Assembly: GCA_016841725.1 (NCBI GenBank)
Contig: JAENYP010000001.1
Span: 486,540-550,539, forward strand
Length of the DNA stretch: 64,000 nt
Direction: 5' to 3'
Origin: Thermincola carboxydiphila
Lineage (GTDB): Bacteria; Bacillota; Thermincolia; Thermincolales; UBA2595
The notes under the pieces are model-generated. The model was given only the letters and a program-made list of their open reading frames with translations, was not told the DNA's origin and did no database searches. Below are positions 1 through 64,000 of this stretch, piece after piece. How positions within the stretch are numbered: the first letter of the stretch is position 1; every line of letters starts with the position of its first letter. Both the position numbers and the translations under genes were made by a program.

Positions 1-93
1 ACTACAGGTTCCTCTGCAGGCTGCTCTACTACAGGTTCCTCTGCAGGCTGCTCTACTACAGGTTCCTCTACAGGCTGTTCCACTACAGGTTCA
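1..93. repeat. 27-bp tandem repeat inside the secreted protein gene
   Basis: Units at 1-27, 28-54 and 55-81, plus a partial unit at 82-93, differ at only a few bases. They keep the minus-strand reading frame (9 codons per unit), so they encode the protein repeat. Copy number beyond the window edge cannot be seen. Repeats of this kind tend to change copy number by slippage. Confidence 0.85.
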
Positions 94-236
94 TAGTGTT
101 CTATCACCGCAGGTCCCGCATGAATTCCTGCTCCCGGCTGCGCAGCATCTTCAGCCAACGCCATTCCAGGGAAAGAAACCAAAAGGAGCATAATCAGCAC
201 CAGGAAACCGGGAATACCCCAGCTTCGATTTCGCAT
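1..236 (-). CDS. N-terminal part of a secreted protein with Pro/Glu/Val repeats (cut by window edge)
   Basis: This ORF has an ATG at 236 and a GGAGG ribosome binding site just upstream (about 241-247), and it runs off the left edge without a stop. The first ~30 residues form a typical signal peptide: basic MRNRSWG, a hydrophobic stretch, then a likely cleavage after MALA. The mature part soon enters a repeat of nine residues (P-[VA]-E-E-P-V-V-E-Q), encoded by a 27-bp DNA repeat. Such acidic Pro-rich stretches usually act as spacers between a membrane or wall anchor and a functional domain, but that domain is outside the window. The function is therefore unknown. Only the exported, repeat-bearing nature is supported. 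Confidence 0.75.
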   Translation of the reverse strand, partial: MRNRSWGIPGFLVLIMLLLVSFPGMALAEDAAQPGAGIHAGPAVIEHYEPVVEQPVEEPVVEQPAEEPVVEQPAEEPV

Positions 237-336
237 AATACCCTCCTTTCTGTTGCAATCAGTTTTTACCATAAGAAACCTTTCCACAGGAACAACAAAA
301 TGAGGCACCCGGGAAAGGCTTCATTGGACTAAGTAC

Positions 337-365
337 ATTATAACGCAGCATGTGACTGCTTTCAC
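337..365 (-). promoter_or_regulatory. Likely sigma-A promoter for the secreted repeat protein
   Basis: Read on the minus strand, a perfect TATAAT (337-342) lies 17 bp downstream of a -35-like GTGAAA (360-365, 4/6 match). Transcription would start about 95 bp before the ATG at 236. The rest of 237-477 shows no gene. Confidence 0.5.
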
Positions 366-477
366 CAAGTATAATCTGGGGTCAGTGGGAGGGTTTTGTT
401 TTATTACCATGAAAAATCTTAACATTTCTGTAACATTTCTTAATCCGGCTGAAATATTTTCCCTTTATAATTAAAAT

Positions 478-522
478 AAAACCGGTAACAGTTCACCATC
501 GCGTGAACTATTACCGGTTTTG
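478..522 (-). terminator. Rho-independent terminator after the SleB-type hydrolase
   Basis: A long inverted repeat (AAAACCGGTAACAGTTCA / TGAACTATTACCGGTTTT, with a short loop) lies directly downstream of the stop at 530. On the minus strand it is followed by a T-rich run. Confidence 0.85.
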
Positions 523-529
523 AAACAAA

Positions 530-1300
530 CTATTTTGCAAAAATATGGCTTCCAATCTGTCTTATAATTGTCCGGGACCATACCCATTTACTCTGGGCTG
601 TAGCCGGGTTCCAATAATAGATCGCCCCATAAGAGGGGTCCCACCCATTTACGGCATCCTGCATAGCTTTATATGCTGTTTCATCAGCAGCCAGGTTAAT
701 TTGCCCATCATTCACTGCAGTAAACGCACCAGGCTGATAGATGACTCCAGGTATGGTATTGGGGAAATCAGGGTGCTTCACCCGGTTTAGGACAACAGCT
801 GCAACAGCAACCTGGCCCTCATAGGTCTCCCCCCTGGCCTCTGCATGAACCGTCTGGGCAAGCAGGTTAAGGTCACTTCTGGAAAAACTTCTGGACACTG
901 TTTGGGTAGCCCGGGAAGATGTGCCGGGAATGCTCAGAACCTGTCCCGGATAAATTGTATTGGTAGATAGGCCATTGGCCCTTTTTATTTCATCTACAGA
1001 GACACCGAAACGTTTGGAAATCAAGTAAAGGGTGTCTCCCCCGGTAACTGTGTACCCTGAACCTGATGAACTTTTCCCGGAAATGACAAGCCTCTGGCCT
1101 GGATAAATCCAATCACTTGTCAATCCGTTTGCTGATTTAAGCGCCGGAACCGTGATTCCGTGCCTCTTGGCAATAAGATACAGGGAATCGCCCTTCTGGA
1201 CCGTGTATGTATCAGAAGCACCGGCAAAACCAGCTGTTAAGACAATCAGAAGCATGGTAACAACCACAATAATCGAGTTTCTTAAAACAGTTTTTTTCAC
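530..1300 (-). CDS. LysM-LysM-SleB/CwlJ-type cell wall hydrolase
   Basis: 256 residues, with a GTG start at 1300 preceded by a GGGGG-rich ribosome binding site. A signal peptide or TM occupies residues ~1-28. Two LysM peptidoglycan-binding domains follow (about 31-75 and 82-126, each with the YTVxxGDxLYLIxKR pattern). The C-terminal ~120 residues match the Hydrolase_2 family (SleB/CwlJ), with the LLAQTVHAEARGE and AVAAVVLNRV signatures. Family members cleave spore-cortex muramic-lactam peptidoglycan during germination, or remodel vegetative wall. The LysM pair points to a secreted wall-bound enzyme like YkvT or a LysM-type SleB. The gene is monocistronic, with its own terminator. Whether it is a true germination enzyme cannot be told from sequence. 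Confidence 0.88.
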   Translation of the reverse strand: MKKTVLRNSIIVVVTMLLIVLTAGFAGASDTYTVQKGDSLYLIAKRHGITVPALKSANGLTSDWIYPGQRLVISGKSSSGSGYTVTGGDTLYLISKRFGVSVDEIKRANGLSTNTIYPGQVLSIPGTSSRATQTVSRSFSRSDLNLLAQTVHAEARGETYEGQVAVAAVVLNRVKHPDFPNTIPGVIYQPGAFTAVNDGQINLAADETAYKAMQDAVNGWDPSYGAIYYWNPATAQSKWVWSRTIIRQIGSHIFAK

Positions 1301-1399
1301 TCTATACCCCCTTTCCTTTATCCGGACAAGTCCGGTGCCTTAAGTATAAAGGATTATACCCTCAGGGATAAGGGTGAAAAATTATCCAATTTCACCAGC

Positions 1400-1427
1400 A
1401 AGCCCCATACTGTAGAGTATGGGGCTT
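1400..1427. other. Perfect 12-bp hairpin, possible terminator of the phosphate operon
   Basis: AAGCCCCATACT and AGTATGGGGCTT are separated by a 4-nt loop. It lies ~70 bp beyond the stop of the Pit transporter. Neither strand shows a real T-run after the stem, so intrinsic termination is uncertain. It may instead protect the mRNA 3' end. Confidence 0.5.
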
Positions 1428-1498
1428 ATCCAATCTGGCTGGGAGTATTCCAGCCGTTTATTTTTATGCCAATATTTTCTATTAGGTGACTAAGGATA

Positions 1499-2488
1499 TT
1501 AAACCAGGTCAATCAGGAAAAATACAATTGCCGCAACCAGCGCCGATAAAGGAGCTGTCAAAACCCAGGCATTCACAATGTTCCGGGCTACGGTCCAGCG
1601 CACCGCAGACATGCGTTTGGTCGCCCCCACACCCATTATTGACGAAGAGATGACATGAGTTGTGCTAACAGGCTTACCGAATAAAGAAGCTCCTATGATG
1701 ACCAGCGCCGCTGATGTTTCGGCAGCAAATCCGTGAACCGGTTCCAGCTTGATAATCCTGGAACCCATGGTTTTTATAATTCGCCACCCGCCAATAGATG
1801 TACCCAGAGCCATTGCGGTGGCACAAGCTATAACCACCCATAATTCGACATGGAACTCTTTAAGAATCCCCGCAGATACCAGGGCTGCAGTAATTATCCC
1901 CATGGATTTCTGGGCATCATTGGAGCCATGGCTGAAAGCCATAAAGGCGGCTGATAAAATCTGCAGCTTGGAAAAGTACTTGTTTACTATACTGGGGGCA
2001 ACATTACCCACCAGGAAAAATATCAGGCGCATTACAATAAGGGCAATAAAAAAGCCAATGATAGGTGATGCAATGAGAGGCACAAATATTGTTTCCAGCA
2101 GCGCTGTAGCATTAAGCACTGCAAAGCCCTTGCTGGCCACTACGGCTCCGGCCACACCTCCGATTAATGCATGGGAAGAACTGCTGGGCAGCCCGTAATA
2201 CCAGGTAAACAGGTTCCATATTATCGCTCCCGTCAAACCGGCTATCAAGACCTTATTATTGATCAAATGAGGGCTGACAATACCACTTCCGATGGTATGA
2301 GCTACCTTTGTACTGACAAGGGCGCCTACAAAGTTAAGGACTGCAGCCATAAATATGGCTTTGCCCGGAGTGAGTACCCGGGTTGATACAGAAGTTGCAA
2401 TAGCATTGGCTGTGTCATGAAATCCATTAATAAAATCAAAGACCAGAGCCAGCATGATGACAATTGCTATAAGCAGCAAATCAGGCAT
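1499..2488 (-). CDS. pit: PiT-family inorganic phosphate transporter
   Basis: A polytopic membrane protein of about 329 residues. The N-terminal FDFINGFHDTANAIATSVSTR and the second half GFMAFSHGSNDAQKSMG-like segment are the duplicated PiT signatures (GxxDxxN, SHGSNDA), which mark a low-affinity, cation-coupled phosphate or metal-phosphate symporter. The ATG at 2488 is preferred because it overlaps the stop of the upstream DUF47 gene by 8 bp (translational coupling). A GTG at 2506 would add six residues. It forms a two-gene operon with the DUF47 protein behind a PhoP-type box, so its job is phosphate uptake. Confidence 0.92.
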   Translation of the reverse strand: MPDLLLIAIVIMLALVFDFINGFHDTANAIATSVSTRVLTPGKAIFMAAVLNFVGALVSTKVAHTIGSGIVSPHLINNKVLIAGLTGAIIWNLFTWYYGLPSSSSHALIGGVAGAVVASKGFAVLNATALLETIFVPLIASPIIGFFIALIVMRLIFFLVGNVAPSIVNKYFSKLQILSAAFMAFSHGSNDAQKSMGIITAALVSAGILKEFHVELWVVIACATAMALGTSIGGWRIIKTMGSRIIKLEPVHGFAAETSAALVIIGASLFGKPVSTTHVISSSIMGVGATKRMSAVRWTVARNIVNAWVLTAPLSALVAAIVFFLIDLV

Positions 2489-3110
2489 ACTTGACCACAA
2501 CCCCACGAATCAATTTGGCAATCTTTTCACACCTGTCCAGGGCTGTCTCCAACTGTTCAAAAACCTCTTTCCATTTTATCACCATAATGGCATCACTACT
2601 GTTTTTAAACAGGTCAGCAACCCCAAAACGATATATCTTGTCACCCTCTGATTCGAATTTTTTAATATCATAACAGATATCCATAATCTGTACTGTGTTT
2701 GACTTCATTTTCTTCAATAATGAAACGGCATCCTTAACCTTTTCAGTAGCCTGCACAAAAACATCAACCATTTCCCGGAACTTCTTATCAGGCTTCCCGG
2801 CTTCGTAGATTACCATCTTTTCAACAGTACTGCACACTGAATCCAGAATCTCATCAAGTTCCCGCGCCAGACTGTAGATATCCTCCCTGTCAAAAGGGGT
2901 CATAAAAGTCTCATTAAGCTTATCAATAATCTCGTCGGTAACCCTGTCCCCTTTTTGTTCCACAGCTATGAGTTCATTCAGCCTTTCATCCATTGTTTCA
3001 TGTTTAGCCATCATATCCTGGAGCAGCACTGCGCCCTGATGCAGAATAGTGGCCGCTTCTTCAAAGAGTTCGAAGAACTTGGCATCAGCCGGTTTAAATC
3101 TACTAAACAT
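2481..3110 (-). CDS. DUF47 (PhoU-like) accessory protein of Pit phosphate transporter
   Basis: 209 residues, all-helical and acidic, matching the DUF47/TIGR00153 family of PhoU-like proteins that pair with Pit transporters and are thought to regulate them. Typical blocks visible are the N-terminal MFSRFKP start, repeated E/D-rich helices and the PFDREDIYSLARELDEILD segment that binds metal ions in PhoU-like folds. The start at 3110 is chosen for its AGGAG site ten bases upstream. An in-frame extension to 3170 lacks one. Its 3' end overlaps the pit start by 8 bp. A PhoP-box cluster 74 bp upstream suggests phosphate-starvation control. Confidence 0.9.
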   Translation of the reverse strand: MFSRFKPADAKFFELFEEAATILHQGAVLLQDMMAKHETMDERLNELIAVEQKGDRVTDEIIDKLNETFMTPFDREDIYSLARELDEILDSVCSTVEKMVIYEAGKPDKKFREMVDVFVQATEKVKDAVSLLKKMKSNTVQIMDICYDIKKFESEGDKIYRFGVADLFKNSSDAIMVIKWKEVFEQLETALDRCEKIAKLIRGVVVKYA

Positions 3111-3183
3111 AGTTCCTGTCTCCTTTTTATTTATTTCCCGGATAATCGTATCCTGATAGCCCAAAATCAATGCAATAGTCCCG

Positions 3184-3221
3184 TGTTAAAATTATGTTAA
3201 CATTCATTAAAATTATGTTAA
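3184..3221 (-). promoter_or_regulatory. PhoP box: four TTAACA-like direct repeats
   Basis: On the minus (coding) strand the repeats read TTAACA, TTAATG, TTAACA, TTAACA with spacers of 5, 4 and 5 bp (plus-strand positions 3216-3221, 3205-3210, 3195-3200, 3184-3189). This is the known architecture of Bacillus PhoP activator sites. It lies 74 bp upstream of the DUF47-pit operon start. A second pair with the same 11-bp period is at 3273-3289. Confidence 0.75.
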
Positions 3222-3272
3222 GACCCAAATATATGTGTTTCGACTGAGTTCTTCATATTCCTTTTTATTCAA

Positions 3273-3289
3273 TGTTAATTTTATGTTAA
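3273..3289 (-). promoter_or_regulatory. Distal PhoP half-site pair
   Basis: Two TGTTAA (minus strand TTAACA) hexamers at 3273-3278 and 3284-3289 are spaced by 5 bp. They lie ~50 bp upstream of the main four-repeat box, on the same strand and with the same period. Confidence 0.5.
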
Positions 3290-3311
3290 ATACCTTGACA
3301 GATTCCATGCC

Positions 3312-3353
3312 AAAAAAAAATGCCCTGCTTCTCTAACAAAGAAACAGAGGCAT
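3312..3353 (-). terminator. Terminator of the nrdR-nrdD-nrdG operon
   Basis: On the minus strand a stem of about 13 pairs (ATGCC-CTGTTTCT with one bulged base, closing on AGA-AGCAGGGCAT) is followed by nine T residues, 23 bp after the nrdG stop. Confidence 0.85.
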
Positions 3354-3375
3354 CTCAAAACCCGGGGAATAACTT

Positions 3376-3882
3376 TTAGGCAAAGACAGCATTGACAACG
3401 TCACCTTTTTGCAGAGACTCCCTGACATTAATTATTCTCTGGTTCGCCGAACCCCTAAATGCCAGAGTCAAGTCCTTCTTGGATTCCATGAAAGGACCAT
3501 CCACCAAATAATCTGAAATTTCAAGAAGCTCCCTTGCCGCAGGGTCCTCTTGGCCAATTTCAAGCAGTTCTTCCCATGTATACCCTGTGTATGTCATTAT
3601 ATCAAGGCCCTTTTCCCGAACCTTTTTCCCAAGCCGGGCAAAAGCCCCTGCCTGCATAAAAGGCTCCCCTCCCGAAAAGGTAACCCCTTTTACCAGTTTT
3701 GTTTTTTCTATCAGCCTGAGAATCTCGGTATCTTCCATATCCTGGCCGCCTGCCGGGTCAAGGGTTTCCGGGTTATGGCATCCTTTACAAACCCTTGGGC
3801 ATCCCTGGGCAAAAACCACAGTTCTGATTCCCGGCCCATCTACCACTGATTCCCCAATGACACCCGCAATTCTTATCTTCAT
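3376..3882 (-). CDS. nrdG: Anaerobic ribonucleoside-triphosphate reductase activating protein (radical SAM)
   Basis: 168 residues. The radical-SAM cluster motif CPRVCKGC (CxxxCxxC) is at about residues 29-36, and the GGEPF SAM-binding motif is at about 95. The length is normal for NrdG. It reductively cleaves SAM to install the glycyl radical in NrdD. ATG at 3882 with an AGGAG site that lies inside the end of the upstream deaminase gene (3-nt gap), so the two are coupled. It is the last gene of the nrdR operon, followed by a strong terminator. Confidence 0.95.
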   Translation of the reverse strand: MKIRIAGVIGESVVDGPGIRTVVFAQGCPRVCKGCHNPETLDPAGGQDMEDTEILRLIEKTKLVKGVTFSGGEPFMQAGAFARLGKKVREKGLDIMTYTGYTWEELLEIGQEDPAARELLEISDYLVDGPFMESKKDLTLAFRGSANQRIINVRESLQKGDVVNAVFA

Positions 3883-3885
3883 AAG

Positions 3886-4332
3886 CTACTCCTTATACCT
3901 AACCAAATCAATAAGCGCTTCATCAGCAACCCTTTGGGCCAGTTCATCAGGATAATCACCCTTGTAAATGACTTTATCCACCCCGGCGCTGATCAGCAGC
4001 TTTACACATGAGACACACGGCTGAATAGTAACATACACGGTGGCCCCTTCCAGGATATCACCATGCAGAGCTGCCTGTGCCACCACATTGGCCTCAGCGT
4101 GAACCGCCCAGCATAACTCATGCCTTTCACCGGAAGGTATTTGCAGTTCCTCCCTCAGGCAGCCTCTCTTATCACAGTGGGACACACCTGATGGAGCGCC
4201 ATTATAACCGGTACAGACAATCTTCCTGTTCTTCACCGCAACAGCGCCTACTTTTCGCCTGAGACAGGTTGACCTGGTAGCAACCAGTTCGGCTATTTCC
4301 ATAAAATATTGATGCCACGAAGGCCTTGACAT
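3886..4332 (-). CDS. Deoxycytidylate (dCMP) deaminase, ComEB-type
   Basis: 148 residues. Zinc-dependent cytidine/deoxycytidylate deaminase fold with [11 protein letters not shown] (the catalytic HxE) at about 79 and PCVSCVK (the PCxxC zinc ligands) at about 105. The N-terminal zinc-binding Cys/His insert typical of dCMP deaminases is also present (CHDKRGC-like region at ~53-60). It converts dCMP to dUMP for dTMP synthesis. Placement between nrdD and nrdG, under NrdR boxes, fits co-regulated dNTP supply. ATG with GGAGG 8 bp upstream. A role in competence (as the comEB name implies) is not suggested by this context. Confidence 0.9.
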
Positions 4333-4379
4333 GAAAAGTACCTCCTCTTCAACTTCATGTTCAACTCCATATTAAACCA

Positions 4380-6473
4380 TTACTCCCTTTCAAGCAGGCT
4401 GTGGCATACCCGGTCGCGAAGTTCGGCCTGTTTGGCATCATTGAATCTTTCCACAGTACTCAAATAGCCTGTAATCCGGCGGACACGTTTAATATCAATG
4501 GAACCGCACATGGGACAGTCATCTTTATTAATAACACCTGTATAATTACAGCTCATACAGTAATCCACAGGGAAGTTAATGCCGGCATAACCTATGTCTG
4601 AATCTTTCATGTGCCTTAAAACCGTTTCAATTGCTTCAAGATTGTGTATCGGAGGTGACGGGAACTCCACATAGGTGATGTGACCCGCATTACAATATTT
4701 GTGATACGTCCCTTCAATAGAAATTTTATCAAAGATACTCATCTTATGACCTACCGGAATATGGAAGGAATTACTGTAATACTCACCATCAGTAACACCC
4801 GGAATCTCTCCGTACTCCCTGCGGTCAATGCGGATAAACCTGCCTGAAAGGCCTTCTGCCGGAGTAGCCAGCAGGGTGTAATTAAGCTTGTACTCCTGAG
4901 TAGCCTCATTCATCTTGTTATACATAAATTCAACAATCTGCAATCCAAGTTCATTAGCATCGGCAGATTCGCCGTGATGTTTGCCCATCAGAGCCTTGAG
5001 GGTCTCCGCAAGCCCTATAAAGCCTACTGATAATGTCCCCTGCTTGATAACTTCCTCAATAAGATCATTGGGTTTCAGTTCCTCGGAATTGATGTAAAGT
5101 CCCTGTCCCATGAGGAATGGCATGTCTTTAACCTTAAGCCGGGCCTGAACGGTAAACCTGTGGTAAAGCTGCTTTATCGACAGGTCAAGCACTTTATCAA
5201 GCTCCTTATAGAACTTATCTATATTGGTCCCTGATTTAATAGCAATTCTGGGGAGATTAATCGTAGTAAAGGACAGGTTGCCGCGGCCTTCAGATATCTC
5301 GGGGCCGTTTATGTTTCCAATAACCCTGGTGCGGCATCCCATATAGCTGACTTCTGTACCATACTGCTTGTTAAATGACGAATCCATAAAACTGAAGGTA
5401 GGGTTAAGTCTTCTTGAGGCAACTCTGATTGCCAGCTTAAAGAGGTCATAGTTGGGATCTTCTTCATTAAAGTTGATACCTTCCTTAACCCTGAATATGA
5501 TATTGGGGAAAATAGGGTTCTCACCCCTGCCTAGTCCTTTCTCATATGCCAGGAGCAGGTTTCTGACCACCTTGCGGGCTTCCGGTGAAGTATCTGTGCC
5601 GATATTGAGGCTGGAAAAGGGCACCTGAGCACCGGCCCTTGAATGCATACTGTTAAGATTGTAAATGAAGGCCTCCATTGCCTGGTAAGTCTCGTTTTCA
5701 TCAGCATCCCGGACAAACTGGGCAAGATCAGTATCAAAGAAGGGAAATGCCTGTCCACCGTGCATATCATTCTGTGAACTCTGGAGGATTATCGCTGCCA
5801 GGGCAGTGGCTGATGCAGGTCTCTTAGGAGGCCGGATATAACCATGCCCGTTATCAAATCCCTGGTTTAGAATTTTGCCCAGGGGAATCTGGACACAGGT
5901 TAAGGTTTTCCCATAGAAATCGAGGTCATGGATATGAATATCTCCATTTGTATGGGCATATGCCTGGTCTTCGGGGATAAGCCTTGAGAGGTAATACCTC
6001 TTGCTGGCCGCACTTGCTATCTGAAGCATTTTAGCCGATGGGGAGTTGCTGACATTAGCATTTTCCCTGTTTGTTTCTACAAGTATTTCTTCAACTGCAT
6101 CCATTAATTCCGACTTGGCATCCCTGATCCGGGTCCTGCTGGCCCGGTATAGGATGTACGCCTTAGCTGTCCTGGCGTGACCCTTCTCAATTAGAACCTT
6201 TTCCACCCAGTCCTGAACGTCTTCAACAGAAAATATGTTATCATTAAATTTTTGCCGTAGCTGCCTGAGCACTTCCAAAGTCAGCTCCATAGCCAGGGTC
6301 CGGTCCTCTCCGCCTACGGACTGTGCTGCCTTAAAGATAGCATCGGTGATTTTGCTCTCATGGAATTCTGCCAGTCTTCCGTCTCTTTTTCTGATAGCTG
6401 CAAAGCCACCGGTCCGGACTGAGCGCAGTTCCGTCAGATTGGTTGTGGTCAAACTCTCTTTTTCAAGAATCAT
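4380..6473 (-). CDS. nrdD: Class III (anaerobic) ribonucleoside-triphosphate reductase
   Basis: 697 residues. The N-terminal ATP-cone (about 20-115: AIRKRDGRLAEF, YILYRASRTR) is the allosteric domain. The large barrel follows, with HIHDLDFY and the MHGGQAFPFFD segment. Near the C terminus a four-cysteine zinc site (CMSC and CPMC) precedes RRITGYLST, whose Gly is the likely radical site. It reduces NTPs to dNTPs without oxygen, using formate as reductant in characterised members. ATG at 6473 with GGGGAGGA seven bases upstream. There is no separate promoter or NrdR box in the short gap to nrdR, so it is probably transcribed from the nrdR promoter. Confidence 0.96.
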   Translation of the reverse strand: MILEKESLTTTNLTELRSVRTGGFAAIRKRDGRLAEFHESKITDAIFKAAQSVGGEDRTLAMELTLEVLRQLRQKFNDNIFSVEDVQDWVEKVLIEKGHARTAKAYILYRASRTRIRDAKSELMDAVEEILVETNRENANVSNSPSAKMLQIASAASKRYYLSRLIPEDQAYAHTNGDIHIHDLDFYGKTLTCVQIPLGKILNQGFDNGHGYIRPPKRPASATALAAIILQSSQNDMHGGQAFPFFDTDLAQFVRDADENETYQAMEAFIYNLNSMHSRAGAQVPFSSLNIGTDTSPEARKVVRNLLLAYEKGLGRGENPIFPNIIFRVKEGINFNEEDPNYDLFKLAIRVASRRLNPTFSFMDSSFNKQYGTEVSYMGCRTRVIGNINGPEISEGRGNLSFTTINLPRIAIKSGTNIDKFYKELDKVLDLSIKQLYHRFTVQARLKVKDMPFLMGQGLYINSEELKPNDLIEEVIKQGTLSVGFIGLAETLKALMGKHHGESADANELGLQIVEFMYNKMNEATQEYKLNYTLLATPAEGLSGRFIRIDRREYGEIPGVTDGEYYSNSFHIPVGHKMSIFDKISIEGTYHKYCNAGHITYVEFPSPPIHNLEAIETVLRHMKDSDIGYAGINFPVDYCMSCNYTGVINKDDCPMCGSIDIKRVRRITGYLSTVERFNDAKQAELRDRVCHSLLERE

Positions 6474-6538
6474 TAAGTAATCCTCCCCTATGCTGTTTTG
6501 GTGATTTTTTTATTTAAATTGCCACTAGGCCTTATTTC

Positions 6539-7000
6539 TTACTTGGCCTTTCTTTTTAGTAATTTCTCCAGTTCATCAATAAAGCTGTTAATATCCTGAA
6601 ATTGCCGGTAAACTGAGGCAAACCTTACATAGGCGACTTCATCCAGTTTCCTAAGCCTGTCCATCACGAATTCCCCTATTTGTTCAGACCCCACCTCAGT
6701 GTCCATTTTGTTCCTGATTTCCTTCTCAATATCATTAACGATTTGTTCCATCTGCTGCATCGAGATTGACCTTTTTTCACCGGCTTTAATGATTCCGCCA
6801 AGAATTTTGGTCCTGTCAAACACTTCCCTTCTACCATCTTTTTTAACAACAATAAGCGGAATCTCATCAATTTTTTCATAAGTTGTAAACCTTCGAACAC
6901 AGTCAGCACATTCCCGTCTTCTCCTGATGGCGTTACCGTCATCTGCCGGCCGGGAATCCAGAACCTTACTCTCCGTGAATCCGCAAAAAGGACATTTCAT
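6539..7000 (-). CDS. nrdR: Transcriptional repressor NrdR
   Basis: 153 residues. It begins MKCPFCG; the zinc ribbon uses CPFC and CADC within the first 34 residues, and an ATP-cone domain spans about 46-140. This is the standard NrdR length and layout. It represses ribonucleotide reductase genes according to the dATP/ATP load in the cone. Start at 7000 chosen for the AGGTGAT site and family alignment (an upstream in-frame start at 7039 would add 13 non-conserved residues). It is the first gene of the nrdR-nrdD-dCMP deaminase-nrdG operon. Two NrdR boxes in its own promoter indicate autoregulation of the whole operon. Confidence 0.96.
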
Positions 7001-7035
7001 ATAATCACCTGAAATTTTCAGAATTATTACAAAAC

Positions 7036-7088
7036 CCACAACATGTTGGGCACATTTTTATTATAGGGCACTATATCTAGTGAGTCAA
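7036..7088 (-). promoter_or_regulatory. Sigma-A promoter with two NrdR boxes
   Basis: Minus strand: -35 TTGACT (7083-7088), 17-bp spacer, -10 TATAAT (7060-7065). One NrdR box, CACTATATCTAGTG as read on the plus strand (7069-7082, 13/14 of the known consensus), fills the spacer. A weaker palindrome, CACAACATGTTGGG (7037-7050, 11/14), lies downstream. The box centres are 32 bp apart, three helical turns, which is the arrangement known for NrdR tandem sites. Confidence 0.88.
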
Positions 7089-7147
7089 GGAAATTCCTCC
7101 CAAAACAGAAAGTTTAAATATTCGAAAAATAAAATGTATTTAACAGC

Positions 7148-7183
7148 AAAAAAAATGGCCCCCTTATATAAATAAGGCAGTCA
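7148..7183 (-). terminator. Terminator after the YlmC-like gene
   Basis: The stem CCTTAT-TTAT-ATAAGG, extended by partly paired flanks, is followed on the minus strand by eight T residues. It lies just downstream of the stop at 7192 and upstream of the nrdR promoter. Confidence 0.75.
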
Positions 7184-7191
7184 TTTTTCTT

Positions 7192-7458
7192 TTAGTAAAC
7201 TGCATTATGAGTTGTGTCTGCATAGTCAGATAGCTCAACAAGGATGACATCCAGCCCGAGTTTCTTGATTTTATGCCAGGGTATTACCACATCATCACTC
7301 CTGCCCATAAAACTAAAAACCCTTCCGCTGCCGGGTAATACAACTGACCTTATGCGGCCCGCTTCAAGGTCAATCTCAATGTCTTTTATAAGTCCGAGTT
7401 TCTTTCCATTTAAGACATTGATAACTTCCCGCATTCTCAAATCCGAGATTTTGACCAT
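7192..7458 (-). CDS. YlmC/YmxH-family PRC-barrel sporulation protein
   Basis: About 88 residues with a single PRC-barrel-like fold: VKISDLRMREVINVLNGKKLG is the family's N-terminal signature, and a VVIPWHKIKKLG block is near the end. Family members are conserved in spore formers, usually near sigE/sigG, and are annotated as YlmC/YmxH sporulation proteins of unknown biochemical role. The start at 7458 is preferred because the upstream in-frame start at 7479 lies over the AGGAGG motif that must be the ribosome binding site. Position next to spoIIR and sigG supports a sporulation link. Confidence 0.85.
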   Translation of the reverse strand: MVKISDLRMREVINVLNGKKLGLIKDIEIDLEAGRIRSVVLPGSGRVFSFMGRSDDVVIPWHKIKKLGLDVILVELSDYADTTHNAVY

Positions 7459-7528
7459 TTCAGTCTTCCACCTCCTCATTCATATTATATGAGGGAGGTT
7501 GTCAGAATGTGCAGGCAACTTTTGGCTT

Positions 7529-8311
7529 CTAATTAAATATTCCACCAAACAGTTCAATAATTTTAAACCTTACTTTTATGTTTTTAAAATTATCCTTTTC
7601 GTTTTCATGTTCCACAAAGTCTAGTTCATATGCAAAATCCTTTTCAGCTTCCATAAATCCCGGTTCGTAAACTGCCGATACGGTGGCCGCTTCAGAGCCG
7701 GAAAAACCAGCCTCAGGTTCCGGAGCCCCCATTGACCTGGACACGTCTACAAAGCATAACGGCGGAAAAAGCACACACCACCAGTTTGCCCCCTGTCCCT
7801 GTCCGATAACAACCCTTACCGCTTCATAGTTTCCGGCCGGGAGAGTCAGCTCTCCGTATGTCTTCACCGGAAAATCAAAATTGCCCAGCTGAACACTGAC
7901 AGGGTAGTCCTCTCCCCACGCCTTGACTTCCTCCGCAGCTATTGACCCGATATCTTCAAGGTGCACTTTGGTAATTTTTCTGGCCTCATCAAGGTTTTTG
8001 GCCTTACTGAATTCAGAGGTCATCTCCTTTACAATGAGGTCTCTGACTTTCCTTTTCAACGCCTGGTCACGGTCACTGTCACTATTGGCGATTACGTGAA
8101 ACCTGATAAGATTATACTGGTTATATGCCTCAACACAGACACCGGCATCAGGATTGCCAACTGGCTCGCCTGCCGCTGTCAGGTTTTTTCCGGTATCTGC
8201 CCGGGCTGTAATTTCGGTGCCGCTTACAGCCAAAGTCAGCATTACAGCCACTACGACAATTGCTATTACCGTTACTGATACAGCGCCTATCTTTATAAGT
8301 TTGCTCCGCAT
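7529..8311 (-). CDS. spoIIR: Stage II sporulation protein R (forespore signal for pro-SigE processing)
   Basis: 260 residues. One N-terminal TM/signal segment (about 8-30), then the SpoIIR domain with the hallmark IRFHVIANSDSDRDQALK at about 69-87 and a WWCVLFPPLCF motif at ~178. The forespore secretes SpoIIR across the septal membranes to trigger SpoIIGA cleavage of pro-SigE. ATG at 8311 with a GGGAGGA site. The C-terminal ~60 residues are acidic and low in conservation. It lies 98 bp downstream of sigG. In Bacillus the gene is SigF-dependent, but I saw no convincing SigF promoter immediately upstream here. Confidence 0.95.
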   Translation of the reverse strand: MRSKLIKIGAVSVTVIAIVVVAVMLTLAVSGTEITARADTGKNLTAAGEPVGNPDAGVCVEAYNQYNLIRFHVIANSDSDRDQALKRKVRDLIVKEMTSEFSKAKNLDEARKITKVHLEDIGSIAAEEVKAWGEDYPVSVQLGNFDFPVKTYGELTLPAGNYEAVRVVIGQGQGANWWCVLFPPLCFVDVSRSMGAPEPEAGFSGSEAATVSAVYEPGFMEAEKDFAYELDFVEHENEKDNFKNIKVRFKIIELFGGIFN

Positions 8312-8409
8312 AAATTATTCCTCCCGTCTTCCTATCTCTCTCTCTGAATCTGTTCTGCATATTATTCTTTTTACATATATCTTCTCACAAATTACCTTAT
8401 TTTAATCTT

Positions 8410-9189
8410 TCACATGTGTTTTCTCATGTGTTTCAGGGCGGCTTTCTCCAGGCGGGAGACCTGGGCCTGCGAAATACCTATTTCATCGGCTACCTCCATC
8501 TGAGTCTTCCCTTCAAAAAATCTGAGTGAGAGAATCAGTTTTTCCCGGTCACTGAGTTTACGCATGGCCTCCCTTACGGAAATACCCTCAAGCCAGTTCC
8601 CGTCCTGATTTTTCTCGTCACTGATCTGGTCCATTACAAATATGGGGTCACCCCCGTCATGATAAATAGGTTCAAATAATGAGATAGGTTCCTGAATGGC
8701 GTCCAGGGCAAAAACAACTTCCTCCCTGGGCATCTTGAGTTCACCGGCTATTTCATTTATTGAAGGCTCCCTGGAATACCGGTTAACCAGACTGTCCCTG
8801 ACCTGCAGCGCCTTATAGGCAACATCCCTAAGTGAGCGGGAAACCCGAATAGGGTTGTTATCTCTCAAATAGCGCCTTATCTCACCGATAATCATGGGGA
8901 CGGCATAAGTCGAAAACTTAACATTCTGACCCAGGTCAAAGTTATCAATTGCCTTCATAAGTCCGATACATCCTACCTGAAACAGGTCATCAACATATTC
9001 ACCCCTGTTGGTGAATCGCTGAATCACACTGAGCACCAGCCTTAAGTTGCCGTTAATCAGCTTGGAGCGCGCACTTTTCTCACCGGCCTGCATTATAACG
9101 AACAACTCCCGCATTTCACTGCTGGTCAATACTGGTAGTTTCGATGTATTAACTCCACAAATTTCCACTTTGTTTATCATCATCAGCAT
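8410..9189 (-). CDS. sigG: RNA polymerase sporulation sigma factor SigG (late forespore)
   Basis: About 259 residues. It has the near-invariant SigG N terminus KVEICGVNTSKLPVL, sigma-70 region 2 (GNLRLVLSVIQRF, DLFQVGCIGLMKAIDNFD), region 3, and region 4 with the helix-turn-helix QMEVADEIGISQAQVSRLEK. It drives late forespore genes after engulfment. Start at 9189 chosen because GGAAAGG lies six bases upstream. ATGs at 9183 and 9180 are alternatives. A SigF-type promoter lies ~40 bp upstream. The gene is not adjacent to sigE as in Bacillus: azlCD and an M50 protease lie between them. Confidence 0.96.
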   Translation of the reverse strand: MLMMINKVEICGVNTSKLPVLTSSEMRELFVIMQAGEKSARSKLINGNLRLVLSVIQRFTNRGEYVDDLFQVGCIGLMKAIDNFDLGQNVKFSTYAVPMIIGEIRRYLRDNNPIRVSRSLRDVAYKALQVRDSLVNRYSREPSINEIAGELKMPREEVVFALDAIQEPISLFEPIYHDGGDPIFVMDQISDEKNQDGNWLEGISVREAMRKLSDREKLILSLRFFEGKTQMEVADEIGISQAQVSRLEKAALKHMRKHM

Positions 9190-9226
9190 GACACCCTTTC
9201 CGGTTTCAGGTTCACAGTTCATTAGG

Positions 9227-9255
9227 ATTATTGCCCAAAAAAAATAGGTTTATAC
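9227..9255 (-). promoter_or_regulatory. SigF-type forespore promoter of sigG
   Basis: Minus strand GTATA (9251-9255), 15-bp spacer, GGCAATAAT (9227-9235). This matches the known SigF/SigG consensus (GYWTA, ~15 bp, GGNRANAMT). It is placed ~38 bp before the sigG ATG. In Bacillus sigG is transcribed by SigF and then by SigG itself. Confidence 0.75.
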
Positions 9256-9372
9256 ACATCAACCTTCGTGTCACTCGGCAAACTAATGTTACCGGAAAAG
9301 AGGGTCCACCGGTTGTGATGTAGAAAACTTTAATCAACGATAGCTATACTCACTATAAGGCAGGTTTTAGAG

Positions 9373-10209
9373 TTGGAAAATGAGTTCACCGGCCACGGGG
9401 AAAACGGCACTTTACAAAAGTCAAAAAAAAAGAAGGGTATCTGGGCCCTTCTTGGTGCTTTGCTGCTGCTCCTGAGTAAGTTTAAATTTATTATATTCCT
9501 GATTCTGGGAAAATTAAAATACCTCCTGGTTTTCCTGAAACTGGGCAAGTTCCTGACTACTTTCGGCTCCATGCTTCTTATGGTCTGGGTCTATGCCAAC
9601 TTCTATGGCTGGGTTTTTGCCGTTGGGTTCGTACTGTTGATCTTCGTTCATGAAATGGGGCATTTTATTACCGCCAAATTCGTTGGCCTCAATGTTTCCG
9701 CCCCTGTATTCATCCCCTTTTTGGGAGCCTTTATTGCCATGAAAGACCATCCGGCTGATGCCGTCACCGAAGCCAAGGTAGCTATGGGGGGACCACTCGT
9801 GGGTAGTGCCGGGGCTTTCCTATGTGCTGCCATGTACCCTGTCTCCGGCCAGGATTTCTGGCTGGCTCTGGCATATTCAGGGTTCATGATAAACCTATTT
9901 AACCTGATACCATTCCACCCACTTGACGGGGGGCGCATAGTGTCAGCTATTTCCCCGAAAATGTGGCTGGTCGGGGTTCCTCTTGTCGTAGTCGCAGCCT
10001 TCAAGTTTTTCAACCCGATACTCTTCCTGCTCCTCATACTGGGTTTAACACAGATATACCGCCAGTGGAAATCACCCAATCACGAATACTATAATACCCC
10101 TTTAGCCACCAGGGCAGCCTTTGCCGGTCTTTACTTCGGCCTGCTGATAATTCTTGGTATCAGTATGAAACTTATCCTTGATTACCACTCTGTATTGATA
10201 AGCGGCTGA
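9373..10209 (+). CDS. Site-2 protease family (M50) membrane metalloprotease
   Basis: 278 residues with several TM segments. The zinc motif HEMGH is at ~93-97, and the second conserved motif NLIPFHPLDGGR (third ligand Asp) is at ~175. The length and arrangement resemble the stand-alone S2P-like group widespread in Firmicutes. The first residues are basic and soluble; TMs begin at ~25. The given start is a TTG at 9373 with weak AGG-containing upstream sequence, so the true start could be a few codons away. It is the only plus-strand gene in the sporulation block. Whether it processes a sporulation factor (as SpoIVFB does for SigK) is unknown. The similarity is at the fold level only. Confidence 0.85.
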   Translation: MENEFTGHGENGTLQKSKKKKGIWALLGALLLLLSKFKFIIFLILGKLKYLLVFLKLGKFLTTFGSMLLMVWVYANFYGWVFAVGFVLLIFVHEMGHFITAKFVGLNVSAPVFIPFLGAFIAMKDHPADAVTEAKVAMGGPLVGSAGAFLCAAMYPVSGQDFWLALAYSGFMINLFNLIPFHPLDGGRIVSAISPKMWLVGVPLVVVAAFKFFNPILFLLLILGLTQIYRQWKSPNHEYYNTPLATRAAFAGLYFGLLIILGISMKLILDYHSVLISG

Positions 10210-10231
10210 CCTCTAAAAGGCACGCTGCTAT

Positions 10232-10555
10232 CTATACCTGCACCAGCGCCATTACCGCCATACCCACCAATAGAGTCCACACAAGGCTCCGTGTCTTGAT
10301 GGCAACTCCGAAAGCCGGAACTGCTGCCACAAGGTAACTGTTGGCAAAACTTATTGACAGCCCGCTTTCAGGCATTAAGATTGCCGGCGCCATTATTGCC
10401 GCCAGGACAGCTGCCGGGACGAAACCCAGCCACCAGATAACGGGCTCCGGTATCTTCAGCTTACTTAAAATGACCATAGGGAACATCCTGGGGAGGTAAT
10501 TCACCATCCAGAGCCCCAGTATCAATAGGTAGATTTTTGTCTGTTCCGGCACAGA
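10232..10555 (-). CDS. azlD: AzlD-family branched-chain amino acid exporter subunit
   Basis: 107 residues with three to four hydrophobic segments, matching AzlD (small partner of AzlC). Family features visible: the N-terminal YLLILGLWMVNYLPRMFPM and central PEPVIWWLGFVPAAVLAAIMAP. The GTG at 10555 is taken as the start because GGGGTGATT precedes it and the gene then overlaps the azlC stop by 34 bp, as usual for azlCD. AzlCD exports branched-chain amino acids or analogues. The region between this gene and the convergent M50 gene is only 22 bp. Confidence 0.88.
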   Translation of the reverse strand, partial: SVPEQTKIYLLILGLWMVNYLPRMFPMVILSKLKIPEPVIWWLGFVPAAVLAAIMAPAILMPESGLSISFANSYLVAAVPAFGVAIKTRSLVWTLLVGMAVMALVQV

Positions 10556-11214
10556 ATCACCCCAATCGTTGCTGCAATTACTGTGGCACCAATAATATTG
10601 GCACTGTTTCTGGTAAACATGGTCAAAACTGTGGAGACCAGACCCGAAATCACTGCAACCCAAAGAGTATTGCGGTCTTTAACCTGCCATACAAGCAGGG
10701 CAATAAACATTGCAGGCAGGGCAAAATTCACCCCAAAGCGGTCAATATTGGGAATCAGGTTGCCAACGGCAGCGCCAAGTGCGGAATTTACTGTCCATGA
10801 CAGGTGAGAAAAGATATTGACCCCCAGCATGAAATCCCGGTCTGCCTCTTTACGGTCAAATTCAGCCATGTTTACTGCAAATGTCTCATCAGTAATCCCG
10901 AAGGCCAGAACTGCCTGTACCAGACTTGGCAGCTTCCTGACAACAGGTGCCATAGAAGCACTGAAAAGCAGGTATCTAAGGTTGACCAGGAAATTGGTCA
11001 GCAGTATTGCCGGAATGCCGACACCGGCACCGAGCAAACCGACTGCAATAAACTGGCCGGAACCTGTAAATGAAGTTAGTGACATTAAAGCCGTCTGAAT
11101 AACAGTAAGCCCCTTTTCCCTGGCAATTACACCAAACGCCAGGCCAAGGGGCATGTAACCAACCATTATGGGAACAGACTTCTTTGCGCCTTCAAAAAAG
11201 CTTGCCTTGCTCAT
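10522..11214 (-). CDS. azlC: AzlC-family branched-chain amino acid exporter subunit
   Basis: 230 residues, with about seven predicted TM segments. Signature VPIMVGYMPLGLAFGVIAREKG near the N terminus and MSLTSFTGSGQFIAVGLL at ~45-62. It is the large partner of AzlD in branched-chain amino acid efflux. ATG at 11214 with a GGGATGA site. It lies 90 bp downstream of sigE in the same direction, so it could receive readthrough from the spoIIG operon. A functional link to sporulation is not implied by the family. Confidence 0.9.
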   Translation of the reverse strand: MSKASFFEGAKKSVPIMVGYMPLGLAFGVIAREKGLTVIQTALMSLTSFTGSGQFIAVGLLGAGVGIPAILLTNFLVNLRYLLFSASMAPVVRKLPSLVQAVLAFGITDETFAVNMAEFDRKEADRDFMLGVNIFSHLSWTVNSALGAAVGNLIPNIDRFGVNFALPAMFIALLVWQVKDRNTLWVAVISGLVSTVLTMFTRNSANIIGATVIAATIGVILCRNRQKSTY

Positions 11215-11304
11215 TCAATCATCCCTGTCTATAATCTAAGCCAATACCTCTGTTTTCTGTGCACAGATTATCTTTGTTTTCTACATTATGTTTGCTTTTT
11301 CCTG

Positions 11305-12030
11305 CTACTCCATCCGGTGGATTTCTTTACGCAGTCTTTTAAGAATCCTTTTTTCCAGCCGGGATATGTAAGACTGGGAGATTCCCAGCATATCGGCGAC
11401 CTCTTTTTGGGTCTTTTCCATCCCGTCAGCCAGGCCAAAACGGAGTTCCATAATCCTGCGCTCCCGCCCATTGAGCTTGTGCAGCGCCAGATTTAGCAGC
11501 TTCTTATCGACTTCTTCTTCCAGGCATTTATAAATAATATCATTCTCAGTACCCAGGACATCTGATAATAACAGCTCATTACCGTCCCAGTCGATATTCA
11601 GAGGTTCGTCAAAGGAAACTTCAGACCTTGTTTTACTGTTTCTCCTGAGATACATCAGTATCTCATTCTCAATACACCGTGAAGCATAGGTAGCCAGTTT
11701 AATCTTTTTCTCCGGGTCAAAGGTGTTAACAGCTTTTATCAGGCCAATAGTACCAATGGAAACTAAATCCTCTATTCCGATACCCGTATTCTCAAACTTC
11801 CTCGCTATGTACACCACGAGCCTGAGATTGCGTTCAATAAGAACACTCTTTACTGTCTTATCACCCGATTCCAGCCTTGAAATAAGGAATGATTCCTCAT
11901 CAATAGACAAGGGAGGCGGCAAAGCTTCACTGCTGCCGACATAGTGAACCTCTGACTTTAACCCTAGTTTTAAAAACAACCTGAGTAGTTTCAATCTTAC
12001 CAGCCATTTAAACCGCATAAACCTGTTCAA
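11305..12030 (-). CDS. sigE: RNA polymerase sporulation sigma factor SigE (mother cell)
   Basis: About 241 residues. N-terminal hydrophobic/basic pro-sequence ([21 protein letters not shown]) as in pro-SigE, which SpoIIGA removes. Then SEALPPPLS, region 2 ([43 protein letters not shown]) and region 4 ([23 protein letters not shown]). It is the early mother-cell sigma factor. A TTG at 12030 is used because AGGAGG lies 10 bases upstream. A TTG at 12039 is too close to that site, and an ATG at 12018 is too far from it but would also leave an intact pro-sequence. The upstream gap to spoIIGA is about 20 bp, giving the classical spoIIG operon. Confidence 0.96.
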
Positions 12031-12052
12031 ATCACCCAAACCTCCTCTTTAT

Positions 12053-12985
12053 TCAGGCTGTTATCCTGTCAAGCACCTCCGGATGCAGAAGCGCCTTATA
12101 GGACCCCTCAGGACTAAGCTGACGGTGATATACTCCCACTATTACATTTCTGACACTGACCGGCTCAGTCCCGTCCCACACCTCAACCCGGTCCGGGCGG
12201 AATCCTATCAGCATGCCGTGTTCTTCGCCCAGGGAACAGAATGGGATGACCCTGAACCTGGTAACCCATGGAGTAGTAGACAGGGAACTCAGCAGCAGCA
12301 TCAAATCAGGGTCGCTGCTGTTTTCGAAGGCTTTCCGAACTTCAGCAGGAAACAGGTTCTTGAGTACACTGTACTCGACCACTACCACAGGAATCCTGCT
12401 TAAGGGGTCTTGCAGCTGGTTTCCCGTATCAATCAGGGCATCGACTGTGACCTCAGAATCACCGAACATTACTTTCATAGATACCCTGAACAGATCCCGA
12501 GCCATCCTGGTCTGGATAATTCTCCCGGCAAACCGGGTCAGCAGCAGGTACAAAACCACTGTCACCACTAATCCGGGCAAAAAATAACCAGCCACCAGGC
12601 GGGAAATGTCAGTAATCTGGGTATAATACGGACTTGTTCTGAAGGAATACAGGACTCCCAGAAACAAACCCCCGAGAGAAAACGAGATAATATAGAAGAC
12701 CGTCAGGGTAGAAAGAAACCTTTTCAGACTGAGAGGTGCGAATACCACGGCAAACATGAATAGCGAGAACGCTGTTTTCAACCACAGGGAATGCAGTATC
12801 CCCATTTGCGGAAAGGCTGCGGCACCCGAATACAGGGCCCCGGTTAAGGCTCCGGCAGCTATTCTCGGCCATCGGGCGGTGAACTTACTGAACCTGGCTG
12901 TCCCCCACAGTATAAGTCCGTTCATTAGAAAACTGACAGCAAAGGCAATGTCCGGGTAGACGTATACTACCGTTTGGACCTCCAT
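12053..12985 (-). CDS. spoIIGA: Sigma-E processing peptidase SpoIIGA
   Basis: 310 residues. Five hydrophobic segments fill the N-terminal half (about 1-155), followed by a cytoplasmic aspartic-protease-like domain with VDALIDTGNQLQDPLS (catalytic Asp in DTGN) at about 180-195. This is the standard layout of SpoIIGA, the membrane protease that cleaves pro-SigE after receiving the SpoIIR signal. ATG at 12985 with a weak GGTGG site. Its promoter at 13100-13132 has the long spacer known for Spo0A-controlled spoIIG. It forms the spoIIG operon with sigE. Confidence 0.94.
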   Translation of the reverse strand: MEVQTVVYVYPDIAFAVSFLMNGLILWGTARFSKFTARWPRIAAGALTGALYSGAAAFPQMGILHSLWLKTAFSLFMFAVVFAPLSLKRFLSTLTVFYIISFSLGGLFLGVLYSFRTSPYYTQITDISRLVAGYFLPGLVVTVVLYLLLTRFAGRIIQTRMARDLFRVSMKVMFGDSEVTVDALIDTGNQLQDPLSRIPVVVVEYSVLKNLFPAEVRKAFENSSDPDLMLLLSSLSTTPWVTRFRVIPFCSLGEEHGMLIGFRPDRVEVWDGTEPVSVRNVIVGVYHRQLSPEGSYKALLHPEVLDRITA

Positions 12986-13099
12986 TTCGCCACCACCATA
13001 TTATGTAATTTCATAGTATCATTATATGTTAGTCCTTAAGGGTATATGATTAAAAAGACTTAGCATCGCTACCGTTTTCAAGTGGCAGCATTCCTATTC

Positions 13100-13133
13100 A
13101 TTATACAATGCTTATATATAGAAATTTGTCAAT
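13100..13133 (-). promoter_or_regulatory. spoIIG promoter: sigma-A with 21-bp spacer and overlapping Spo0A-box-like site
   Basis: Minus strand: perfect TTGACA (13127-13132) and perfect TATAAT (13100-13105), separated by 21 bp instead of 17. The B. subtilis spoIIG promoter is known for a 22-bp spacer that needs Spo0A~P. On the plus strand TTTGTCAAT (13125-13133) resembles the 0A box TTTGTCGAA and overlaps the -35. Predicted transcription start is ~108 bp before the spoIIGA ATG. Confidence 0.75.
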
Positions 13134-13149
13134 AGATGCTCAGATATAA

Positions 13150-13181
13150 AAAAACCTCTCGCCTTTTTCTGCAGGTGAGAG
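13150..13181 (-). terminator. Terminator upstream of the spoIIG promoter
   Basis: Inverted repeat CTCTCxCCT / AGGxGAGAG (13156-13164, 13173-13181; one mismatch on the minus strand) followed on the minus strand by seven T. It would stop transcripts arriving from the ftsZ side before the spoIIG promoter. Confidence 0.7.
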
Positions 13182-13215
13182 TACATTTTTCGCAGTATGG
13201 GAGCCGTCCGTAATC

Positions 13216-13452
13216 TAATGGGGGCTGCTTATTTTTGACTTTAACGTAAGAAGCGGCAGATATATTCCTCCGGGATGGCTACAACTCAGCCGGCTAACCA
13301 CTCGCGCGGAGCGCTCTACCCCAAGGGTACCGCCATCTCTAAGCGCTGAAGCGCTAAGAGCTGCCATGGTGGGCCGGCTGACGTCAGACTCATCCCTCCG
13401 GAACACATCTGCCACTTCTTAAACCAAAGTCCAAATATGAACTGCCCCTATT
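13216..13452. repeat. Large hairpin repeat, copy A (full)
   Basis: The two ends are ~80-bp imperfect inverted arms: plus-strand 13216-13297 and the reverse complement of about 13370-13452 align almost throughout (shared blocks GACTTT, TAAGAAG, GGCAGAT, GGGATG, CTCAGCCGGC versus CGTCAGCCGGC). The centre holds smaller palindromes such as CTAAGCGCTGAAGCGCTAAG. It has no coding potential. It shares its right arm with copies B, C and D in this window. It belongs to a dispersed structured-repeat family. Confidence 0.75.
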
Positions 13453-13669
13453 AGTCACGGAAATGCACCCATACACCGAAAAACTGCCAAAACTTCCCGG
13501 CAGCCTTTCGCCATCTTCGGGCATGCGGGGACTCCCTGCCTTGTTGCCGGTGATTTGCAGCCAGACTCATAACGGCGGCAGTGCCAGGAAAATCTTATAC
13601 AATACCTAACCATATGCCGCGGTCATTCCCAGGAGCTATCCATAGAGCAAAAAATGCTAATATGTTTAA
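13453..13669. other. Non-coding stretch between hairpin repeats
   Basis: No ORF with a ribosome binding site is seen here. It contains a small hairpin (CTGCC-AAAACTTCC-CGGCAG, ~13484-13503) and may be the degraded left part of hairpin copy B, but the match is too weak to define. Confidence 0.35.
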
Positions 13670-13760
13670 GGCCGGCTGACGTCAGTCTCATCCTTCCGGA
13701 ACACATCTGCCACTACTTAAACTTTAGTTCACATGAATAAGCAACTGCCTCTTTTAATAC
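13670..13760. repeat. Large hairpin repeat, copy B (right arm only)
   Basis: Nearly identical to the right arm of copy A: GGCCGGCTGACGTCAG, then TCATCC.TCCGGAACACATC and TGCCACT.CTTAAAC, with a few substitutions. The matching left arm is missing or degraded, so this is a truncated copy. Confidence 0.7.
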
Positions 13761-13855
13761 GGACTGAGAGCCACTAGAAAAAAGCTGCCGGCATATGATA
13801 AGCCGGCACAGCCTGTTAACAAAGTCAATTTTTTCAAACTATAAAAATGTCATAA

Positions 13856-14044
13856 GACAGGGGTAGATGTGTTCCGGAAGGCGGAGTCTGTCGTCCGTCC
13901 GGCCAGCGACCCGCGAAGCGGGAGCTGCTGCCGGCGGAGATGTCTGGGGGTCCCCCCGATCCGTCGAAGCCCCGGCCTTTCTGAAAGGCCGGGGTTCGGT
14001 AACGGATTGGGGGCCCCGCCGGAGGAATTCATCTACCCCTGTCC
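13856..14044. repeat. Large hairpin repeat, copy C (full, multi-arm)
   Basis: Terminal inverted repeat GACAGGGGTAGATG / CATCTACCCCTGTC. The left arm carries AGATGTGTTCCGGAAGG and GAGTCTG as in copies A, B and D. The interior folds into several GC-rich stems: CCCGCGAAGCGGG, a stem CCCCGGCCTTTC-TGAAAGGCCGGGG flanked by CCCCCGATCCG / CGGATTGGGGG, and CAGC/GCTG flanks. The look is that of a structured RNA or MITE-like element rather than a gene. Confidence 0.75.
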
Positions 14045-14091
14045 ATATTACAATTTAATACTCAAAAAATATGGAGTTTGTCAATAAGCTG

Positions 14092-14118
14092 ACTGCCGGC
14101 TTATACTAAGCCGGCAGT
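14092..14118. other. Perfect 12-bp hairpin beyond the zinc-finger gene
   Basis: ACTGCCGGCTTA and TAAGCCGGCAGT with a 3-nt loop. T-rich sequence follows on the plus strand (TTTGTATT) but not on the minus strand, which is the direction of the adjacent gene. It may be part of the repeat zone or an mRNA-end hairpin. A related GCCGGC hairpin is at about 13787-13806. Confidence 0.5.
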
Positions 14119-14127
14119 TTTGTATTA

Positions 14128-14433
14128 CTAAAAAAAATTGAACAGTGGTTTATTTAGCTGAACTGAAATGAGCGCCATAACCAAAATGAACGTGAAAATA
14201 GCTCCAACAAAGAAAAACCTTTTAAAGCCCCCGGAGGGCATTAACAAATACCAGAAAAGGCCTGAAGCCTTTTCTTCTTTTTCTTTTTCCTCGTCCCTGG
14301 CCTTCATTTTATCGTATTTCTGGGCACACGAAGGACATTCATCCAGGTGACTTTCCATCTCTTGCCTGAGGTCCTCTGACAGCTTATCATCGATAAGGTC
14401 GAACATCAGGTATCTACACTCATGACAATTCAA
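14128..14433 (-). CDS. Small membrane protein with anti-sigma-type zinc finger (zf-HC2)
   Basis: 101 residues. It starts MNCHECRYLMFDLIDDKL, with a later HLDECPSC; together the Cys/His residues form the zf-HC2/ZAS domain found in anti-sigma factors. A charged coiled stretch (~45-58) follows, then one strong TM segment (about 75-93) and a very short tail. TTG start at 14433 after GGAGGTAGG. No ECF sigma factor gene is next to it, so an anti-sigma role cannot be assigned; it lies 21 bp downstream of ftsZ and may be co-transcribed. Single-TM zinc-finger proteins of this type also occur as stand-alone regulators. Confidence 0.75.
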   Translation of the reverse strand: MNCHECRYLMFDLIDDKLSEDLRQEMESHLDECPSCAQKYDKMKARDEEKEKEEKASGLFWYLLMPSGGFKRFFFVGAIFTFILVMALISVQLNKPLFNFF

Positions 14434-14454
14434 GAAACCTACCTCCTGTGCCTC

Positions 14455-15498
14455 TTATTTCCTGCGCAAAAATGCCGGAATATCGAGGTCATCAGTCGCA
14501 AATGGTTTTATGTCCAGTTCGGAATTAATTTCCTTGCGGTTAAACTTCTGGTCAAAACCCGTAGCTATAACGGTTACCCTGACTTCATCTTCCATCGTTT
14601 CGTCAATTACCGCGCCAAAGATAATATTTGCTTCGGGATCAGCAGCCTGGGCTATAATTTCGGCAGCCTCATTAACTTCAAAGAGCGCCAGACCGGAACC
14701 GCCGGTGATGTTCAGCAGCACACCCCTGGCCCCTTCGATTGAGGTTTCCAAAAGCGGGCTGGAAATAGCTGACTCAGCTGCCTCTGAGGCTCTTTTCTCA
14801 CCTGAAGCAATACCAATTCCCATTAAGGCTGACCCTGTTTCAGTCATAATTGTCTTGACATCGGCAAAATCAAGATTGATGAGTCCAGGTACCGCAATCA
14901 GGTCAGATATGCCCTGGACACCCTGGCGAAGGACGTCATCTGCTATCCTGAATGCTTCCACTATAGAAGTGTGTTTGTCGATTACCTGGAGCAGCCTGTC
15001 ATTCGGAATTGTAATCAAGGTGTCGACCTTGTTCTTTAAGTTGGAAATACCACCTTCAGCCTGTGTCAGGCGCTTTCTTCCCTCAAAGGTGAAGGGCTTG
15101 GTCACCACCCCAACAGTAAGAGCGCCTATTTCTTTAGCCACTTCAGCCACTATAGGAGCAGCCCCGGTCCCGGTGCCGCCACCCATACCTGCTGTAACAA
15201 ATACCATATCGGCTCCGTTAAGGGCCTTGGCTAACTCTTCCCTGCTCTCCTCGGCGGCCTTTTGTCCAATCTCGGGATTGGCTCCGGCTCCGAGTCCCTT
15301 TGTCAGTTTGGCTCCAATCTGCATCTTGTGCTGAGCTTCTGACATATACAGGGCCTGGGCATCAGTATTTACTGTAATAAACTCCACACCCTTCAGCCCT
15401 GCCGTAATCATCCTGTTGACCGCATTTCCTCCGCCGCCGCCAACGCCGATGACTTTTATATTGGCAAACTGGTCCATATCGATTTCAAATTCAAGCAT
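14455..15498 (-). CDS. ftsZ: Cell division protein FtsZ
   Basis: 347 residues. GTPase domain with [17 protein letters not shown] (N-terminal loop), [10 protein letters not shown] tubulin signature at ~105 and the T7 loop NLDFADV. The C-terminal conserved peptide DIPAFLRRK ends the protein (binds FtsA, SepF, ZapA-type partners). It polymerises into the Z ring. ATG at 15498 with AGGAGG ~11 bases upstream; a longer frame to 15564 lacks support. A ~200-bp AT-rich gap separates it from sbp, so it may have its own promoter. FtsA, normally just upstream, is absent. Confidence 0.97.
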
Positions 15499-15696
15499 TA
15501 AAATTTTGACCTCCTTTGAAGCTCTACTCCCCTTTAAAGTATATGAACCCCATACATTTTTCAAGTCCCTAAAATAGAAATAAATCCATGAATTTTAGTA
15601 TTAGTTATATAAGTTTTTTGGCATTAACTAATATAACTTTAAATGGTAAAATTCCACATGGAACTTAAATTCCCTCTTTTTGAAATTCAATTTTTT

Positions 15697-16023
15697 CTAC
15701 TTTTTTAAAATGTGCCTCCTTATAATTGCAAGGTTTTGGAAGATCCTGACCCCAAAGGCAAATATAGCTGCGGTGTACAGCGCTACCCCGATTCTTTCCC
15801 CGATATAGGCAAGTCCGGCAGCCAGCAGGGTATTGCTAAAAAAGCCCGTTATAAAGATAGTATCATCAAACTTCTTTTCCATCCCGGCCCTGATTCCCCC
15901 AAAGACTGAGTCCAGTGCAGCCAGTACCGCTACCGACATATACTGGGCATAAGCCTGAGGCAGAGAAGGCGCCTGAATGCCTATTACAATTCCGATTATC
16001 AAGCCTAATAAAGGTAACCACAC
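15697..16023 (-). CDS. sbp: Small basic membrane protein (Sbp/DUF1290 family)
   Basis: 108 residues, three to four TM helices, C-terminal basic tail (RRHILKK). Contains the Sbp-family motif AALDSVFGGIRAGMEKKFDD at ~35-54. Sbp is conserved beside ftsZ/ftsQ and DUF881 genes in Gram-positive spore formers and is of unknown function. GTG at 16023 with a GAGGG site. The neighbours (DUF881 and FtsQ upstream, FtsZ downstream) are exactly those seen around B. subtilis sbp/ylxWX. Confidence 0.88.
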   Translation of the reverse strand: MWLPLLGLIIGIVIGIQAPSLPQAYAQYMSVAVLAALDSVFGGIRAGMEKKFDDTIFITGFFSNTLLAAGLAYIGERIGVALYTAAIFAFGVRIFQNLAIIRRHILKK

Positions 16024-16099
16024 TCTAAATCAACCCTCTTTCAGGCGTTCATCCGCCTCTGTCAAATAAAATCAGCCTTACGGGCAGAAACATATCAAT

Positions 16100-16807
16100 C
16101 TAACTGCCGCTGTCTTCCACCGCACTGGTATAGTTAAAAGTCACCGGTCCCGGAAAACCCGGAATGGTAATATCATCACTTTTCGCTACCGTTGCCACCA
16201 GACCCCAGTATTTTAGCTGCTCAAATATACCGCCTTTAATTTCAAGCCCACTTTTGAGGGTATCCGGATTTCCGGTTGCCAGAATGGTGATCGGGGGCAC
16301 TACTTTTTTCGTGTTCACCAAGATAGTGTTACCGGCACACCTGATTTCAGAAGTTGCCAGGATTCTCTGACCGTTTATGGACATAGCCTCAGCTCCGCCG
16401 GCACGTAATTCATTGACCACCTTGAGGAGATCCTCCTCGTGAAGAATATACAGGTTGGGGTCTTCTCCGGGTTGTAGTTCTTTCGGGCTGTCATTCATGG
16501 TCACCTCAACACCCTTACCTTTAACGGGCAGGACTCCGGCCTCCATCCTGGCCTTTATCAATTCATCCCTGATGGCCTGGTTGGCGCTGCCCCCGGCGCT
16601 TACCTGATTAAGTTTGGTCCGGAGGTCGTCAACTTCAATGACAAGGGAATCCCGTTCTTCCTTGACTTCTTTGAGCCTGGTGGTAAGTTCCTGTACCCGC
16701 GCAGTCGGCACATTCTGTTGAGCCTGCTGGGTCGCCCGTACCTGCATGGCAATCATCATTCCCAGAAAAAGGAGTACAATGGCTATTGAGATCTGTCCTC
16801 TTTTCAA
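16100..16807 (-). CDS. DUF881 membrane-anchored coiled-coil protein (YlxW/YlxX type)
   Basis: 235 residues. One N-terminal TM (about 6-22), a coiled coil (~35-70, VQELTTRLKEVKEERDSL) and an extracytoplasmic DUF881 domain with GVEVTMNDSP and the AEAMSINGQRI block. Family members sit in division clusters between ftsQ and ftsZ, and their function is unknown. TTG at 16807 with an AAGGG site; no ATG in frame near the start. Bacillus has two paralogues (ylxW, ylxX); here there is one. Confidence 0.87.
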   Translation of the reverse strand: MKRGQISIAIVLLFLGMMIAMQVRATQQAQQNVPTARVQELTTRLKEVKEERDSLVIEVDDLRTKLNQVSAGGSANQAIRDELIKARMEAGVLPVKGKGVEVTMNDSPKELQPGEDPNLYILHEEDLLKVVNELRAGGAEAMSINGQRILATSEIRCAGNTILVNTKKVVPPITILATGNPDTLKSGLEIKGGIFEQLKYWGLVATVAKSDDITIPGFPGPVTFNYTSAVEDSGS

Positions 16808-16851
16808 TGCTGCATCCCTTACCTTTCAAATGGCTAATTTTTCTATAAATG

Positions 16852-17613
16852 TTACTGTTTCTCCTGCTTCCCGGTGAATTTTATCACTGGACTACCCTTA
16901 TAACTTATGTCAATATACTGAATCTTATTAGCATATTTTTGCCTGATAACCTCCTGGTACAGATTGATTTTTTCCGGTATCCGTTCCGTATCCCCGAACC
17001 TGACTTCAGCTTTATCCATGGTGTACATGCGGATATTGTTCAGATCAGTTACATTCAGCTCAGAAACTGCTGCTCTCAGATTAACCGGCATAGCCTGGAG
17101 GTAATCAAGAGCCGCCGCCAGTTTTTCTCCCGGCACCTTGTGTCCCGGAGCCGGCGAACCGATCTCGGCCCCAGTGATAATGGGCAGATTTGTTCGCCCC
17201 AGACTACTTTCCTTTGCCAGGCAGTAACCATCGCTGCTGATTACCGCAAAGCTGTCCTCACTGTAAACCAAAGCCGCCTGTTGGCGTTCTTTTATCTCAA
17301 TAATAATCGCTGCCGGAAAATCCCTGGAAATCAGTACACTTTGTATCACAGGGTGCATGGCAACCTTGCTCTCTGCCTGCTTTAAATTGGCCTTAAATAT
17401 GTTGACACCGGCGGATAATCCGCTCAGGGACACCACTTCGGCAGCGCTAAACCCCTTATTTCCCCTAACAGCAATTTCTTTCACCTGGAAAAATGAAGAT
17501 TGAAGAAAAAAGAAGACCGCCAGACAGCAGATGAAAATAAAAAAAAGGCTCTGTAAAATATGCCACCGTCCGTTTTTTTTGTGAGAGTGACTCGTTGAGT
17601 AAAGACTTGGCAT
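16852..17613 (-). CDS. ftsQ: Cell division protein FtsQ/DivIB
   Basis: 253 residues. Cytoplasmic basic N terminus, one TM (about 20-42), then a POTRA domain (FFQVKEIAVRGNKGFSAAEVVSLSGL, ~45-110) and the beta domain with VSELNVTDLNNIRMYTMD. DivIB/FtsQ is the septal scaffold that joins FtsL and DivIC. ATG at 17613 preceded by AGAGGTGAT (a GTG at 17622 is less likely). A terminator just upstream (17697-17717) separates it from murA, so it probably starts its own transcription unit with DUF881 and sbp. Confidence 0.9.
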   Translation of the reverse strand: MPSLYSTSHSHKKNGRWHILQSLFFIFICCLAVFFFLQSSFFQVKEIAVRGNKGFSAAEVVSLSGLSAGVNIFKANLKQAESKVAMHPVIQSVLISRDFPAAIIIEIKERQQAALVYSEDSFAVISSDGYCLAKESSLGRTNLPIITGAEIGSPAPGHKVPGEKLAAALDYLQAMPVNLRAAVSELNVTDLNNIRMYTMDKAEVRFGDTERIPEKINLYQEVIRQKYANKIQYIDISYKGSPVIKFTGKQEKQ

Positions 17614-17696
17614 CCCTATCACCTCTGCTTTTTATTATACCAAAATACACAGTAAAAATATATCAGGTTGTTAAAAAACTTGTCCCCCAATGAACC

Positions 17697-17717
17697 AAAA
17701 AAAGCAGCCTAAGCTGC
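17697..17717 (-). terminator. Terminator after murA
   Basis: Stem GCAGC-TTAG-GCTGC followed on the minus strand by seven to eight T, between the murA stop (17724) and the ftsQ start. It splits the dcw cluster into a mur part and an ftsQ-ftsZ part. The stem is short, so some readthrough is likely. Confidence 0.75.
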
Positions 17718-17723
17718 ATTCCA

Positions 17724-18980
17724 TCAGATACCGTTTACCCTCATAATCCTTGCTCCCAGGGAACTCAGTTTGCGTTCCAGATTTTCATAGCCTCTGTCTA
17801 TATGCCAGACATTTTCTATTACAGTGGCATCTTCGGCGATTAATCCTGCCAACACCAGGGCAGCTCCGGCCCTTAGGTCGGTGGCCTCTACAAAGGTACC
17901 GCTCGGTCGGGGTATCCCCTTGACTATAGCCACCCTGCCCTCTATTTTAATATCAGCGCCCATCCGTCGCAGTTCATCAACATGTTTGTACCTGTTTTCA
18001 AAGACAGCTTCAGAAACCACTCCGGTACCATCGGCTACAGTCATCAGCACCATCATCTGGGCCTGCATATCTGTGGGGAAACCGGGATATGGCAGGGTTT
18101 TCAGGTCAACCGGTTTCAGCCTGGGCGGTCCCGCAACCCTTATATTGTCCTCACCCACCTCCACTGTTACTCCTGCCTCCCTGAGTTTGGCTATCACTGC
18201 TTCCACATGCTCGGGAATAACATTCAGAATAATGATGTCTCCACCGGTTATCGCAGCCGCAACCATGTAAGTCCCTGCCTCCACGCGGTCGGGAATAACC
18301 GTATGGCTGGCAGAACCCAGCTCGGTAGGTCCTTCTATTTTAATCAGGTCGGTTCCGGCACCCCTAATCCTGGCTCCAAGACTATTAAGAAAATTCTGCA
18401 AATCCACCAGTTCGGGTTCTTTGGCGGCATTTCGGATAATGGTCTGCCCTCTGGCCTGTGTGGCCGCCATCATCAGGTTTTCAGTAGCCCCCACACTGGG
18501 AAAATCCAAATGCAGCTCAGTGCCCTGCAGACAATCTGTCTCGGCTATGATATAGCCATGCTTTTCCGTTATCGATGCTCCCATGGCAGCAAAACCCTTA
18601 AGATGCAGGTCCATGGGGCGTGAACCGATGGCACACCCACCGGGGTAGGCAGCCTTAACCCTGCCAAACCTCCCCAGAAGAGGACCCATGACCAGATTTG
18701 AGGCTCTCATCTTACGCATCAGGTCTTCTGAGATTTCCAGACTCCCTACTTTGCTGCCATCAACGGTGACTGTGCTGCCATCACACTTTATCCGGGCTCC
18801 AAGATATGTCAGCACCTCTTTCATCACCTGGACATCTAGGAGGGCCGGAACTTCATGGATAATACTTACACCCTTGGTGAGCAGACTGGCTGCCAGAATA
18901 GGAAGGATGGCATTCTTGGCGCCGCTTACCCTTACATTCCCCTTTAGACGTTTACCTCCAATAACAATAAACTTCTCCAC
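17724..18980 (-). CDS. murA: UDP-N-acetylglucosamine 1-carboxyvinyltransferase
   Basis: 418 residues, full length. It has the N-terminal RLKGNVRVSGAKNAILPILAA signature, the KVAYPGGCAIGSRPMDLH-like active-site loop (Cys at ~117, the fosfomycin target) and the C-terminal RAGAALVLAGLIA motif. It transfers enolpyruvate from PEP to UDP-GlcNAc, the first committed step of peptidoglycan synthesis. GTG start with GGAGGTG upstream. It is the last gene of the mraZ-to-murA run, 21 bp after murB. Confidence 0.96.
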   Translation of the reverse strand: MEKFIVIGGKRLKGNVRVSGAKNAILPILAASLLTKGVSIIHEVPALLDVQVMKEVLTYLGARIKCDGSTVTVDGSKVGSLEISEDLMRKMRASNLVMGPLLGRFGRVKAAYPGGCAIGSRPMDLHLKGFAAMGASITEKHGYIIAETDCLQGTELHLDFPSVGATENLMMAATQARGQTIIRNAAKEPELVDLQNFLNSLGARIRGAGTDLIKIEGPTELGSASHTVIPDRVEAGTYMVAAAITGGDIIILNVIPEHVEAVIAKLREAGVTVEVGEDNIRVAGPPRLKPVDLKTLPYPGFPTDMQAQMMVLMTVADGTGVVSEAVFENRYKHVDELRRMGADIKIEGRVAIVKGIPRPSGTFVEATDLRAGAALVLAGLIAEDATVIENVWHIDRGYENLERKLSSLGARIMRVNGI

Positions 18981-19001
18981 TTGTTCACCTCCAGATTCAG
19001 G

Positions 19002-19910
19002 TTATTCACCCACAACCCGAACCTCCAGTTCAAGCTCAACATGGTACTTTTGCATGACAAGGTTCTTTATCCGGGTTATCAGCTCTAATATATCCTCTGC
19101 CTTAGCCATGCCCAAATTCACAATGAAATTAGCGTGTTTGTCTGAAACCAGGGCATCACCGATTCTCATTCCCTTACACCCGGCATTTTCGATGAGCCAC
19201 CCCGCCCACTGCCCGGGGGGATTAGCGAAAACGCTGCCCGCAGTAGGAAACTCCAGGGGCTGTGAGCGCCTTCGTTTCTCCAGGTTGATTTTGTTTGCAG
19301 CCATTATCTCCTCCGGTTCTCCCGGTTTCAGGTCAAAATCTGCAGTCAGGATCACCAGACCTTTATCAGGGATGCCGCTCTTTCTGTATGAAAAACCAAC
19401 ATCTTCTTTACCCAAAAAAACAGTATTCCCATCACCTGTCAGTGCAGCAATCCCACTGACAACATCAGCCATACTCTTACCGTGGGCTCCTGCATTCATG
19501 CTCACAGCGCCCCCCACGGAGGCCGGAATGCCGACTGCAAATTCCATTCCGGTCAAGCCTGCCCGGGCAGCCCTTACGGACAAAGTTGGGACAAACGCCC
19601 CCGCTTCAGCTGTAATCACTGTACCCTTAACCTCAACTTGGTTAAATCCGCGGGAAATCTTGAGTACAATCCCCCTGATACCCTTGTCTTTGACAAGCAT
19701 ATTGGAACCGTTCCCCATCACTGTCAGCGGCAGGCCCTGTTCAGTGGCAAACTGCCGGCATATCCTGATGTCTTCGGCAGAGGAAGGCAGCACCATAATG
19801 TCTGCCGGACCGCCAACCCGCCAGGAAGTATGATTCTTCATGCTTTCGCGGCTGATAACTTCCCCTTTAACCGCTTTACCCAGACACTGCTCAATTTCCC
19901 AAAGTTCCAT
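19002..19910 (-). CDS. murB: UDP-N-acetylenolpyruvoylglucosamine reductase
   Basis: 302 residues. FAD-binding PCMH domain with HTSWRVGGPADIMVLP near the N terminus and GNGSNMLVKD at ~66. The GIPASVGGAVSMNAGAHG block and the SAGSVFANP-type catalytic Ser (here PTAGSVFANPPG) identify a type II MurB (lacks the extra type I insertion). It reduces the enolpyruvyl group to D-lactyl with NADPH. ATG at 19910 after GGAGAGG; the murC stop is 3 bp upstream. Confidence 0.96.
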   Translation of the reverse strand: MELWEIEQCLGKAVKGEVISRESMKNHTSWRVGGPADIMVLPSSAEDIRICRQFATEQGLPLTVMGNGSNMLVKDKGIRGIVLKISRGFNQVEVKGTVITAEAGAFVPTLSVRAARAGLTGMEFAVGIPASVGGAVSMNAGAHGKSMADVVSGIAALTGDGNTVFLGKEDVGFSYRKSGIPDKGLVILTADFDLKPGEPEEIMAANKINLEKRRRSQPLEFPTAGSVFANPPGQWAGWLIENAGCKGMRIGDALVSDKHANFIVNLGMAKAEDILELITRIKNLVMQKYHVELELEVRVVGE

Positions 19911-19913
19911 CCC

Positions 19914-21293
19914 TTACCTCTCCTTAAGCCTTTCCACCAATTGTATTCCGGCTGTCCGGATATTGCCTGCCCCCATAGTTAAGATGAGGTCTCCAGGCTC
20001 AGCTGTCCGGTATAAGAAATCAGTAATTTCTTCCAATGTCCTGAAATAATGCACGTTCCTGTTCTCATGTTCACTTACTGCATTAACTATTAAATCAGCG
20101 GTAACACCTGGAACAGGCGTTTCTCCGGCTGCATAAATCTCACTTATTATAATCATGTCCGCATCAGGAAATGCTTCACCAAACTCCCTGTAAAGCAGCC
20201 CTGTCCTGGAATACCTGTGTGGTTGAAAAACACCTATGACACGATTGGATTCTGTCTGTTTAGCCGCCCTTAGAGTTGCTTTCACCTCCGTTGGATGGTG
20301 GGCATAATCGTCAACAACCATGATACCATCAACTTCTCCCAATAACTCAAATCTCCGGTGCGGTCCCTTAAAATTTTTCAGCGCTCCCGCAACTGCCTCA
20401 AAATCAAGGCCGGCAGTCCGGCCAACTGCAATTGCCGCCATGGCATTATTTATATTATGCAGACCGGGTACATTAAGTTCCAGAAGTCCCAGCCTGTCGT
20501 CCTCGAAAAAAATTTCCGCATATGTGTTTATACCCCTGGTCCGTATATCTCTGGCCGAATACATCGCCGGGTTTTCGATACCGTAAGTTAGCAGCCTTTT
20601 ATCTTTTGTGGCCGCCATTTCCGCAAGGTCTGGATCATCGGCACATACAATCAGATATCCATCAGGAGGAACTTTTTCTAAAAAATCGTCAAAAGCTTTT
20701 TTGATGGCTTCCCGGCTCCCATAGTAGTCCATATGGTCATCCTCAATATTTGTAATCACCTCAACAAACGGAGACAATAGCAAAAATGAACCATCACTTT
20801 CATCCGCCTCTGCAACAAGGTATTCTCCTGCTCCCAGTTTGGCATTGCCCCCGATTTCGCTTATATCCCCACCGACTACAATTGTCGGTTCCAGGCCGTT
20901 CCTTTCAAATACCAAGGCTACCATGGAACTGGTGGTTGTTTTTCCGTGAGCTCCGGCAATGGCAATTCCTTTTTTCCCGGCCATCAGCCGGGCTAGCATT
21001 TCTCCTCTTTTGACAACTACGATACCCCGCTTTCGTGCCTCCTGCAGCTCGGGGTTGTTTTCCCTGATAGCAGAAGAAACCACCACCAGGTCAGTGTCCT
21101 GTCCAATATTCGCACTGTCATGTCCGAAGCAAACCCGGGCGCCCATATTTACTAACCGGGAAGTGGGGTCCCCCTGTTTCAGGTCTGACCCGCTTACATG
21201 GTATCCCTGCTGCAATAAAATCGTGGCAATTCCGCTCATTCCCGAACCGCCTATTCCGATGAAATGAACATTCCCGTGTCCGGTTTCCAACAA
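19914..21293 (-). CDS. murC: UDP-N-acetylmuramate--L-alanine ligase
   Basis: 459 residues. VHFIGIGGSGMSGIATILL Rossmann N terminus, P-loop AIAGAHGKTTTSSMVA at ~112, EADESDGSF metal/substrate block at ~170 and C-terminal DDYAHHPTEVKATL. It adds L-Ala to UDP-MurNAc in the cytoplasm. TTG start with AGGAG upstream. About 127 bp lie between it and murG. Confidence 0.96.
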   Translation of the reverse strand: MLETGHGNVHFIGIGGSGMSGIATILLQQGYHVSGSDLKQGDPTSRLVNMGARVCFGHDSANIGQDTDLVVVSSAIRENNPELQEARKRGIVVVKRGEMLARLMAGKKGIAIAGAHGKTTTSSMVALVFERNGLEPTIVVGGDISEIGGNAKLGAGEYLVAEADESDGSFLLLSPFVEVITNIEDDHMDYYGSREAIKKAFDDFLEKVPPDGYLIVCADDPDLAEMAATKDKRLLTYGIENPAMYSARDIRTRGINTYAEIFFEDDRLGLLELNVPGLHNINNAMAAIAVGRTAGLDFEAVAGALKNFKGPHRRFELLGEVDGIMVVDDYAHHPTEVKATLRAAKQTESNRVIGVFQPHRYSRTGLLYREFGEAFPDADMIIISEIYAAGETPVPGVTADLIVNAVSEHENRNVHYFRTLEEITDFLYRTAEPGDLILTMGAGNIRTAGIQLVERLKER

Positions 21294-21420
21294 CTGTCAC
21301 TCCTCCCTGTTATACCTATCTCATATTATGCAGTGTAAATTTTTAATGTGCCAGGAAGCGGACGGAGCCTGTCCACCCCTAACCAAAAAGAAAAAAATCT
21401 TTATTAAGGTTTCCGGAAAA

Positions 21421-22533
21421 TTAATACCCATTGATGTCCTTTATAATCTGCAGGATATGTTTCAGCGCCCCGGGCTTACCCAGGCTGCGCGACTTTTCAG
21501 CCATTCCGGCAAGTACCTGTCTGTCTGTGAACAAATTATATATGGTATCCCACAAGACTTTACCGGTAAGGTTCCTGTCCGGGATCATCACTGCTGCCCC
21601 TTTTTTGACCAGGGCTTCAGCATTATATTCCTGGTGGTTGCCAGAGGCGTATGGATAAGGAATCAAAACCGCCGGCAGCCCCCTGACCGTAATCTCGGCA
21701 ATTGAAGTAGCCCCGGCCCGGCATATCACCAGGTCTGCAACTGCAAGAGCCTCATCAATATTGTACAAATAAGGGGTGACAGTAACATTCCCACACCCGG
21801 CGAGGTCTATTCCCCTGTCCCTGAAATCACCTAAAGTCTCCTCATATCCGGTTTGACCGGTCACCAGCACCATCTGCATGCCTTGCTGTCCACAAACCTT
21901 TGCAGCCACATCGGGTGATGCCTTGTTAATGCTCCGGGCTCCGCGGCTGCCGCCCAGAATCAGGACAGTAAACCTGTTCCTGTCAAGGCTCAGGGCCTTG
22001 ACGCCAGCTTCCCGTTCTGCCATTATAATCTCCGGCCTTACCGGAAGTCCGGTGACTTTGATATCAGCCTTGGAACTGAAATACTTCCTGGATTCGGGAA
22101 ATGTAGCCGCAACTTTGGTGACCAAACCTGACAACAGCTTGTTGGTTATCCCGGGATATGCATTCTGTTCATGAATGAGGGTCGGTATTTTGAGCATTAC
22201 CGCCGCACTGATAACAGGAGCACAAACATACCCTCCGGTTCCCACTACAACTGTTGGTTTAAACCTCTTCAAAATTCGTAAAGTGTCGAAAAAACCCTTT
22301 ATAGTGCTAAAAATAGTCATAAATACCCGCAAAGATACTTTCCGCCTCAGGGCTTCAGCTGCAATTACTTCAAAATCAAACCCCTCACGCGGTACAATAT
22401 CTGCCTCCAACCCTTTGGCAGTCCCCAAAAACAGCACTTCTGCCTCCGGGTTGTTTTCTTTTACACCTCTGGCAATGGCCAGGGCGGGATAAATATGCCC
22501 CCCTGTGCCGCCGCCGGTAAGAATTATCCGCAC
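21421..22533 (-). CDS. murG: UDP-GlcNAc:lipid I N-acetylglucosaminyltransferase
   Basis: 370 residues, GT28 fold. Glycine-rich ILTGGGTGGHIYPALAIA at the N terminus, VVGTGGYVCAPVISAA at ~95, GGSRGARSINKA and CRAGATSIAEITVRGLPAVLIPYP donor-binding block at ~265-290. It makes lipid II on the inner membrane face. GTG start after GAGGAGAGG. Gap to ftsW 28 bp. Confidence 0.96.
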   Translation of the reverse strand: MRIILTGGGTGGHIYPALAIARGVKENNPEAEVLFLGTAKGLEADIVPREGFDFEVIAAEALRRKVSLRVFMTIFSTIKGFFDTLRILKRFKPTVVVGTGGYVCAPVISAAVMLKIPTLIHEQNAYPGITNKLLSGLVTKVAATFPESRKYFSSKADIKVTGLPVRPEIIMAEREAGVKALSLDRNRFTVLILGGSRGARSINKASPDVAAKVCGQQGMQMVLVTGQTGYEETLGDFRDRGIDLAGCGNVTVTPYLYNIDEALAVADLVICRAGATSIAEITVRGLPAVLIPYPYASGNHQEYNAEALVKKGAAVMIPDRNLTGKVLWDTIYNLFTDRQVLAGMAEKSRSLGKPGALKHILQIIKDINGY

Positions 22534-22561
22534 TGCCTCTCCTCCCCATTTGACGGGAATA

Positions 22562-23665
22562 CTATCGCGAAGAGATATAACGTGAAATATTTAAAAGAAT
22601 CCCCACACCTATCAGTGTAAAGACAAGAGATGAGCCGCCAAAACTTATCAGTGGCAGTGGTATCCCGGTAATCGGCAGGGACCCGGTAACTACCCCAATA
22701 TTTATAATGGCCTGAAGGGCAATCATTGATGTCAGCCCTACTGCCAACAAGCTGGCAAAGGGGTCCTGGGTACTCAGGGCAACCTTAAAACCCCGCCAAA
22801 CAAAAACCAGGAAAAGCATAATTACAAAGGCTCCGCCAAAAAACCCCAGTTCCTCACCCAGAACTGCAAATATAAAATCTGTATGCTGCTCAGGGAGATA
22901 AAAAAACTTCTGGTGGCTCTGTCCCAGGCCAAGACCAAACAACCCGCCGGAACCAAGCGCATACAGTGACTGGATGATATGAAACCCTGTTCCCCGCGGG
23001 TCTGCCCAGGGGTCCAGGAAGGCCAGGAACCGGCTCATCCGGTATGGTTCCAGGATAATGGCCAGGCCAACCGCCGCCAGCCCTGCCATGGCCAGGTAAA
23101 ACAGGTGTTTACCCCTCGCCCCTGCGGCAAACAGCATTATATATACAGTCCCGGCAAGAGACACAGCCGTTCCCAGGTCAGGCTGCAGCAAAATCAACAG
23201 ACAGGCCAGGGCCAGGATTGCCAGGTATGGAAGCATTCCTGAGGTAAACTTCTTGAGCCGGCTGCTGTTTTTGGCCAGGCCGTATGACATGAAAATCACC
23301 AGCGAAAGCTTGATTACTTCTGAAGGCTGAATTCTCATGGACCCGACTCCCAGCCAGCGCTGTGCGCCCTTGACACTCTTCCCGATACCGGGCATCACTA
23401 CTGCAATCAGAAGGACAAACGCCATTATCAACAGCGGAACTGCCCATTTCTTGTATTTCCAGTAATCGATTTTCATCACCGAAACCATTGCGGTAATCCC
23501 TATCAGAGCCCAAAGCACCTGTCTTTTCAGGTAATAAAAGGTGTCATCAAGTCTTTCATAAGCGGTAACCTGACTGGCGCTGTACACCATGACCACACCG
23601 ATGCCCAGCAGCAGCACAACAGCCCCAAATAACAGAATATCAGGCGACTTTTTCCGAGGATACAA
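22562..23665 (-). CDS. ftsW: SEDS-family peptidoglycan polymerase (FtsW/SpoVE type)
   Basis: 367 residues, about ten TM helices. SEDS signatures: GIGVVMVYSAS near the N terminus, QRWLGVGSMRIQPSEVIKLSLVIFMS at ~100-127, and GIPLPLISFGGSSLVFTLIGVGILLNISR at the C terminus. The conserved catalytic Asp region EQHTDFIFAVLGEELG is present. It polymerises lipid II with its partner PBP. In spore formers the copy between murD and murG is the spoVE/ftsW type; vegetative or spore-specific use cannot be separated here. TTG start with AAGGAGG. Confidence 0.94.
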   Translation of the reverse strand: MYPRKKSPDILLFGAVVLLLGIGVVMVYSASQVTAYERLDDTFYYLKRQVLWALIGITAMVSVMKIDYWKYKKWAVPLLIMAFVLLIAVVMPGIGKSVKGAQRWLGVGSMRIQPSEVIKLSLVIFMSYGLAKNSSRLKKFTSGMLPYLAILALACLLILLQPDLGTAVSLAGTVYIMLFAAGARGKHLFYLAMAGLAAVGLAIILEPYRMSRFLAFLDPWADPRGTGFHIIQSLYALGSGGLFGLGLGQSHQKFFYLPEQHTDFIFAVLGEELGFFGGAFVIMLFLVFVWRGFKVALSTQDPFASLLAVGLTSMIALQAIINIGVVTGSLPITGIPLPLISFGGSSLVFTLIGVGILLNISRYISSR

Positions 23666-23671
23666 AGAGTA

Positions 23672-25069
23672 TTACCTCCTTAAGCTGAGTACAATCTCCT
23701 TAAATCGTTCTCCCCGCTCCTCGAAGTTCCTGAACATATCCCAGCTGGCACAAGCCGGTGACAAAAGCACTATTTCCCCGGACCTGGCTTCTGCCGCAGC
23801 CATCCTGACAGCCTCATCAAAACTCCCGGCCTCAAGGATTTGGGTAAAACCAGTCTCCATAACGGCTTTACGCAATTCGTCCCTGCATTCTCCAAGGACT
23901 ATCAGGCTGCGCACCTTTTCCTTAACTTTCCGGGCAAACTCGCTGAAATCGCTGCCCTTATTCCTCCCGCCGGCCAGGAGTATGATTGGTTCATCATAAG
24001 CTTCGAGGGCCTTTATTGAGGCATCGGGATTAGTTCCCTTGGAATCATTGATAAACCTGATCCCGGCAAACTCAGCAACAGGTTCCAGCCGGTGCGCCAC
24101 TCCCCGGAAGCTTTTCAGGGTCATGCCGATAACTTCTGCCGGAACGCCCATTACATAGGCGGCCGCGGCTGCAGCCAGGGCATTTTCCAGGTTATGGGCT
24201 CCCCTGATAAACACTTCCCCAACCGGGCAGACCGGTTCGGTTTTTCCGCCAAACAATGCCACTATTTGCCCGTCCTCAACAAATATTCCTTCTTCTACCT
24301 TATGCCTCCGGCTGAAAAATATTACTTTTCCCGGAGTCCGGTCACTTAATGCGGCCACTCCGGGGTCGTCATAATTAAGTACCGTAAAATCAGTCTTGTC
24401 TTGATTCTCATATATCCTGGCCTTAGCGCCGGTATAGTTTTCCATCGTCCCGTGCCTGTCCAGGTGGTCAGGCGTAAAATTAAGCATAACAGCCACCTTG
24501 GGCCGGAACTCTGCAATACACTCCAGCTGAAAACTGGACACCTCGGCCACAATAATGTCTTCAGGGCCATACTTTTCCACTTCCAGCACCAGGGGCAGGC
24601 CTATATTGCCTCCAACACAAACACGCCTGCCGGCATTCCTGAAAATATATCCGGCAAGTGATGTTGTAGTTGTCTTCCCATTGGTTCCGGTAATGGCAAC
24701 AATGGGAGATGCGGCAAACCAGGAGGCCAGCTCCAGCTCACTGTATACCGGAATACCCAGGTTAACAGCACGCTTAATCGGTGGGATACTCAAAGGTACT
24801 CCCGGACTGACAACCAAAAAGTCATAGTCACCGGAAACGAACTCGGGATACGCACCGGTAATAATACCAACATTCTCCGGCACCTGGTCAAGAACGTCCT
24901 TCAGGTCCTCCCTGGTCTTTTTATCAGTAAGTACCACGCGGGCTCCCTTTCCGGCCAGGAAGCCGGCAGCAGCCAGACCGCTCCGGGCTATCCCCACCAC
25001 CAGTACCTTTATGTTTTCCCAGTTAGTTGTTCCCCATTTTGTTTTCTGTTTCTCCCTGGAACTCTCCAT
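23672..25069 (-). CDS. murD: UDP-N-acetylmuramoylalanine--D-glutamate ligase
   Basis: 465 residues. N-terminal VLVVGIARSGLAAAGFLAGKGARV, P-loop AITGTNGKTTTTSLAGY at ~125, central NFTPDHLDRHGTMENY and C-terminal NDSKGTNPDASIKAL. It adds D-Glu to UDP-MurNAc-L-Ala. ATG at 25069 with GGGAG upstream. Gaps: 51 bp to mraY, 6 bp to ftsW. Confidence 0.96.
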   Translation of the reverse strand: MESSREKQKTKWGTTNWENIKVLVVGIARSGLAAAGFLAGKGARVVLTDKKTREDLKDVLDQVPENVGIITGAYPEFVSGDYDFLVVSPGVPLSIPPIKRAVNLGIPVYSELELASWFAASPIVAITGTNGKTTTTSLAGYIFRNAGRRVCVGGNIGLPLVLEVEKYGPEDIIVAEVSSFQLECIAEFRPKVAVMLNFTPDHLDRHGTMENYTGAKARIYENQDKTDFTVLNYDDPGVAALSDRTPGKVIFFSRRHKVEEGIFVEDGQIVALFGGKTEPVCPVGEVFIRGAHNLENALAAAAAAYVMGVPAEVIGMTLKSFRGVAHRLEPVAEFAGIRFINDSKGTNPDASIKALEAYDEPIILLAGGRNKGSDFSEFARKVKEKVRSLIVLGECRDELRKAVMETGFTQILEAGSFDEAVRMAAAEARSGEIVLLSPACASWDMFRNFEERGERFKEIVLSLRR

Positions 25070-25120
25070 TTTGCTCCCTACTCTCGTTATGCCCCAATCT
25101 CACAGACTTGGTTTTCTCTA

Positions 25121-26092
25121 TTAACCGATATTATGCATTCCCAACAGTCCCAAAGCCGCCCCAATCAGGGCAGCCAGCCAAAACACCCGGACAACTTTCT
25201 GCTCCGGCCATCCCTTCAGTTCAAAATGGTGGTGCAGCGGGCTCATCAGGAAAACCCTTTTCCTGGTCGTCTTAAAAGATATAACCTGTATGATTACTGA
25301 TAATATTTCAGCAAAGTACAGGAATCCGATAAGTGGAATAAACAACTCTGTCCGGGTAACTACAGCCATTGACGCCAGAGCCCCTCCCAGGGCAAGGGAA
25401 CCGGTATCGCCCATAAAAACACGGGCCGGGTGGATGTTGTATTTCAAAAAGCCCAGGCAGCCGCCCACCAGCGCCGCCCCGAATACGGCCACTCCCTGGA
25501 GTTCCATCATAATTGCAGCCAAGGTAAATGCAAGGGTTGATATCGTCACCGAACCGGCAGCCAGTCCGTCAAGACCGTCCGTGATGTTGACCGCATTAAC
25601 CGTCCCCGGAATCACGACCAGTGATGTGAATATTATGTACAAAACAGGACCGATATCAAAGCGATACCCCGAAAAAGGAATAACCAGCTCTGTACCCCTG
25701 CCGAGGAGGAAAACAGCCACCACTGACACGGTAATGGCGACCCCCAGCTGTCCCGACAGCTTTTCACGTGCTCGCAGTCCCAGTGACCGCCTCAAGACTA
25801 CCTTGATATAATCATCAATAAATCCTATGAGTCCATAAGCCAGGGTAGCCCCCAGGACCAGGAACACAGGCCCTGTTTTCGGGGCAAATATCAATGTGCC
25901 CGTTACAGCTCCGGCTAAAAACAGCGCTCCCCCCATGGTGGGTGTGCCCGCCTTCTGCAGATGCCTTTTGGGACCGTCATCCCTTATATACTGCCCAAAC
26001 TTCATCTTATACAGTACAGGTATCAAAAGCGGTCCCGTCAGGAGACTGATTATTAAAGCCAAACCAAAACCGTAGATTATCTCTTCCAACAA
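25121..26092 (-). CDS. mraY: Phospho-N-acetylmuramoyl-pentapeptide-transferase
   Basis: 323 residues, ten TM helices. Signatures: QYIRDDGPKRHLQKAGTPTMGG (~35-56), the FIDDYIK and NAVNITDGLDGLA catalytic Asp/Mg motifs, and MSPLHHHFELKGWPE near the C terminus. It links phospho-MurNAc-pentapeptide to undecaprenyl phosphate (lipid I). TTG start (two adjacent TTGs at 26092/26089) with GGGGAG upstream. Gap to murF 19 bp. Confidence 0.96.
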   Translation of the reverse strand: MLEEIIYGFGLALIISLLTGPLLIPVLYKMKFGQYIRDDGPKRHLQKAGTPTMGGALFLAGAVTGTLIFAPKTGPVFLVLGATLAYGLIGFIDDYIKVVLRRSLGLRAREKLSGQLGVAITVSVVAVFLLGRGTELVIPFSGYRFDIGPVLYIIFTSLVVIPGTVNAVNITDGLDGLAAGSVTISTLAFTLAAIMMELQGVAVFGAALVGGCLGFLKYNIHPARVFMGDTGSLALGGALASMAVVTRTELFIPLIGFLYFAEILSVIIQVISFKTTRKRVFLMSPLHHHFELKGWPEQKVVRVFWLAALIGAALGLLGMHNIG

Positions 26093-26111
26093 ATTCTCCC
26101 CCCGGAATGTA

Positions 26112-27494
26112 TTATGTCATCTGCAGGAGGTACTCCACAATACTCTCCATCTTAACTCCGCGCGAACCCTTAACCAGAACCACATCACCGGCCCGGACCA
26201 CCTTTTCGAGAATTTCTGCGGCCTCTCCGGTGGCATTAAAACTAATAACCTCTGCAGGGGGGTTTTCCGTCAGGGTTGCCCCCAGCGCTATTTCCCGGGC
26301 CAGACTGCCGACAGTAACCAACACATCCACCTGCCTGTCCGCAGTTGCTTCACCAACCTCCCGGTGCCCGTCAAAAGCCCGTGTTCCCAGCTCATACATG
26401 TCTCCGAGGATGGCTATTTTCCTTTTCCCTCTGCCCACATCGGCAAGAATTTCCAGAGCAGCCTTAACAGACGCAGGATTGGCATTATAAGTGTCATCAA
26501 TAACAGTGGCCCTTTTGCCATCGATAATCCCCAGTCTCATGGAAGTGAGCCTGGCATCCCCAAGTCCCTTCTTTATTTCTCCCAGAGAAACCCCGGCCTC
26601 CAGACTCACTCCTACAGCAGCCAAGGCATTAAGGACATTGTGCCTGCCGGGAATAGGAAGATCCAGGTCGATTTTACCTTCTGAAGTCAGGGCTGTAAAG
26701 CTTATGCTTCTGCCTTCCGGACTTCGGATGTCCTTTGCCGTAAGCTGCACATCTCCACCTGTGCCATAAAACACCACCCGGCCCCGGCATCTCGCTGCCT
26801 GACCGCGGACCAGGCGGTCATCCCCATTGAGTATGGCAAACCCCTCAGGATCAATGTGGTCAAGGATCTCACCCTTAGCCCTGGCTATATTGGCAAGAGA
26901 ACCGAGCCTTTCCAGGTGTGTTTCCCCTATATTAGTAATTACTGCGCCATCAGGTTTAGCAATTCCGGCCAGGAGGTCAATTTCGCGGAGTCCCCTCATG
27001 CCCATCTCCAAAACAACAGCGCCAAAACTGTTATCCAGTTTAAGCAGCGTCAGGGGCAGTCCAATATGGTTATTCAGGTTCCCCTCGGTCTTCAGAACGG
27101 TATATCTCTGTTCCAGAACACAAGCAATCAGGTCCTTTGTGGTGGTTTTCCCGTTGCTTCCGGTAACCCCTATCACCAGGCCGGCAAATTTACTCCTGTT
27201 GTGTGCCGCCAGGTCCTGCAGCGCCTTAAGGGTATCCCTGACCAGGATCACCGGTCCCGGCCAGGATCCGGTATCAACCTGCCGGCTGATAATAAGTCCT
27301 GCAGCTTTTTGAGCTGCAGCCCTGTCAATAAAATCATGGGCATCAAAACGTTCTCCCACTAATGCAATAAGGAGGTCTCCCTCATTAAGCTGCCTGGTAT
27401 CAGTGGACACCCGGTCAAAGACCACACCGGGGTCACCCTGCAATATTTCCCCCGATACTGCCCCGGCAATTTCTCCCGCAGTGAATTTATACAT
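26112..27494 (-). CDS. murF: UDP-N-acetylmuramoyl-tripeptide--D-alanyl-D-alanine ligase
   Basis: 460 residues. N-terminal substrate domain (VSTDTRQLNEGDLLIALVGERFDAHDF), P-loop GVTGSNGKTTTKDLIA at ~110, ITNIGETHLERLGS at ~205, and DDTYNANPASVKAAL. It adds D-Ala-D-Ala. The ATG at 27494 overlaps the murE stop by 8 bp (ATGTATAA), so translation is coupled; longer in-frame starts inside murE are not needed. Confidence 0.95.
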   Translation of the reverse strand: MYKFTAGEIAGAVSGEILQGDPGVVFDRVSTDTRQLNEGDLLIALVGERFDAHDFIDRAAAQKAAGLIISRQVDTGSWPGPVILVRDTLKALQDLAAHNRSKFAGLVIGVTGSNGKTTTKDLIACVLEQRYTVLKTEGNLNNHIGLPLTLLKLDNSFGAVVLEMGMRGLREIDLLAGIAKPDGAVITNIGETHLERLGSLANIARAKGEILDHIDPEGFAILNGDDRLVRGQAARCRGRVVFYGTGGDVQLTAKDIRSPEGRSISFTALTSEGKIDLDLPIPGRHNVLNALAAVGVSLEAGVSLGEIKKGLGDARLTSMRLGIIDGKRATVIDDTYNANPASVKAALEILADVGRGKRKIAILGDMYELGTRAFDGHREVGEATADRQVDVLVTVGSLAREIALGATLTENPPAEVISFNATGEAAEILEKVVRAGDVVLVKGSRGVKMESIVEYLLQMT

Positions 27495-28971
27495 TTTTTG
27501 GTAACATCTCCCTCGCAACTTCACGGTCATCAAAATGGCTAACCTTGTCATTGACTATCTGGTATGTTTCATGGCCTTTCCCGGCAATAAGGATCACATC
27601 TCCGGCTGCAGCCATCCTGACCGCACTGCCGATAGCCTCCCTGCGGTCAGGGATTATAGAGTATTTTGACCTGTCAGCCATTCTCCTGACTCCCTCTTCT
27701 ATCTGGGAGATGATAAAAAGCGGTTCTTCTGTTCTGGGATTATCTGAGGTCAGGATTGAATAATCACTGAGCCGTGCCGATATTTCTCCCATAACCGGTC
27801 GCTTCGTCCTGTCCCGGTCACCTCCACAGCCAAATACCGTGATGACCCGTCCCCCGGCGAACTCCCGGGCAGCCCTGATGATGTTTTCCAACCCGTCAGG
27901 AGTATGGGCATAGTCAACCAGTACGGTAAAGTCCTGCCCCTCGGAAACCTTTTCCATGCGCCCCGGGACACCTTTGACCGACTCCAGGGCAGCTTTTATC
28001 GAATCAAGCCCGATACCCTGGCAAATTCCTACTGACAGGGCAGCCAGTGAGTTATACACATTAAACATCCCTGGCAGATGGATTTCCAGATACAGGTCCC
28101 CTTTTGGGGTTGCCACATCAAATGCGGCCCGGTCTGCCCTTAAATTAATATTAAATGCCTTGATATCACAGTCATTTTTGACTCCATAAGTCAAAACCCT
28201 TCCCTTGGCGGCCTCTATGACGCTTCGGGCGCTGGGGTCATCCACATTTATAATACCATATTTGGGCGCTTGTTTCCCCACATTCCTGCCCAGACCTGTA
28301 AACAGCTTTTTCTTGGCTTCCAGGTAGTTTTCCATATTCCCGTGAAAATCCAGGTGGTCCTGAGTAATATTTGTAAAAACGGCATTATCAAATTCAACAC
28401 CCTCTATGCGGCCAAGTTCCAGCGCATGGGACGATACTTCCATTACGGCATGGGTAACCCCGCTGTCCACCATCTCTTTCAAAAGCAGTTGGAGGTCAAG
28501 GGATTCGGGAGTGGTATTGGTAACCGGAAGTAGCTTTTCACCTATTTTATTAATAATTGTCCCGATAAGGCCAACCTTATAGCCTTCCTCCCCAAATATC
28601 CGTTCTATGAGATATGTCGTGGTGGTCTTGCCATTTGTTCCCGTCACCCCAACCATAGTAAGTTTACGGGAAGGGTAATCAGCCATAGCAGCGCTCATTA
28701 ATGCCAGAGCCTTTCGCGTATCCCGCACGATGACGAGGGGTATCCCCCCAGGGACTTCCACAGGCCTTTGGGCTATTACAGCAGCAGCGCCTTGCTCCAG
28801 GGCGGACGGGACATACTTGTGTCCATCAGTTTTGAAGCCTTCCACACACACAAACCCGCAGCCCGGTTTCACCTTCCTGGAGTCATAGCTTAGACCGGAC
28901 AGCATTGTATCAAGGCTCCCCCTTGTTTCGGCAACATCCAGCTCAGTTATCAAATCACGCAGACTTTTCAT
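27487..28971 (-). CDS. murE: UDP-N-acetylmuramoyl-tripeptide synthetase, DAP type
   Basis: 494 residues. YDSRKVKPGCGFVCVEGFKTDGHKY at the N terminus, P-loop GVTGTNGKTTTTYLIERIF at ~108, FTNITQDHLDFHG, and the TSDNPRTEEP motif at ~405. The DNPR sequence is the known determinant of meso-diaminopimelate selection, so the wall is predicted to be DAP-type. ATG at 28971. 157 bp upstream is the end of the spoVD-type PBP gene. Confidence 0.96.
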   Translation of the reverse strand: MKSLRDLITELDVAETRGSLDTMLSGLSYDSRKVKPGCGFVCVEGFKTDGHKYVPSALEQGAAAVIAQRPVEVPGGIPLVIVRDTRKALALMSAAMADYPSRKLTMVGVTGTNGKTTTTYLIERIFGEEGYKVGLIGTIINKIGEKLLPVTNTTPESLDLQLLLKEMVDSGVTHAVMEVSSHALELGRIEGVEFDNAVFTNITQDHLDFHGNMENYLEAKKKLFTGLGRNVGKQAPKYGIINVDDPSARSVIEAAKGRVLTYGVKNDCDIKAFNINLRADRAAFDVATPKGDLYLEIHLPGMFNVYNSLAALSVGICQGIGLDSIKAALESVKGVPGRMEKVSEGQDFTVLVDYAHTPDGLENIIRAAREFAGGRVITVFGCGGDRDRTKRPVMGEISARLSDYSILTSDNPRTEEPLFIISQIEEGVRRMADRSKYSIIPDRREAIGSAVRMAAAGDVILIAGKGHETYQIVNDKVSHFDDREVAREMLPKNV

Positions 28972-29045
28972 GGCAACCTCCGACCTAGTATCATGTATTA
29001 ATTATTATTGGCAGCAAAACACCAATTTATCCATAAATATGCAGC

Positions 29046-29075
29046 GGGATTGGATGTTGCCAAACATCTAATCCC
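29046..29075. other. Hairpin in the gap between the PBP gene and murE
   Basis: GGGATTGGATGTT and AACATCTAATCCC form a stem with one wobble or mismatch and a 4-nt loop. No T-run follows on the minus strand. It may be an mRNA-stability hairpin or attenuator-like structure between the two coding regions. Confidence 0.45.
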
Positions 29076-29128
29076 GTTAAAAAATCAAAACCTTTCCCAG
29101 GTTCAACTGTTGGGCGGAAACAATTTTT

Positions 29129-31258
29129 TTACGGAGATGGTTCCCAGACAGGCGGAGAGAAAACAACAGTAACTTCTGCCCCTGACTTCAGCTTGGTTCC
29201 CGGAGGCAGCTTCTGTTCCACTACAACCCCTGTTCCCTCAGGGTTTAACTGCAAGCCCAGACTTCCCAGAAGCTGGCCCGCTTCTCTCATGGTCATACCG
29301 GTCAAATCAGGTACAGTACGCTCCTGACCTTCCGGAATGTTTCCCCCGCGCTGCCCCAGATAAATAATTACTTCTGACCCTGCCGGAATCTTGGCCCCGG
29401 CTTTGGGCTGCTGGTTATTAATCCACGACCCCTCACCCTCTATCCTGGCCTTAAGTCCTGCTTCCCGGAGGATAACCTGGGCATCTTCCAGAGCTGTGTT
29501 GACAACATCAGGAACAAGTACCTGAGCCTGTTCCTCCCGGTTTTCAATTTCTTCCTCACTGAGTTCAGGTGTTATATTGAGATAGCGCAGGGTGTCTTTG
29601 GAAATATTTTTGAATACCGGCGCTGCCAGCTGCCCGCCGTAGTACATACCGGGTTTTGGTTCATCGACGAGAACCAGCAGGGCAATCTTGGGGTCATCAG
29701 CCGGAGCAAATCCGGCAAATGAAGCCACATACTTGCCCTGGACATAGCCTCCGGGGCCTGCCTTCTGCGCCGTCCCTGTCTTCCCGGCCACCCGGTAGCC
29801 TTCAAGATAGGCATTTTTACCCGTACCTGAATTAACTACCTTCTCAAGTATCAGTGACAGCTGCCTGGCAGTTTCTTTGGATACCACCTGCCTGACAGGC
29901 TCAGGTGTATACTCTTCAACCACATTTCCCTTGCCGTCAGTTATTTTTTCGATTATCCTGGGTTTCATCAGGATACCGTCATTGGCTACGGCTGATATTG
30001 CTGTGATAAGCTGGAGCGGGGTCACGGATATGGACTGGCCCATAGCAATAGTTGCAATATTGACAGGTTTGATGTCCTTCTGCGGAATCAGAATCCCTTT
30101 ACCTTCCCCGCTGAGGTTAATCCCGGTCTTCTGCCCGAATCCAAAGGCGTTAATATAGCGGTAAAACCTTTCCCCGCCAAGTTCCAGCCCCACTTCCACA
30201 AAACCGGTGTTACATGAATTCATGACCACTTCCTCAAACGACTGGGCGCCATGTGCCTGGGGATATTTCCAGCACTTTATCCGGCGGTCACCTACTGTTG
30301 CATACCCGGGGTCATAAAATCTGTCATCAAGCTTTACAGTCCCTTCCTCAAGGGCAGCGGCGGAAGTAATGATCTTGAAGGTGGAACCAGGTTCGTAATT
30401 TAGCTGAATAGCCATATTTCTCCGATTCTGTTCAGGGTACTTGCCATAATCTGCGGGGTCATAATCAGGCCTTGAGCCCATACCCAGGATAGCGCCGGTC
30501 TCTGGATTCATCACAATGATAACAGCGCTTTTCGGTTCGTACTGGGTCACAATGTTATCCAGTTCCCGTTCCACAAAATACTGTATGGTTTCATCCAGGG
30601 TGAGCCAGACGTTATTCCCCGGGATGGGAGGAATCCGCTCATGCAGGGCCTGGGGAATCTGCCTGCCCCTGGCATCCTTCTCAATTACAATGCGCCCCTG
30701 AGTGCCTGACAGGTATTCATCCATCTTGACTTCCAGGCCGTCAAGCCCTTTGTTGTCATAACCCACAAAGCCAAGGATATGAGAAGCAAGTTTCCCTTTG
30801 CTGTAGGAGCGCTTGCTTTCCTCGATGATATCGATTCCGGGCAGGTCCAGTTCTTTAAGTTCCTGGGTTATTTCCGGATCAACCCTTCTTTTAATATATT
30901 CAAAGTTGGTATTATTGGTAATCCTTTTATATACCGTTTCATATTTCATACCTAGAACACGGGCAACTTCCCTGGCTGTTTTCTCCGGATCACCGTCCTT
31001 CACAAGGGGTGGGAAGGCACAAACAGAATCGGAGCTGATGCTAACCACCAGCTCTTCACCGTTTCTGTCATATATAGCCCCGCGCTCAGCCGGGATGGGG
31101 ATGTCGTCCATCCGGTTCAGTTTGGCTTTTTCCTTGAGTTCCTCGCCACGGACGAACTGTATCCACGCCAGCCTGCCAATTAATAAACAAAGAACAACAC
31201 CAACAATTATAAAAAGTCTGGTGACTCGTTTTCTAATAACTATGCTTGTGGCCTGCAC
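29129..31258 (-). CDS. spoVD: Class B penicillin-binding protein with two PASTA domains (SpoVD/PBP2 type)
   Basis: About 709 residues. Short cytoplasmic N terminus, one TM (~10-32), PBP dimer domain starting at PAERGAIYDRNG, transpeptidase domain with STFK (SxxK), SCN in MNSCNTGF and KTG in VAGKTGTAQ, then two PASTA repeats (each starting VPDV/VPDL, ~580-709). It cross-links septal or spore-cortex peptidoglycan as partner of the SEDS protein. GTG at 31258 chosen because GAGGGG lies nine bases upstream; a TTG at 31267 abuts that site. In Bacillus, spoVD and pbpB are tandem paralogues between ftsL and murE; here there is a single copy, so it probably serves both roles. Confidence 0.92.
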   Translation of the reverse strand: MQATSIVIRKRVTRLFIIVGVVLCLLIGRLAWIQFVRGEELKEKAKLNRMDDIPIPAERGAIYDRNGEELVVSISSDSVCAFPPLVKDGDPEKTAREVARVLGMKYETVYKRITNNTNFEYIKRRVDPEITQELKELDLPGIDIIEESKRSYSKGKLASHILGFVGYDNKGLDGLEVKMDEYLSGTQGRIVIEKDARGRQIPQALHERIPPIPGNNVWLTLDETIQYFVERELDNIVTQYEPKSAVIIVMNPETGAILGMGSRPDYDPADYGKYPEQNRRNMAIQLNYEPGSTFKIITSAAALEEGTVKLDDRFYDPGYATVGDRRIKCWKYPQAHGAQSFEEVVMNSCNTGFVEVGLELGGERFYRYINAFGFGQKTGINLSGEGKGILIPQKDIKPVNIATIAMGQSISVTPLQLITAISAVANDGILMKPRIIEKITDGKGNVVEEYTPEPVRQVVSKETARQLSLILEKVVNSGTGKNAYLEGYRVAGKTGTAQKAGPGGYVQGKYVASFAGFAPADDPKIALLVLVDEPKPGMYYGGQLAAPVFKNISKDTLRYLNITPELSEEEIENREEQAQVLVPDVVNTALEDAQVILREAGLKARIEGEGSWINNQQPKAGAKIPAGSEVIIYLGQRGGNIPEGQERTVPDLTGMTMREAGQLLGSLGLQLNPEGTGVVVEQKLPPGTKLKSGAEVTVVFSPPVWEPSP

Positions 31259-31316
31259 TGAAGTCAACCCCTCTGTTTTCTATTGGTTGCTTCAACTCCG
31301 CCCGGTGAATCCCCGG

Positions 31317-31811
31317 TCATCCGTTGATCAGACTGGCCAGGGCCTGAACCAGGGAATTTCTTTTCTGCTGTTCTTCCTCCACCGGTTCTTCCGGAATCTC
31401 AGCAGCAGAAGCAATCCCTATCGTGCCCTTTGAGCCGGCTTTAGAATATTCGACGGGGACAAATTCAACTCCTTCTGCCAGCTCGGGTTTTTCCATCCCC
31501 AGCCTGACAGTCGCCATATACTCTATGTTTTCAAGGGATTTCATTTCATCAATTTTACGCTGCAGAATCTGGTTTTGGGTATCCAGTTCCTGGAGCTGTG
31601 TTCTCAGAGCTATGATATCGTAGCCTGCCGAGGCAATCTCCGCATTCCGGGAAACAAGCAAAAATGCAAGGCAAAGAGTGACCACTGCAATAACACAGTA
31701 AACAAACTTTGTTTTTGCCCTTACCCTGCGGACCTTCCTGACCATGGTCCGGTTATGATGCTGTTCCTGCGGAAGGTTCCGGTAGTCAAAGCTTTCTTTA
31801 GCTACTAACAA
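31317..31811 (-). CDS. ftsL: FtsL-like septum formation protein
   Basis: 164 residues. Basic cytoplasmic segment, one TM (about 35-55), then a leucine-zipper coiled coil (IIALRTQLQELDTQNQILQRKIDEMKSLENIE) ending in an ATVRLGMEKPE motif typical of FtsL/DivIC. The extra ~50-residue C-terminal tail is longer than in Bacillus FtsL. It acts in the FtsQLB scaffold. TTG start with GGGAGG inside the rsmH 3' end (2-bp gap), so the genes are coupled. Confidence 0.85.
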   Translation of the reverse strand: MLVAKESFDYRNLPQEQHHNRTMVRKVRRVRAKTKFVYCVIAVVTLCLAFLLVSRNAEIASAGYDIIALRTQLQELDTQNQILQRKIDEMKSLENIEYMATVRLGMEKPELAEGVEFVPVEYSKAGSKGTIGIASAAEIPEEPVEEEQQKRNSLVQALASLING

Positions 31812-31813
31812 AC

Positions 31814-32776
31814 TTATTCATCCTCCCCGTTGTTTAGAACTCGGCGCTTTTCAGCTGCTCTGAGTTTGGAGCTTCGGGCACGCGGGTTGACTTTAAGCTC
31901 TTCCGGAGTAGGCAATACAGGCTTTCCGGTAAGGACTCTGACCTGCTGTTTTTTATTGCACATGCAGACAGGTAACCCAGGAGGACAGACACAGGATTTT
32001 GCCATTTCCCGGAAAACCTCTTTGGCAATTCTGTCCTCAAGAGAATGAAATGATATCACACAAACCCGTCCTCCGGGCCTGAGGATATCGACAGCCTCAT
32101 ACAGAGCCTTCCTGAACCTATTTAGTTCATCATTAACAGCAATCCTTAATGCCTGGAAAGTACGTTTTGCCGGATGCGGGCCTTCCCTTCGGGCTCCTGC
32201 CGGGACAGCCTTTTTGATGATTTCCACAAGCTCCCCCGTGGTATGTATGGGACGTTTCTCCCGGTAGTCAACAATAAACCGGGCAATCCTTCTGGCCCAA
32301 TTCTCTTCCCCATAGTCTCTGATTATCCCGGTCAACTCGTCTTCAGTCTTTTCATTGACAATTTGTTCTGCTGTCAACAGATCACCGGGATTCATCCTCA
32401 TGTCCAGGGGCGCATCCTGCATATAGCTGAAGCCGCGCTCTCCCTCATCAAGTTGGTGTGATGACACTCCGAGGTCAAAAAGGACCCCATCTGCTTCACC
32501 CAGGTTCAGTTCTGCGAAGATTTCCTTTAATCTGTAGTAATTGCTGTGAACATAAACAATACTGCTGCCAAAACTATCGAGCCTTTTACGTGCAGCTTCC
32601 AAAGCATTGGGGTCCTGGTCAATGCCAATGACCCGGCCACCGGGTTGGATTTTTTTTATTATCTCTGTGGTATGCCCGCCTCCACCCAGTGTGCAATCTA
32701 CATATGTTCCACCCTGCTTAAGATCCAGGTACGTCATAACTTCATCCAACATTACAGGAACATGGTGGAAATTCAT
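31814..32776 (-). CDS. rsmH: 16S rRNA (cytosine(1402)-N4)-methyltransferase
   Basis: 320 residues. N-terminal HVPVMLDEVMTYLDLKQGGTYVDCTLGGGGHT, SAM-binding VIGIDQDPNALEAA, DGVLFDLGVSSHQLDEGERGF, and C-terminal FHSLEDRIAKEVFRE. Also called MraW. It methylates N4 of C1402 in the ribosomal decoding centre. ATG at 32776. Second gene of the dcw cluster, 39 bp after mraZ. Confidence 0.96.
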   Translation of the reverse strand: MNFHHVPVMLDEVMTYLDLKQGGTYVDCTLGGGGHTTEIIKKIQPGGRVIGIDQDPNALEAARKRLDSFGSSIVYVHSNYYRLKEIFAELNLGEADGVLFDLGVSSHQLDEGERGFSYMQDAPLDMRMNPGDLLTAEQIVNEKTEDELTGIIRDYGEENWARRIARFIVDYREKRPIHTTGELVEIIKKAVPAGARREGPHPAKRTFQALRIAVNDELNRFRKALYEAVDILRPGGRVCVISFHSLEDRIAKEVFREMAKSCVCPPGLPVCMCNKKQQVRVLTGKPVLPTPEELKVNPRARSSKLRAAEKRRVLNNGEDE

Positions 32777-32815
32777 CCCGCCTTCACCTTCTAAACATTT
32801 TTACATTCTTTTTAA

Positions 32816-33253
32816 TTAAATACCGAGGTCAAACTCAACGATTTTCTCTGCAATTTCCTCATAAGTTGGCTCAGCTTCACTGCTGTATTTATTCCAGTTT
32901 TCCCTGCTCCAGATTTCTACCTTGGTGGAAACTCCCAATACCACCGCATCCTTTTCCAAGGCGGCGTGTTCCCTGAGATTTGCCGGGAGTAATATCCTGC
33001 CCTGTTTGTCCAGTTCACATTCAGTGGCTCCTGAGAAAAACAGTCTGGCAAAGGCCCTGGCATCCTTACTGGTTGATGGAATCGTTTTGAATTTTTGTTC
33101 AATCTGCTGCCAGGCTTCCATGGGGTAAACAAACAGGCAGTTATCCAGACCTTTTGTGGCGATAAACTTTTCGCCAAGCCCATCCCTGAACTTCTGGGGG
33201 ATAATCAGTCTCCCCTTTGTATCTACGGTATGTTGATACTCCCCCACAAACAT
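32816..33253 (-). CDS. mraZ: Transcriptional regulator / nucleoid protein MraZ
   Basis: 145 residues. Two SpoVT/AbrB-like MraZ repeats: [22 protein letters not shown] (~1-30) and [22 protein letters not shown] (~75-97), each with the DxKGR/DxQGR DNA-contact loop. It regulates the dcw promoter by binding repeated TGGGN boxes upstream of itself. The start at 33253 is preferred over 33316 because AGGTGATC precedes it and the family begins MFxGEYxHxxD. First gene of the cluster. Confidence 0.95.
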
Positions 33254-33290
33254 CGGCCTGATCACCTGCCTCCACATAAGCGGGTTCTCG

Positions 33291-33315
33291 GAACACTTTC
33301 CCCCACTTATCCCCA
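33291..33315 (-). promoter_or_regulatory. MraZ-box-like direct repeats upstream of mraZ
   Basis: Minus strand TGGGG (33311-33315), TGGGG (33301-33305) and a degenerate TGTTC (33291-33295) are spaced at exactly 10 bp. Known MraZ sites are three to four TGGGN repeats with a 10-bp period just upstream of mraZ. This suggests autoregulation. Confidence 0.65.
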
Positions 33316-33691
33316 CTTTATACCACTGTTATTCTCCATAATCGATAAAACTCCTCCTAAACTTTAGGGTTTTTAGAAAAATTATTTTCAATGAATATCC
33401 CCGTTTTTCTTGGTTTTACTGACAAAGGCTCACTTTCGCACAACATATTGTGTTTAACCTTAACAACAACCTCTATTGGTTGTGTTTTCGTTTTTATAAG
33501 AAAAATTTAAAATAGAAGTTCCCCCGTTATTGCGATTGTGGCAAAAGCACTTTGATAGGTTTATTGAGTCTGGTTACGGGTAATTGGGGACTGATTGGAT
33601 TCTTCGGCTTTTTTAGTTTTTTTGGATTTGGGAAATATCTTAATTTTGTAATATCCTTAAGAGTCTATGAGAGACAGGTGATCAATGATTA
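33316..33691. other. Intergenic region between mraZ and the XRE-type gene
   Basis: About 375 bp, AT-rich, without a convincing gene. It must contain the dcw promoter (minus) and the promoter of the small regulator (plus), but no -35/-10 pair is good enough to name. A short AGGAGG-preceded 10-codon frame (33307-33339, minus) overlaps the MraZ repeats and is probably fortuitous. Confidence 0.4.
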
Positions 33692-33895
33692 ATGGCACTA
33701 GAAACTAAAATTAAAGAGTTTCGGGCTAAAATAAATATGACTCAGGAAGATCTGGCCAAAGCAGTGGGAGTACGCAGAGAAACAGTAATCCACTTAGAAA
33801 AGGGAAAATACAATCCTTCATTGAAGCTTGCACACGATATAGCCCAAACTTTAAATACAACCATCGATGGATTGTTTACCTTTACTGATGATTAA
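33692..33895 (+). CDS. Small XRE-family (Cro/CI) DNA-binding regulator
   Basis: 67 residues made up almost wholly of one helix-turn-helix_3 domain: [49 protein letters not shown]. Proteins of this size and pattern (TQEELAxxVGVxRxTIxxxExGxYxPSL) are stand-alone repressors, often encoded beside a small membrane protein they control. No such partner is next to it here. ATG at 33692 with an AGGTGATC site. It stands alone between the dcw promoter and a hairpin repeat; its target is unknown. Confidence 0.85.
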
Positions 33896-33917
33896 CACCC
33901 CCATTTTGCGGTTATTT

Positions 33918-33950
33918 GGCAGATATTTTCCGGAACGACGAGTCTGATGT
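33918..33950. repeat. Large hairpin repeat, copy D1 (arm fragment)
   Basis: GGCAGATATTTTCCGGAACG and ACGAGTCTGATGT match the left arm of the adjacent full copy (starting 33988) except for one or two bases. No partner arm is present, so it is a fragment, possibly a duplication of one arm. Confidence 0.7.
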
Positions 33951-33980
33951 TGGCAGCTGCTCAAATTGACCATAAATATG

Positions 33981-34101
33981 AGGAGAGGCAGATATTTCCC
34001 GGAACGACGAGTCTGATGTCAGTCGACCCACAATCCGCGTAAGCGGGAGTGGATTGTCGACTGAATCGTTGCCGTCGTGTAGGAATATATCTGCCTCTCC
34101 T
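33981..34101. repeat. Large hairpin repeat, copy D2 (full)
   Basis: Outer inverted arms GGAGAGGCAGATAT...ACGACG and CGTCGT...ATATATCTGCCTCTCC enclose an inner perfect-to-near-perfect stem CAGTCGAC-CCACAATCC / TGGATTGTCGACTG with a GC-rich loop. The arms are asymmetric in the middle (GAGTCTGATGTC opposite GGCAACGATTCAG), and the same asymmetry is seen in copies A and C. It sits 33 bp beyond the cheW stop, so it may also end that transcript. Confidence 0.75.
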
Positions 34102-34133
34102 TGGCGTTATGATTAAAACTTAGCTGGTAAGTA

Positions 34134-34595
34134 TTATACAGCCTCAGCTATTTCCCGGCCAATAAGCTTTTCTAGGTCAAGGATTATAATCAATCCCGAT
34201 TCCATTTTTGCAACACCGGTAATATAATTTTCGTCTATGGAGGAAGTTAGAAGAGAGGATGCTTTTTCAATTACACTGCCAGAAATCATGACCACCTCGG
34301 TAACACCGTCTACTACAATACCCACAGTATTGTCCCCGGCTTCTACAACGATTATCCTCGTACTTCTGGTATTCTCTGCCTCAGGTAAATTGAATTTCTT
34401 TCTTAGTCTTAAAATGGGTATAATATGTCCCCTTAAGTTAATTATTCCTTCAATAACATCTGATCTTCCGGGCATATGTGTAGGCTCCAGATATACTATA
34501 ATCTCTTTAACTTTGTTTATATCTAAACCAAATATTTCTGCTCCGAGATTAAAAATCACATATTGTCTTTCATCAAATGTGTTAGCTTCATTCAC
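34134..34595 (-). CDS. cheW: CheW-like chemotaxis coupling protein
   Basis: 153 residues forming a single CheW domain: YVIFNLGAEIFGLDINKVKEII, GIINLRGHIIPILRLRKKF (the CheW hallmark at ~49-67), and VGIVVDGVTEVVMI. It couples chemoreceptors to CheA. ATG at 34595, 15 bp after the MCP gene in the same direction, so the pair is an operon. No cheA or other che gene lies in the window, so this is a satellite receptor-coupling module feeding a system elsewhere. Confidence 0.92.
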   Translation of the reverse strand: MNEANTFDERQYVIFNLGAEIFGLDINKVKEIIVYLEPTHMPGRSDVIEGIINLRGHIIPILRLRKKFNLPEAENTRSTRIIVVEAGDNTVGIVVDGVTEVVMISGSVIEKASSLLTSSIDENYITGVAKMESGLIIILDLEKLIGREIAEAV

Positions 34596-34610
34596 CGTCT
34601 CTCACCTCCT

Positions 34611-36851
34611 CTAAATTTTGAACCGAGCAACCATGTTCTGCAGTTCCTGAGCCATTCTTGCCAATTGTTCACTCGAAGAAGATATTTCTTCAATGGAAGC
34701 TGTCAATTCTTCGGTAGAGGCTGAAACTTCCTCGGCGCCCGAAGCGTTTTCCTCGGAAATAGAAGCAATATTTTGCATCGAGGAATTAACTTCTTCTGCG
34801 GATGCTGACATTTCTTCAGTTGCGGCTGAGTTTTCTTCAGTGATAGCCGCCACATTATTTACTGCTTTTGACACTTCTTCACTGCCAGTCAAAATTTCGT
34901 TAATAATCTCCATAATCTTATGTACCTGCTCACCGGCGGTATTAACGCCTTGAACAATTTCTTTCAAAGATTGTCCGGCATCCTGAGCCAGTTCCACACC
35001 TGATTCTACTTCCCTGGTGCCTACCTGCATTGAGTCAACAGCTACCTTTGTGCCTCTTTGGATATTGGTGATCAATTCAGCGATTTCCTTGGTCGCTTTA
35101 CCTGACCTCTCAGCCAGTTTACGCACCTCATCTGCCACCACGGCAAATCCTTTGCCGTGTTCACCAGCACGCGCTGCTTCAATTGCAGCATTTAAGGCAA
35201 GCAAATTGGTCTGCTCTGCTATATCATCAATGACTTGGATTATTTCACCTATTTTTTGGGATTGGACCCCCAAATCCTGAATTCTCTGAGCGGTTTCAAA
35301 TACGGCATCTTTAACTTTTAACATGCCATTAACGGTTTTCTCCACCGATTTTCCGCCGTTTTCTGCCACAACCCCGTTATCTTCAGCCGCCTTTTTAACG
35401 TTCTCCATACCTTGGGCCATGGCTTCAATTCTATTTACCATATCGTTTACCAAATTAGTGGTATCAACGACATTTTTACTCTGTTCCCCAGCCCCTGCAG
35501 CTATTTGCGTAATGGACAGTGCAACCTGATCCATTATCTGAACGATATCAGTGACACTTTTTGCCTGGTCAGTAGAGCCCTTAGCCACCAGTTCAATAGT
35601 CTGCGCTACCTGCTGGGTAGCTTTGGTTGCTTCTTGTGCATTTGATGACAGCTCGCCACCGGTTGCCGCTACAGTCTGTGAAGTTTTATTGACTTCAGCC
35701 ATTATCGATTGAATTTTTGATACGAACTGGTTAAGCCAATTAGCCATTTCACCCAACTCGTCTTTGGTATTGAGTAATAACCTTGCGGTTAGGTCACCTT
35801 CTCCTTCAGCCATGTCTTTTAGCTGGGCAATGGCCATTCCCAGCGGTTTTTGGATTGAGCGGGATATTCCCAGTCCCAGTATTACCGTAAATAATATTAC
35901 TGCAAAAAAGGCCACGCTGAGCCATATCTTTAAGCTATTAGCAGTTGCCAGGGCTTCAGACTCATCGATTTCTGCAATAATACCCCATGTCATTCCCGGT
36001 ATGTCTAAAGGTTGAAATGCACTGAAAACTGATATACCCCTGTAATCTTTGATGGCGTTAACGCCGGTTTCGCCCGAAAGGATTTTTGATACAGCCTGAG
36101 TATCTATTTCCTGTTCCAAGATAGTACTATTCTCAGAAAAGCGAGAATTAGAACGCATCAATTTATCATTTCCAATTAGATATGTTTCGCCGGTTTCGCC
36201 CAAACCCGTTCTTTCCTGCATTACAGAATCAACCTTTTCGATAGAAACCTGCAAAGCCAGAACGCCAATTATCTGGTTCCCTTTTTTTATAGGAGCAGCA
36301 AGAAAACTTGCCGGTTCATTATCTGACCCAGCATAACGTTTAAAGTCTGTTAAAATGCGTTCTCCTTTTATTGCTTTCTGAAAAGCCTCTGCAAGGATGC
36401 TGTCTTTGTAGGGGCCAGATATTAAATTGGTTCCCAGGTCTTTCTCTTTGCTCACAGTGAAGACGACATTGCCGGACTTATCTATTAGAAATAGGTCATA
36501 GTAACCATATTCCTGGATATAGTTTTCAAACGTCGTCTCATAAGCAGCTGATGCTGTTTGATAACTTAGGCCTGTTAAGCTTTCTGAAGAAAAAGCAAGT
36601 TGAAAAGCTTCCAGAGCGCTGACAGTTTCACTGAAGCCTGCCAGCACCCTTGTGTCTCCTAATCGTTCTGCAAAATAAACTTCGATTTGGCCGGCTTTAA
36701 TGCTCCTTACCGCTTCAAGCTTGGTATTGGCTTCCAGTTCAAGCTGTTTTTGAACCTTTGAGGTAATAACAAGCCCCAGTACAATTAACGGAATAATACT
36801 GCCTAGCGTAATTAATAGAAGCAACCTTTGTTTAATAGTAAGATTTTTCAA
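34611..36851 (-). CDS. Methyl-accepting chemotaxis protein with extracellular Cache domain
   Basis: 746 residues. TM1 ~10-31, periplasmic-side dCache-like sensor ~35-300 ([43 protein letters not shown]), TM2 ~308-328, HAMP ~330-382, then the signalling coiled coil with the hairpin tip [43 protein letters not shown]. The C-terminal Gln/Glu-rich helices offer methylation sites. It senses a small ligand, unidentified here. TTG start at 36851 with GGGAAGTGAT upstream. Its promoter lies in the ~180 bp between the gene and the left inverted site of the recombinase island. Confidence 0.93.
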
Positions 36852-37031
36852 TACCTATCACTTCCCTCGTATGTTTTTTGTAAATTCCAGTCAGGTAATT
36901 GTAAACTGATGTGCAAAAAAGGCCTGCCAGAACTTAATTAAATATATATAAACAGGACATGCAACCGTCCTGGACTTAGCTTTTGCGCAATCTTTTCGAT
37001 AAATTTTGCTTTTTTGAATAAAACTTTTTTC

Positions 37032-37063
37032 TAATGTAACAAAAGATGAATAATGTTACATTA
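37032..37063 (+). repeat. Left inverted site of the recombinase island
   Basis: Arms TAATGTAAC (37032-37040) and GTTACATTA (37055-37063) are a perfect 9-bp inverted repeat around a 14-bp spacer AAAAGATGAATAAT. The segment 37036-37063 recurs exactly, inverted, at 37921-37948. Confidence 0.85.
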
Positions 37064-37116
37064 GACAAAATTCTCAACCTTAAATACACCAAGGTTTTTG
37101 TCTCTTTATGGCACCA

Positions 37117-37145
37117 TTGTCTTTATTTGTATTGTTTTATAGAAT
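37117..37145 (+). promoter_or_regulatory. Likely sigma-A promoter of the recombinase gene
   Basis: TTGTCT (37117-37122), 17-bp spacer, TAGAAT (37140-37145). Predicted start ~37152. The arm-like sequence TTACATTA at 37161-37168 lies between the start point and the ribosome binding site and could allow autoregulation by the recombinase. Confidence 0.55.
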
Positions 37146-37184
37146 ATAAAGTGAAAAATATTACATTAAATGGAGGTAGTGATA

Positions 37185-37751
37185 GTGACAGTTGAACCAA
37201 TCCGAGACACAAAAAAAATTAAGGCAGTTATTAATTACCTTAAGAAACGTACCATGAGAGATTATTTGCTTTTTTTGGTTGGGGTTAATACAGGTTTGCG
37301 AATTAGTGATATCATCATCTTAAAATACAGTGATATTTTTGATGAAAAAGGTACTTTTAAGCAATACCTGGTGATCCGAGAGCGAAAAACACTTAAAGAG
37401 AAAAAAATTAAACTAAATGATTCCCTGAAAAAGGCCTTAAAATCATATATTAGTCTGCATCCGGAACTGCAAAAAAAAGAATATATATTTGCCAGTAAAA
37501 AAGGTGGATATATCACTCGGATACAAGCTTATAGAATATTAAAAGAGGCTGCCAATAAATTGCAAATTGAAAATTTCGGAACCCATTCAATGCGTAAAAC
37601 ATGGGGTTATCATACCTATAAAGCATCAAAATTTAACATTGGTCTGATTATGGATATATTTAACCACTCTTCCCCAAGAGTAACATTAAGGTATATAGGT
37701 ATCAGTCAGGATCAAAAAGACGAATTATTTTCCATTGTCCAATTTGGCTAA
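37185..37751 (+). CDS. Minimal tyrosine recombinase/integrase (catalytic domain only)
   Basis: About 188 residues. All six catalytic positions of the family can be placed: Arg in TGLRISD, Lys in the RERKTLKEKK beta-hairpin, HxxR in THSMRKTWG, His in FNHSSP, and Tyr in RYIGIS. There is no N-terminal SAM-like arm-binding domain, so its size is that of FimB/FimE-type invertases (~200) rather than of phage integrases (~350-400). GTG at 37185 is chosen for GGAGG ten bases upstream; an ATG at 37170 is the alternative but precedes that site. It lies between two inverted 32-bp sites, which are the obvious candidate substrates. Codon use is AT-rich, unlike the neighbours, indicating transfer. Confidence 0.85.
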   Translation: MTVEPIRDTKKIKAVINYLKKRTMRDYLLFLVGVNTGLRISDIIILKYSDIFDEKGTFKQYLVIRERKTLKEKKIKLNDSLKKALKSYISLHPELQKKEYIFASKKGGYITRIQAYRILKEAANKLQIENFGTHSMRKTWGYHTYKASKFNIGLIMDIFNHSSPRVTLRYIGISQDQKDELFSIVQFG

Positions 37752-37920
37752 ATGAATACCCAACAAATATATACCAGTATACTTACAAAGTTGTTATCTA
37801 AAACCAAACTATGGAAATTAAGGCATTGATGTCAAAAAAACAAACAAAATGTAGAAATATGTTATTAAATAGCAGGAATTAGTTGTTTTATATCGTATTA
37901 ATATTTATAGAAATTATTTT

Positions 37921-37952
37921 TAATGTAACATTATTCATCTTTTGTTACCTAA
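37921..37952 (-). repeat. Right inverted site of the recombinase island
   Basis: TAATGTAAC, then the 14-bp spacer ATTATTCATCTTTT (exact reverse complement of the left spacer), then GTTACCTAA, whose arm differs from the left site at two bases. Identity to the left site is 28 bp (37921-37948). Confidence 0.85.
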
Positions 37953-38001
37953 AAACAAACGCAAGCAGTAAATAACCGACAAATCAAGTTCCTGACCAAA
38001 T

Positions 38002-38040
38002 AAAAAAGAACCCATATTTACGTTGGGTTCATTTTTATTT
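38002..38040. terminator. Bidirectional terminator between the recombinase island and the DUF457 gene
   Basis: GAACCCA (38008-38014) and TGGGTTC (38024-38030) form the stem. T-rich runs follow on both strands (ATTTTTATTT on plus, TTTTTTATTT on minus). It would serve both the plus-strand recombinase and the minus-strand gene ending at 38103. Confidence 0.75.
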
Positions 38041-38102
38041 ATAGAATAACCAATTAAAAATTTTTTATGTGACAATCAAAATATTTAAAAAATGCAGTCC
38101 TT

Positions 38103-39086
38103 CTATGAAGCTTCCTCCTGAAGGAAATCTTCAATTTTTCTCCTGCGGCGGCGCACCGGTTTCTTCACCTGCAGCTTTTCACCGGTAACTGTGCCACATT
38201 CACTCAGGTAAACAGTGACACCGTGCACCCCGCCCAGGTTAAGCAGTTGGGCATCACACCATTCCACCCTGTACCCGCCATCAATCCTATTAAAGTTGTA
38301 AAAGGGAAACCGCGCTCTTTTCAGGAAAATATCCACCAGTTCCGAATCACACGACTGCTTGATACACCTGTGATATGAGGCGGAAACAAACTCCCGGGCA
38401 GCCAGAATCTCTTCTTTTCTGGTATCGACACTCACATAAAGGTACTGGCTCCTGGCCTTATAAATAACATCCCACTTAAAAGGGCTGATGGCAGAAGGCA
38501 GCACATAGACCTCGGCATCCTTGAACCGGGGACCCATTTCCCCTGCAGCCATTCTCCGGGCCCTGCGCTTTTGAAATACCCGGAGCAGCAGATAAGAAGC
38601 AATCAGTGCAAAGCCTAGCATAAAAAACATCTTTTCATGGCCCGGAAAATGGTATGCCAGGTATACACTGCCAACCATCGAGGTTATCATCACCGGGTCA
38701 AAGAACCAAATCAGGTCAAAACCATACTTCTTGGATGAAAACGGGTAAAAAAGCGGCAGCCCCCACGGTGTAAACGAGTCCATTACCAGGTGCCCCGCCA
38801 GTCCCGCGCCAACCATGATGAAAATGGCAGCAAAACTGTCCAGCGGAGTAAAAAAGTAAATTCCTCCTGAAATCAGCGCCCATAGTACGGCTGCGCCAAG
38901 CAGGGAATGAGTTATTTCACGGTGATATTTATAAAATGTCTTTGGTCCCTTCAGGCCTGCCACAATATCCAGGTCTGGGGCAATATTGGCAATCATCATG
39001 GTCACTGTACCGGCAAGACCGAATTTTTGGTTAAGCCCGAGCCCGGCCATCATTGTACCCATCAAGCCATGAGAAATCAAATCCAC
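38103..39086 (-). CDS. YdjM/DUF457-family membrane-bound metal-dependent hydrolase
   Basis: 327 residues. The N-terminal half is polytopic with the family metal motifs: SHGLMG at the start, PDLDIVAG at ~38 and REITHSLLGA at ~56, then HLVMDSFTPWGLPLFYPF at ~100. This is the LexA-regulated, membrane-bound metal-dependent hydrolase family (YdjM), whose substrate is not known. The ~150-residue soluble C-terminal part is extra and ends in a very basic KKPVRRRRRK segment. GTG start with AAGGATG upstream. Monocistronic. Confidence 0.82.
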   Translation of the reverse strand: MDLISHGLMGTMMAGLGLNQKFGLAGTVTMMIANIAPDLDIVAGLKGPKTFYKYHREITHSLLGAAVLWALISGGIYFFTPLDSFAAIFIMVGAGLAGHLVMDSFTPWGLPLFYPFSSKKYGFDLIWFFDPVMITSMVGSVYLAYHFPGHEKMFFMLGFALIASYLLLRVFQKRRARRMAAGEMGPRFKDAEVYVLPSAISPFKWDVIYKARSQYLYVSVDTRKEEILAAREFVSASYHRCIKQSCDSELVDIFLKRARFPFYNFNRIDGGYRVEWCDAQLLNLGGVHGVTVYLSECGTVTGEKLQVKKPVRRRRRKIEDFLQEEAS

Positions 39087-39198
39087 TAAAAATCATCCTT
39101 TCATTAACCTTGGGGTTCGGTTTCTGACCAGCAAAAAAACCAGAAAACCCAATAAATAGTATATCACATTAAACCCCTTTTAGCACCATCAACAAGAA

Positions 39199-40002
39199 TT
39201 AAATCTGATAGTAATTTTTGTTTCTTCCCGTAAAAGTAACCACCTTACTATAACCGGTACTCTTTAAAACTGCAACAGCTTCCCTGAAGCCCATTCCCAC
39301 TTGCTGCGGCAGATGGGCATCAGAACCCAGAGTAACAGGTATCCTGTATTTGCAGCAAAGCTTCAGAAAGTCGATATGGGGATAAATTTCCCCGGCCGGT
39401 ACTCTCAATCCGGCGGTATTTATTTCCACACATACCCCGGCAGCAGCTATTTCCTGCACTGTATCCTCATAGATTCCTAAAATATCTTTATCGGGCCGGA
39501 ACCCAAATTTCTTTATCAGGTCAGGATGGGCTATACTGTCAAAAATACCACTGGCCGCCGCTTTCTTTACAGCGGCAAAATACACCCGGTACAGCTCATA
39601 CAGGTCCCACTTGTCATATTCCTCCCTGTGCCTGGGATTATCAAAACCCCAGCTATCGAGATAGTGTATTGATCCCAATATATAATCAAAATCATGCCTT
39701 TTCAGCACTGCCATCAGTTCTTTTTCCATACCGGGCACGAAATCCGCTTCAATGCCAAGCTTTATGGGAAAAGGATAATACTTTTCCTGCATTTCCCGGA
39801 CCCGCCTCACATAAGCATCCAGTTCCTCTTCCTTCATGGCAATGGAAGAGTCCCTCTCCCCGGCAGGCAGAAAATACATGGGGATATGGTCGGCAAAGCC
39901 TATTTCCTTAAGTCCCTTCTGCTGAGCGGCGGCAACATACTCCTCCATTTCACCTGAGGCATGGCCGCACATTTTTGTATGGATATGATAATCAACCGGC
40001 AT
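39199..40002 (-). CDS. PHP-domain histidinol-phosphatase family hydrolase
   Basis: 267 residues. PHP metal motifs: DYHIHTKMCGHA at the N terminus, EIGFADHIP at ~35, GIEADFVPG, LGSIHYLDSWGF, HPDLIKKFG, and SDAHLPQQVG near the C terminus. This matches the HisJ/HisK histidinol-phosphate phosphatase group. The enzyme removes phosphate from L-histidinol phosphate, but no other his gene is nearby and the family has other phosphoesterase members, so the substrate is inferred. ATG at 40002 with GGGAGGG upstream; 5 bp after the ViaA-like gene, so it may be co-transcribed with it. Confidence 0.85.
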   Translation of the reverse strand: MPVDYHIHTKMCGHASGEMEEYVAAAQQKGLKEIGFADHIPMYFLPAGERDSSIAMKEEELDAYVRRVREMQEKYYPFPIKLGIEADFVPGMEKELMAVLKRHDFDYILGSIHYLDSWGFDNPRHREEYDKWDLYELYRVYFAAVKKAAASGIFDSIAHPDLIKKFGFRPDKDILGIYEDTVQEIAAAGVCVEINTAGLRVPAGEIYPHIDFLKLCCKYRIPVTLGSDAHLPQQVGMGFREAVAVLKSTGYSKVVTFTGRNKNYYQI

Positions 40003-40007
40003 CAGAT

Positions 40008-41525
40008 CTACCCTCCCTGCATCTGGCCGAACAATTCCCCGGCAACATCGATGCCTTTTAGGTCCTTGCTAACCAATAGTTCATCACAAAAATTCTCAAC
40101 AGGAGACTTGGAAACATTCCCATAGTTCACCATAACAACTACCGTCCTGAACCGCCGGGCCTTTTTGGCAGCTGCAAACCCGGCCAGGAACTCCCTGCTG
40201 ACACTGCATACCCCGTCAGTAATAAAGACAATATCCGCCCCGGGGTATTTATCCTTTTCCAGGTAACGGAGCGCCTCATTAAGCGGTTTTTCAAAATCGG
40301 TCCCTGCCGAACAAAGAAAATGTTCCCCTATTTCCACAAGCTGTTCCGGTGTGCAGCGCCCTCGTGGGATATCAAAAACCCTAAGGTCATCATCAGGACC
40401 GCCAAACATAATGACCACAAAATCCCTCTTCTGAGAAACCGCAATTTCCATCAGGGCAATGGCAATAGCCTTGCTGGTTTCCTCCTTAGGACCCTGCATG
40501 GAACCCGAATTATCCAGGCAGATTATCATGCTGCCCCTTCCCCGGGGACGTTTTGCCTTCAGGTCATAAAGGCAGAGGGTTTCATCAGCATACTTCTTCC
40601 TGAAGAGGTTTTTTTTAAATGGGTCAAAATAGTCCAGCCACTCCTCAGGAATAACCATGGAAAGGTCATTACCATAATCTATGCCCCTCACCTCAGAAAT
40701 ATCCTCCAGCCCTGAGCGCCCGATCCGCTGCTCCCTGACCTCTCTGAGGCGGCCAACCCTGTCAGCAAGCCTTTTTAGCTTGGGAGAATTATAATACGTC
40801 TCTACCAGCTTCAGGTGATTACCCAAATCACCCCTGGTCCAAACCCCTTTATTGTCACCCAGGCCTTCATTTCCCGTCTCAAACCGGGCTCTCTTTTCAC
40901 CCTTTGTATCACTGTTCCCCGAGACGGCAGTGCGTTTGCTGCCCGAGGTATTCCAGAGCATACTGAGCCTCGCTGCCAGGTTCCTGAGCTTTTTTTGGTT
41001 TTCTTCCGACTTGTCCTGCCACTCCCGGGCAGTGTTCTCATATACCAGCCTGATATCTTCCCTGGTGTACTCCTCTGCAATCCGGGCTATTTTGGAAGAT
41101 ACCTCCCTGTTTAAAAGGGCCTCCTCAAGTTCCTCTTCACTGACAAAAATCTCGTTGGCTGTATCCGCTATTTCCGGGGGCAACCCGGCAAGGACCAATT
41201 CTGCAAAATACATGGCTGTAATCCCTGAAGCCGGTAGGTTACCCCTGGTAAAAGCCCTGGCATTTTTGAATTCCCGGCTTTTCATAAGCTGCTCCAGTAC
41301 CAGGCGGTTCAACCTCGCCCCTGTGGAAATTTCATTGATGGAATGCAGCCTCGGGGAATCCTGGTAGAGAGCATAAAAAATATCCTCAACAAGAAAAGGG
41401 AACAGGCTGACAGACCGTTCCCCACTAGCCAGCAGTCTTCCCAATTCCCCGGAGTGCCGCCCCAGCCATTCATAAATCCCTTTGACAGATGTATTTATAA
41501 CAACAGCATTTCTTGTTAAAGCCAT
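40008..41525 (-). CDS. VWA-domain protein, ViaA/CoxE-like partner of the MoxR ATPase
   Basis: 505 residues. A helical N-terminal ~300 residues, then a von Willebrand A domain with a full MIDAS motif (CLDNSGSMQG, DxSxS type; later FITDGVCSVS). The pattern and pairing match ViaA-type partners of RavA/MoxR AAA+ ATPases, which help metal-centre assembly or protein remodelling. ATG with GTAGGTGAT upstream. 8 bp downstream of the MoxR-like gene, so the two form an operon. The actual client is not visible from context. Confidence 0.85.
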   Translation of the reverse strand: MALTRNAVVINTSVKGIYEWLGRHSGELGRLLASGERSVSLFPFLVEDIFYALYQDSPRLHSINEISTGARLNRLVLEQLMKSREFKNARAFTRGNLPASGITAMYFAELVLAGLPPEIADTANEIFVSEEELEEALLNREVSSKIARIAEEYTREDIRLVYENTAREWQDKSEENQKKLRNLAARLSMLWNTSGSKRTAVSGNSDTKGEKRARFETGNEGLGDNKGVWTRGDLGNHLKLVETYYNSPKLKRLADRVGRLREVREQRIGRSGLEDISEVRGIDYGNDLSMVIPEEWLDYFDPFKKNLFRKKYADETLCLYDLKAKRPRGRGSMIICLDNSGSMQGPKEETSKAIAIALMEIAVSQKRDFVVIMFGGPDDDLRVFDIPRGRCTPEQLVEIGEHFLCSAGTDFEKPLNEALRYLEKDKYPGADIVFITDGVCSVSREFLAGFAAAKKARRFRTVVVMVNYGNVSKSPVENFCDELLVSKDLKGIDVAGELFGQMQGG

Positions 41526-41533
41526 AATATCAC

Positions 41534-42661
41534 CTACACCATCTCGGCATCCATGTCAAGACATGCCCTGATAATCTCCGCATGTATCTCCTCGACCCCG
41601 GCGGCGGCATCCCGCAGAACAGACCCGGGGATACCGGCAAGCTCCGTGAGTTCTCTCAGCCGGTCTGTAATTTCAGCCAGCCGGGTATTCATTTCTCCGC
41701 CAAGGATCTGTCTCCGGGCCCGGTCATCCAGCGACCTGAACCGGTCCCTGATCTGCCGGGCTTCTGTTAACAGTTCTGCAGCCTGGGATTCAACAGTCAT
41801 TTTCACTGTAAACAGGACCTCGCGGAACACCTTTTTATCCTCAGGCTGAATCCAGAATATATCCCCCAGGACCCCGAGGTCGTCCAATTCAACTCCACTG
41901 CGCCCATACAACCAGGCATGTGCCTGCAGAACCTTGCGGCTCTCACGGAACCGCCTGTCTGAGACAGCCACACCGGCCTCTCTCAGCTTAATCACCAGAC
42001 TGATGACCTTATTGACAATGTCTTCGGAAACCTCAACCTCCCTGACCGCGGACTGCCATTGTCTCAATTCCCCGAGGGTGTACCGGGTAAATTGTCCGGT
42101 ATCGGGCAAGGTAAAAAGCCTGCGCAGGTTTTCTATATCCCTGATATAATCGAGTTCAAAACGGAACAGGAACCTATCATAAAAAGCCTGCAGTTCGTCG
42201 CCCGTCTCTGACGGTAGTTGATTGGTAGCCCCTACCATCATTATCAGGGGCACCTCAACTACGTCTGTCCCGTTATGATAGCGCCTCTCATTAAGGATGG
42301 TGAGAATTGTATTTGCACAACTGCTGTTGGAATTAAAAATTTCATCCAGAAAAACAAAATGAGAGTCAGCTATTTTGCCGGTCAGCACCCGTTTATATTC
42401 ATCGTTTTCCAGACCCCTCAGGGAAACAGACCCGATAATTTCATCAGGTTTGGTAAATTTTGTCATCAGGTAGGAAAAATGCCTGCCTCCATCAAGCCGC
42501 CCGCCAAATTCATTGACAAGCATACTCTTGGCAGTCCCCGGCGGTCCGATAAACAACACATGCTGACCGGTCAGCATACCCATGAACAAACCGTCAATCA
42601 ACCCGGCCCTTTCAAGTACGGTCTGTGATAGCTCGTCCCTTATCTGTGCAATCTTGTGCAA
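41534..42661 (-). CDS. MoxR-family AAA+ ATPase (RavA-like)
   Basis: 375 residues. Walker A GPPGTAKSML at ~37-46, Walker B HFVFLDEIFNSNSS at ~102, sensor 1 MVGATNQLPS at ~143 and the lid domain at ~200-270; the C-terminal ~80 residues are helical (LARA-like region). MoxR ATPases act with VWA proteins, as seen immediately downstream. TTG start with AAAGGAG upstream. RavA-ViaA has been tied to respiratory complex and Fe-S protein maturation in E. coli; the role here is inferred only by family. Confidence 0.88.
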   Translation of the reverse strand: MHKIAQIRDELSQTVLERAGLIDGLFMGMLTGQHVLFIGPPGTAKSMLVNEFGGRLDGGRHFSYLMTKFTKPDEIIGSVSLRGLENDEYKRVLTGKIADSHFVFLDEIFNSNSSCANTILTILNERRYHNGTDVVEVPLIMMVGATNQLPSETGDELQAFYDRFLFRFELDYIRDIENLRRLFTLPDTGQFTRYTLGELRQWQSAVREVEVSEDIVNKVISLVIKLREAGVAVSDRRFRESRKVLQAHAWLYGRSGVELDDLGVLGDIFWIQPEDKKVFREVLFTVKMTVESQAAELLTEARQIRDRFRSLDDRARRQILGGEMNTRLAEITDRLRELTELAGIPGSVLRDAAAGVEEIHAEIIRACLDMDAEMV

Positions 42662-42779
42662 AACGTGCCCGCTCCTTTTTGTAAAGTACTACGGGCCGGG
42701 GGCAGGGTTTTTGATTAACAACCTGACGCCACAGCCGGCCTTAAAACCAGGATATTGTTTATTATATCATATTACTCCA

Positions 42780-43358
42780 TTATTCAACACTTTTAATCGT
42801 CAGACTTTCCACCATTTCATCAATCAGCCTGGTATACTGTTCTTGCTGGGTTTCCGGGTAAAAAAAGCTGAATCTGTATACCTTTTCCCCCTTCTGGAAG
42901 AAGTATTCCGTGGCATTCAGACGCGCTTCTCCGCTACCCCGGCTGTAACTGAGCACAAAACCCTGTTTGCTGCCTTTCATTTCCTGCCTGAAATTCAGCG
43001 AATCATAACCCGGATCCATACTCTTCTGTGATTCCAGTACGTATTCCGGGACAGGGCAGGAAAGCTTCATTACCTGTGCGAAGCCGTGGGCTTTCTTGTC
43101 TGGGCTAACAAAAGTCACATTTTCAAGTATCTCGCCGCCGGAATAATCCTTTTCTGTCCTGAGGACCCAGTCCTGGGGATAATCAAACCTTAGCCCCTCA
43201 GCCTCAGAGCTGTAAGTCAGCATTTTGGCCGCATTCCCCGCAACATCAGCTGCCGGGAGGTAATAACTTGCTGCCAGGAGCGGGCACATCACCCCCAAAA
43301 CCATAACCACTGTCCAAATCAGTTTTCTTTTCCCCAGAATAATCAGCGCTCTCTTCAC
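42780..43358 (-). CDS. Membrane-anchored PsbP/DUF1795-like lipid-associated protein
   Basis: About 192 residues. One N-terminal TM/signal segment (~15-35), then a ~140-residue beta-rich domain with SSEAEGLRFDYPQDWVLRTE and ENVTFVSPDKKAHGFAQVMK. This pattern (Y-x-x-P-x-x-W) is typical of PsbP-like/DUF1795 exported proteins of unknown role. GTG at 43358 chosen for GGAGGT 7 bases upstream. That ribosome binding site is part of a hairpin (43364-43390). Not further assignable. Confidence 0.65.
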   Translation of the reverse strand: MKRALIILGKRKLIWTVVMVLGVMCPLLAASYYLPAADVAGNAAKMLTYSSEAEGLRFDYPQDWVLRTEKDYSGGEILENVTFVSPDKKAHGFAQVMKLSCPVPEYVLESQKSMDPGYDSLNFRQEMKGSKQGFVLSYSRGSGEARLNATEYFFQKGEKVYRFSFFYPETQQEQYTRLIDEMVESLTIKSVE

Positions 43359-43390
43359 AAAAACCACCTCCGGTAATATATATGAGGTGG
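43356..43390 (-). terminator. Hairpin overlapping the ribosome binding site of the PsbP-like gene
   Basis: CCACCTC (43384-43390 on the minus strand) pairs with GAGGTGG (43364-43370), followed by five T. It looks like a terminator for the upstream gene (stop at 43404), but the right arm is also the Shine-Dalgarno of the next gene, so it can also block translation. Confidence 0.55.
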
Positions 43391-43403
43391 CAGGCAGTTT
43401 AGA

Positions 43404-43784
43404 CTACCTCTTTTTTCTCAGTGCCAGTGGTGGTTGCAGAACCTCACTCATAATAATCCCATTGACCACATCCCGAAAATCAATAGCCGCCGGCCGGTCT
43501 TCAGGCTGGTCAATTGCCTGAGGTATGCCTTCCCGGCGCTGGTCTGCTGCCCGTGACCCGCCTTCCCTATACGGTTGGCCGCGTTCTAAACCCTTGTTCG
43601 CAGCAGCGCCTTTGGGCCGGCCGGCCTCCGCTCCCGCTCCATTAATCTCCTGCTCATCAGTATCCTGTTGGGTTCCCGGCAGCTGCCATCCACCGGGGAA
43701 ATCCTCCATCATCTCAGGCAGTTTTTTCCCCAGGATCCTGAACAGGAAATATCCGATAAAAATAATTATCCAGAATAAATCCAA
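43404..43784 (-). CDS. Small single-TM protein of unknown function
   Basis: 126 residues. One TM at the very N terminus (DLFWIIIFIGYFLFRIL), then a low-complexity, charged, Gly/Gln/Arg-rich linker (~40-95) and a short conserved-looking C terminus (IDFRDVVNGIIMSEVLQPPLALRKKR). I do not recognise a family. TTG start with GGGAGGG upstream. It lies 72 bp downstream of floA in the same direction, so it may belong to the NfeD-FloA operon. Confidence 0.6.
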   Translation of the reverse strand: MDLFWIIIFIGYFLFRILGKKLPEMMEDFPGGWQLPGTQQDTDEQEINGAGAEAGRPKGAAANKGLERGQPYREGGSRAADQRREGIPQAIDQPEDRPAAIDFRDVVNGIIMSEVLQPPLALRKKR

Positions 43785-43855
43785 TATAAACCCTCCCGGT
43801 ACAACTATTGCCGGAAACCTTCCCGGTTCAGTTGTGCTAAATCACTAATTACGTG

Positions 43856-44869
43856 CTACCTATCCTTCCGTTTACCGCGATCGCCTTCCGAGCCGTCTGC
43901 TTTAGGACCGGTTTTGCTTATAGCATCCCTCATCTGGGTATCGGCCAGAATATTTTGCATGTTATAGTAATCCATGACTCCCATCCTACCGTTTTTCAAT
44001 GCCTCAGCCATGGCTTCAGGCACCTGGGCTTCCGCTTCCACAACTTTGGCCCTCATCTCCTGGACAGAGGCCTTCATTTCCTGTTCTCTGGCAACTGCCA
44101 TGGCCCGGCGTTCCTCAGCCTTGGCCTGGGCAATCTGTTTATCGGCTTCTGCCTGATCGGTCTGGAGTTGAGCACCTATGTTCCGACCGACATCAACATC
44201 GGCAATATCAATGGAGAGTATCTCAAAAGCAGTCCCGGCATCAAGGCCTTTGCCTAACACAGTCTGTGAAATCATGTCCGGGTTTTCCAGGACTGCCTTG
44301 TGGTGGTCAGCCGAACCAACCGTGGTGACGACACCTTCACCAACACGGGCAATAATGGTCTCCTCCCCGGCGCCGCCCACCAGCCTGTCAATATTAGCCC
44401 TCACGGTGACCCTGGCAATAGCCTTGACCTCAATTCCATCCTTGGCTACTGCAGATATCAGCGGTGTTTCGATAACCTTGGGATTAACACTCATCTGGAC
44501 GGCTTCCAGGACATTCCTCCCGGCAAGATCAATAGCCGCCGCCCTTTCAAAGGCAAGGGGGATATTGGCCCTTTCAGCCGCAATCAGGGCATCAACAACC
44601 CTGTCCACATTTCCCCCGGCAAGGTAATGAGCCTCCAGCTGGTTAGCCGTAACCACCAAACCTGCCTTGTCTGCCTTAATCAGGGGATTGACAATCCGGG
44701 CCGGGGGAACCCTTCTCAGGCGCATCCCTACCAATGTAATTATGCCAATTTTGACCCCTGCGGCCAGTGCGGAAATCCACAGCCCCACAGGTATAAAACT
44801 CAGAATGATAGATACAGCGATAAGACCAACAGCTAATAGAAACAAAGGTATCAACGCAGCAATATCCAT
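43856..44869 (-). CDS. floA: Flotillin-like lipid raft scaffold FloA
   Basis: 337 residues, full length for the UPF0365/YqfA group. Two hydrophobic N-terminal segments (~1-50), SPFH-like region with [37 protein letters not shown], then a long Ala/Glu helical tail ([21 protein letters not shown]). FloA organises functional membrane microdomains in Firmicutes and affects sporulation and secretion. ATG at 44869 after GGGAGG. It follows an NfeD-family gene by 22 bp, the classical nfeD-floA pairing. Confidence 0.95.
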
Positions 44870-44891
44870 TTTATTACCTCCCTACATTATT

Positions 44892-46214
44892 TTAAAGCTT
44901 CCTTACCACAACCCGGCTGCCTTCAACCAGGATTACCCTGATAGGGGCTCCCGCCGGGATAAAGCCGCCCTCACTAACCACATCCACCCGGTCACCGGCA
45001 AACTCGGCGGTCCCCGAAGGTCTCAGTGTAGTAACAGCCATTCCCTCCATGCCCTGGTATTTTTCCATTCCCTTTTTGGGAGTAATATAACCAGTGGCGG
45101 TATTCAGCTTCGTCCCCAGGACCAGCCTGTCCCACATTCCGCGGCGGCCCAGAACTTTAATGAATACATACAGCATAACTATGCTTCCAGCCAGAGCCAC
45201 AGTGAGAGAAATCACAGCCTGCAGCGGGCTAGTTGAAGCCAGGAACACACTCCAGACAACCAGTCCAAGTCCCAGCAGGCCGGCTGCCCCAAACCCCGGA
45301 ATGACGAAAATCTCCAGCAGGATGGCGGTTATCCCTATGGCAAAAACAAAAACCGCCAGCCACCCTGCCACCCCTGCCATCATATGGCCTGCAAAGTAGA
45401 CTCCCAGGGAAATAAGGCCAATTACTCCGGGAACTCCGAAACCAGGGGCAAATGCTTCTGTGATTAAACCGGCAAAACCTATCAGCAGCAAAATGGGACT
45501 GATAAAGGGGTTAACCGTCCACCACGCCAGGGTTTCCCCAAACCCCGGTTTGTATTCAACAGGCCGGTAAGCAACCCCATCATCTTCTTCCAGGTCAGCC
45601 ACCAGAGCATTGCGGTTCCTGACCACTCTATCGGCAAGACCCAGTTGAACCGCTTTATCAGCTGAAAGGGAAAGGATCTCACCTGCCTTTTTGAGGTCTT
45701 TAATTACCAATTCCCGGTCAGCCATACCGCGTACTATCACGGTACTGCGTCCGCGTGCAGAGGCAGCCGCTTCCAGGTCGGAAATCCATGACCCCAGGAT
45801 TTTGGGGGTGTTGGGAGCCGGTTCAGCTGCTCCGATGCTTGTCCCCGGCATCATGTATATTTTTTCCCCGGCAAGCGATATCAATACCCCTGCAGACTTG
45901 GCCTGACCGGTCACAAATGCAGCAGTTGGTATCTTTGCAGAGAATACTGCTTTTTTGATTGACTGTGCTGCTGTAATTACTCCACCCGGTGTGTCAATTT
46001 CAAGGACAACCTTCCCTGCACCGCTGTTTTCAGCCCTGGCGATACTCCGTTCCACAAAGCCGGCCAGCCCGGGCTCAATCTGCCCTTTAACAGGAATAAA
46101 AACAATTTCTTTTCCCGGTGTGTCAGCCGAACCCAGCCCAGTCCGCAGCAGAAAACCAATAATAATCATTAGCAGGCAGCAGGTAATGCGCAGGCAGCGG
46201 TTTTTCAAAGCCAT
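44892..46214 (-). CDS. NfeD-family membrane serine protease/scaffold (long form)
   Basis: 440 residues. Signal segment, then a ClpP-like serine protease domain (~30-215: LEIDTPGGVITAA, FVTGQAKSAGVLISLAGEKIYMMPGTSIGAAEP with the SAG serine), four TM helices (~235-345) and a C-terminal NfeD OB-fold domain (~370-440, GMAVTTLRPSGTAEFAGDRVDVVSEGGFI). This is the NfeD1b long type partnered with flotillins. ATG at 46214 is very close to its GGAGG; a TTG at 46208 has a better distance. Upstream partner of floA. Confidence 0.92.
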   Translation of the reverse strand: MALKNRCLRITCCLLMIIIGFLLRTGLGSADTPGKEIVFIPVKGQIEPGLAGFVERSIARAENSGAGKVVLEIDTPGGVITAAQSIKKAVFSAKIPTAAFVTGQAKSAGVLISLAGEKIYMMPGTSIGAAEPAPNTPKILGSWISDLEAAASARGRSTVIVRGMADRELVIKDLKKAGEILSLSADKAVQLGLADRVVRNRNALVADLEEDDGVAYRPVEYKPGFGETLAWWTVNPFISPILLLIGFAGLITEAFAPGFGVPGVIGLISLGVYFAGHMMAGVAGWLAVFVFAIGITAILLEIFVIPGFGAAGLLGLGLVVWSVFLASTSPLQAVISLTVALAGSIVMLYVFIKVLGRRGMWDRLVLGTKLNTATGYITPKKGMEKYQGMEGMAVTTLRPSGTAEFAGDRVDVVSEGGFIPAGAPIRVILVEGSRVVVRKL

Positions 46215-46300
46215 TCCTCCTTTGTGAACCTCTATTCATCCTCACACCTTATTATTCCTCCAGGCATCGTTTTTGAATTCGTAAAACGCTCCTGAGGGAT

Positions 46301-46341
46301 AAAAAAAAAGCTCATTCCCAGTTTACCGGAACCTGAGCTCT
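46301..46341 (-). terminator. Terminator after the 40-residue membrane peptide gene
   Basis: AGCTCAGGTTCC and GGGAATGAGCT pair across a short loop, followed on the minus strand by nine to ten T. It separates the MpsC-like/small-peptide unit from nfeD-floA. Confidence 0.8.
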
Positions 46342-46387
46342 TCTAGTATATATTACCATCTGTTTCCACAACCTGCAACACACATAC

Positions 46388-46510
46388 CTAAAACAACCCT
46401 TTTCCCAGCTTCGAATTCAGCATCAAAACAAAGGCAAATACTATTGCCGCAGTAAACAGAAATGCTCCCCCGATCCCCATTACAATACCAAAAGACATCA
46501 TTTCAGACAT
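46388..46510 (-). CDS. 40-residue membrane peptide overlapping the MpsC-like gene
   Basis: A short frame with an ATG at 46510, stop TAG at 46388 and a strong GGGGGGTGAT site just upstream. The start overlaps the stop of the preceding gene by 8 bp (ATGTCTGA), as in coupled genes. The product is MSEMMSFGIVMGIGGAFLF, then one hydrophobic helix (TAAIVFAFVLML) and NSKLGKGLF: a single-TM peptide. A terminator follows. I recognise no family. Its size, ribosome site and coupling make it a likely real subunit working with the MpsC-like protein. Confidence 0.7.
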   Translation of the reverse strand: MSEMMSFGIVMGIGGAFLFTAAIVFAFVLMLNSKLGKGLF

Positions 46511-46931
46511 ACATATCACCCCCCTCATTTTTATGAATGGCAATTGTACCATTAAGTTTTATTTTACTTTTCGTCTCAATGACCAGATAGCACTTATCTT
46601 CACAAGGAATGAAATTAAAAAACATTTCTTCAACAGGGATTCCCAGCCATTCCTCAATTGGATCAATTTTTTGGCAAAGTCCTTCCAATATAAGGCTCCG
46701 GTGCTTCTTTATGGTTTTCTCCACTTCATGGAGCCTGATTACTTCCCTTTCGGCGCGATTCAGTAAACCATACAATTCAACCATAATTGTACTGCCGTCA
46801 ATAACTACCTTCACCTTGTCAGGCCCTTTTCCAAAATGAGTTTTAATGTATCTGCCAAAACTGACCCCGATAAATTCCTTGATATCATTTCCCCTTAACT
46901 TATCATAGGAGGTGTTTTCCACTGAAATCAT
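46503..46931 (-). CDS. DUF2294 / MpsC-like protein
   Basis: 142 residues. Matches the DUF2294 family (Na-translocating membrane-potential system component MpsC) by the N-terminal FIGVSFGRYIKTHFGKGPDKVKVVIDGSTIMVELYG and HEVEKTIKKHRSLILEGLCQ. It is a soluble, mixed alpha/beta protein. The family role is poorly known. ATG at 46931 lies close to AAAGGGT; a GTG at 46922 is possible. Its 3' end overlaps a 40-residue membrane peptide gene by 8 bp, so the two form a unit. Confidence 0.78.
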   Translation of the reverse strand: MISVENTSYDKLRGNDIKEFIGVSFGRYIKTHFGKGPDKVKVVIDGSTIMVELYGLLNRAEREVIRLHEVEKTIKKHRSLILEGLCQKIDPIEEWLGIPVEEMFFNFIPCEDKCYLVIETKSKIKLNGTIAIHKNEGGDMYV

Positions 46932-47241
46932 ACCCTTTCTTTTTCAGAAAAAAAACCAACCCTCTTGCCGACTGTGAAAACCTCTCCCCTGTGTGAAAAG
47001 TTTGCGCCATTCGTCAGTAGAGTTGGCTGCCCACGAACACTGTTTCGCACGGCATTCCAAGCTCATTTTCAGTTAATTAAACAAAAAACCTGTGCGGGTC
47101 AAAGCACAAGCTCAGCATTAAATTACATCTGTCGTGGGTTCTGCTTTGACCCTTGACTTTGTGTTGCGATATCCTATTAATATTTCTATTCGCAAAGAAA
47201 AGTAAATTTCCTCTCTTGTCTTTTAAAAAAAGTGCGAAATT
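46932..47241. other. Intergenic region with a long-loop hairpin
   Basis: No gene seen. It contains an 11-bp perfect inverted repeat, GGGTCAAAGCA (47096-47106) and TGCTTTGACCC (47142-47152), with a 35-nt loop. On the minus strand a run of six T follows about eight bases after the stem, so it may terminate the upstream MetE-like transcript. Confidence 0.45.
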
Positions 47242-48309
47242 TCACAGGCTGATTCTTCCGGCCAGTTCCCTGGTAAGTTCATGTACACGTATAGCTGTAT
47301 CCATATCCAAAGTACCCGTTCCACAGGTTGGGGTAATCAGGGCCCGGTCATAAATAAGCTGCCTGTCGATACCTTTTTCCGCCAGGTACCGGACACGTTC
47401 CTTCCAAAGCTTCTCCAGTGATTCTACAGTCAGTGCAGAGACATTTTCAGCAGAAGTGGGAACAATTCCCCAGGCCAGGGAGCCGCCCCTGTTGAGATAT
47501 GTTTTCATCTCATCCATGTAACTGACGACAGTAGAAAAGTATTCAAAGGCATCAAAGCTGATAATATCAACATTTGATTCAAACAGGATGGACCAGTCCA
47601 TCCCTGCACAGGAATGGGTGCCTGCCAGCGCCCCGGCGCCCTTGATGGTTTCATAAATGCTGTTCAGCTCGATAATGATTTCTTCCCTCTTCAGGGTTAT
47701 GAATGTCGATTGACCTGAAGCATACAGTCCCGGGTCATCCACAAACAGCAGTACCGGCAGACCAAACTGTCCCAAGGCTTTTGCCTGGTTCAGCCCCTGC
47801 AGCTCCAGGGTCTTGATCAGGACATCCCGGCCTTGGGAGTTATAATAAATGGCGCGCCTGTCCTGATCAGTCATCGCCAGCCCCAGGGCTAGCGGGCCGC
47901 TGATCTGGCCTTTGAGATACCGGGCGTTTCCGGTTCCGTTTTTCTCAAGGTGTCTGATAAAGGCATAATAACCTGATGCCGATACCTCAGGAAACTTAAA
48001 GAAATCCAGAGCTGCGTTGTCCCCTTCGATAGCAGCCATATACATCTCGTAAAACCTGGCCAGCTTTTCACCCCACTGTTCCTGCTGGGTATCAAAATAC
48101 TGTTTTCCGTTCTTTTCAACAACAATTCCCAATTCAATCAGTGGCGCTGTAAACTGGTTAATAAATCCCTCCTCTGTCCCCCTGGCCGGAACCTGGGGCC
48201 AGTTAGGCGCCTCCGGGAAATAGGACAAAATAAATCTCACGGCCTCGTCAGGGTCGGTATGTGGAACACTCCCTATCCCTGTTGCCATACATTCCGGTTT
48301 AAAGTTCAT
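47242..48309 (-). CDS. Cobalamin-independent methionine synthase/UroD-superfamily protein
   Basis: 355 residues, TIM-barrel of the MetE C-terminal/UroD/methyltransferase superfamily. It begins MATGIGSVPHTDPDEAVRFI. Likely zinc ligands: His and Cys in GTHSCAGMDW (~225) and Cys in TPTCGTGTLD (~330), the usual HxC...C set of MetE-type and corrinoid methyltransferases. Proteins of this type occur in Peptococcaceae as stand-alone methyltransferases of unknown substrate. ATG with AGGAGGA upstream. A sigma-A promoter with a flanking ATTCTAAT motif precedes it (48381-48409). Confidence 0.75.
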   Translation of the reverse strand: MNFKPECMATGIGSVPHTDPDEAVRFILSYFPEAPNWPQVPARGTEEGFINQFTAPLIELGIVVEKNGKQYFDTQQEQWGEKLARFYEMYMAAIEGDNAALDFFKFPEVSASGYYAFIRHLEKNGTGNARYLKGQISGPLALGLAMTDQDRRAIYYNSQGRDVLIKTLELQGLNQAKALGQFGLPVLLFVDDPGLYASGQSTFITLKREEIIIELNSIYETIKGAGALAGTHSCAGMDWSILFESNVDIISFDAFEYFSTVVSYMDEMKTYLNRGGSLAWGIVPTSAENVSALTVESLEKLWKERVRYLAEKGIDRQLIYDRALITPTCGTGTLDMDTAIRVHELTRELAGRISL

Positions 48310-48374
48310 CTTAAGTCCTCCTGTTTTTTGAGATCCGCGCCGGCAGCAGCGCCGGCAGCCGAAAGAAATTAGTT

Positions 48375-48468
48375 ATTCTAATGTTATACGTGATCAGCGT
48401 GAAAATCAATAACCTATAATAAAGGAATTTATTATACAATATTAGAATTAATATTAGGGTATTCTAAT
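48375..48468. promoter_or_regulatory. Divergent promoter region with three ATTCTAAT motifs
   Basis: The octamer ATTCTAAT or its reverse complement occurs at 48375-48382, 48441-48448 and 48461-48468, the last two as an inverted pair with a 12-bp gap. The first touches the minus-strand -10 (ATGTTA, 48381-48386; -35 AATCAA 48404-48409, 17-bp spacer) that reads toward the MetE-like gene. It looks like an operator for an unknown regulator shared by this gene and dgkA. Confidence 0.45.
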
Positions 48469-48501
48469 CAGTATTGTAATTTGAGTCTGGAGGGGAGTTC
48501 A

Positions 48502-48873
48502 ATGAACGAGATTAAGCGACTGCTGCGTGCAGGAGGTTATGCTTTTGACGGGTTGGTTTACCTTGTCCGGGAAGAAAAAAATACCCGTCTTCTGCTGGGC
48601 ATTGCGGTACTTGCCCTGATAATCTGTCCACTGATAGGCTTCAGCGCTTTTGAGTCCATATTTGTTTTTTTTACTGTAATGATGACCCTGGTGGCCGAAG
48701 TCCTTAATACGGCCATTGAGGTAACCCTTGACCTGCAGGTACAGGGGAAGTACCACCCCAAGGTGAAAATCGCCAAAGATGCGGCATCCTGTGCCGTCCT
48801 GTTCTGTGTAATTACATCGGCAACAGCCTTCTTTGTAATTCTTTTCAGCAACCTGCTAACTCGCCACCCCTAG
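48502..48873 (+). CDS. dgkA: Diacylglycerol kinase family protein (DgkA/undecaprenol kinase)
   Basis: About 123 residues with three TM helices. Signature AEVLNTAIEVTLDLQ at ~69 (family consensus VELLNTAIExxVD) and the N-terminal cytoplasmic helix with ALRGLLY-like sequence (FDGLVYLVREEKNTRLLLG). In Gram-positives this family phosphorylates undecaprenol or diacylglycerol. ATG at 48502 preceded by GGAGGGG. Plus-strand, divergent from the MetE-like gene; it converges on nagA. Confidence 0.93.
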   Translation: MNEIKRLLRAGGYAFDGLVYLVREEKNTRLLLGIAVLALIICPLIGFSAFESIFVFFTVMMTLVAEVLNTAIEVTLDLQVQGKYHPKVKIAKDAASCAVLFCVITSATAFFVILFSNLLTRHP

Positions 48874-48876
48874 CAA

Positions 48877-50043
48877 TCAGCGCCTGAAAACGATTTCTCC
48901 CTCCACAATTGTCATTAACACCCTAAACTCGTGGTCCAGAACAACAATATCAGCATCATTTCCGGTCACCAGGGCTCCTTTTGTATCAAGCCCCAGGAGA
49001 CGCGCCGGATTGGCAGAAACCATCTGCACCGCCTCCCCAAGATCCAGGCCCACCTGCTCCACCAGCACCTTTACGGCAGCTGCCATACTGATGGTACTTC
49101 CCGCTATTGTCCCATCATCCAAAAATGTCGCCCCATCCCTGACAGTAACCCTTTGTCCGCCAAGTGTATATATCCCGTCACCCATCCCCCCGCCGCTGAT
49201 GCAGTCAGTGATGGCAATGGTGTTTTGAATACCCTTGGCCCTGATGAGTATTTTTATGATGCTGGGGTGGACATGATGTCCGTCAGCAATCACATCAACT
49301 GTAAGCCGTTTCATACTCATAATGGCCCCTGTCGTCCCGGGTTCCCGATGGTGAAACCCCGTCATTGCGTTAAATGCATGGGAGACATGGGTCAGCCCCA
49401 TATCGCAGGCCTCTGCAACCCGGGTAATGGATGCTCCGGAATGGCCCAGAGATACCACCAGCCCATTAGACCGGGCATACTTGATAACCTCTGTGGACCC
49501 TGGAAGCTCGGGAGCCAGGGTTATCATTTTGACAGCCCCCCTGCCGGCTTCAATATATTCCTTAAGCTCAGCAATCGAGGGCAGTCGGAGGTATTCTTCC
49601 TTCTGGGCCCCCTTTTTTTCCGGGTTTAGAAACGGTCCTTCCAGGTGCACACCGAGCACTCTTGCCCCCCTAAACCTCCCAATTCTAAAGGCAGCGGCTT
49701 TTCTGACAGCGCCGGCCAGCGTTTCCCTGGGCGCCGACATGGTTGTCGCCAGGAAGCCGGTTGTACCGCCCTTGGCCAGCCATTCAGCCATCTTCTCAAA
49801 TGATTCCGGCAAGCCGTCCATGACGTCAGCCCCGCCGGAACCATGTACATGGATATCAATGAAGCCCGGACATATATAACACGGCCCAAAATTATGCATA
49901 ATATGACTGCTGCCCGGAAACAGCGCCCCCATCTCCGCGATATTACTGATAATACCGCCATCCGTTTCCAGCAGACAATTTTCCGGTGAAATCCCTTCAG
50001 GTGTAATAAGCCGCCCCTTTAGCAGCAGTTTTTTTCTCTCCAT
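48877..50043 (-). CDS. nagA: N-acetylglucosamine-6-phosphate deacetylase
   Basis: 388 residues, amidohydrolase fold. FIDIHVHGSGGADVMDG (metal HxH) at ~57, GVHLEGPFLNPEKKGAQ at ~120, LGHSGASITRV at ~192, THVSHAFNAMTGFHHREPGT at ~210 and the catalytic Asp region AITDCISGGGMGDG at ~265. It makes GlcN-6-P and acetate, recycling wall amino sugars. ATG at 50043 after GGGGGGCAGGG; the longer frame to 50097 is unneeded. No nagB or PTS gene adjacent. Confidence 0.95.
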   Translation of the reverse strand: MERKKLLLKGRLITPEGISPENCLLETDGGIISNIAEMGALFPGSSHIMHNFGPCYICPGFIDIHVHGSGGADVMDGLPESFEKMAEWLAKGGTTGFLATTMSAPRETLAGAVRKAAAFRIGRFRGARVLGVHLEGPFLNPEKKGAQKEEYLRLPSIAELKEYIEAGRGAVKMITLAPELPGSTEVIKYARSNGLVVSLGHSGASITRVAEACDMGLTHVSHAFNAMTGFHHREPGTTGAIMSMKRLTVDVIADGHHVHPSIIKILIRAKGIQNTIAITDCISGGGMGDGIYTLGGQRVTVRDGATFLDDGTIAGSTISMAAAVKVLVEQVGLDLGEAVQMVSANPARLLGLDTKGALVTGNDADIVVLDHEFRVLMTIVEGEIVFRR

Positions 50044-50116
50044 CCCTGCCCCCCCATTCTCTCGCAGTCCCAGAGCTGATTTGTTAACACAGTCCACTTA
50101 AGTCAATAAATTCCGC

Positions 50117-50800
50117 TTAAATGTCAGCTAATTTCACCGGCACTTTTTCTGTAATTACTATCAGTTCAGGGGTTACCCTGCACCTGTACGCGTAAACTCC
50201 GACGCCCTTCCCGGCGGCGGCCCTTAGCTTTTGCCCAAAATCGGGATCAGTCCGGTCATTGGGAGTAAATACCAGGGCATCATCTCTCTGAATCAGGAAA
50301 ATTACAGCAGCATGATACCCTTCCCCGACTGCTGCGGCCAGTTCCTCCAGGTGCCGCGCCCCCCGCAGTGTGGGAGCATCAGGAAACATGGCCGTGCCAT
50401 TTTCAACCAGGGTTACAGATTTAACCTCCACAAAACACTTGTTATTCCTTTCATCTTCCAGGAGCAGGTCCAGCCTGCTGTTACCATATCTGACCTCCCG
50501 GCGGGCAACAGTAAATTGGCTGAAGTCAGCCAATTGCCCGGCGGCAACGGCATCTGCCACCACCTTATTGGGAACCCGGGCATCCACTGATACCAGTTGG
50601 TCCTCATACCTCACCAGGACCAAATCATATTTGGTTGCCCTGTGTGACCCATCCCTTTTTATTAGGTATACCTCATTTCCGGGCCGAAACAGTTCCCTCA
50701 GTCTCCCCGAATTGGCGACATGGGCTTTAACCTGTTTGCCGTCGAGCTCAACAAGGGCGGTAAACCTGTTTTCCCTCTCCAGAAATCTGGCCTTAAGCAT
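50117..50800 (-). CDS. sfsA: SfsA family DNA/RNA nuclease-like protein
   Basis: 227 residues. Typical SfsA length with VKAHVANSGRLRELFRPGNEVYL near the N terminus, LDLLLEDERNNKCFVEVKSVTLVENGTAMFPDAPTLRGARHLEEL (nuclease-like D...ExK motif in FVEVKS) in the centre. First described as a sugar-fermentation stimulation protein; it has a PD-(D/E)xK-like fold. ATG with GGGAGGTAA upstream. 73 bp before nagA, same strand. Confidence 0.93.
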   Translation of the reverse strand: MLKARFLERENRFTALVELDGKQVKAHVANSGRLRELFRPGNEVYLIKRDGSHRATKYDLVLVRYEDQLVSVDARVPNKVVADAVAAGQLADFSQFTVARREVRYGNSRLDLLLEDERNNKCFVEVKSVTLVENGTAMFPDAPTLRGARHLEELAAAVGEGYHAAVIFLIQRDDALVFTPNDRTDPDFGQKLRAAAGKGVGVYAYRCRVTPELIVITEKVPVKLADI

Positions 50801-50840
50801 TATTTACCTCCCAAACCGGTGCATCATAACCATTCTCTTA

Positions 50841-50875
50841 AAAAAACTCCCCCAGAGGCTATTCCTCCTGGGGGG
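50841..50875 (-). terminator. Terminator overlapping the end of the small membrane protein gene
   Basis: CCCCCAGGAGG / CCTCTGGGGG stem with a 5-nt loop, followed on the minus strand by AG and seven T. The left arm contains the last codons of the gene ending at 50859. Confidence 0.85.
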
Positions 50876-51152
50876 AAATATGAATCCCACTTTCTTTTCG
50901 CGGCAGGCAGAATATAAAAAAATAAACCAGGTATGTCACACTCAGCAGCAGGGCCAGGAGATGAAGGACCACCACAGAATTGGGCACTGCATCATATGCC
51001 AGGTTCCCGCCGATTTTCAGAATCCCGCCAAACAGTTCCACAACAGGCCGGTCCATTTCCACGGCAAACCTTGCATATACCAGTGCCATATTTATGGCAG
51101 TATATTCAAACAATATAACCACTGCAGGGATAACAAACAACAGATAACCCAT
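50859..51152 (-). CDS. Small two-TM membrane protein of unknown function
   Basis: 97 residues. Two hydrophobic segments (about 2-26 and 60-85), short loop with FAVEMDRPVVELFGGIL between, acidic C-terminal tail. ATG at 51152 with GGTGAGGTAA upstream. I recognise no family. A strong terminator overlaps its 3' end. It lies 73 bp downstream of the zinc-ribbon gene and may be co-transcribed. Confidence 0.65.
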   Translation of the reverse strand: MGYLLFVIPAVVILFEYTAINMALVYARFAVEMDRPVVELFGGILKIGGNLAYDAVPNSVVVLHLLALLLSVTYLVYFFIFCLPRKESGIHISPQEE

Positions 51153-51225
51153 TTACCTCACCTTTTTCGTCACATTTCGCAGCTCCTTTTCTTATTATAA
51201 AACGGCAGCCGGTAAAAGTACAATA

Positions 51226-51477
51226 CTATAATGTGACTTCCGGAAAGCTGATTCTTTTATCATAACCACATTTCGGACAGGCAAACAGGTGGACACAGGC
51301 AGCCACACCGGTCGTCTGCAGTTCTTCATCCGGCTCATAGAATTCAATATTTCCATAAGGACTGTATGGTCCGTAGTAATCCTCAAGCATGCCTGAATCT
51401 TCCATACCGCTGCCACAGACAGCACAGGGCTGCGAAAAATCTATCAATCCATTACAGAGCGGACAGCCAATTTCCAA
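51226..51477 (-). CDS. Small zinc-ribbon protein
   Basis: 83 residues with three CxxC knuckles: CPLCNG at the N terminus, CAVCGSG at ~18 and CPKCGYDKR at ~69. A Tyr/Pro/Gly-rich segment (DYYGPYSPYGN) lies between. TTG start with GAGGTGA upstream. Probably binds one or two zinc ions; no function is known to me. Divergent from the YdcF-like gene. Confidence 0.7.
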   Translation of the reverse strand: MEIGCPLCNGLIDFSQPCAVCGSGMEDSGMLEDYYGPYSPYGNIEFYEPDEELQTTGVAACVHLFACPKCGYDKRISFPEVTL

Positions 51478-51591
51478 ATTGCTTCACCTCAATATTAGTT
51501 TGTGAATTACGCAAAAAAAAATACAGCAGGAGTTCTTTTAAATAATGTGGAAAATATCCATTACCTGAGATTTCACCGGGGGGTGAAGCGA

Positions 51592-52200
51592 TTGACAAGA
51601 CTTAAGGTAATCGGTATCAGCGCCGTCATGCTGGTAGTAGCATTTTTCTATACTCCCCTTGTGCAGTTCCTGGCCGGTCCGCTGGTAATAAGTGACCCGC
51701 TGCGCCAGGCTGATGCTGTCGTGGTTCTGGGCGGCGGGTGGGAAGCCAAGGGGAAGCTGGGCAAAAGTACCCTGGAGCGTTACCGTCATGGTGTAGACCT
51801 GTTTCAACAGGGATATGGCAAGTATGTCATCTTTTCCGGGGGAAACCTCTGGGGTAACCCCTCTGAAGCCTGCGAAATGGCAGAAATGGCAGTGAGTGAC
51901 GGTTTTTCTGAAAAGGAAATCATTATTGAAGACAGCTCGGAATCCACCTGGCAGAATACCCTGTTTGTAAAGAAAATTCTTATGGAAAAAAAGCTGCAAT
52001 CAGTGGTTCTGGTAACTTCCCCGTACCATTCCCGACGGGCCAAGACGATGTTTACAGACAAAGGCATAACCGTCATTTCCGCCCCTGTCCCTGACAGCGA
52101 ATTCTACAGCGCCTCCGGAACTGATCAACTGCGCATGGCCAAGTTGGTGGTAACCGAATATGTCAAGCTGGGGCTGTATCAGCTGAACCTCATCAGATAG
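51592..52200 (+). CDS. YdcF/ElyC/SanA-family membrane protein (DUF218)
   Basis: About 202 residues. One N-terminal TM (~5-24), then the DUF218 domain: ADAVVVLGGGWEAKG at ~38-52, FSGGNLWGNPSE at ~81 (family G-x-x-[PS]-E-A), IIIEDSSESTWQNTLF at ~112 and VTSPYHSRRAKTMF at ~135. The family acts in envelope biogenesis (ElyC, SanA) in other bacteria, with no biochemical activity proven. A TTG at 51592 is preferred: GGGGTGA lies just upstream and it gives a normal TM start. The frame is open back to 51502. Ends 4 bp before the convergent GH15 gene. Confidence 0.8.
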   Translation: MTRLKVIGISAVMLVVAFFYTPLVQFLAGPLVISDPLRQADAVVVLGGGWEAKGKLGKSTLERYRHGVDLFQQGYGKYVIFSGGNLWGNPSEACEMAEMAVSDGFSEKEIIIEDSSESTWQNTLFVKKILMEKKLQSVVLVTSPYHSRRAKTMFTDKGITVISAPVPDSEFYSASGTDQLRMAKLVVTEYVKLGLYQLNLIR

Positions 52201-52204
52201 CTCC

Positions 52205-54190
52205 TCACGGCAGCAAGCATACCCGCGGACAGGTAAGTTCCGTCATGCTTTCAATCAGATTCCTTACCGTAAGCACATATGACGAATGTGACCAGGTCAG
52301 GGGCGCCACAGACAGCGGCTCACCCGTATATGGGTGTATCTGTTCGGGCAGGATACCGCTGGGCATAGCATTTCGTGTCACCCACTGCAGCATTTCCAGA
52401 GGTTTGTTCAGTTCCTCAACTGAACCGGCACACATCACATACCATTCAATTAACCATAAAGTACAGATAAACCAGGGATTCCCCGGAACTTTGGCAATAT
52501 CACTGGATTTCTGGAAATAATAATCATTGGTGTAGCGCGCTATCCCACCGATATCGGTCTTCACCCAGAGACCTGCTTCTATTGCCTTCATTGTGGCAGC
52601 AACCCTTTTATCATCCGGAGGAAGAACACCGAACTTGGCGACCCCGTACATACTGCTTTCAAGTGTGAGGTCCTTTTCCAGGATCCCGTCGTCCCTGACA
52701 TAGACACCACGGATAAACCTGTTCAGGGATTGGTCGTAAAGGTGCTCCAGAATCCCCTGTTTCACCCTTTCAGCCGCTCCGGTAAAAAGTTCGGCGGACT
52801 GGTGATCGGCAAAAAGCCTGGCAAAATTGGCTGCCGCCATTAACCCGCCATAAACCGCTGATGCGGTAAAGGTAAAAATACCGCGTCTTTCCTCCCACAG
52901 GTCATAACTTTCATAAGGGAGATTATATTCCTCCCGCATAAACTTCACCATGAAGTTTCCTGCCGGACGAATCAGGGATCTGTAAAGCTGCAGGACAAAT
53001 TCTATATCCTTGGTATGCCTGTAATACTCCCACAGAGCAAAAAGGACAAGGGCTGTCTCATCCTCCTGAATGGGGAGCTGGGATTTGCCGTTATTAATCC
53101 AAGGATGCCAGCTTGACCCGACCGAACCGTCAGGGTTGTACTTGTGCAGCAGGAATCCTCCTGAGGTTAGGGCATTCTCGCAAAACTTGAAAAAGGCCTG
53201 AGTCATTTCAGGGTAACCCGCCCTGATCAGCGAAAAAGATACCAGGGCCCCATCCCTTGGCCAGCAGTAACTGTAATGGTCCCTGTTATACTGCATAATA
53301 TCCGAGTCATTTGCCGCCGTAATGGCGCCGCGCCTGTCAACCTGGGTACGTATTATCAGGAGGCTTCTTTTATAGAGTCCCATAATATCCTCAGGTAGTG
53401 ATAAGTCATCATAGGTTATCTTATTAACCCACTGTCTCCAATAGGCCTCCACCGACTCCATAATGGTCCCCGGGACCCTCTTCTGCACATATTCATTGAG
53501 CCTGCCGACCTCCTGATAATTCTTGCCAACCGCTATCCAGTAGTAAATGACGTCACTTTCCCCCGCATCCAGGTCGGCACGAAAACTAATAGTACTGTCT
53601 ACCGACCCCTGGGCGATGGGATTTCCCTGGAGGTGTCCATCCTCGGCATCCCTCCAGGTCCCTTCAGCGCCCCTGAATCTCTTGGTCCCGGTAGCATACT
53701 GAAAGATTCCGCCTGAACCGGAAAAACCGTTAGCCATAAAGTACTTTCCTTTTTTGTAGTGATAAACTACTCCCATCTCAGGTTCATATACCGCGGTATC
53801 CCCCACCTCGGTTTCATCTATGGAAAAATCATGGGTACAAAAGACCCTGACCTCTCTTCTATGGTCACCTAGATTTTTTACAGTCATCCTCCTCAGGTAA
53901 AGGCTGTCATTATAATGAACAGTATCATTAATTTGCAGTGATATTCCCAGATCCTCATTTACCATGGTTACACAGGTAACCAGGGTTTCTTTGATATACC
54001 TGAGTTTTCTCTTCCAGGAGGTTTCATCACACCAGGAAAAACTGTTTTCCACCCACACCCCGAGGCTGTTTTTATTCCCCTGGATATGGTTCCACTGCCC
54101 AACGTAAGGGTAATATAAGTCCCTCATGTTGTATCCTGAATCAAAATTAACCAACATTCCGCCATTTCCTATTACTAACTGCCTGGGCAC
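52205..54190 (-). CDS. Glycoside hydrolase family 15-like (glucoamylase/glucodextranase type)
   Basis: 661 residues. N-terminal beta domain (~1-255, DSGYNMRDLYYPYVGQWNH) followed by an (alpha/alpha)6 barrel with the GH15 motifs NRDHYSYCWPRDGALVSFSLIRAG at ~310 and SYDLWEERRGIFTFTASAVYGGL at ~430, the second containing the likely catalytic Glu pair. It is predicted to release glucose from alpha-glucans or trehalose-like substrates in the cytoplasm (no signal peptide). GTG start after GGGGGATTC. It is the last gene of the DUF4912-GH57/GT4-GMPP/PMM-GH15 operon (12-bp gap). Confidence 0.88.
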   Translation of the reverse strand: MPRQLVIGNGGMLVNFDSGYNMRDLYYPYVGQWNHIQGNKNSLGVWVENSFSWCDETSWKRKLRYIKETLVTCVTMVNEDLGISLQINDTVHYNDSLYLRRMTVKNLGDHRREVRVFCTHDFSIDETEVGDTAVYEPEMGVVYHYKKGKYFMANGFSGSGGIFQYATGTKRFRGAEGTWRDAEDGHLQGNPIAQGSVDSTISFRADLDAGESDVIYYWIAVGKNYQEVGRLNEYVQKRVPGTIMESVEAYWRQWVNKITYDDLSLPEDIMGLYKRSLLIIRTQVDRRGAITAANDSDIMQYNRDHYSYCWPRDGALVSFSLIRAGYPEMTQAFFKFCENALTSGGFLLHKYNPDGSVGSSWHPWINNGKSQLPIQEDETALVLFALWEYYRHTKDIEFVLQLYRSLIRPAGNFMVKFMREEYNLPYESYDLWEERRGIFTFTASAVYGGLMAAANFARLFADHQSAELFTGAAERVKQGILEHLYDQSLNRFIRGVYVRDDGILEKDLTLESSMYGVAKFGVLPPDDKRVAATMKAIEAGLWVKTDIGGIARYTNDYYFQKSSDIAKVPGNPWFICTLWLIEWYVMCAGSVEELNKPLEMLQWVTRNAMPSGILPEQIHPYTGEPLSVAPLTWSHSSYVLTVRNLIESMTELTCPRVCLLP

Positions 54191-54202
54191 ACGAATCCCC
54201 CT

Positions 54203-56623
54203 TTAAACTGCCGACCTGTACTTTTCTATTCTGCCGGTATAGTAATCGGTAAGTCTTTGGGCAGCATCAATTGTCGCCGCCTCGCTGACAATCCGGAAAA
54301 CAGGCTCCTCACAATCAGGGAGGACAAGTGTCCAGCCCTCGTCGGCATATATTTTTATCCCGTCAATCAATTCAACTTTTCCTGTTCCGGCATCTTCGAT
54401 GAGCCGCCTCATAACCGTGCCTTTTTCCGACCAGGGACATTCCACCTCTTTTCTGTAAATATAGATCCCCGGCAGCAGCTGTAACAGCCGTGTCAGGTCA
54501 GTATCTTTTTCCAATAGGTATTCCAGAACCTTCAGGAAAATGAATGTCCCGTCATAAAAGGGCTGGAACAGGCTTTCGCTGGATACTTCCATCAAAGCCC
54601 GGGGATGTGCTTTTGTCCTGATAACCTTTCTACCCATTGCCGAAGCCAGGGTTTCAATTGCAGAAGATGCCGTAACCGGAATTCCAATTTTCTCTTCACC
54701 GCACCGGGCCATAGAGACATATGCCCAAAGGACCATCAGCCTGTCATCACTGATAATTTCCCCCGAAGGTGAAACGAGGCTGACATCATCACCATTGCCG
54801 CTAAGCATTACCCCCATATCCAGGTTACCCTCCCTGACCATGGCCGCTATATCCTCCGAGGAGTAATCAGGCGCATTTACTGTGGTAATCGAGCACCCGA
54901 GCTGCTCAAACAGCGGAGGGAGAAACCAGCCAAGGTTCTTATAGTCATAAGACACCAACAGGCGGGCCCGGCATCTTTTGGTCATATCTCTGTCAATATT
55001 GCGCAGCAGTCCCTCTCTGTAAGCTTCCGCCATTTGCGGCATATACTTGACTTCTCCCAAATCCCTGATATCCGCTCTCCGGAAATCCTCCTGGATATAT
55101 GTATTCTCAATCTTACGTTCAAAATCCTTGCTGATGTTGATGCCTTTTTCATCGAGGAACTCTATGATAATCCTGCCGCTGTCGTTTGGAGACAACATCC
55201 GGATGTGGATTCCTGCTTTTGCACTCAGACTCTTGACTGCATAACGGGTAATCGGGGTCGTGGCCACACCCACATCATATACATTAATACCGGCAGCCTG
55301 AAGCCCTGGCGTAAACGCTTTCTTGATAACCTCTGATGGCCTGTGACAGTCACTGCTGACCACAACATGAGACCCCTGAGGTATCGTTGAACCATGGGCA
55401 ACCGCCAGCCTGACAACCATTTCCGGGGATATCTCCACATTTATCCGTCCGGCCACCCCATGAGTGGAAAAAAAACTCTTGCGGCGGTCTTCGCCCCAGA
55501 TGAGGGACTCGGTCAGGATAGTATAATCCTCAACCACCTTATCAGGCCAAATTTTAACCCGGGGTTTCACAATCACTCTTTTGCCATAGTAATTGTTGTC
55601 CCCGGTAACAACCCCCTCAAACATGGCCGTCCCGGCCATTATCCTGTTGTGGCTGCATATTGTCGCCCCCCGCAATTCAACACCAAGGTCTATAAAGCTG
55701 CCGTCCCAGGCCACGGTGTGTTTAAGGGAGGCCCCGGCCCTGATGCTGTTGTTGTTACCCAGCACCGTATAGCTCCCTATTTCGACACCTTCTTCAATTT
55801 TACAGTTATCCCCTATATAGACAGGCCTTCCGGCAAATTTGACACCGGGTTCCATGACCGTATCCTGTCCTGCCCAGATACCTTCGGCCAGTTCTCTCCC
55901 TGGAATCTCTGCCTTGAGCAAACCATCCATCAGGTCAAACTGGGTCTGGCGGTACTGCTCCAGGCTCCCGATATCGGACCAGTAGCCCTCAGCCACATAA
56001 CCAAACATGGGCATTCCCCGGGACATAAGCAGTGGGAAAAGATCTTTACTGAAATCAAAGAAAAAGTCCTTCTCAAAAAATTTGAATATCTCCGGCTCAA
56101 TTACATATATGCCGGTATTTACAGTGTCACTGAAAACCTCTCCCCAGCTCGGTTTTTCCAGGAAACGTGTGATGCGTGCTGTATTGTCACACATAACCAC
56201 CCCATATTCAAGCGGGTTCCTGACCCTGGCCATCACCAGGGTAACAATGCCGCCCTGTTTCCGGTGAAATTCAACAGCTTCAGTAAGGTCATAATCAGTA
56301 ATCCCATCACCACTGATGACAAGAAAAGTTTCATTAAGAAAGGCTTCGGCATTTTTCACACTTCCGGCTGTCCCCAGGGGAATTGTTTCCTCAAAATACC
56401 TCAGATTAACCCCAAAGTCTGACCCATCCCCGAAGTGGTCTTTGATTATCTCAGGCAGGTATTGTAAGGTCACAGCGATATCGGTGATATGGTGTCGTTT
56501 CAGAAGTTCCACAGCATACTCCATAACCGGCTTATTTAAAACCGGTACCATTGGCTTGGGTCTGTTGCACGTTAACGGCCTGAGTCTTGACCCTTTGCCT
56601 CCTGCCATTATCACAGCCTTCAT
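54203..56623 (-). CDS. Nucleotidyltransferase fused to a phosphomannomutase-like domain
   Basis: 806 residues in three parts. NTP-transferase domain ~1-230 (MAGGKGSRLRPLTCNRPKPMVPV), left-handed beta-helix acyltransferase-like repeats ~250-370, and a phosphohexomutase-like domain ~380-806. The fusion is known in Firmicutes, cyanobacteria and others as a mannose-1-phosphate guanylyltransferase/phosphomannomutase type. In the mutase part the usual catalytic-serine motif (TASHNP) reads IHIRMLSPNDSG, and the metal loop (DGDxDR) reads SGNGDDVSL, so this part may be inactive or regulatory. ATG with GGGAGG upstream. 29 bp after the GH57-GT4 gene. Confidence 0.9.
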   Translation of the reverse strand: MKAVIMAGGKGSRLRPLTCNRPKPMVPVLNKPVMEYAVELLKRHHITDIAVTLQYLPEIIKDHFGDGSDFGVNLRYFEETIPLGTAGSVKNAEAFLNETFLVISGDGITDYDLTEAVEFHRKQGGIVTLVMARVRNPLEYGVVMCDNTARITRFLEKPSWGEVFSDTVNTGIYVIEPEIFKFFEKDFFFDFSKDLFPLLMSRGMPMFGYVAEGYWSDIGSLEQYRQTQFDLMDGLLKAEIPGRELAEGIWAGQDTVMEPGVKFAGRPVYIGDNCKIEEGVEIGSYTVLGNNNSIRAGASLKHTVAWDGSFIDLGVELRGATICSHNRIMAGTAMFEGVVTGDNNYYGKRVIVKPRVKIWPDKVVEDYTILTESLIWGEDRRKSFFSTHGVAGRINVEISPEMVVRLAVAHGSTIPQGSHVVVSSDCHRPSEVIKKAFTPGLQAAGINVYDVGVATTPITRYAVKSLSAKAGIHIRMLSPNDSGRIIIEFLDEKGINISKDFERKIENTYIQEDFRRADIRDLGEVKYMPQMAEAYREGLLRNIDRDMTKRCRARLLVSYDYKNLGWFLPPLFEQLGCSITTVNAPDYSSEDIAAMVREGNLDMGVMLSGNGDDVSLVSPSGEIISDDRLMVLWAYVSMARCGEEKIGIPVTASSAIETLASAMGRKVIRTKAHPRALMEVSSESLFQPFYDGTFIFLKVLEYLLEKDTDLTRLLQLLPGIYIYRKEVECPWSEKGTVMRRLIEDAGTGKVELIDGIKIYADEGWTLVLPDCEEPVFRIVSEAATIDAAQRLTDYYTGRIEKYRSAV

Positions 56624-56652
56624 CAGACAAACCTCCCTATCAAATTTTCCGT

Positions 56653-59478
56653 TCAGCCGGCAGCATAACCTACCTTTTTCGCCTCAGATATAATCTCATT
56701 GTATACATTTATAGTTTCAGCGGCTATCACACCCCAGTTATAAGTCGAATTAACTTTATCCCAGGCCGCCTGGCTTATCCGATGTGCCAGAGCCGGATCA
56801 CCCAGGAGACTGACAACAGCGCCGGCAAGGCCGTCCACATCACCCGGGGATACCTTCAGACCATCGGCCCCGTGTTCGATAACCTCAGCCAGCCCTCCGG
56901 TTTCACTGACAATTACCGGCACTCTGGTGGCCATTGCCTCAAGGGCAACTATTCCAAAGGGTTCATATAAACTGGGGAAAACAGCAATATCAGATCCGGC
57001 AAACAGCAGGTTCCGGGTTTCATCATTGGCAAACCCGGTGAAATAAACCTTTTCTCTTACCCCCAGCTTTGCAGCCAGATTTTCCAAGTGATCCTGGTAG
57101 GGCCCTTTGCCGGAAATGACAAATTTGGTATCAGGAAACTGACGCAGTATTTGGGGGACAGCTTTGATCAATACCTGGACCCCTTTTTCAGCTACCAGCC
57201 GGCCGATGAAATATACCATTTTTTCATAAGGCGCTGCAAATCTGTTGCGAAAACCCGGGTCAACCGCTCTTGGCTGAACATTCTTGATTTCAACCCCATT
57301 GGCAATTACTCTGATCTTTTCAGCGGGAAGCTGAAATACCTGGGCAAGCTCCCGGGCCATATATCTGCTGCAGCAGATAACTTCCCAGGACTCATAGGTA
57401 AGCTGCCACTCTATTTGATTTATGTGCCGCTGGATGTCATTATGGATACCCCGGTTTCTTCCATATTCGGTGGCATGGATTGTGGAAACCAGGGGAATCC
57501 GGTATCTGTCCTTCAGATCCTTGGCCGCCTGTGCTACCAGCCAATCATGGGCATGAATGAGTTCAAAGCCGTGTTCCCTGATCAGCCTGTGGGCCCGCTC
57601 TACCATGGCAATATTGAGGCATTCAACCCACCTGAGAAAATTCCCGGTATCGCACTGCCTGGGCTGAACCCTGTAAACATGCACTCCGTCAACCCTCTCA
57701 TAATCAGGGGCTCCCGGCACATAACAAGTTATCACGTGTATTTCCTCACCCTGGGCAGCCAGCGCCCTTGAGAGATCATAAACGTGTCTGGCCAGACCGC
57801 CAACTGTCTTTGGCGGGAATTCCCAGGACAACATTAAAACTTTCCTGTTCTTACGAGCAGTTCCCTGTCCGCGCCTGGTGATTGACACCACTGTTGGAGT
57901 ATCAGGCTGGTAAACCCGGTAATCGATATCCGGAAAAATGTTATCAGCATGCTCCAAAACAGAGATTTCATCTTCATTAAGGTCATTATTGGTAAGAGCC
58001 CAATAGAGACGGCTAAACCTGGCAATATGGTCCTTGGTCCTCTTCTCGGCATACCCTACTGCTGTCTTCATTTTCATTATGAAGGCCCAATCCGAACTCT
58101 GGGCCAGGAGCAGTTCCCGGGCCATCTGGTTTAAAGCCCGTTTCCTAAGTCCTTCCGGAGCTGGGTTAGCCTGGGCGATCTCAGTCATGCGGGTCTCTGC
58201 TTTATGCAGGTGCCTGTATATCCAGTCATTGGGAGGTGAAAGCCAGACTTCGTTATATCCCTTGTGTCCCCAGCTTGCCATAGGTAGTGAAGCCACTTGA
58301 TTTGTCGGGTAGAGGTTCAGATATTCCCAGGGGGTTATTATCTTTACTGTATCCTGGTCATAATGCAGCTTCCGCAGCAGGAAATCGATCCAGTCGGGCC
58401 CTTCATACCACCAGTGGCCAAATAACTCAGCATCATAAGTTGAAACGACAATCGGCAGCCGGTCCATTCTGGAGGCCAGGTGTTCCATCTGTTTCTCCCT
58501 GTTAAACATAAAGTTGCTGGCATGCTCTGCCGCCCTTTCCGCCGCGGCTGCAGAGTTATAGACCTCCTTCTGGTCCGTCTTTCCGGTAATTCGGTAATAC
58601 TTGATGCCGGTATCTATGCGCAGGTTGTTCTCACCCACATATGGCCCGACATAGTCAATGTCCAGATCATAACCGATATCCCGGTAAAACTCGCGATACC
58701 AATAATCACCCGGATAACCCTGGTTCATATCCCAAACCTGTTTGGATGTTTCCGGGTCACGCCCAAAGGCAGCAACACCTCCGGGTGTGTAAAGCGGTGC
58801 ATATATACCGTGTACCGGGCTCGGAGTTGCAAACATGATACCATGGGTGTCTGTGAAGAAAAACTGTATCCCATAAGCCTTGAGGATTTCATCTATCCCA
58901 GGGGTGTAGCCGCACTCAGGCAGCCAGATACCTCTAGGCGGGCTGCCGAAATGTCTGGTAAACAGATCCACAGCCACAGCAACCTGTGCCCTGATGCTCT
59001 CTTTTCTCTTCATCAAAGGGAGGAAACCATGGGTGGCACAGCTTGTGATAAGTTCAACACAGCCCTTTTCCCGAAATTTTCGGAAGGCCTGAAGCAGGTT
59101 AGTACCATACCTGTTCACAAAAATATCTCTGATTTCCCGGAACCTCTCCAGGTACATATGAGCAGTGCCCTCAAATTCAGTTCCCGCAGTCCGTTCGGTC
59201 TCCCGGCCGGCAAGTTCAATAATTTTATCGAGGTGCATAAGGTAGCGCTTCCGCAGCAAATCATCTGCCATCATCGAAATCAATGGCGGGGATAAGGATA
59301 CTGTAACCCTGAAATCCACGCCATCATCTAACAAACCATCAAAAATTCTAATCAACGGTATATATGTTTCAGTAAGGGCCTCAAAGAACCACTTTTCTTC
59401 GAGGTAATTCTCCTTTTCAGGATGCCGTATGTACGGCAGGTGTGCGTGCAAAACAAGAGTAAGATAGCCTCTTAGCAT
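56653..59478 (-). CDS. GH57 (DUF1957) branching-enzyme domain fused to a GT4 glycosyltransferase
   Basis: 941 residues. Residues ~1-530: GH57 barrel with LVLHAHLPYIRHP, the nucleophile region GIWLPECGYTPG, and STYDAELFGHWWYEGPDWI, followed by the DUF1957 C-terminal helical domain; this matches the 1,4-alpha-glucan branching enzyme group. Residues ~546-941: GT4/GT-B transferase with LSWEFPPKTVGGLARHV, EVICCSRYMARELAQ and the donor motif LYEPFGIVALEAMA, like starch/glycogen synthases. One polypeptide thus seems to extend and branch an alpha-glucan. ATG at 59478 preceded by GGGGAGGGGG; the DUF4912 stop is 1 bp upstream. Operon follows a c-di-GMP riboswitch. Confidence 0.9.
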   Translation of the reverse strand: MLRGYLTLVLHAHLPYIRHPEKENYLEEKWFFEALTETYIPLIRIFDGLLDDGVDFRVTVSLSPPLISMMADDLLRKRYLMHLDKIIELAGRETERTAGTEFEGTAHMYLERFREIRDIFVNRYGTNLLQAFRKFREKGCVELITSCATHGFLPLMKRKESIRAQVAVAVDLFTRHFGSPPRGIWLPECGYTPGIDEILKAYGIQFFFTDTHGIMFATPSPVHGIYAPLYTPGGVAAFGRDPETSKQVWDMNQGYPGDYWYREFYRDIGYDLDIDYVGPYVGENNLRIDTGIKYYRITGKTDQKEVYNSAAAAERAAEHASNFMFNREKQMEHLASRMDRLPIVVSTYDAELFGHWWYEGPDWIDFLLRKLHYDQDTVKIITPWEYLNLYPTNQVASLPMASWGHKGYNEVWLSPPNDWIYRHLHKAETRMTEIAQANPAPEGLRKRALNQMARELLLAQSSDWAFIMKMKTAVGYAEKRTKDHIARFSRLYWALTNNDLNEDEISVLEHADNIFPDIDYRVYQPDTPTVVSITRRGQGTARKNRKVLMLSWEFPPKTVGGLARHVYDLSRALAAQGEEIHVITCYVPGAPDYERVDGVHVYRVQPRQCDTGNFLRWVECLNIAMVERAHRLIREHGFELIHAHDWLVAQAAKDLKDRYRIPLVSTIHATEYGRNRGIHNDIQRHINQIEWQLTYESWEVICCSRYMARELAQVFQLPAEKIRVIANGVEIKNVQPRAVDPGFRNRFAAPYEKMVYFIGRLVAEKGVQVLIKAVPQILRQFPDTKFVISGKGPYQDHLENLAAKLGVREKVYFTGFANDETRNLLFAGSDIAVFPSLYEPFGIVALEAMATRVPVIVSETGGLAEVIEHGADGLKVSPGDVDGLAGAVVSLLGDPALAHRISQAAWDKVNSTYNWGVIAAETINVYNEIISEAKKVGYAAG

Positions 59479-59479
59479 C

Positions 59480-60007
59480 TCAATCCCCCTCCCCGTCAAT
59501 ATTATTAGAATTGATATAAACACCGTCACTGCTGAAAGTTTCCTGATCTGCAGCCACTTCTGTGGATTTCTTTCCGTTTAACCGGTCCAGCAGGTCTGCC
59601 ATCACGAGTCCCGAACCGTCGGCCAGGCTGTCCCGCGGTGTCTGGGTAACATCGGATCTCAACAGACAGACAAACCTGCCATCAGGAGAAATAACACCCA
59701 GGTCAACACAATAAGAATGGTTTGCCAAAACATCGGTGAAATAGTAGTTGTTCGCCAGTGAATGGACAGTGAGGTCATAACTGCCGTGGGCTTTATCCCG
59801 GTCGTGACCAAGCCCGGTCAAGTCGTAAACCCTGAGTGTAAGTGGTATTTCCCCCCAGGGTCGTCCAAATTCTCCGGCTACCAAGTCCATCTGTTCACTG
59901 GAAATCTCCCAGTAGGCAAAAATACAGTTTGGATCTCTTACCAAAAGCATGACAGAATTTTCGTTGTAACTGGCCGGGAACCCGTATTCAGGCACAGTAA
60001 CACTCAT
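59480..60007 (-). CDS. DUF4912 domain protein
   Basis: 175 residues. The DUF4912 signature is clear: MLLVRDPNCIFAYWEIS at ~20-36 and LRVYDLTG at ~58, then beta-strands with DVLANHSYCVDLGVISPDGRFVCLLRS. The last ~45 residues are polar and probably disordered. The fold is SSB/Ig-like and the family has no proven function; it is often the first gene before glycogen-type GH57/GT genes, as here, hinting at a role in glucan metabolism. ATG at 60007 after GGAGGAGAGG. First gene of the operon; riboswitch and terminator lie ~290 bp upstream. Confidence 0.85.
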   Translation of the reverse strand: MSVTVPEYGFPASYNENSVMLLVRDPNCIFAYWEISSEQMDLVAGEFGRPWGEIPLTLRVYDLTGLGHDRDKAHGSYDLTVHSLANNYYFTDVLANHSYCVDLGVISPDGRFVCLLRSDVTQTPRDSLADGSGLVMADLLDRLNGKKSTEVAADQETFSSDGVYINSNNIDGEGD

Positions 60008-60295
60008 CTAAGCCTCTCCTCCCCCAAAATAAATACATGGTCATTATATGCAGCTCTTATTTAAAAAGAACTACACATGTCATCAATTTCGCAAACTTAA
60101 AAACCAACTCTCTCTTTGTAACTGTATTCTCAAAAAGCCTTTACTTTCCTTGAAGTTATTTGCTGTTATATTGTCAAACTAAGGACATTTACAGCTACAG
60201 ACCTGTAAAAAAAGTAAAATCATGTTAATTAGCTGGTGAAATCCTGCAAAAATACAAGCAGAAAATGCGCGTAAAAAACGCCTGTAAAATAACAA

Positions 60296-60332
60296 AAATA
60301 CAAGCCTGTCCCCGGGTTAACGGGAACAGGCT
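60296..60332 (-). terminator. Terminator following c-di-GMP riboswitch copy 1
   Basis: AGCCTGTTCCCG / CGGGGACAGGCT stem, then a T-rich run on the minus strand, ~30 bp after the aptamer. Its loop side TAACCCGG is complementary to CCGGGTTA in the 3' end of the aptamer, so the two structures can exclude each other. Confidence 0.75.
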
Positions 60333-60362
60333 CACATTGCCGTCCAAAATCACCACGCTGCT

Positions 60363-60445
60363 ATTCTCCGGTAACCCGGCTGTCAGGGATATTATCCCAG
60401 ACCCGTGGTTTTGCGCCCCCACCTCTCAATGGGTTTGCCCTTATC
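60363..60445 (-). ncRNA. Cyclic-di-GMP-I (GEMM-I) riboswitch, copy 1
   Basis: Minus strand: AAGGGCAAACCCATTGAGAG, GGTGGGGGCGCAAAACC, ACGGGTCTGGG, and CAGCCGGGTTACCGG in the order and spacing of the GEMM-I aptamer. The guanine equivalent to G20 of the Vibrio Vc2 aptamer is kept, favouring c-di-GMP over cGAMP. Two bases in the normally conserved GACGCAAAGCC block differ (GGCGCAAAACC). It has its own promoter (60501-60529) and is followed by a terminator and then the glucan operon starting at 60007. Confidence 0.88.
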
Positions 60446-60500
60446 TGAATAATGATATTTACTTAGTTGAAGTAAGTAACCTGAATCTTTTTATTAACTA

Positions 60501-60529
60501 ATTATATACCGACTTAACAAATATTTCAA
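60501..60529 (-). promoter_or_regulatory. Sigma-A promoter of riboswitch copy 1 / glucan operon
   Basis: Minus strand TTGAAA (60524-60529), 17-bp spacer, TATAAT (60501-60506). It would give a transcript starting ~50 bp before aptamer copy 1. Confidence 0.75.
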
Positions 60530-60640
60530 GTATAATTGTTTTAATTTTCTATGTGCCTAAATAATTACGGCCTGTGAAGTATTCATCACAGTCCATAATA
60601 TACTTCACCGGTTTCCTACCGCAACCCGTGCCTGAAAGCG

Positions 60641-60667
60641 AAAAAAAGACCGCATCGTGTGCGGTCC
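60641..60667 (-). terminator. Terminator after the transglutaminase gene
   Basis: GACCGC-(7 nt)-GCGGTC stem followed by seven T on the minus strand, 29 bp beyond the stop at 60696. Confidence 0.85.
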
Positions 60668-60695
60668 CTTAGAAAAAAGGAGGTTAGAGGTATGT

Positions 60696-61553
60696 TTAAT
60701 AAACTTCCTGGGTTTTTTTATGGGTGGTTCCGAAAACCCCTGCATCCTGGTCAAATACCTTCCAGACGGTATCCATGGTAACCCATCTGTCACCAATCCG
60801 GACCTCGTTCCAGGCGTGTCCGTACCAGGTTCCCCCGGTCCCGGCTTCTCCGATAACGGTCCGGGCTTCAATCCCTTCAGCCCGGCACATTGCGGTAACC
60901 AGGTTTGCGTAGTCCCGGCACAGCCCCTTTTGGGTCTGCAGGGCCTTTACTGCACCGTCATTATCATAAAATTCACCGCGGCGGAACTTGTCCATGTCAT
61001 AAACCATATTTTTGCTGACCCACCCGAAAATGGCCTTGGTCCTGCTATAGTCATCCCCAGCCTGTCCGACTATCTGCCGCGCTTTTTTAGTTATAACCGG
61101 GTTACTGCTTTCAATCCCCCATGAAGGGAGCAGATACCTCATGTCACCGTTATCAGTGTTCTTAATCTGCACTCTGGCCAGAGAATCATAAGCAATTACG
61201 CCTGGGTTACTTGGTTTTACCAGATTGATATCCACCCGGTAGGTACCTTCGCCAAACCTCAGGTACACAGCCCCTGCAACCGTATTGCCAACTGCCGGAT
61301 AGTAGTAATATGCCTGATCCTCTCCGAGAACAGTCCTGACAATTATTCCTGTATATTTTTCGGTAACAGTACCCTGGAAACTGAACCAGGTATCAAAGCT
61401 GTCACCGGCCAGTGTCACCGAATTGCCTTCGGTGTAAGGTGTAAACCATCTAATATTTGCCTCTCCGGCAAATGCAGCCGGAGCAAATGTTGTGATAAGA
61501 ATAATAGCAGTTAAGATTATCAGAATCCTTCTAAGCAGCCTGAAATCTTTCAC
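60696..61553 (-). CDS. Secreted transglutaminase-like superfamily protein
   Basis: About 285 residues. Signal peptide (~1-30, ends AFAGEA), a ~100-residue beta-rich N-terminal part, then a transglutaminase/papain-like core: KGLCRDYANLVTAMCRAEGIEARTVIG (catalytic Cys), WYGHAWNEVRIGDRW (His) and VTMDTVW (Asp). Such exported proteins act as proteases, amidases or crosslinkers of surface polymers. GTG at 61553 is used because GGAGG lies 8 bases upstream; the TTG at 61559 abuts it. That GGAGG directly follows the 3' end of c-di-GMP riboswitch copy 2, so translation is very likely c-di-GMP controlled. Confidence 0.88.
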   Translation of the reverse strand: MKDFRLLRRILIILTAIILITTFAPAAFAGEANIRWFTPYTEGNSVTLAGDSFDTWFSFQGTVTEKYTGIIVRTVLGEDQAYYYYPAVGNTVAGAVYLRFGEGTYRVDINLVKPSNPGVIAYDSLARVQIKNTDNGDMRYLLPSWGIESSNPVITKKARQIVGQAGDDYSRTKAIFGWVSKNMVYDMDKFRRGEFYDNDGAVKALQTQKGLCRDYANLVTAMCRAEGIEARTVIGEAGTGGTWYGHAWNEVRIGDRWVTMDTVWKVFDQDAGVFGTTHKKTQEVY

Positions 61554-61562
61554 GGCCAAAAC

Positions 61563-61645
61563 CTCCTTCGGTAACCCGGCTATCTGGAGTATCCAGACCC
61601 GTGGCTTTGCGTCCCCACCTCTCGATGGGTTTGCCTTTATCGGGA
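61563..61645 (-). ncRNA. Cyclic-di-GMP-I (GEMM-I) riboswitch, copy 2, abutting the transglutaminase start
   Basis: Minus strand: AAAGGCAAACCCATCGAGAG, GGTGGGGACGCAAAGCC, ACGGGTCTGG, and TAGCCGGGTTACCG. All core motifs are canonical and G20-equivalent is G. No terminator follows. The last aptamer bases (TTACCGAAGGAGG) run into the ribosome binding site of the gene starting at 61553, which suggests translational control. Confidence 0.92.
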
Positions 61646-61787
61646 GTGACGGTATTTCCTTATCCGGAAAAACTCTTCATTTCCCAATATAGTTTTGGTT
61701 AATATTCACTTTTATCAACAGATTTCTTGGCGTCAGGTGGAGTTTGGACTCCATCTGCTGCTTAGAAATCGTTATCCAGGAGCTCAG

Positions 61788-61830
61788 CGCCGCTTATCTC
61801 CCACTTGACGAGGTGGGAGTCTTAGCGGCG
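61788..61830. other. Compound hairpin between the two upstream riboswitches
   Basis: CGCCGCT/AGCGGCG outer and CTCCCAC/GTGGGAG inner stems in one 43-bp structure. Such stem pairs are common at ends of IS200/IS605-type elements, but no transposase is nearby. There is no T-run for termination. Confidence 0.45.
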
Positions 61831-61845
61831 GTTAGCTATCGGATA

Positions 61846-61882
61846 AATAATTAAGACCTGTCTCCGGGTTCCGGAAACAGGC
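61846..61882 (-). terminator. Terminator following c-di-GMP riboswitch copy 3
   Basis: GCCTGTTTCCGG / CCGGAGACAGG stem followed by a TTAATTATTT tail on the minus strand. The sequence is clearly related to the terminator after copy 1. Its CCGGAACCCGG segment is complementary to CCGGGTTACCGG at the 3' end of the aptamer, allowing an antiterminator. Confidence 0.7.
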
Positions 61883-61909
61883 CATGAAATCAAACACTGC
61901 CTAAATATT

Positions 61910-61992
61910 ACTCCCCGGTAACCCGGCTATCTGGACTTATCCAGACCCGTGGCTTTGCGTCCCCACCTCTCGATGGGTTTGCCATTATCAGA
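61910..61992 (-). ncRNA. Cyclic-di-GMP-I (GEMM-I) riboswitch, copy 3 (first of a tandem)
   Basis: Minus strand: ATGGCAAACCCATCGAGAG, GGTGGGGACGCAAAGCC, ACGGGTCTGG, and TAGCCGGGTTACCGG, canonical and nearly identical to copy 2. It lies 20 bp after its predicted transcription start and is followed by a terminator, ~265 bp before copy 2. Confidence 0.92.
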
Positions 61993-62018
61993 ATGAGTTA
62001 TTAAATTTTTACAGCTTC

Positions 62019-62047
62019 ATTATACACCCATATCCTAAATAGCGCAA
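62019..62047 (-). promoter_or_regulatory. Sigma-A promoter of the tandem riboswitch-transglutaminase unit
   Basis: Minus strand TTGCGC (62042-62047), 17-bp spacer, TATAAT (62019-62024). Just upstream are two TTGACA hexamers (about 62064-62069 and 62083-62088) without a well-placed -10. Confidence 0.65.
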
Positions 62048-62123
62048 GAGTTATTGTTTAATTTTGTCAAGTTTTTGTATGGTTGTGTCAATTTTTTGTC
62101 AGATTTTGTTGAAAATACAGCGG

Positions 62124-63035
62124 CTACTCCCGATTTCCAACGGCAATCTCCTTCATAAAATCACTCTCCCCCACTAGTTCCTTCAGATATGCCGCAAACG
62201 GCCCCCCCAGGTCAGGACGTGCCAGGGCAAATTCAACAGTAGCTTTCAGAAAGCCCATTTTATCACCCACATCATAGCGCCTTCCCTCGAATACATGGGC
62301 ATACATCGGCTTTTGTCCTGCCAAGACCTTGAGGGCATCTGTAAGCTGAATCTCATCACCTGCTCCGGGAGCAGTGTTTTCCAGGAGTTCAAAGATCTCG
62401 GGTTCTATTATGTACCGGCCAAGGACCGCAATGTTGGACGGCGAAGTCTCCACAGCAGGCTTTTCCACCAGGCTGTGTACTTTTACTGTCTGCGTTCTGT
62501 CATCCCCTTCGGGGTCAATAATACCGTATTTATTCACTTCCTCTTTAGCTACCCTTTGTACCCCAAGGACACTGGCGCCTTTCTCTTCATATACATCCAT
62601 CAGCTGTTTCAGGCAGGGCTTTTCACTGACAATTACATCATCACCCAGCAGGACAGCAAACGGTTCATTACCAATAAACTTCCGGGCACAATACACCGCG
62701 TGTCCCAAACCGCGCGGGGACTTCTGGCGGACATAATGAATATCCACCATTTCAGAAATATCCCGGACCATGTTAAGCAGCCTGGTATTCCCCTTTTGTT
62801 CCAGGAGAAACTCAAGCTCAAGAGTGTGGTCAAAGTGGTCCTCTATTGCCCGCTTATTGCGACCCGTAATTATCAGGATGTCTTCTATTCCCGAGTTCAC
62901 TGCTTCCTCCACAATATACTGGATTGTGGGTTTATCAACTATTGGCAGCATTTCCTTGGGCTGGGCCTTGGTTGCCGGCAGAAACCGTGTCCCCAGCCCG
63001 GCTGCCGGTATAATAGCCTTACGAATCTTTTTCAA
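62124..63035 (-). CDS. galU: UTP--glucose-1-phosphate uridylyltransferase
   Basis: About 303 residues. IRKAIIPAAGLGTRFLPATKAQPKEMLPIVDKPTIQYIVEEAV at the N terminus, then RQKSPRGLGHAVYCAR, LLGDDVIV and GAGDEIQLTDAL near the C terminus. It makes UDP-glucose for glucans, glycolipids and exopolysaccharide. The likely start is a TTG at 63035 with GGGGGG upstream; a longer frame to 63110 overlaps the previous gene and is not supported. 37 bp downstream of a phosphohexomutase gene, giving the direct Glc-6-P to Glc-1-P to UDP-Glc route. Confidence 0.95.
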   Translation of the reverse strand: MKKIRKAIIPAAGLGTRFLPATKAQPKEMLPIVDKPTIQYIVEEAVNSGIEDILIITGRNKRAIEDHFDHTLELEFLLEQKGNTRLLNMVRDISEMVDIHYVRQKSPRGLGHAVYCARKFIGNEPFAVLLGDDVIVSEKPCLKQLMDVYEEKGASVLGVQRVAKEEVNKYGIIDPEGDDRTQTVKVHSLVEKPAVETSPSNIAVLGRYIIEPEIFELLENTAPGAGDEIQLTDALKVLAGQKPMYAHVFEGRRYDVGDKMGFLKATVEFALARPDLGGPFAAYLKELVGESDFMKEIAVGNRE

Positions 63036-63072
63036 AACAATCCCCCCCAAAACATATTGAATAGGGCTTGGA

Positions 63073-64000
63073 CTAATACTCCCATGTGAAGTCCTGAAGC
63101 CCAGCCCCAAGAATCCTTTCCTTTAAATCACCTGTGATAAAGGATAAACCCTGCGGTGTCTTGGCCTCACACCTGGCCACCAGGACCGGCTGGGTATTGG
63201 ATGCTCTTACCAGGCCCCAGCCATCGGGATAAATTATCCTGACCCCGTCAACAGTGATAGCACCATAATCCCTGAGGGCCTGATCTCTTATTTTTTCTAT
63301 GATGCCAAACTTCACCTGATCAGGGCAGTCAATCCTGGTCTCAGCGGTGCTGTAATACTGTGGCAGGTCAGCCAGCAGGCCGGACAGGTTTTCATCAGCA
63401 TGAGACAGAATCCGCAAAAGCCGTCCTGTAGCATAAAAAGCATCATCAAAACCGTAGTACTCATCAGCAAAAAACATGTGTCCTGACATCTCCCCGGTAA
63501 ACAGGGCATTAAGTTCCTTCATCTTGGCCTTAATAAGTGAATGGCCGGTCTTGTAAAAGTAGGGTTTGCCGCCCAGCTTCTCAATTTCGTCCACCAGGGC
63601 CTGAGAACATTTAACCTCTATAATGACTTGCTGCCCGGGATTTTTCCGGAGAATCTCCCTCCAATAGAGCACCATCAGCTTATCACCCCAGATAACCTCA
63701 CCGGTATCATCAACCACACCGATTCTGTCGGCATCACCGTCATAAGCCACCCCCACATCGGCCTGCTGTTTTTTTATTTCTGCCACCAGGCTGGTCAGGT
63801 TTTCTCTCTTGACCGGATCTGGGTGGTGATTGGGAAAATTTCCGTCAGGTTCACAGAATAGGGGGAATACCTCACACCCCAGAGATTTCAGGAATTTTTT
63901 GATATACATGCTGGCAGCGCCGTTGCCCGCATCTGCCACCACCTTCAGCCTGCGGGGGCCGAGTTGGATTTTGGAAGACAGCATTTCAAGGTATACTTCA
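63073..64000 (-). CDS. Phosphomannomutase/phosphoglucomutase (C-terminal part; cut by window edge)
   Basis: The frame is open to the right edge, so the N-terminal domain with the catalytic serine is outside. Visible: KVVADAGNGAAS (domain 2), the metal-binding loop AYDGDADRIGV at ~90 of the visible part, the sugar-specificity loop TGEMSGHMFF and the C-terminal phosphate-binding RASNTQPVLVARCEA. GEMSGH is the standard alpha-phosphohexomutase loop that recognises Glc and Man phosphates. It sits directly upstream of galU, so it probably supplies Glc-1-P. Confidence 0.93.
   Translation of the reverse strand, partial: EVYLEMLSSKIQLGPRRLKVVADAGNGAASMYIKKFLKSLGCEVFPLFCEPDGNFPNHHPDPVKRENLTSLVAEIKKQQADVGVAYDGDADRIGVVDDTGEVIWGDKLMVLYWREILRKNPGQQVIIEVKCSQALVDEIEKLGGKPYFYKTGHSLIKAKMKELNALFTGEMSGHMFFADEYYGFDDAFYATGRLLRILSHADENLSGLLADLPQYYSTAETRIDCPDQVKFGIIEKIRDQALRDYGAITVDGVRIIYPDGWGLVRASNTQPVLVARCEAKTPQGLSFITGDLKERILGAGLQDFTWEY

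Follow-up and report, generated by a model that had tools for sequence, protein, structure and literature searches.

A candidate self-inverting promoter switch carrying its own tyrosine recombinase beside a chemotaxis operon of Thermincola carboxydiphila

The window analysed here is the whole 64,000-nucleotide stretch of Thermincola carboxydiphila DNA, and within it a methyl-accepting chemotaxis protein (MCP) gene and a CheW-like gene are read away from a small element in which a tyrosine recombinase gene lies between two inverted sites. The features of the locus are as follows.

34134–34595, minus strand: gene for a CheW-like protein downstream of the MCP gene (assigned by blastp clustering with relatives that match Pfam CheW)
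34611–36851, minus strand: MCP gene, the predicted target of the switch (MCPsignal, E 6e-52; HAMP)
36953–36972, minus strand: terminator-like hairpin with a U-rich tail in the MCP leader (one found against 0.7 expected in shuffles)
36957–37020, minus strand: weak match in the MCP leader to the c-di-GMP-I riboswitch, possibly a degenerate copy, next to the left site on its outer side (14.4 bits)
37032–37063, plus strand: left recombination site, direct sequence TAATGTAACA AAAGATGAATAA TGTTACATTA, that is, a 10-bp arm, a 12-bp asymmetric spacer (AAAGATGAATAA) and a 10-bp arm
37160–37168, plus strand: third half-site-like sequence, ATTACATTA, directly 5' of the recombinase Shine–Dalgarno sequence (weak statistics)
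37185–37751, plus strand: gene for a tyrosine recombinase of 188 amino acids, catalytic domain only (PF00589, E 7e-26)
37874–37899, plus strand: sigma-H-like sequence AGGAATT-N14-GTAT, a candidate outward promoter located at the element's right end and predicted to face the MCP gene after inversion
37921–37952, minus strand: right recombination site, inverted, reverse complement TTAGGTAACA AAAGATGAATAA TGTTACATTA, with a spacer identical to that of the left site
37998–38040, no strand assigned: inverted repeat with a T-run (17-bp arms, 94% complementary), adjoining the right site on the outside

The recombinase reading frame is open from an ATG at 37170, but a GGAGG Shine–Dalgarno sequence at 37172–37176 favours the GTG at 37185, which is the likely start and gives the 188-residue protein. 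Domain assignment by sequence profiles returned PF00589 as the only Pfam match, over residues 15–177, which bears out an earlier note on this DNA in describing an enzyme that has no N-terminal core-binding domain. That note had also counted about 188 residues and six catalytic residues, and both hold: R39, K68, H134xxR137, H161 and Y170, which we take to be the catalytic residues of the tyrosine recombinase family, are invariant over the recombinases of 35 relatives, and the R-K-HxxR-H-Y signature of this class (PF00589) is complete in the window protein. The note's likeness to FimB and FimE stands for size, these being tyrosine recombinases of about 190 amino acids that likewise consist of the catalytic domain only and invert promoters, but not for membership, as the protein scored 46.7 and 40.1 bits against NCBIfam NF007371 and NF007370, far under the cut-offs of 222 and 221. 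The fimB and fimE genes moreover sit outside their switch of about 300 bp, whereas here the gene is inside. Membership of the Hin-type serine recombinases was also rejected, PF00589 being a tyrosine recombinase family.

The two sites are in inverted orientation and agree at 30 of 32 positions, with 28 consecutive identical bases that include the asymmetric spacer; the two differences fall in the outer arm of the right site. When all inverted 32-mer pairs within 1.5 kb were scanned across the 64-kb window this pair ranked top, the next unrelated pair reaching 27/32, and at fewer than three mismatches the site pattern occurs nowhere else in the whole 3.9-Mb genome. The direct sequence and the scan thus agree with the earlier description of inverted 32-bp sites at both ends sharing 28 bp, spacer included; the division of each site into 9, 14 and 9 bp is redrawn here as 10, 12 and 10. 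The proposed AT-rich island of about 920 bp is likewise seen in base composition, with a GC content of 29% in the bin 37001–38000 against 40–46% in the adjacent bins. The whole candidate invertible segment is about 0.9 kb long and encloses the recombinase gene.

When one genome per species was scanned, 75 related loci emerged, some 40 with 57–85% identity, and whole-genome searches added more. Forty-seven non-redundant elements, the window's included, share the same design of a recombinase gene between paired inverted 32-bp sites, mostly spaced 0.8–0.9 kb apart, and this self-contained arrangement recurs in dozens of Clostridia-type bacteria, where it adjoins genes for motility and c-di-GMP signalling. 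Paired sites were absent from the more distant homologues examined (Paenibacillus and others). Two of the Paenibacillus homologues that have no paired sites (L047 and L051) lie near an epsC RNA element. Decayed or broken copies also occur among the relatives (L133 and L145); in L145 the left end of the element has been replaced by unrelated sequence, with the right site and promoter retained.

Inversion by a tyrosine recombinase requires identical spacers in inverted sites. Within one element the left and right 12-bp spacers match on average at 11.5 of 12 positions (exactly in 30 of the 47 and at 11 or more positions in 43), compared with 6.6 of 12 between different elements, and none of 10,000 permutations reached the observed within-element total. 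The spacers match in the inverted register only, with no exact match in the direct register, and beyond the 32 bp the left–right identity of the elements is near background. Spacers that are equal inside an element and different between elements form the pattern required of inversion sites, and a matching crossover spacer in inverted sites, as expected of an invertible promoter element, is present in the window. All spacers differ among the copies in one MAG that has several, and between the two copies in genome G126; such differences would stop copies in one genome from recombining with each other.

We then considered the genes beside the element, with left denoting the 5' side of the recombinase gene. 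In 41 of 46 loci the closest left open reading frame points away from the element, and the left gene encodes a chemotaxis, c-di-GMP or FapA protein in 42 of 46, namely HD-domain (11), MCP (7), EAL and/or GGDEF (6), FapA (5), response regulator (5), CheA (5) and CheW (3) proteins, although some loci share descent and the counts are therefore not independent events. These are Pfam counts in which CheA/CheW overlaps were settled by hand and, at two loci (L009 and L034), a CheA gene behind a small spurious-looking reading frame was taken as the left gene. The position beside the element is thus shared by seven protein families that are unrelated to one another but belong to one signalling network. 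Right neighbours in the same element set showed no common theme and no enrichment for chemotaxis or c-di-GMP genes. At L042 and L123 an HD gene or MCP gene with the same direction as the recombinase gene lies immediately past the right site, as if flipped. The recombinase leader in these two loci is very short (23–35 nt) and the recombinase promoter may sit outside the element, in which case flipping would alter the enzyme's own expression. In several loci the target start codon is about 35–60 nt outside the site, leaving scant space for another promoter.

Promoter-like sequences are enriched at the end far from the target. The pattern AGGAwTT-N14-G(A/T)AT, which we take to resemble sigma-H promoters, was found at 13 of 47 right ends and at none of 47 left ends, with 0.01 expected in shuffles, the pattern having been picked post hoc from the same data as the counts. 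The sigma-A pattern TTGACA-N17-TAtAAT was found with at most one mismatch at 10 of 47 right ends and 0 of 47 left ends (0.3 in shuffled sequence), and with at most two mismatches at 24 right and 5 left ends (3.9 shuffled). It appears, then, that the far end of these elements usually bears an outward promoter. The window candidate has GTAT and not GAAT, and is a weaker match to the pattern. The repeat at 37998–38040 was not flagged by a simple terminator scan; in the present orientation it could halt transcription that starts at the right-end promoter.

In ten relatives (L015, L019, L023, L024, L036, L046, L126, L130, L144 and L146) a strongly matching c-di-GMP-I riboswitch lies just outside the left site, and in the closest relative, G003, the leader reads by eye like the same aptamer and is followed by an HD-domain gene. 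The window match (14.4 bits against a gathering score of 35, with E 0.65–1.3 over all families) is at most a degenerate trace and was rejected as a riboswitch in the MCP leader. Elsewhere in the window, three c-di-GMP-I-GGC aptamers lie inside 1.6 kb on the minus strand (60366–61992).

Evidence for inversion at the level of assembly comes from one relative, G345, in which contigs C18 and C25 both terminate in the same 856-nt element sequence. It can be seen that the left end of this element follows an HD gene on C18 and the opposite flank on C25, the flanks being defined by the intact arrangement in relative L129; both orientations have therefore been assembled. The element of G385 also adjoins an HD-domain gene, and in [Clostridium] ultunense (L007) there are assembly gaps at both ends of the element. 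Opposite orientations were not seen in the close pairs L010/L011 and L027/L028. A contig break at the left site in G003 was considered as an inverted junction and rejected, since the contigs overlap by exactly 99 nt in the same orientation; the break is possibly only a graph branch. Nearly all assembled relatives are in the presumed OFF orientation, so flipping would appear to be rare, biased or lost in many of them. According to PMC5903667, read pairs from Clostridia carry inversion signatures, mostly by signalling and chemotaxis genes, with MCP, HD phosphodiesterase and chemotaxis genes among the neighbours, and one in Desulfitobacterium dehalogenans next to an HD phosphodiesterase.

Taken together, the anatomy of the locus, its conservation across the family, the class of target, the promoter enrichment and the two orientations assembled in G345 lead us to conclude that this is very probably an ON/OFF promoter switch that resembles Hin but relies on a tyrosine recombinase, in the form of a self-contained invertible cassette. 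The recombinase would bind both 32-bp inverted sites and exchange strands inside the identical 12-bp spacer, and the exchange would flip the 0.9-kb segment with the recombinase's own gene inside. In the present orientation (OFF) the right-end promoter would point away from the target, and its transcripts would enter the terminator-like repeat and the next gene's 3' end; once inverted (ON), it would read through what had been the left junction and on into the MCP–CheW operon leader. The window was presumably assembled in the OFF state for this operon, and we infer from the sequence that its copy can invert, with an ON/OFF effect and a consequence for chemotaxis. In the relatives the same cassette would serve CheA, CheW, CheY, c-di-GMP enzymes (HD, EAL and GGDEF) and FapA, its promoter often reaching the target gene through a c-di-GMP riboswitch leader. 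The earlier note had proposed that the unit flips its own gene or moves as a unit; the first half is strengthened by the spacer rule of the family, by both orientations in a relative and by inversions beside such genes in the published passages cited above, whereas the second found little direct support. That reading lacked the outward promoter predicted at the end away from the target, and with it the adjacent chemotaxis or c-di-GMP operon that this promoter would drive after flipping.

The likeness to the H segment of Salmonella extends to a recombinase gene within the segment and, as predicted for the element here, to an outward end promoter and an adjacent operon, which in the case of Hin is driven in one orientation. 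Hin differs in being a serine recombinase that acts at hix sites in flagellar phase variation, whereas the window enzyme is a tyrosine recombinase with chemotaxis and c-di-GMP genes as targets. That the hin gene sits within its invertible segment is noted in PMC5903667, as is a Providencia stuartii invertible segment of 844 bp that encloses a recombinase open reading frame beside fimbriae, although this one has a fimbrial target, 14-bp imperfect repeats and a gammaproteobacterial host. Recombinase-enclosing invertible segments are therefore already known, and the earlier statement that no such one-gene arrangement was familiar was too strong. In Clostridioides difficile the tyrosine recombinase RecV inverts c-di-GMP and motility switches (cwpV, flgB, pdcB/pdcC and cmrRST in the passages of PMC9286219 and PMC5903667); the class of enzyme and of target is shared, but RecV serves several distant loci, whereas here every element comes with an enzyme and a spacer of its own. 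The clostridial inversions of PMC5903667 have the same gene neighbourhood as our family, and its main-text passages describe no clostridial recombinase-enclosing family, sites, promoters or target rule. The open-access papers searched report inversions at such genes, and no description of the family itself was found among them.

More tentatively, and with rather less expectation of being right, we suggest that these are portable, autonomous 0.9-kb tyrosine recombinase switches that are widespread, insulated by private spacers and recruited over evolution to various genes of chemotaxis and c-di-GMP signalling, which flipping and c-di-GMP riboswitches would together place under two-layer control. 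The resulting sequence rule (paired private-spacer sites, a recombinase inside, an outward promoter and an adjacent chemotaxis or c-di-GMP gene) would predict phase-variable motility signalling in many uncultured and environmental Bacillota. The family would also give candidate recombinases for the inversions reported in Clostridia, and compact switches insulated from each other that could be used in synthetic biology.

A special case, compatible with the family-level explanation, is that the family inverts and the window copy no longer does so, for example through its imperfect right arm. The two mismatches in that arm and the decayed relatives would fit such a locked state, but the spacer is still identical at 12 of 12 positions, the catalytic residues and reading frame are intact and similar arm mismatches occur in many relatives, and we regard it as unlikely, if a real prospect.

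It is less probable still that the unit is a minimal mobile element moved by its recombinase, with the inverted sites as its ends and the signalling neighbourhood as an insertion preference. The G003 recombinase is 85–86% identical to that of the window despite a different target (an HD-domain gene instead of an MCP gene), one MAG has several diverged copies, the element is AT-rich and the whole block is missing from G002, all of which mobility would explain. However, inverted sites with identical spacers yield inversion, not excision, and a fixed orientation and class of target are unexpected under random insertion. Each copy is either the only one or diverged from the others; the window's genome holds one copy with no close further copies, and neither an element-only empty site nor recent identical copies elsewhere were found. 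In G002, a close relative, the gap corresponds to window positions 34118–38103, with about 21 bases in place of the cheW–mcp–recombinase block, so the empty-site comparison that the earlier note had suggested does not define the ends of the element; the switch may have come or gone together with its target. At the edge of the absent block (about 33880–34110) lies a long imperfect hairpin, for which there was no Rfam match at the gathering threshold, with two copies of GGAACGACGAGTCTGATGT nearby; this sequence occurs at eight places in the genome with at most two mismatches.

That the recombinase only regulates its own transcription or acts on other chromosomal sites, the local sites being operators, is very improbable. 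In a number of relatives half-site-like sequences do flank the promoter of the recombinase gene, but operators have no need of asymmetric spacers that are identical at the two ends and lie in inverted register, and the genome has no other close site match. The third half-site-like sequence of the window makes autoregulation possible; in recombinase leaders such a sequence has on average 1.5 mismatches against 1.9 in shuffled sequence, so that the positions are suggestive and the statistics weak. In some recombinase leaders, L046, L147 and L036 among them, the putative -10 lies between two half-site-like sequences, an arrangement that suggests autoregulation.
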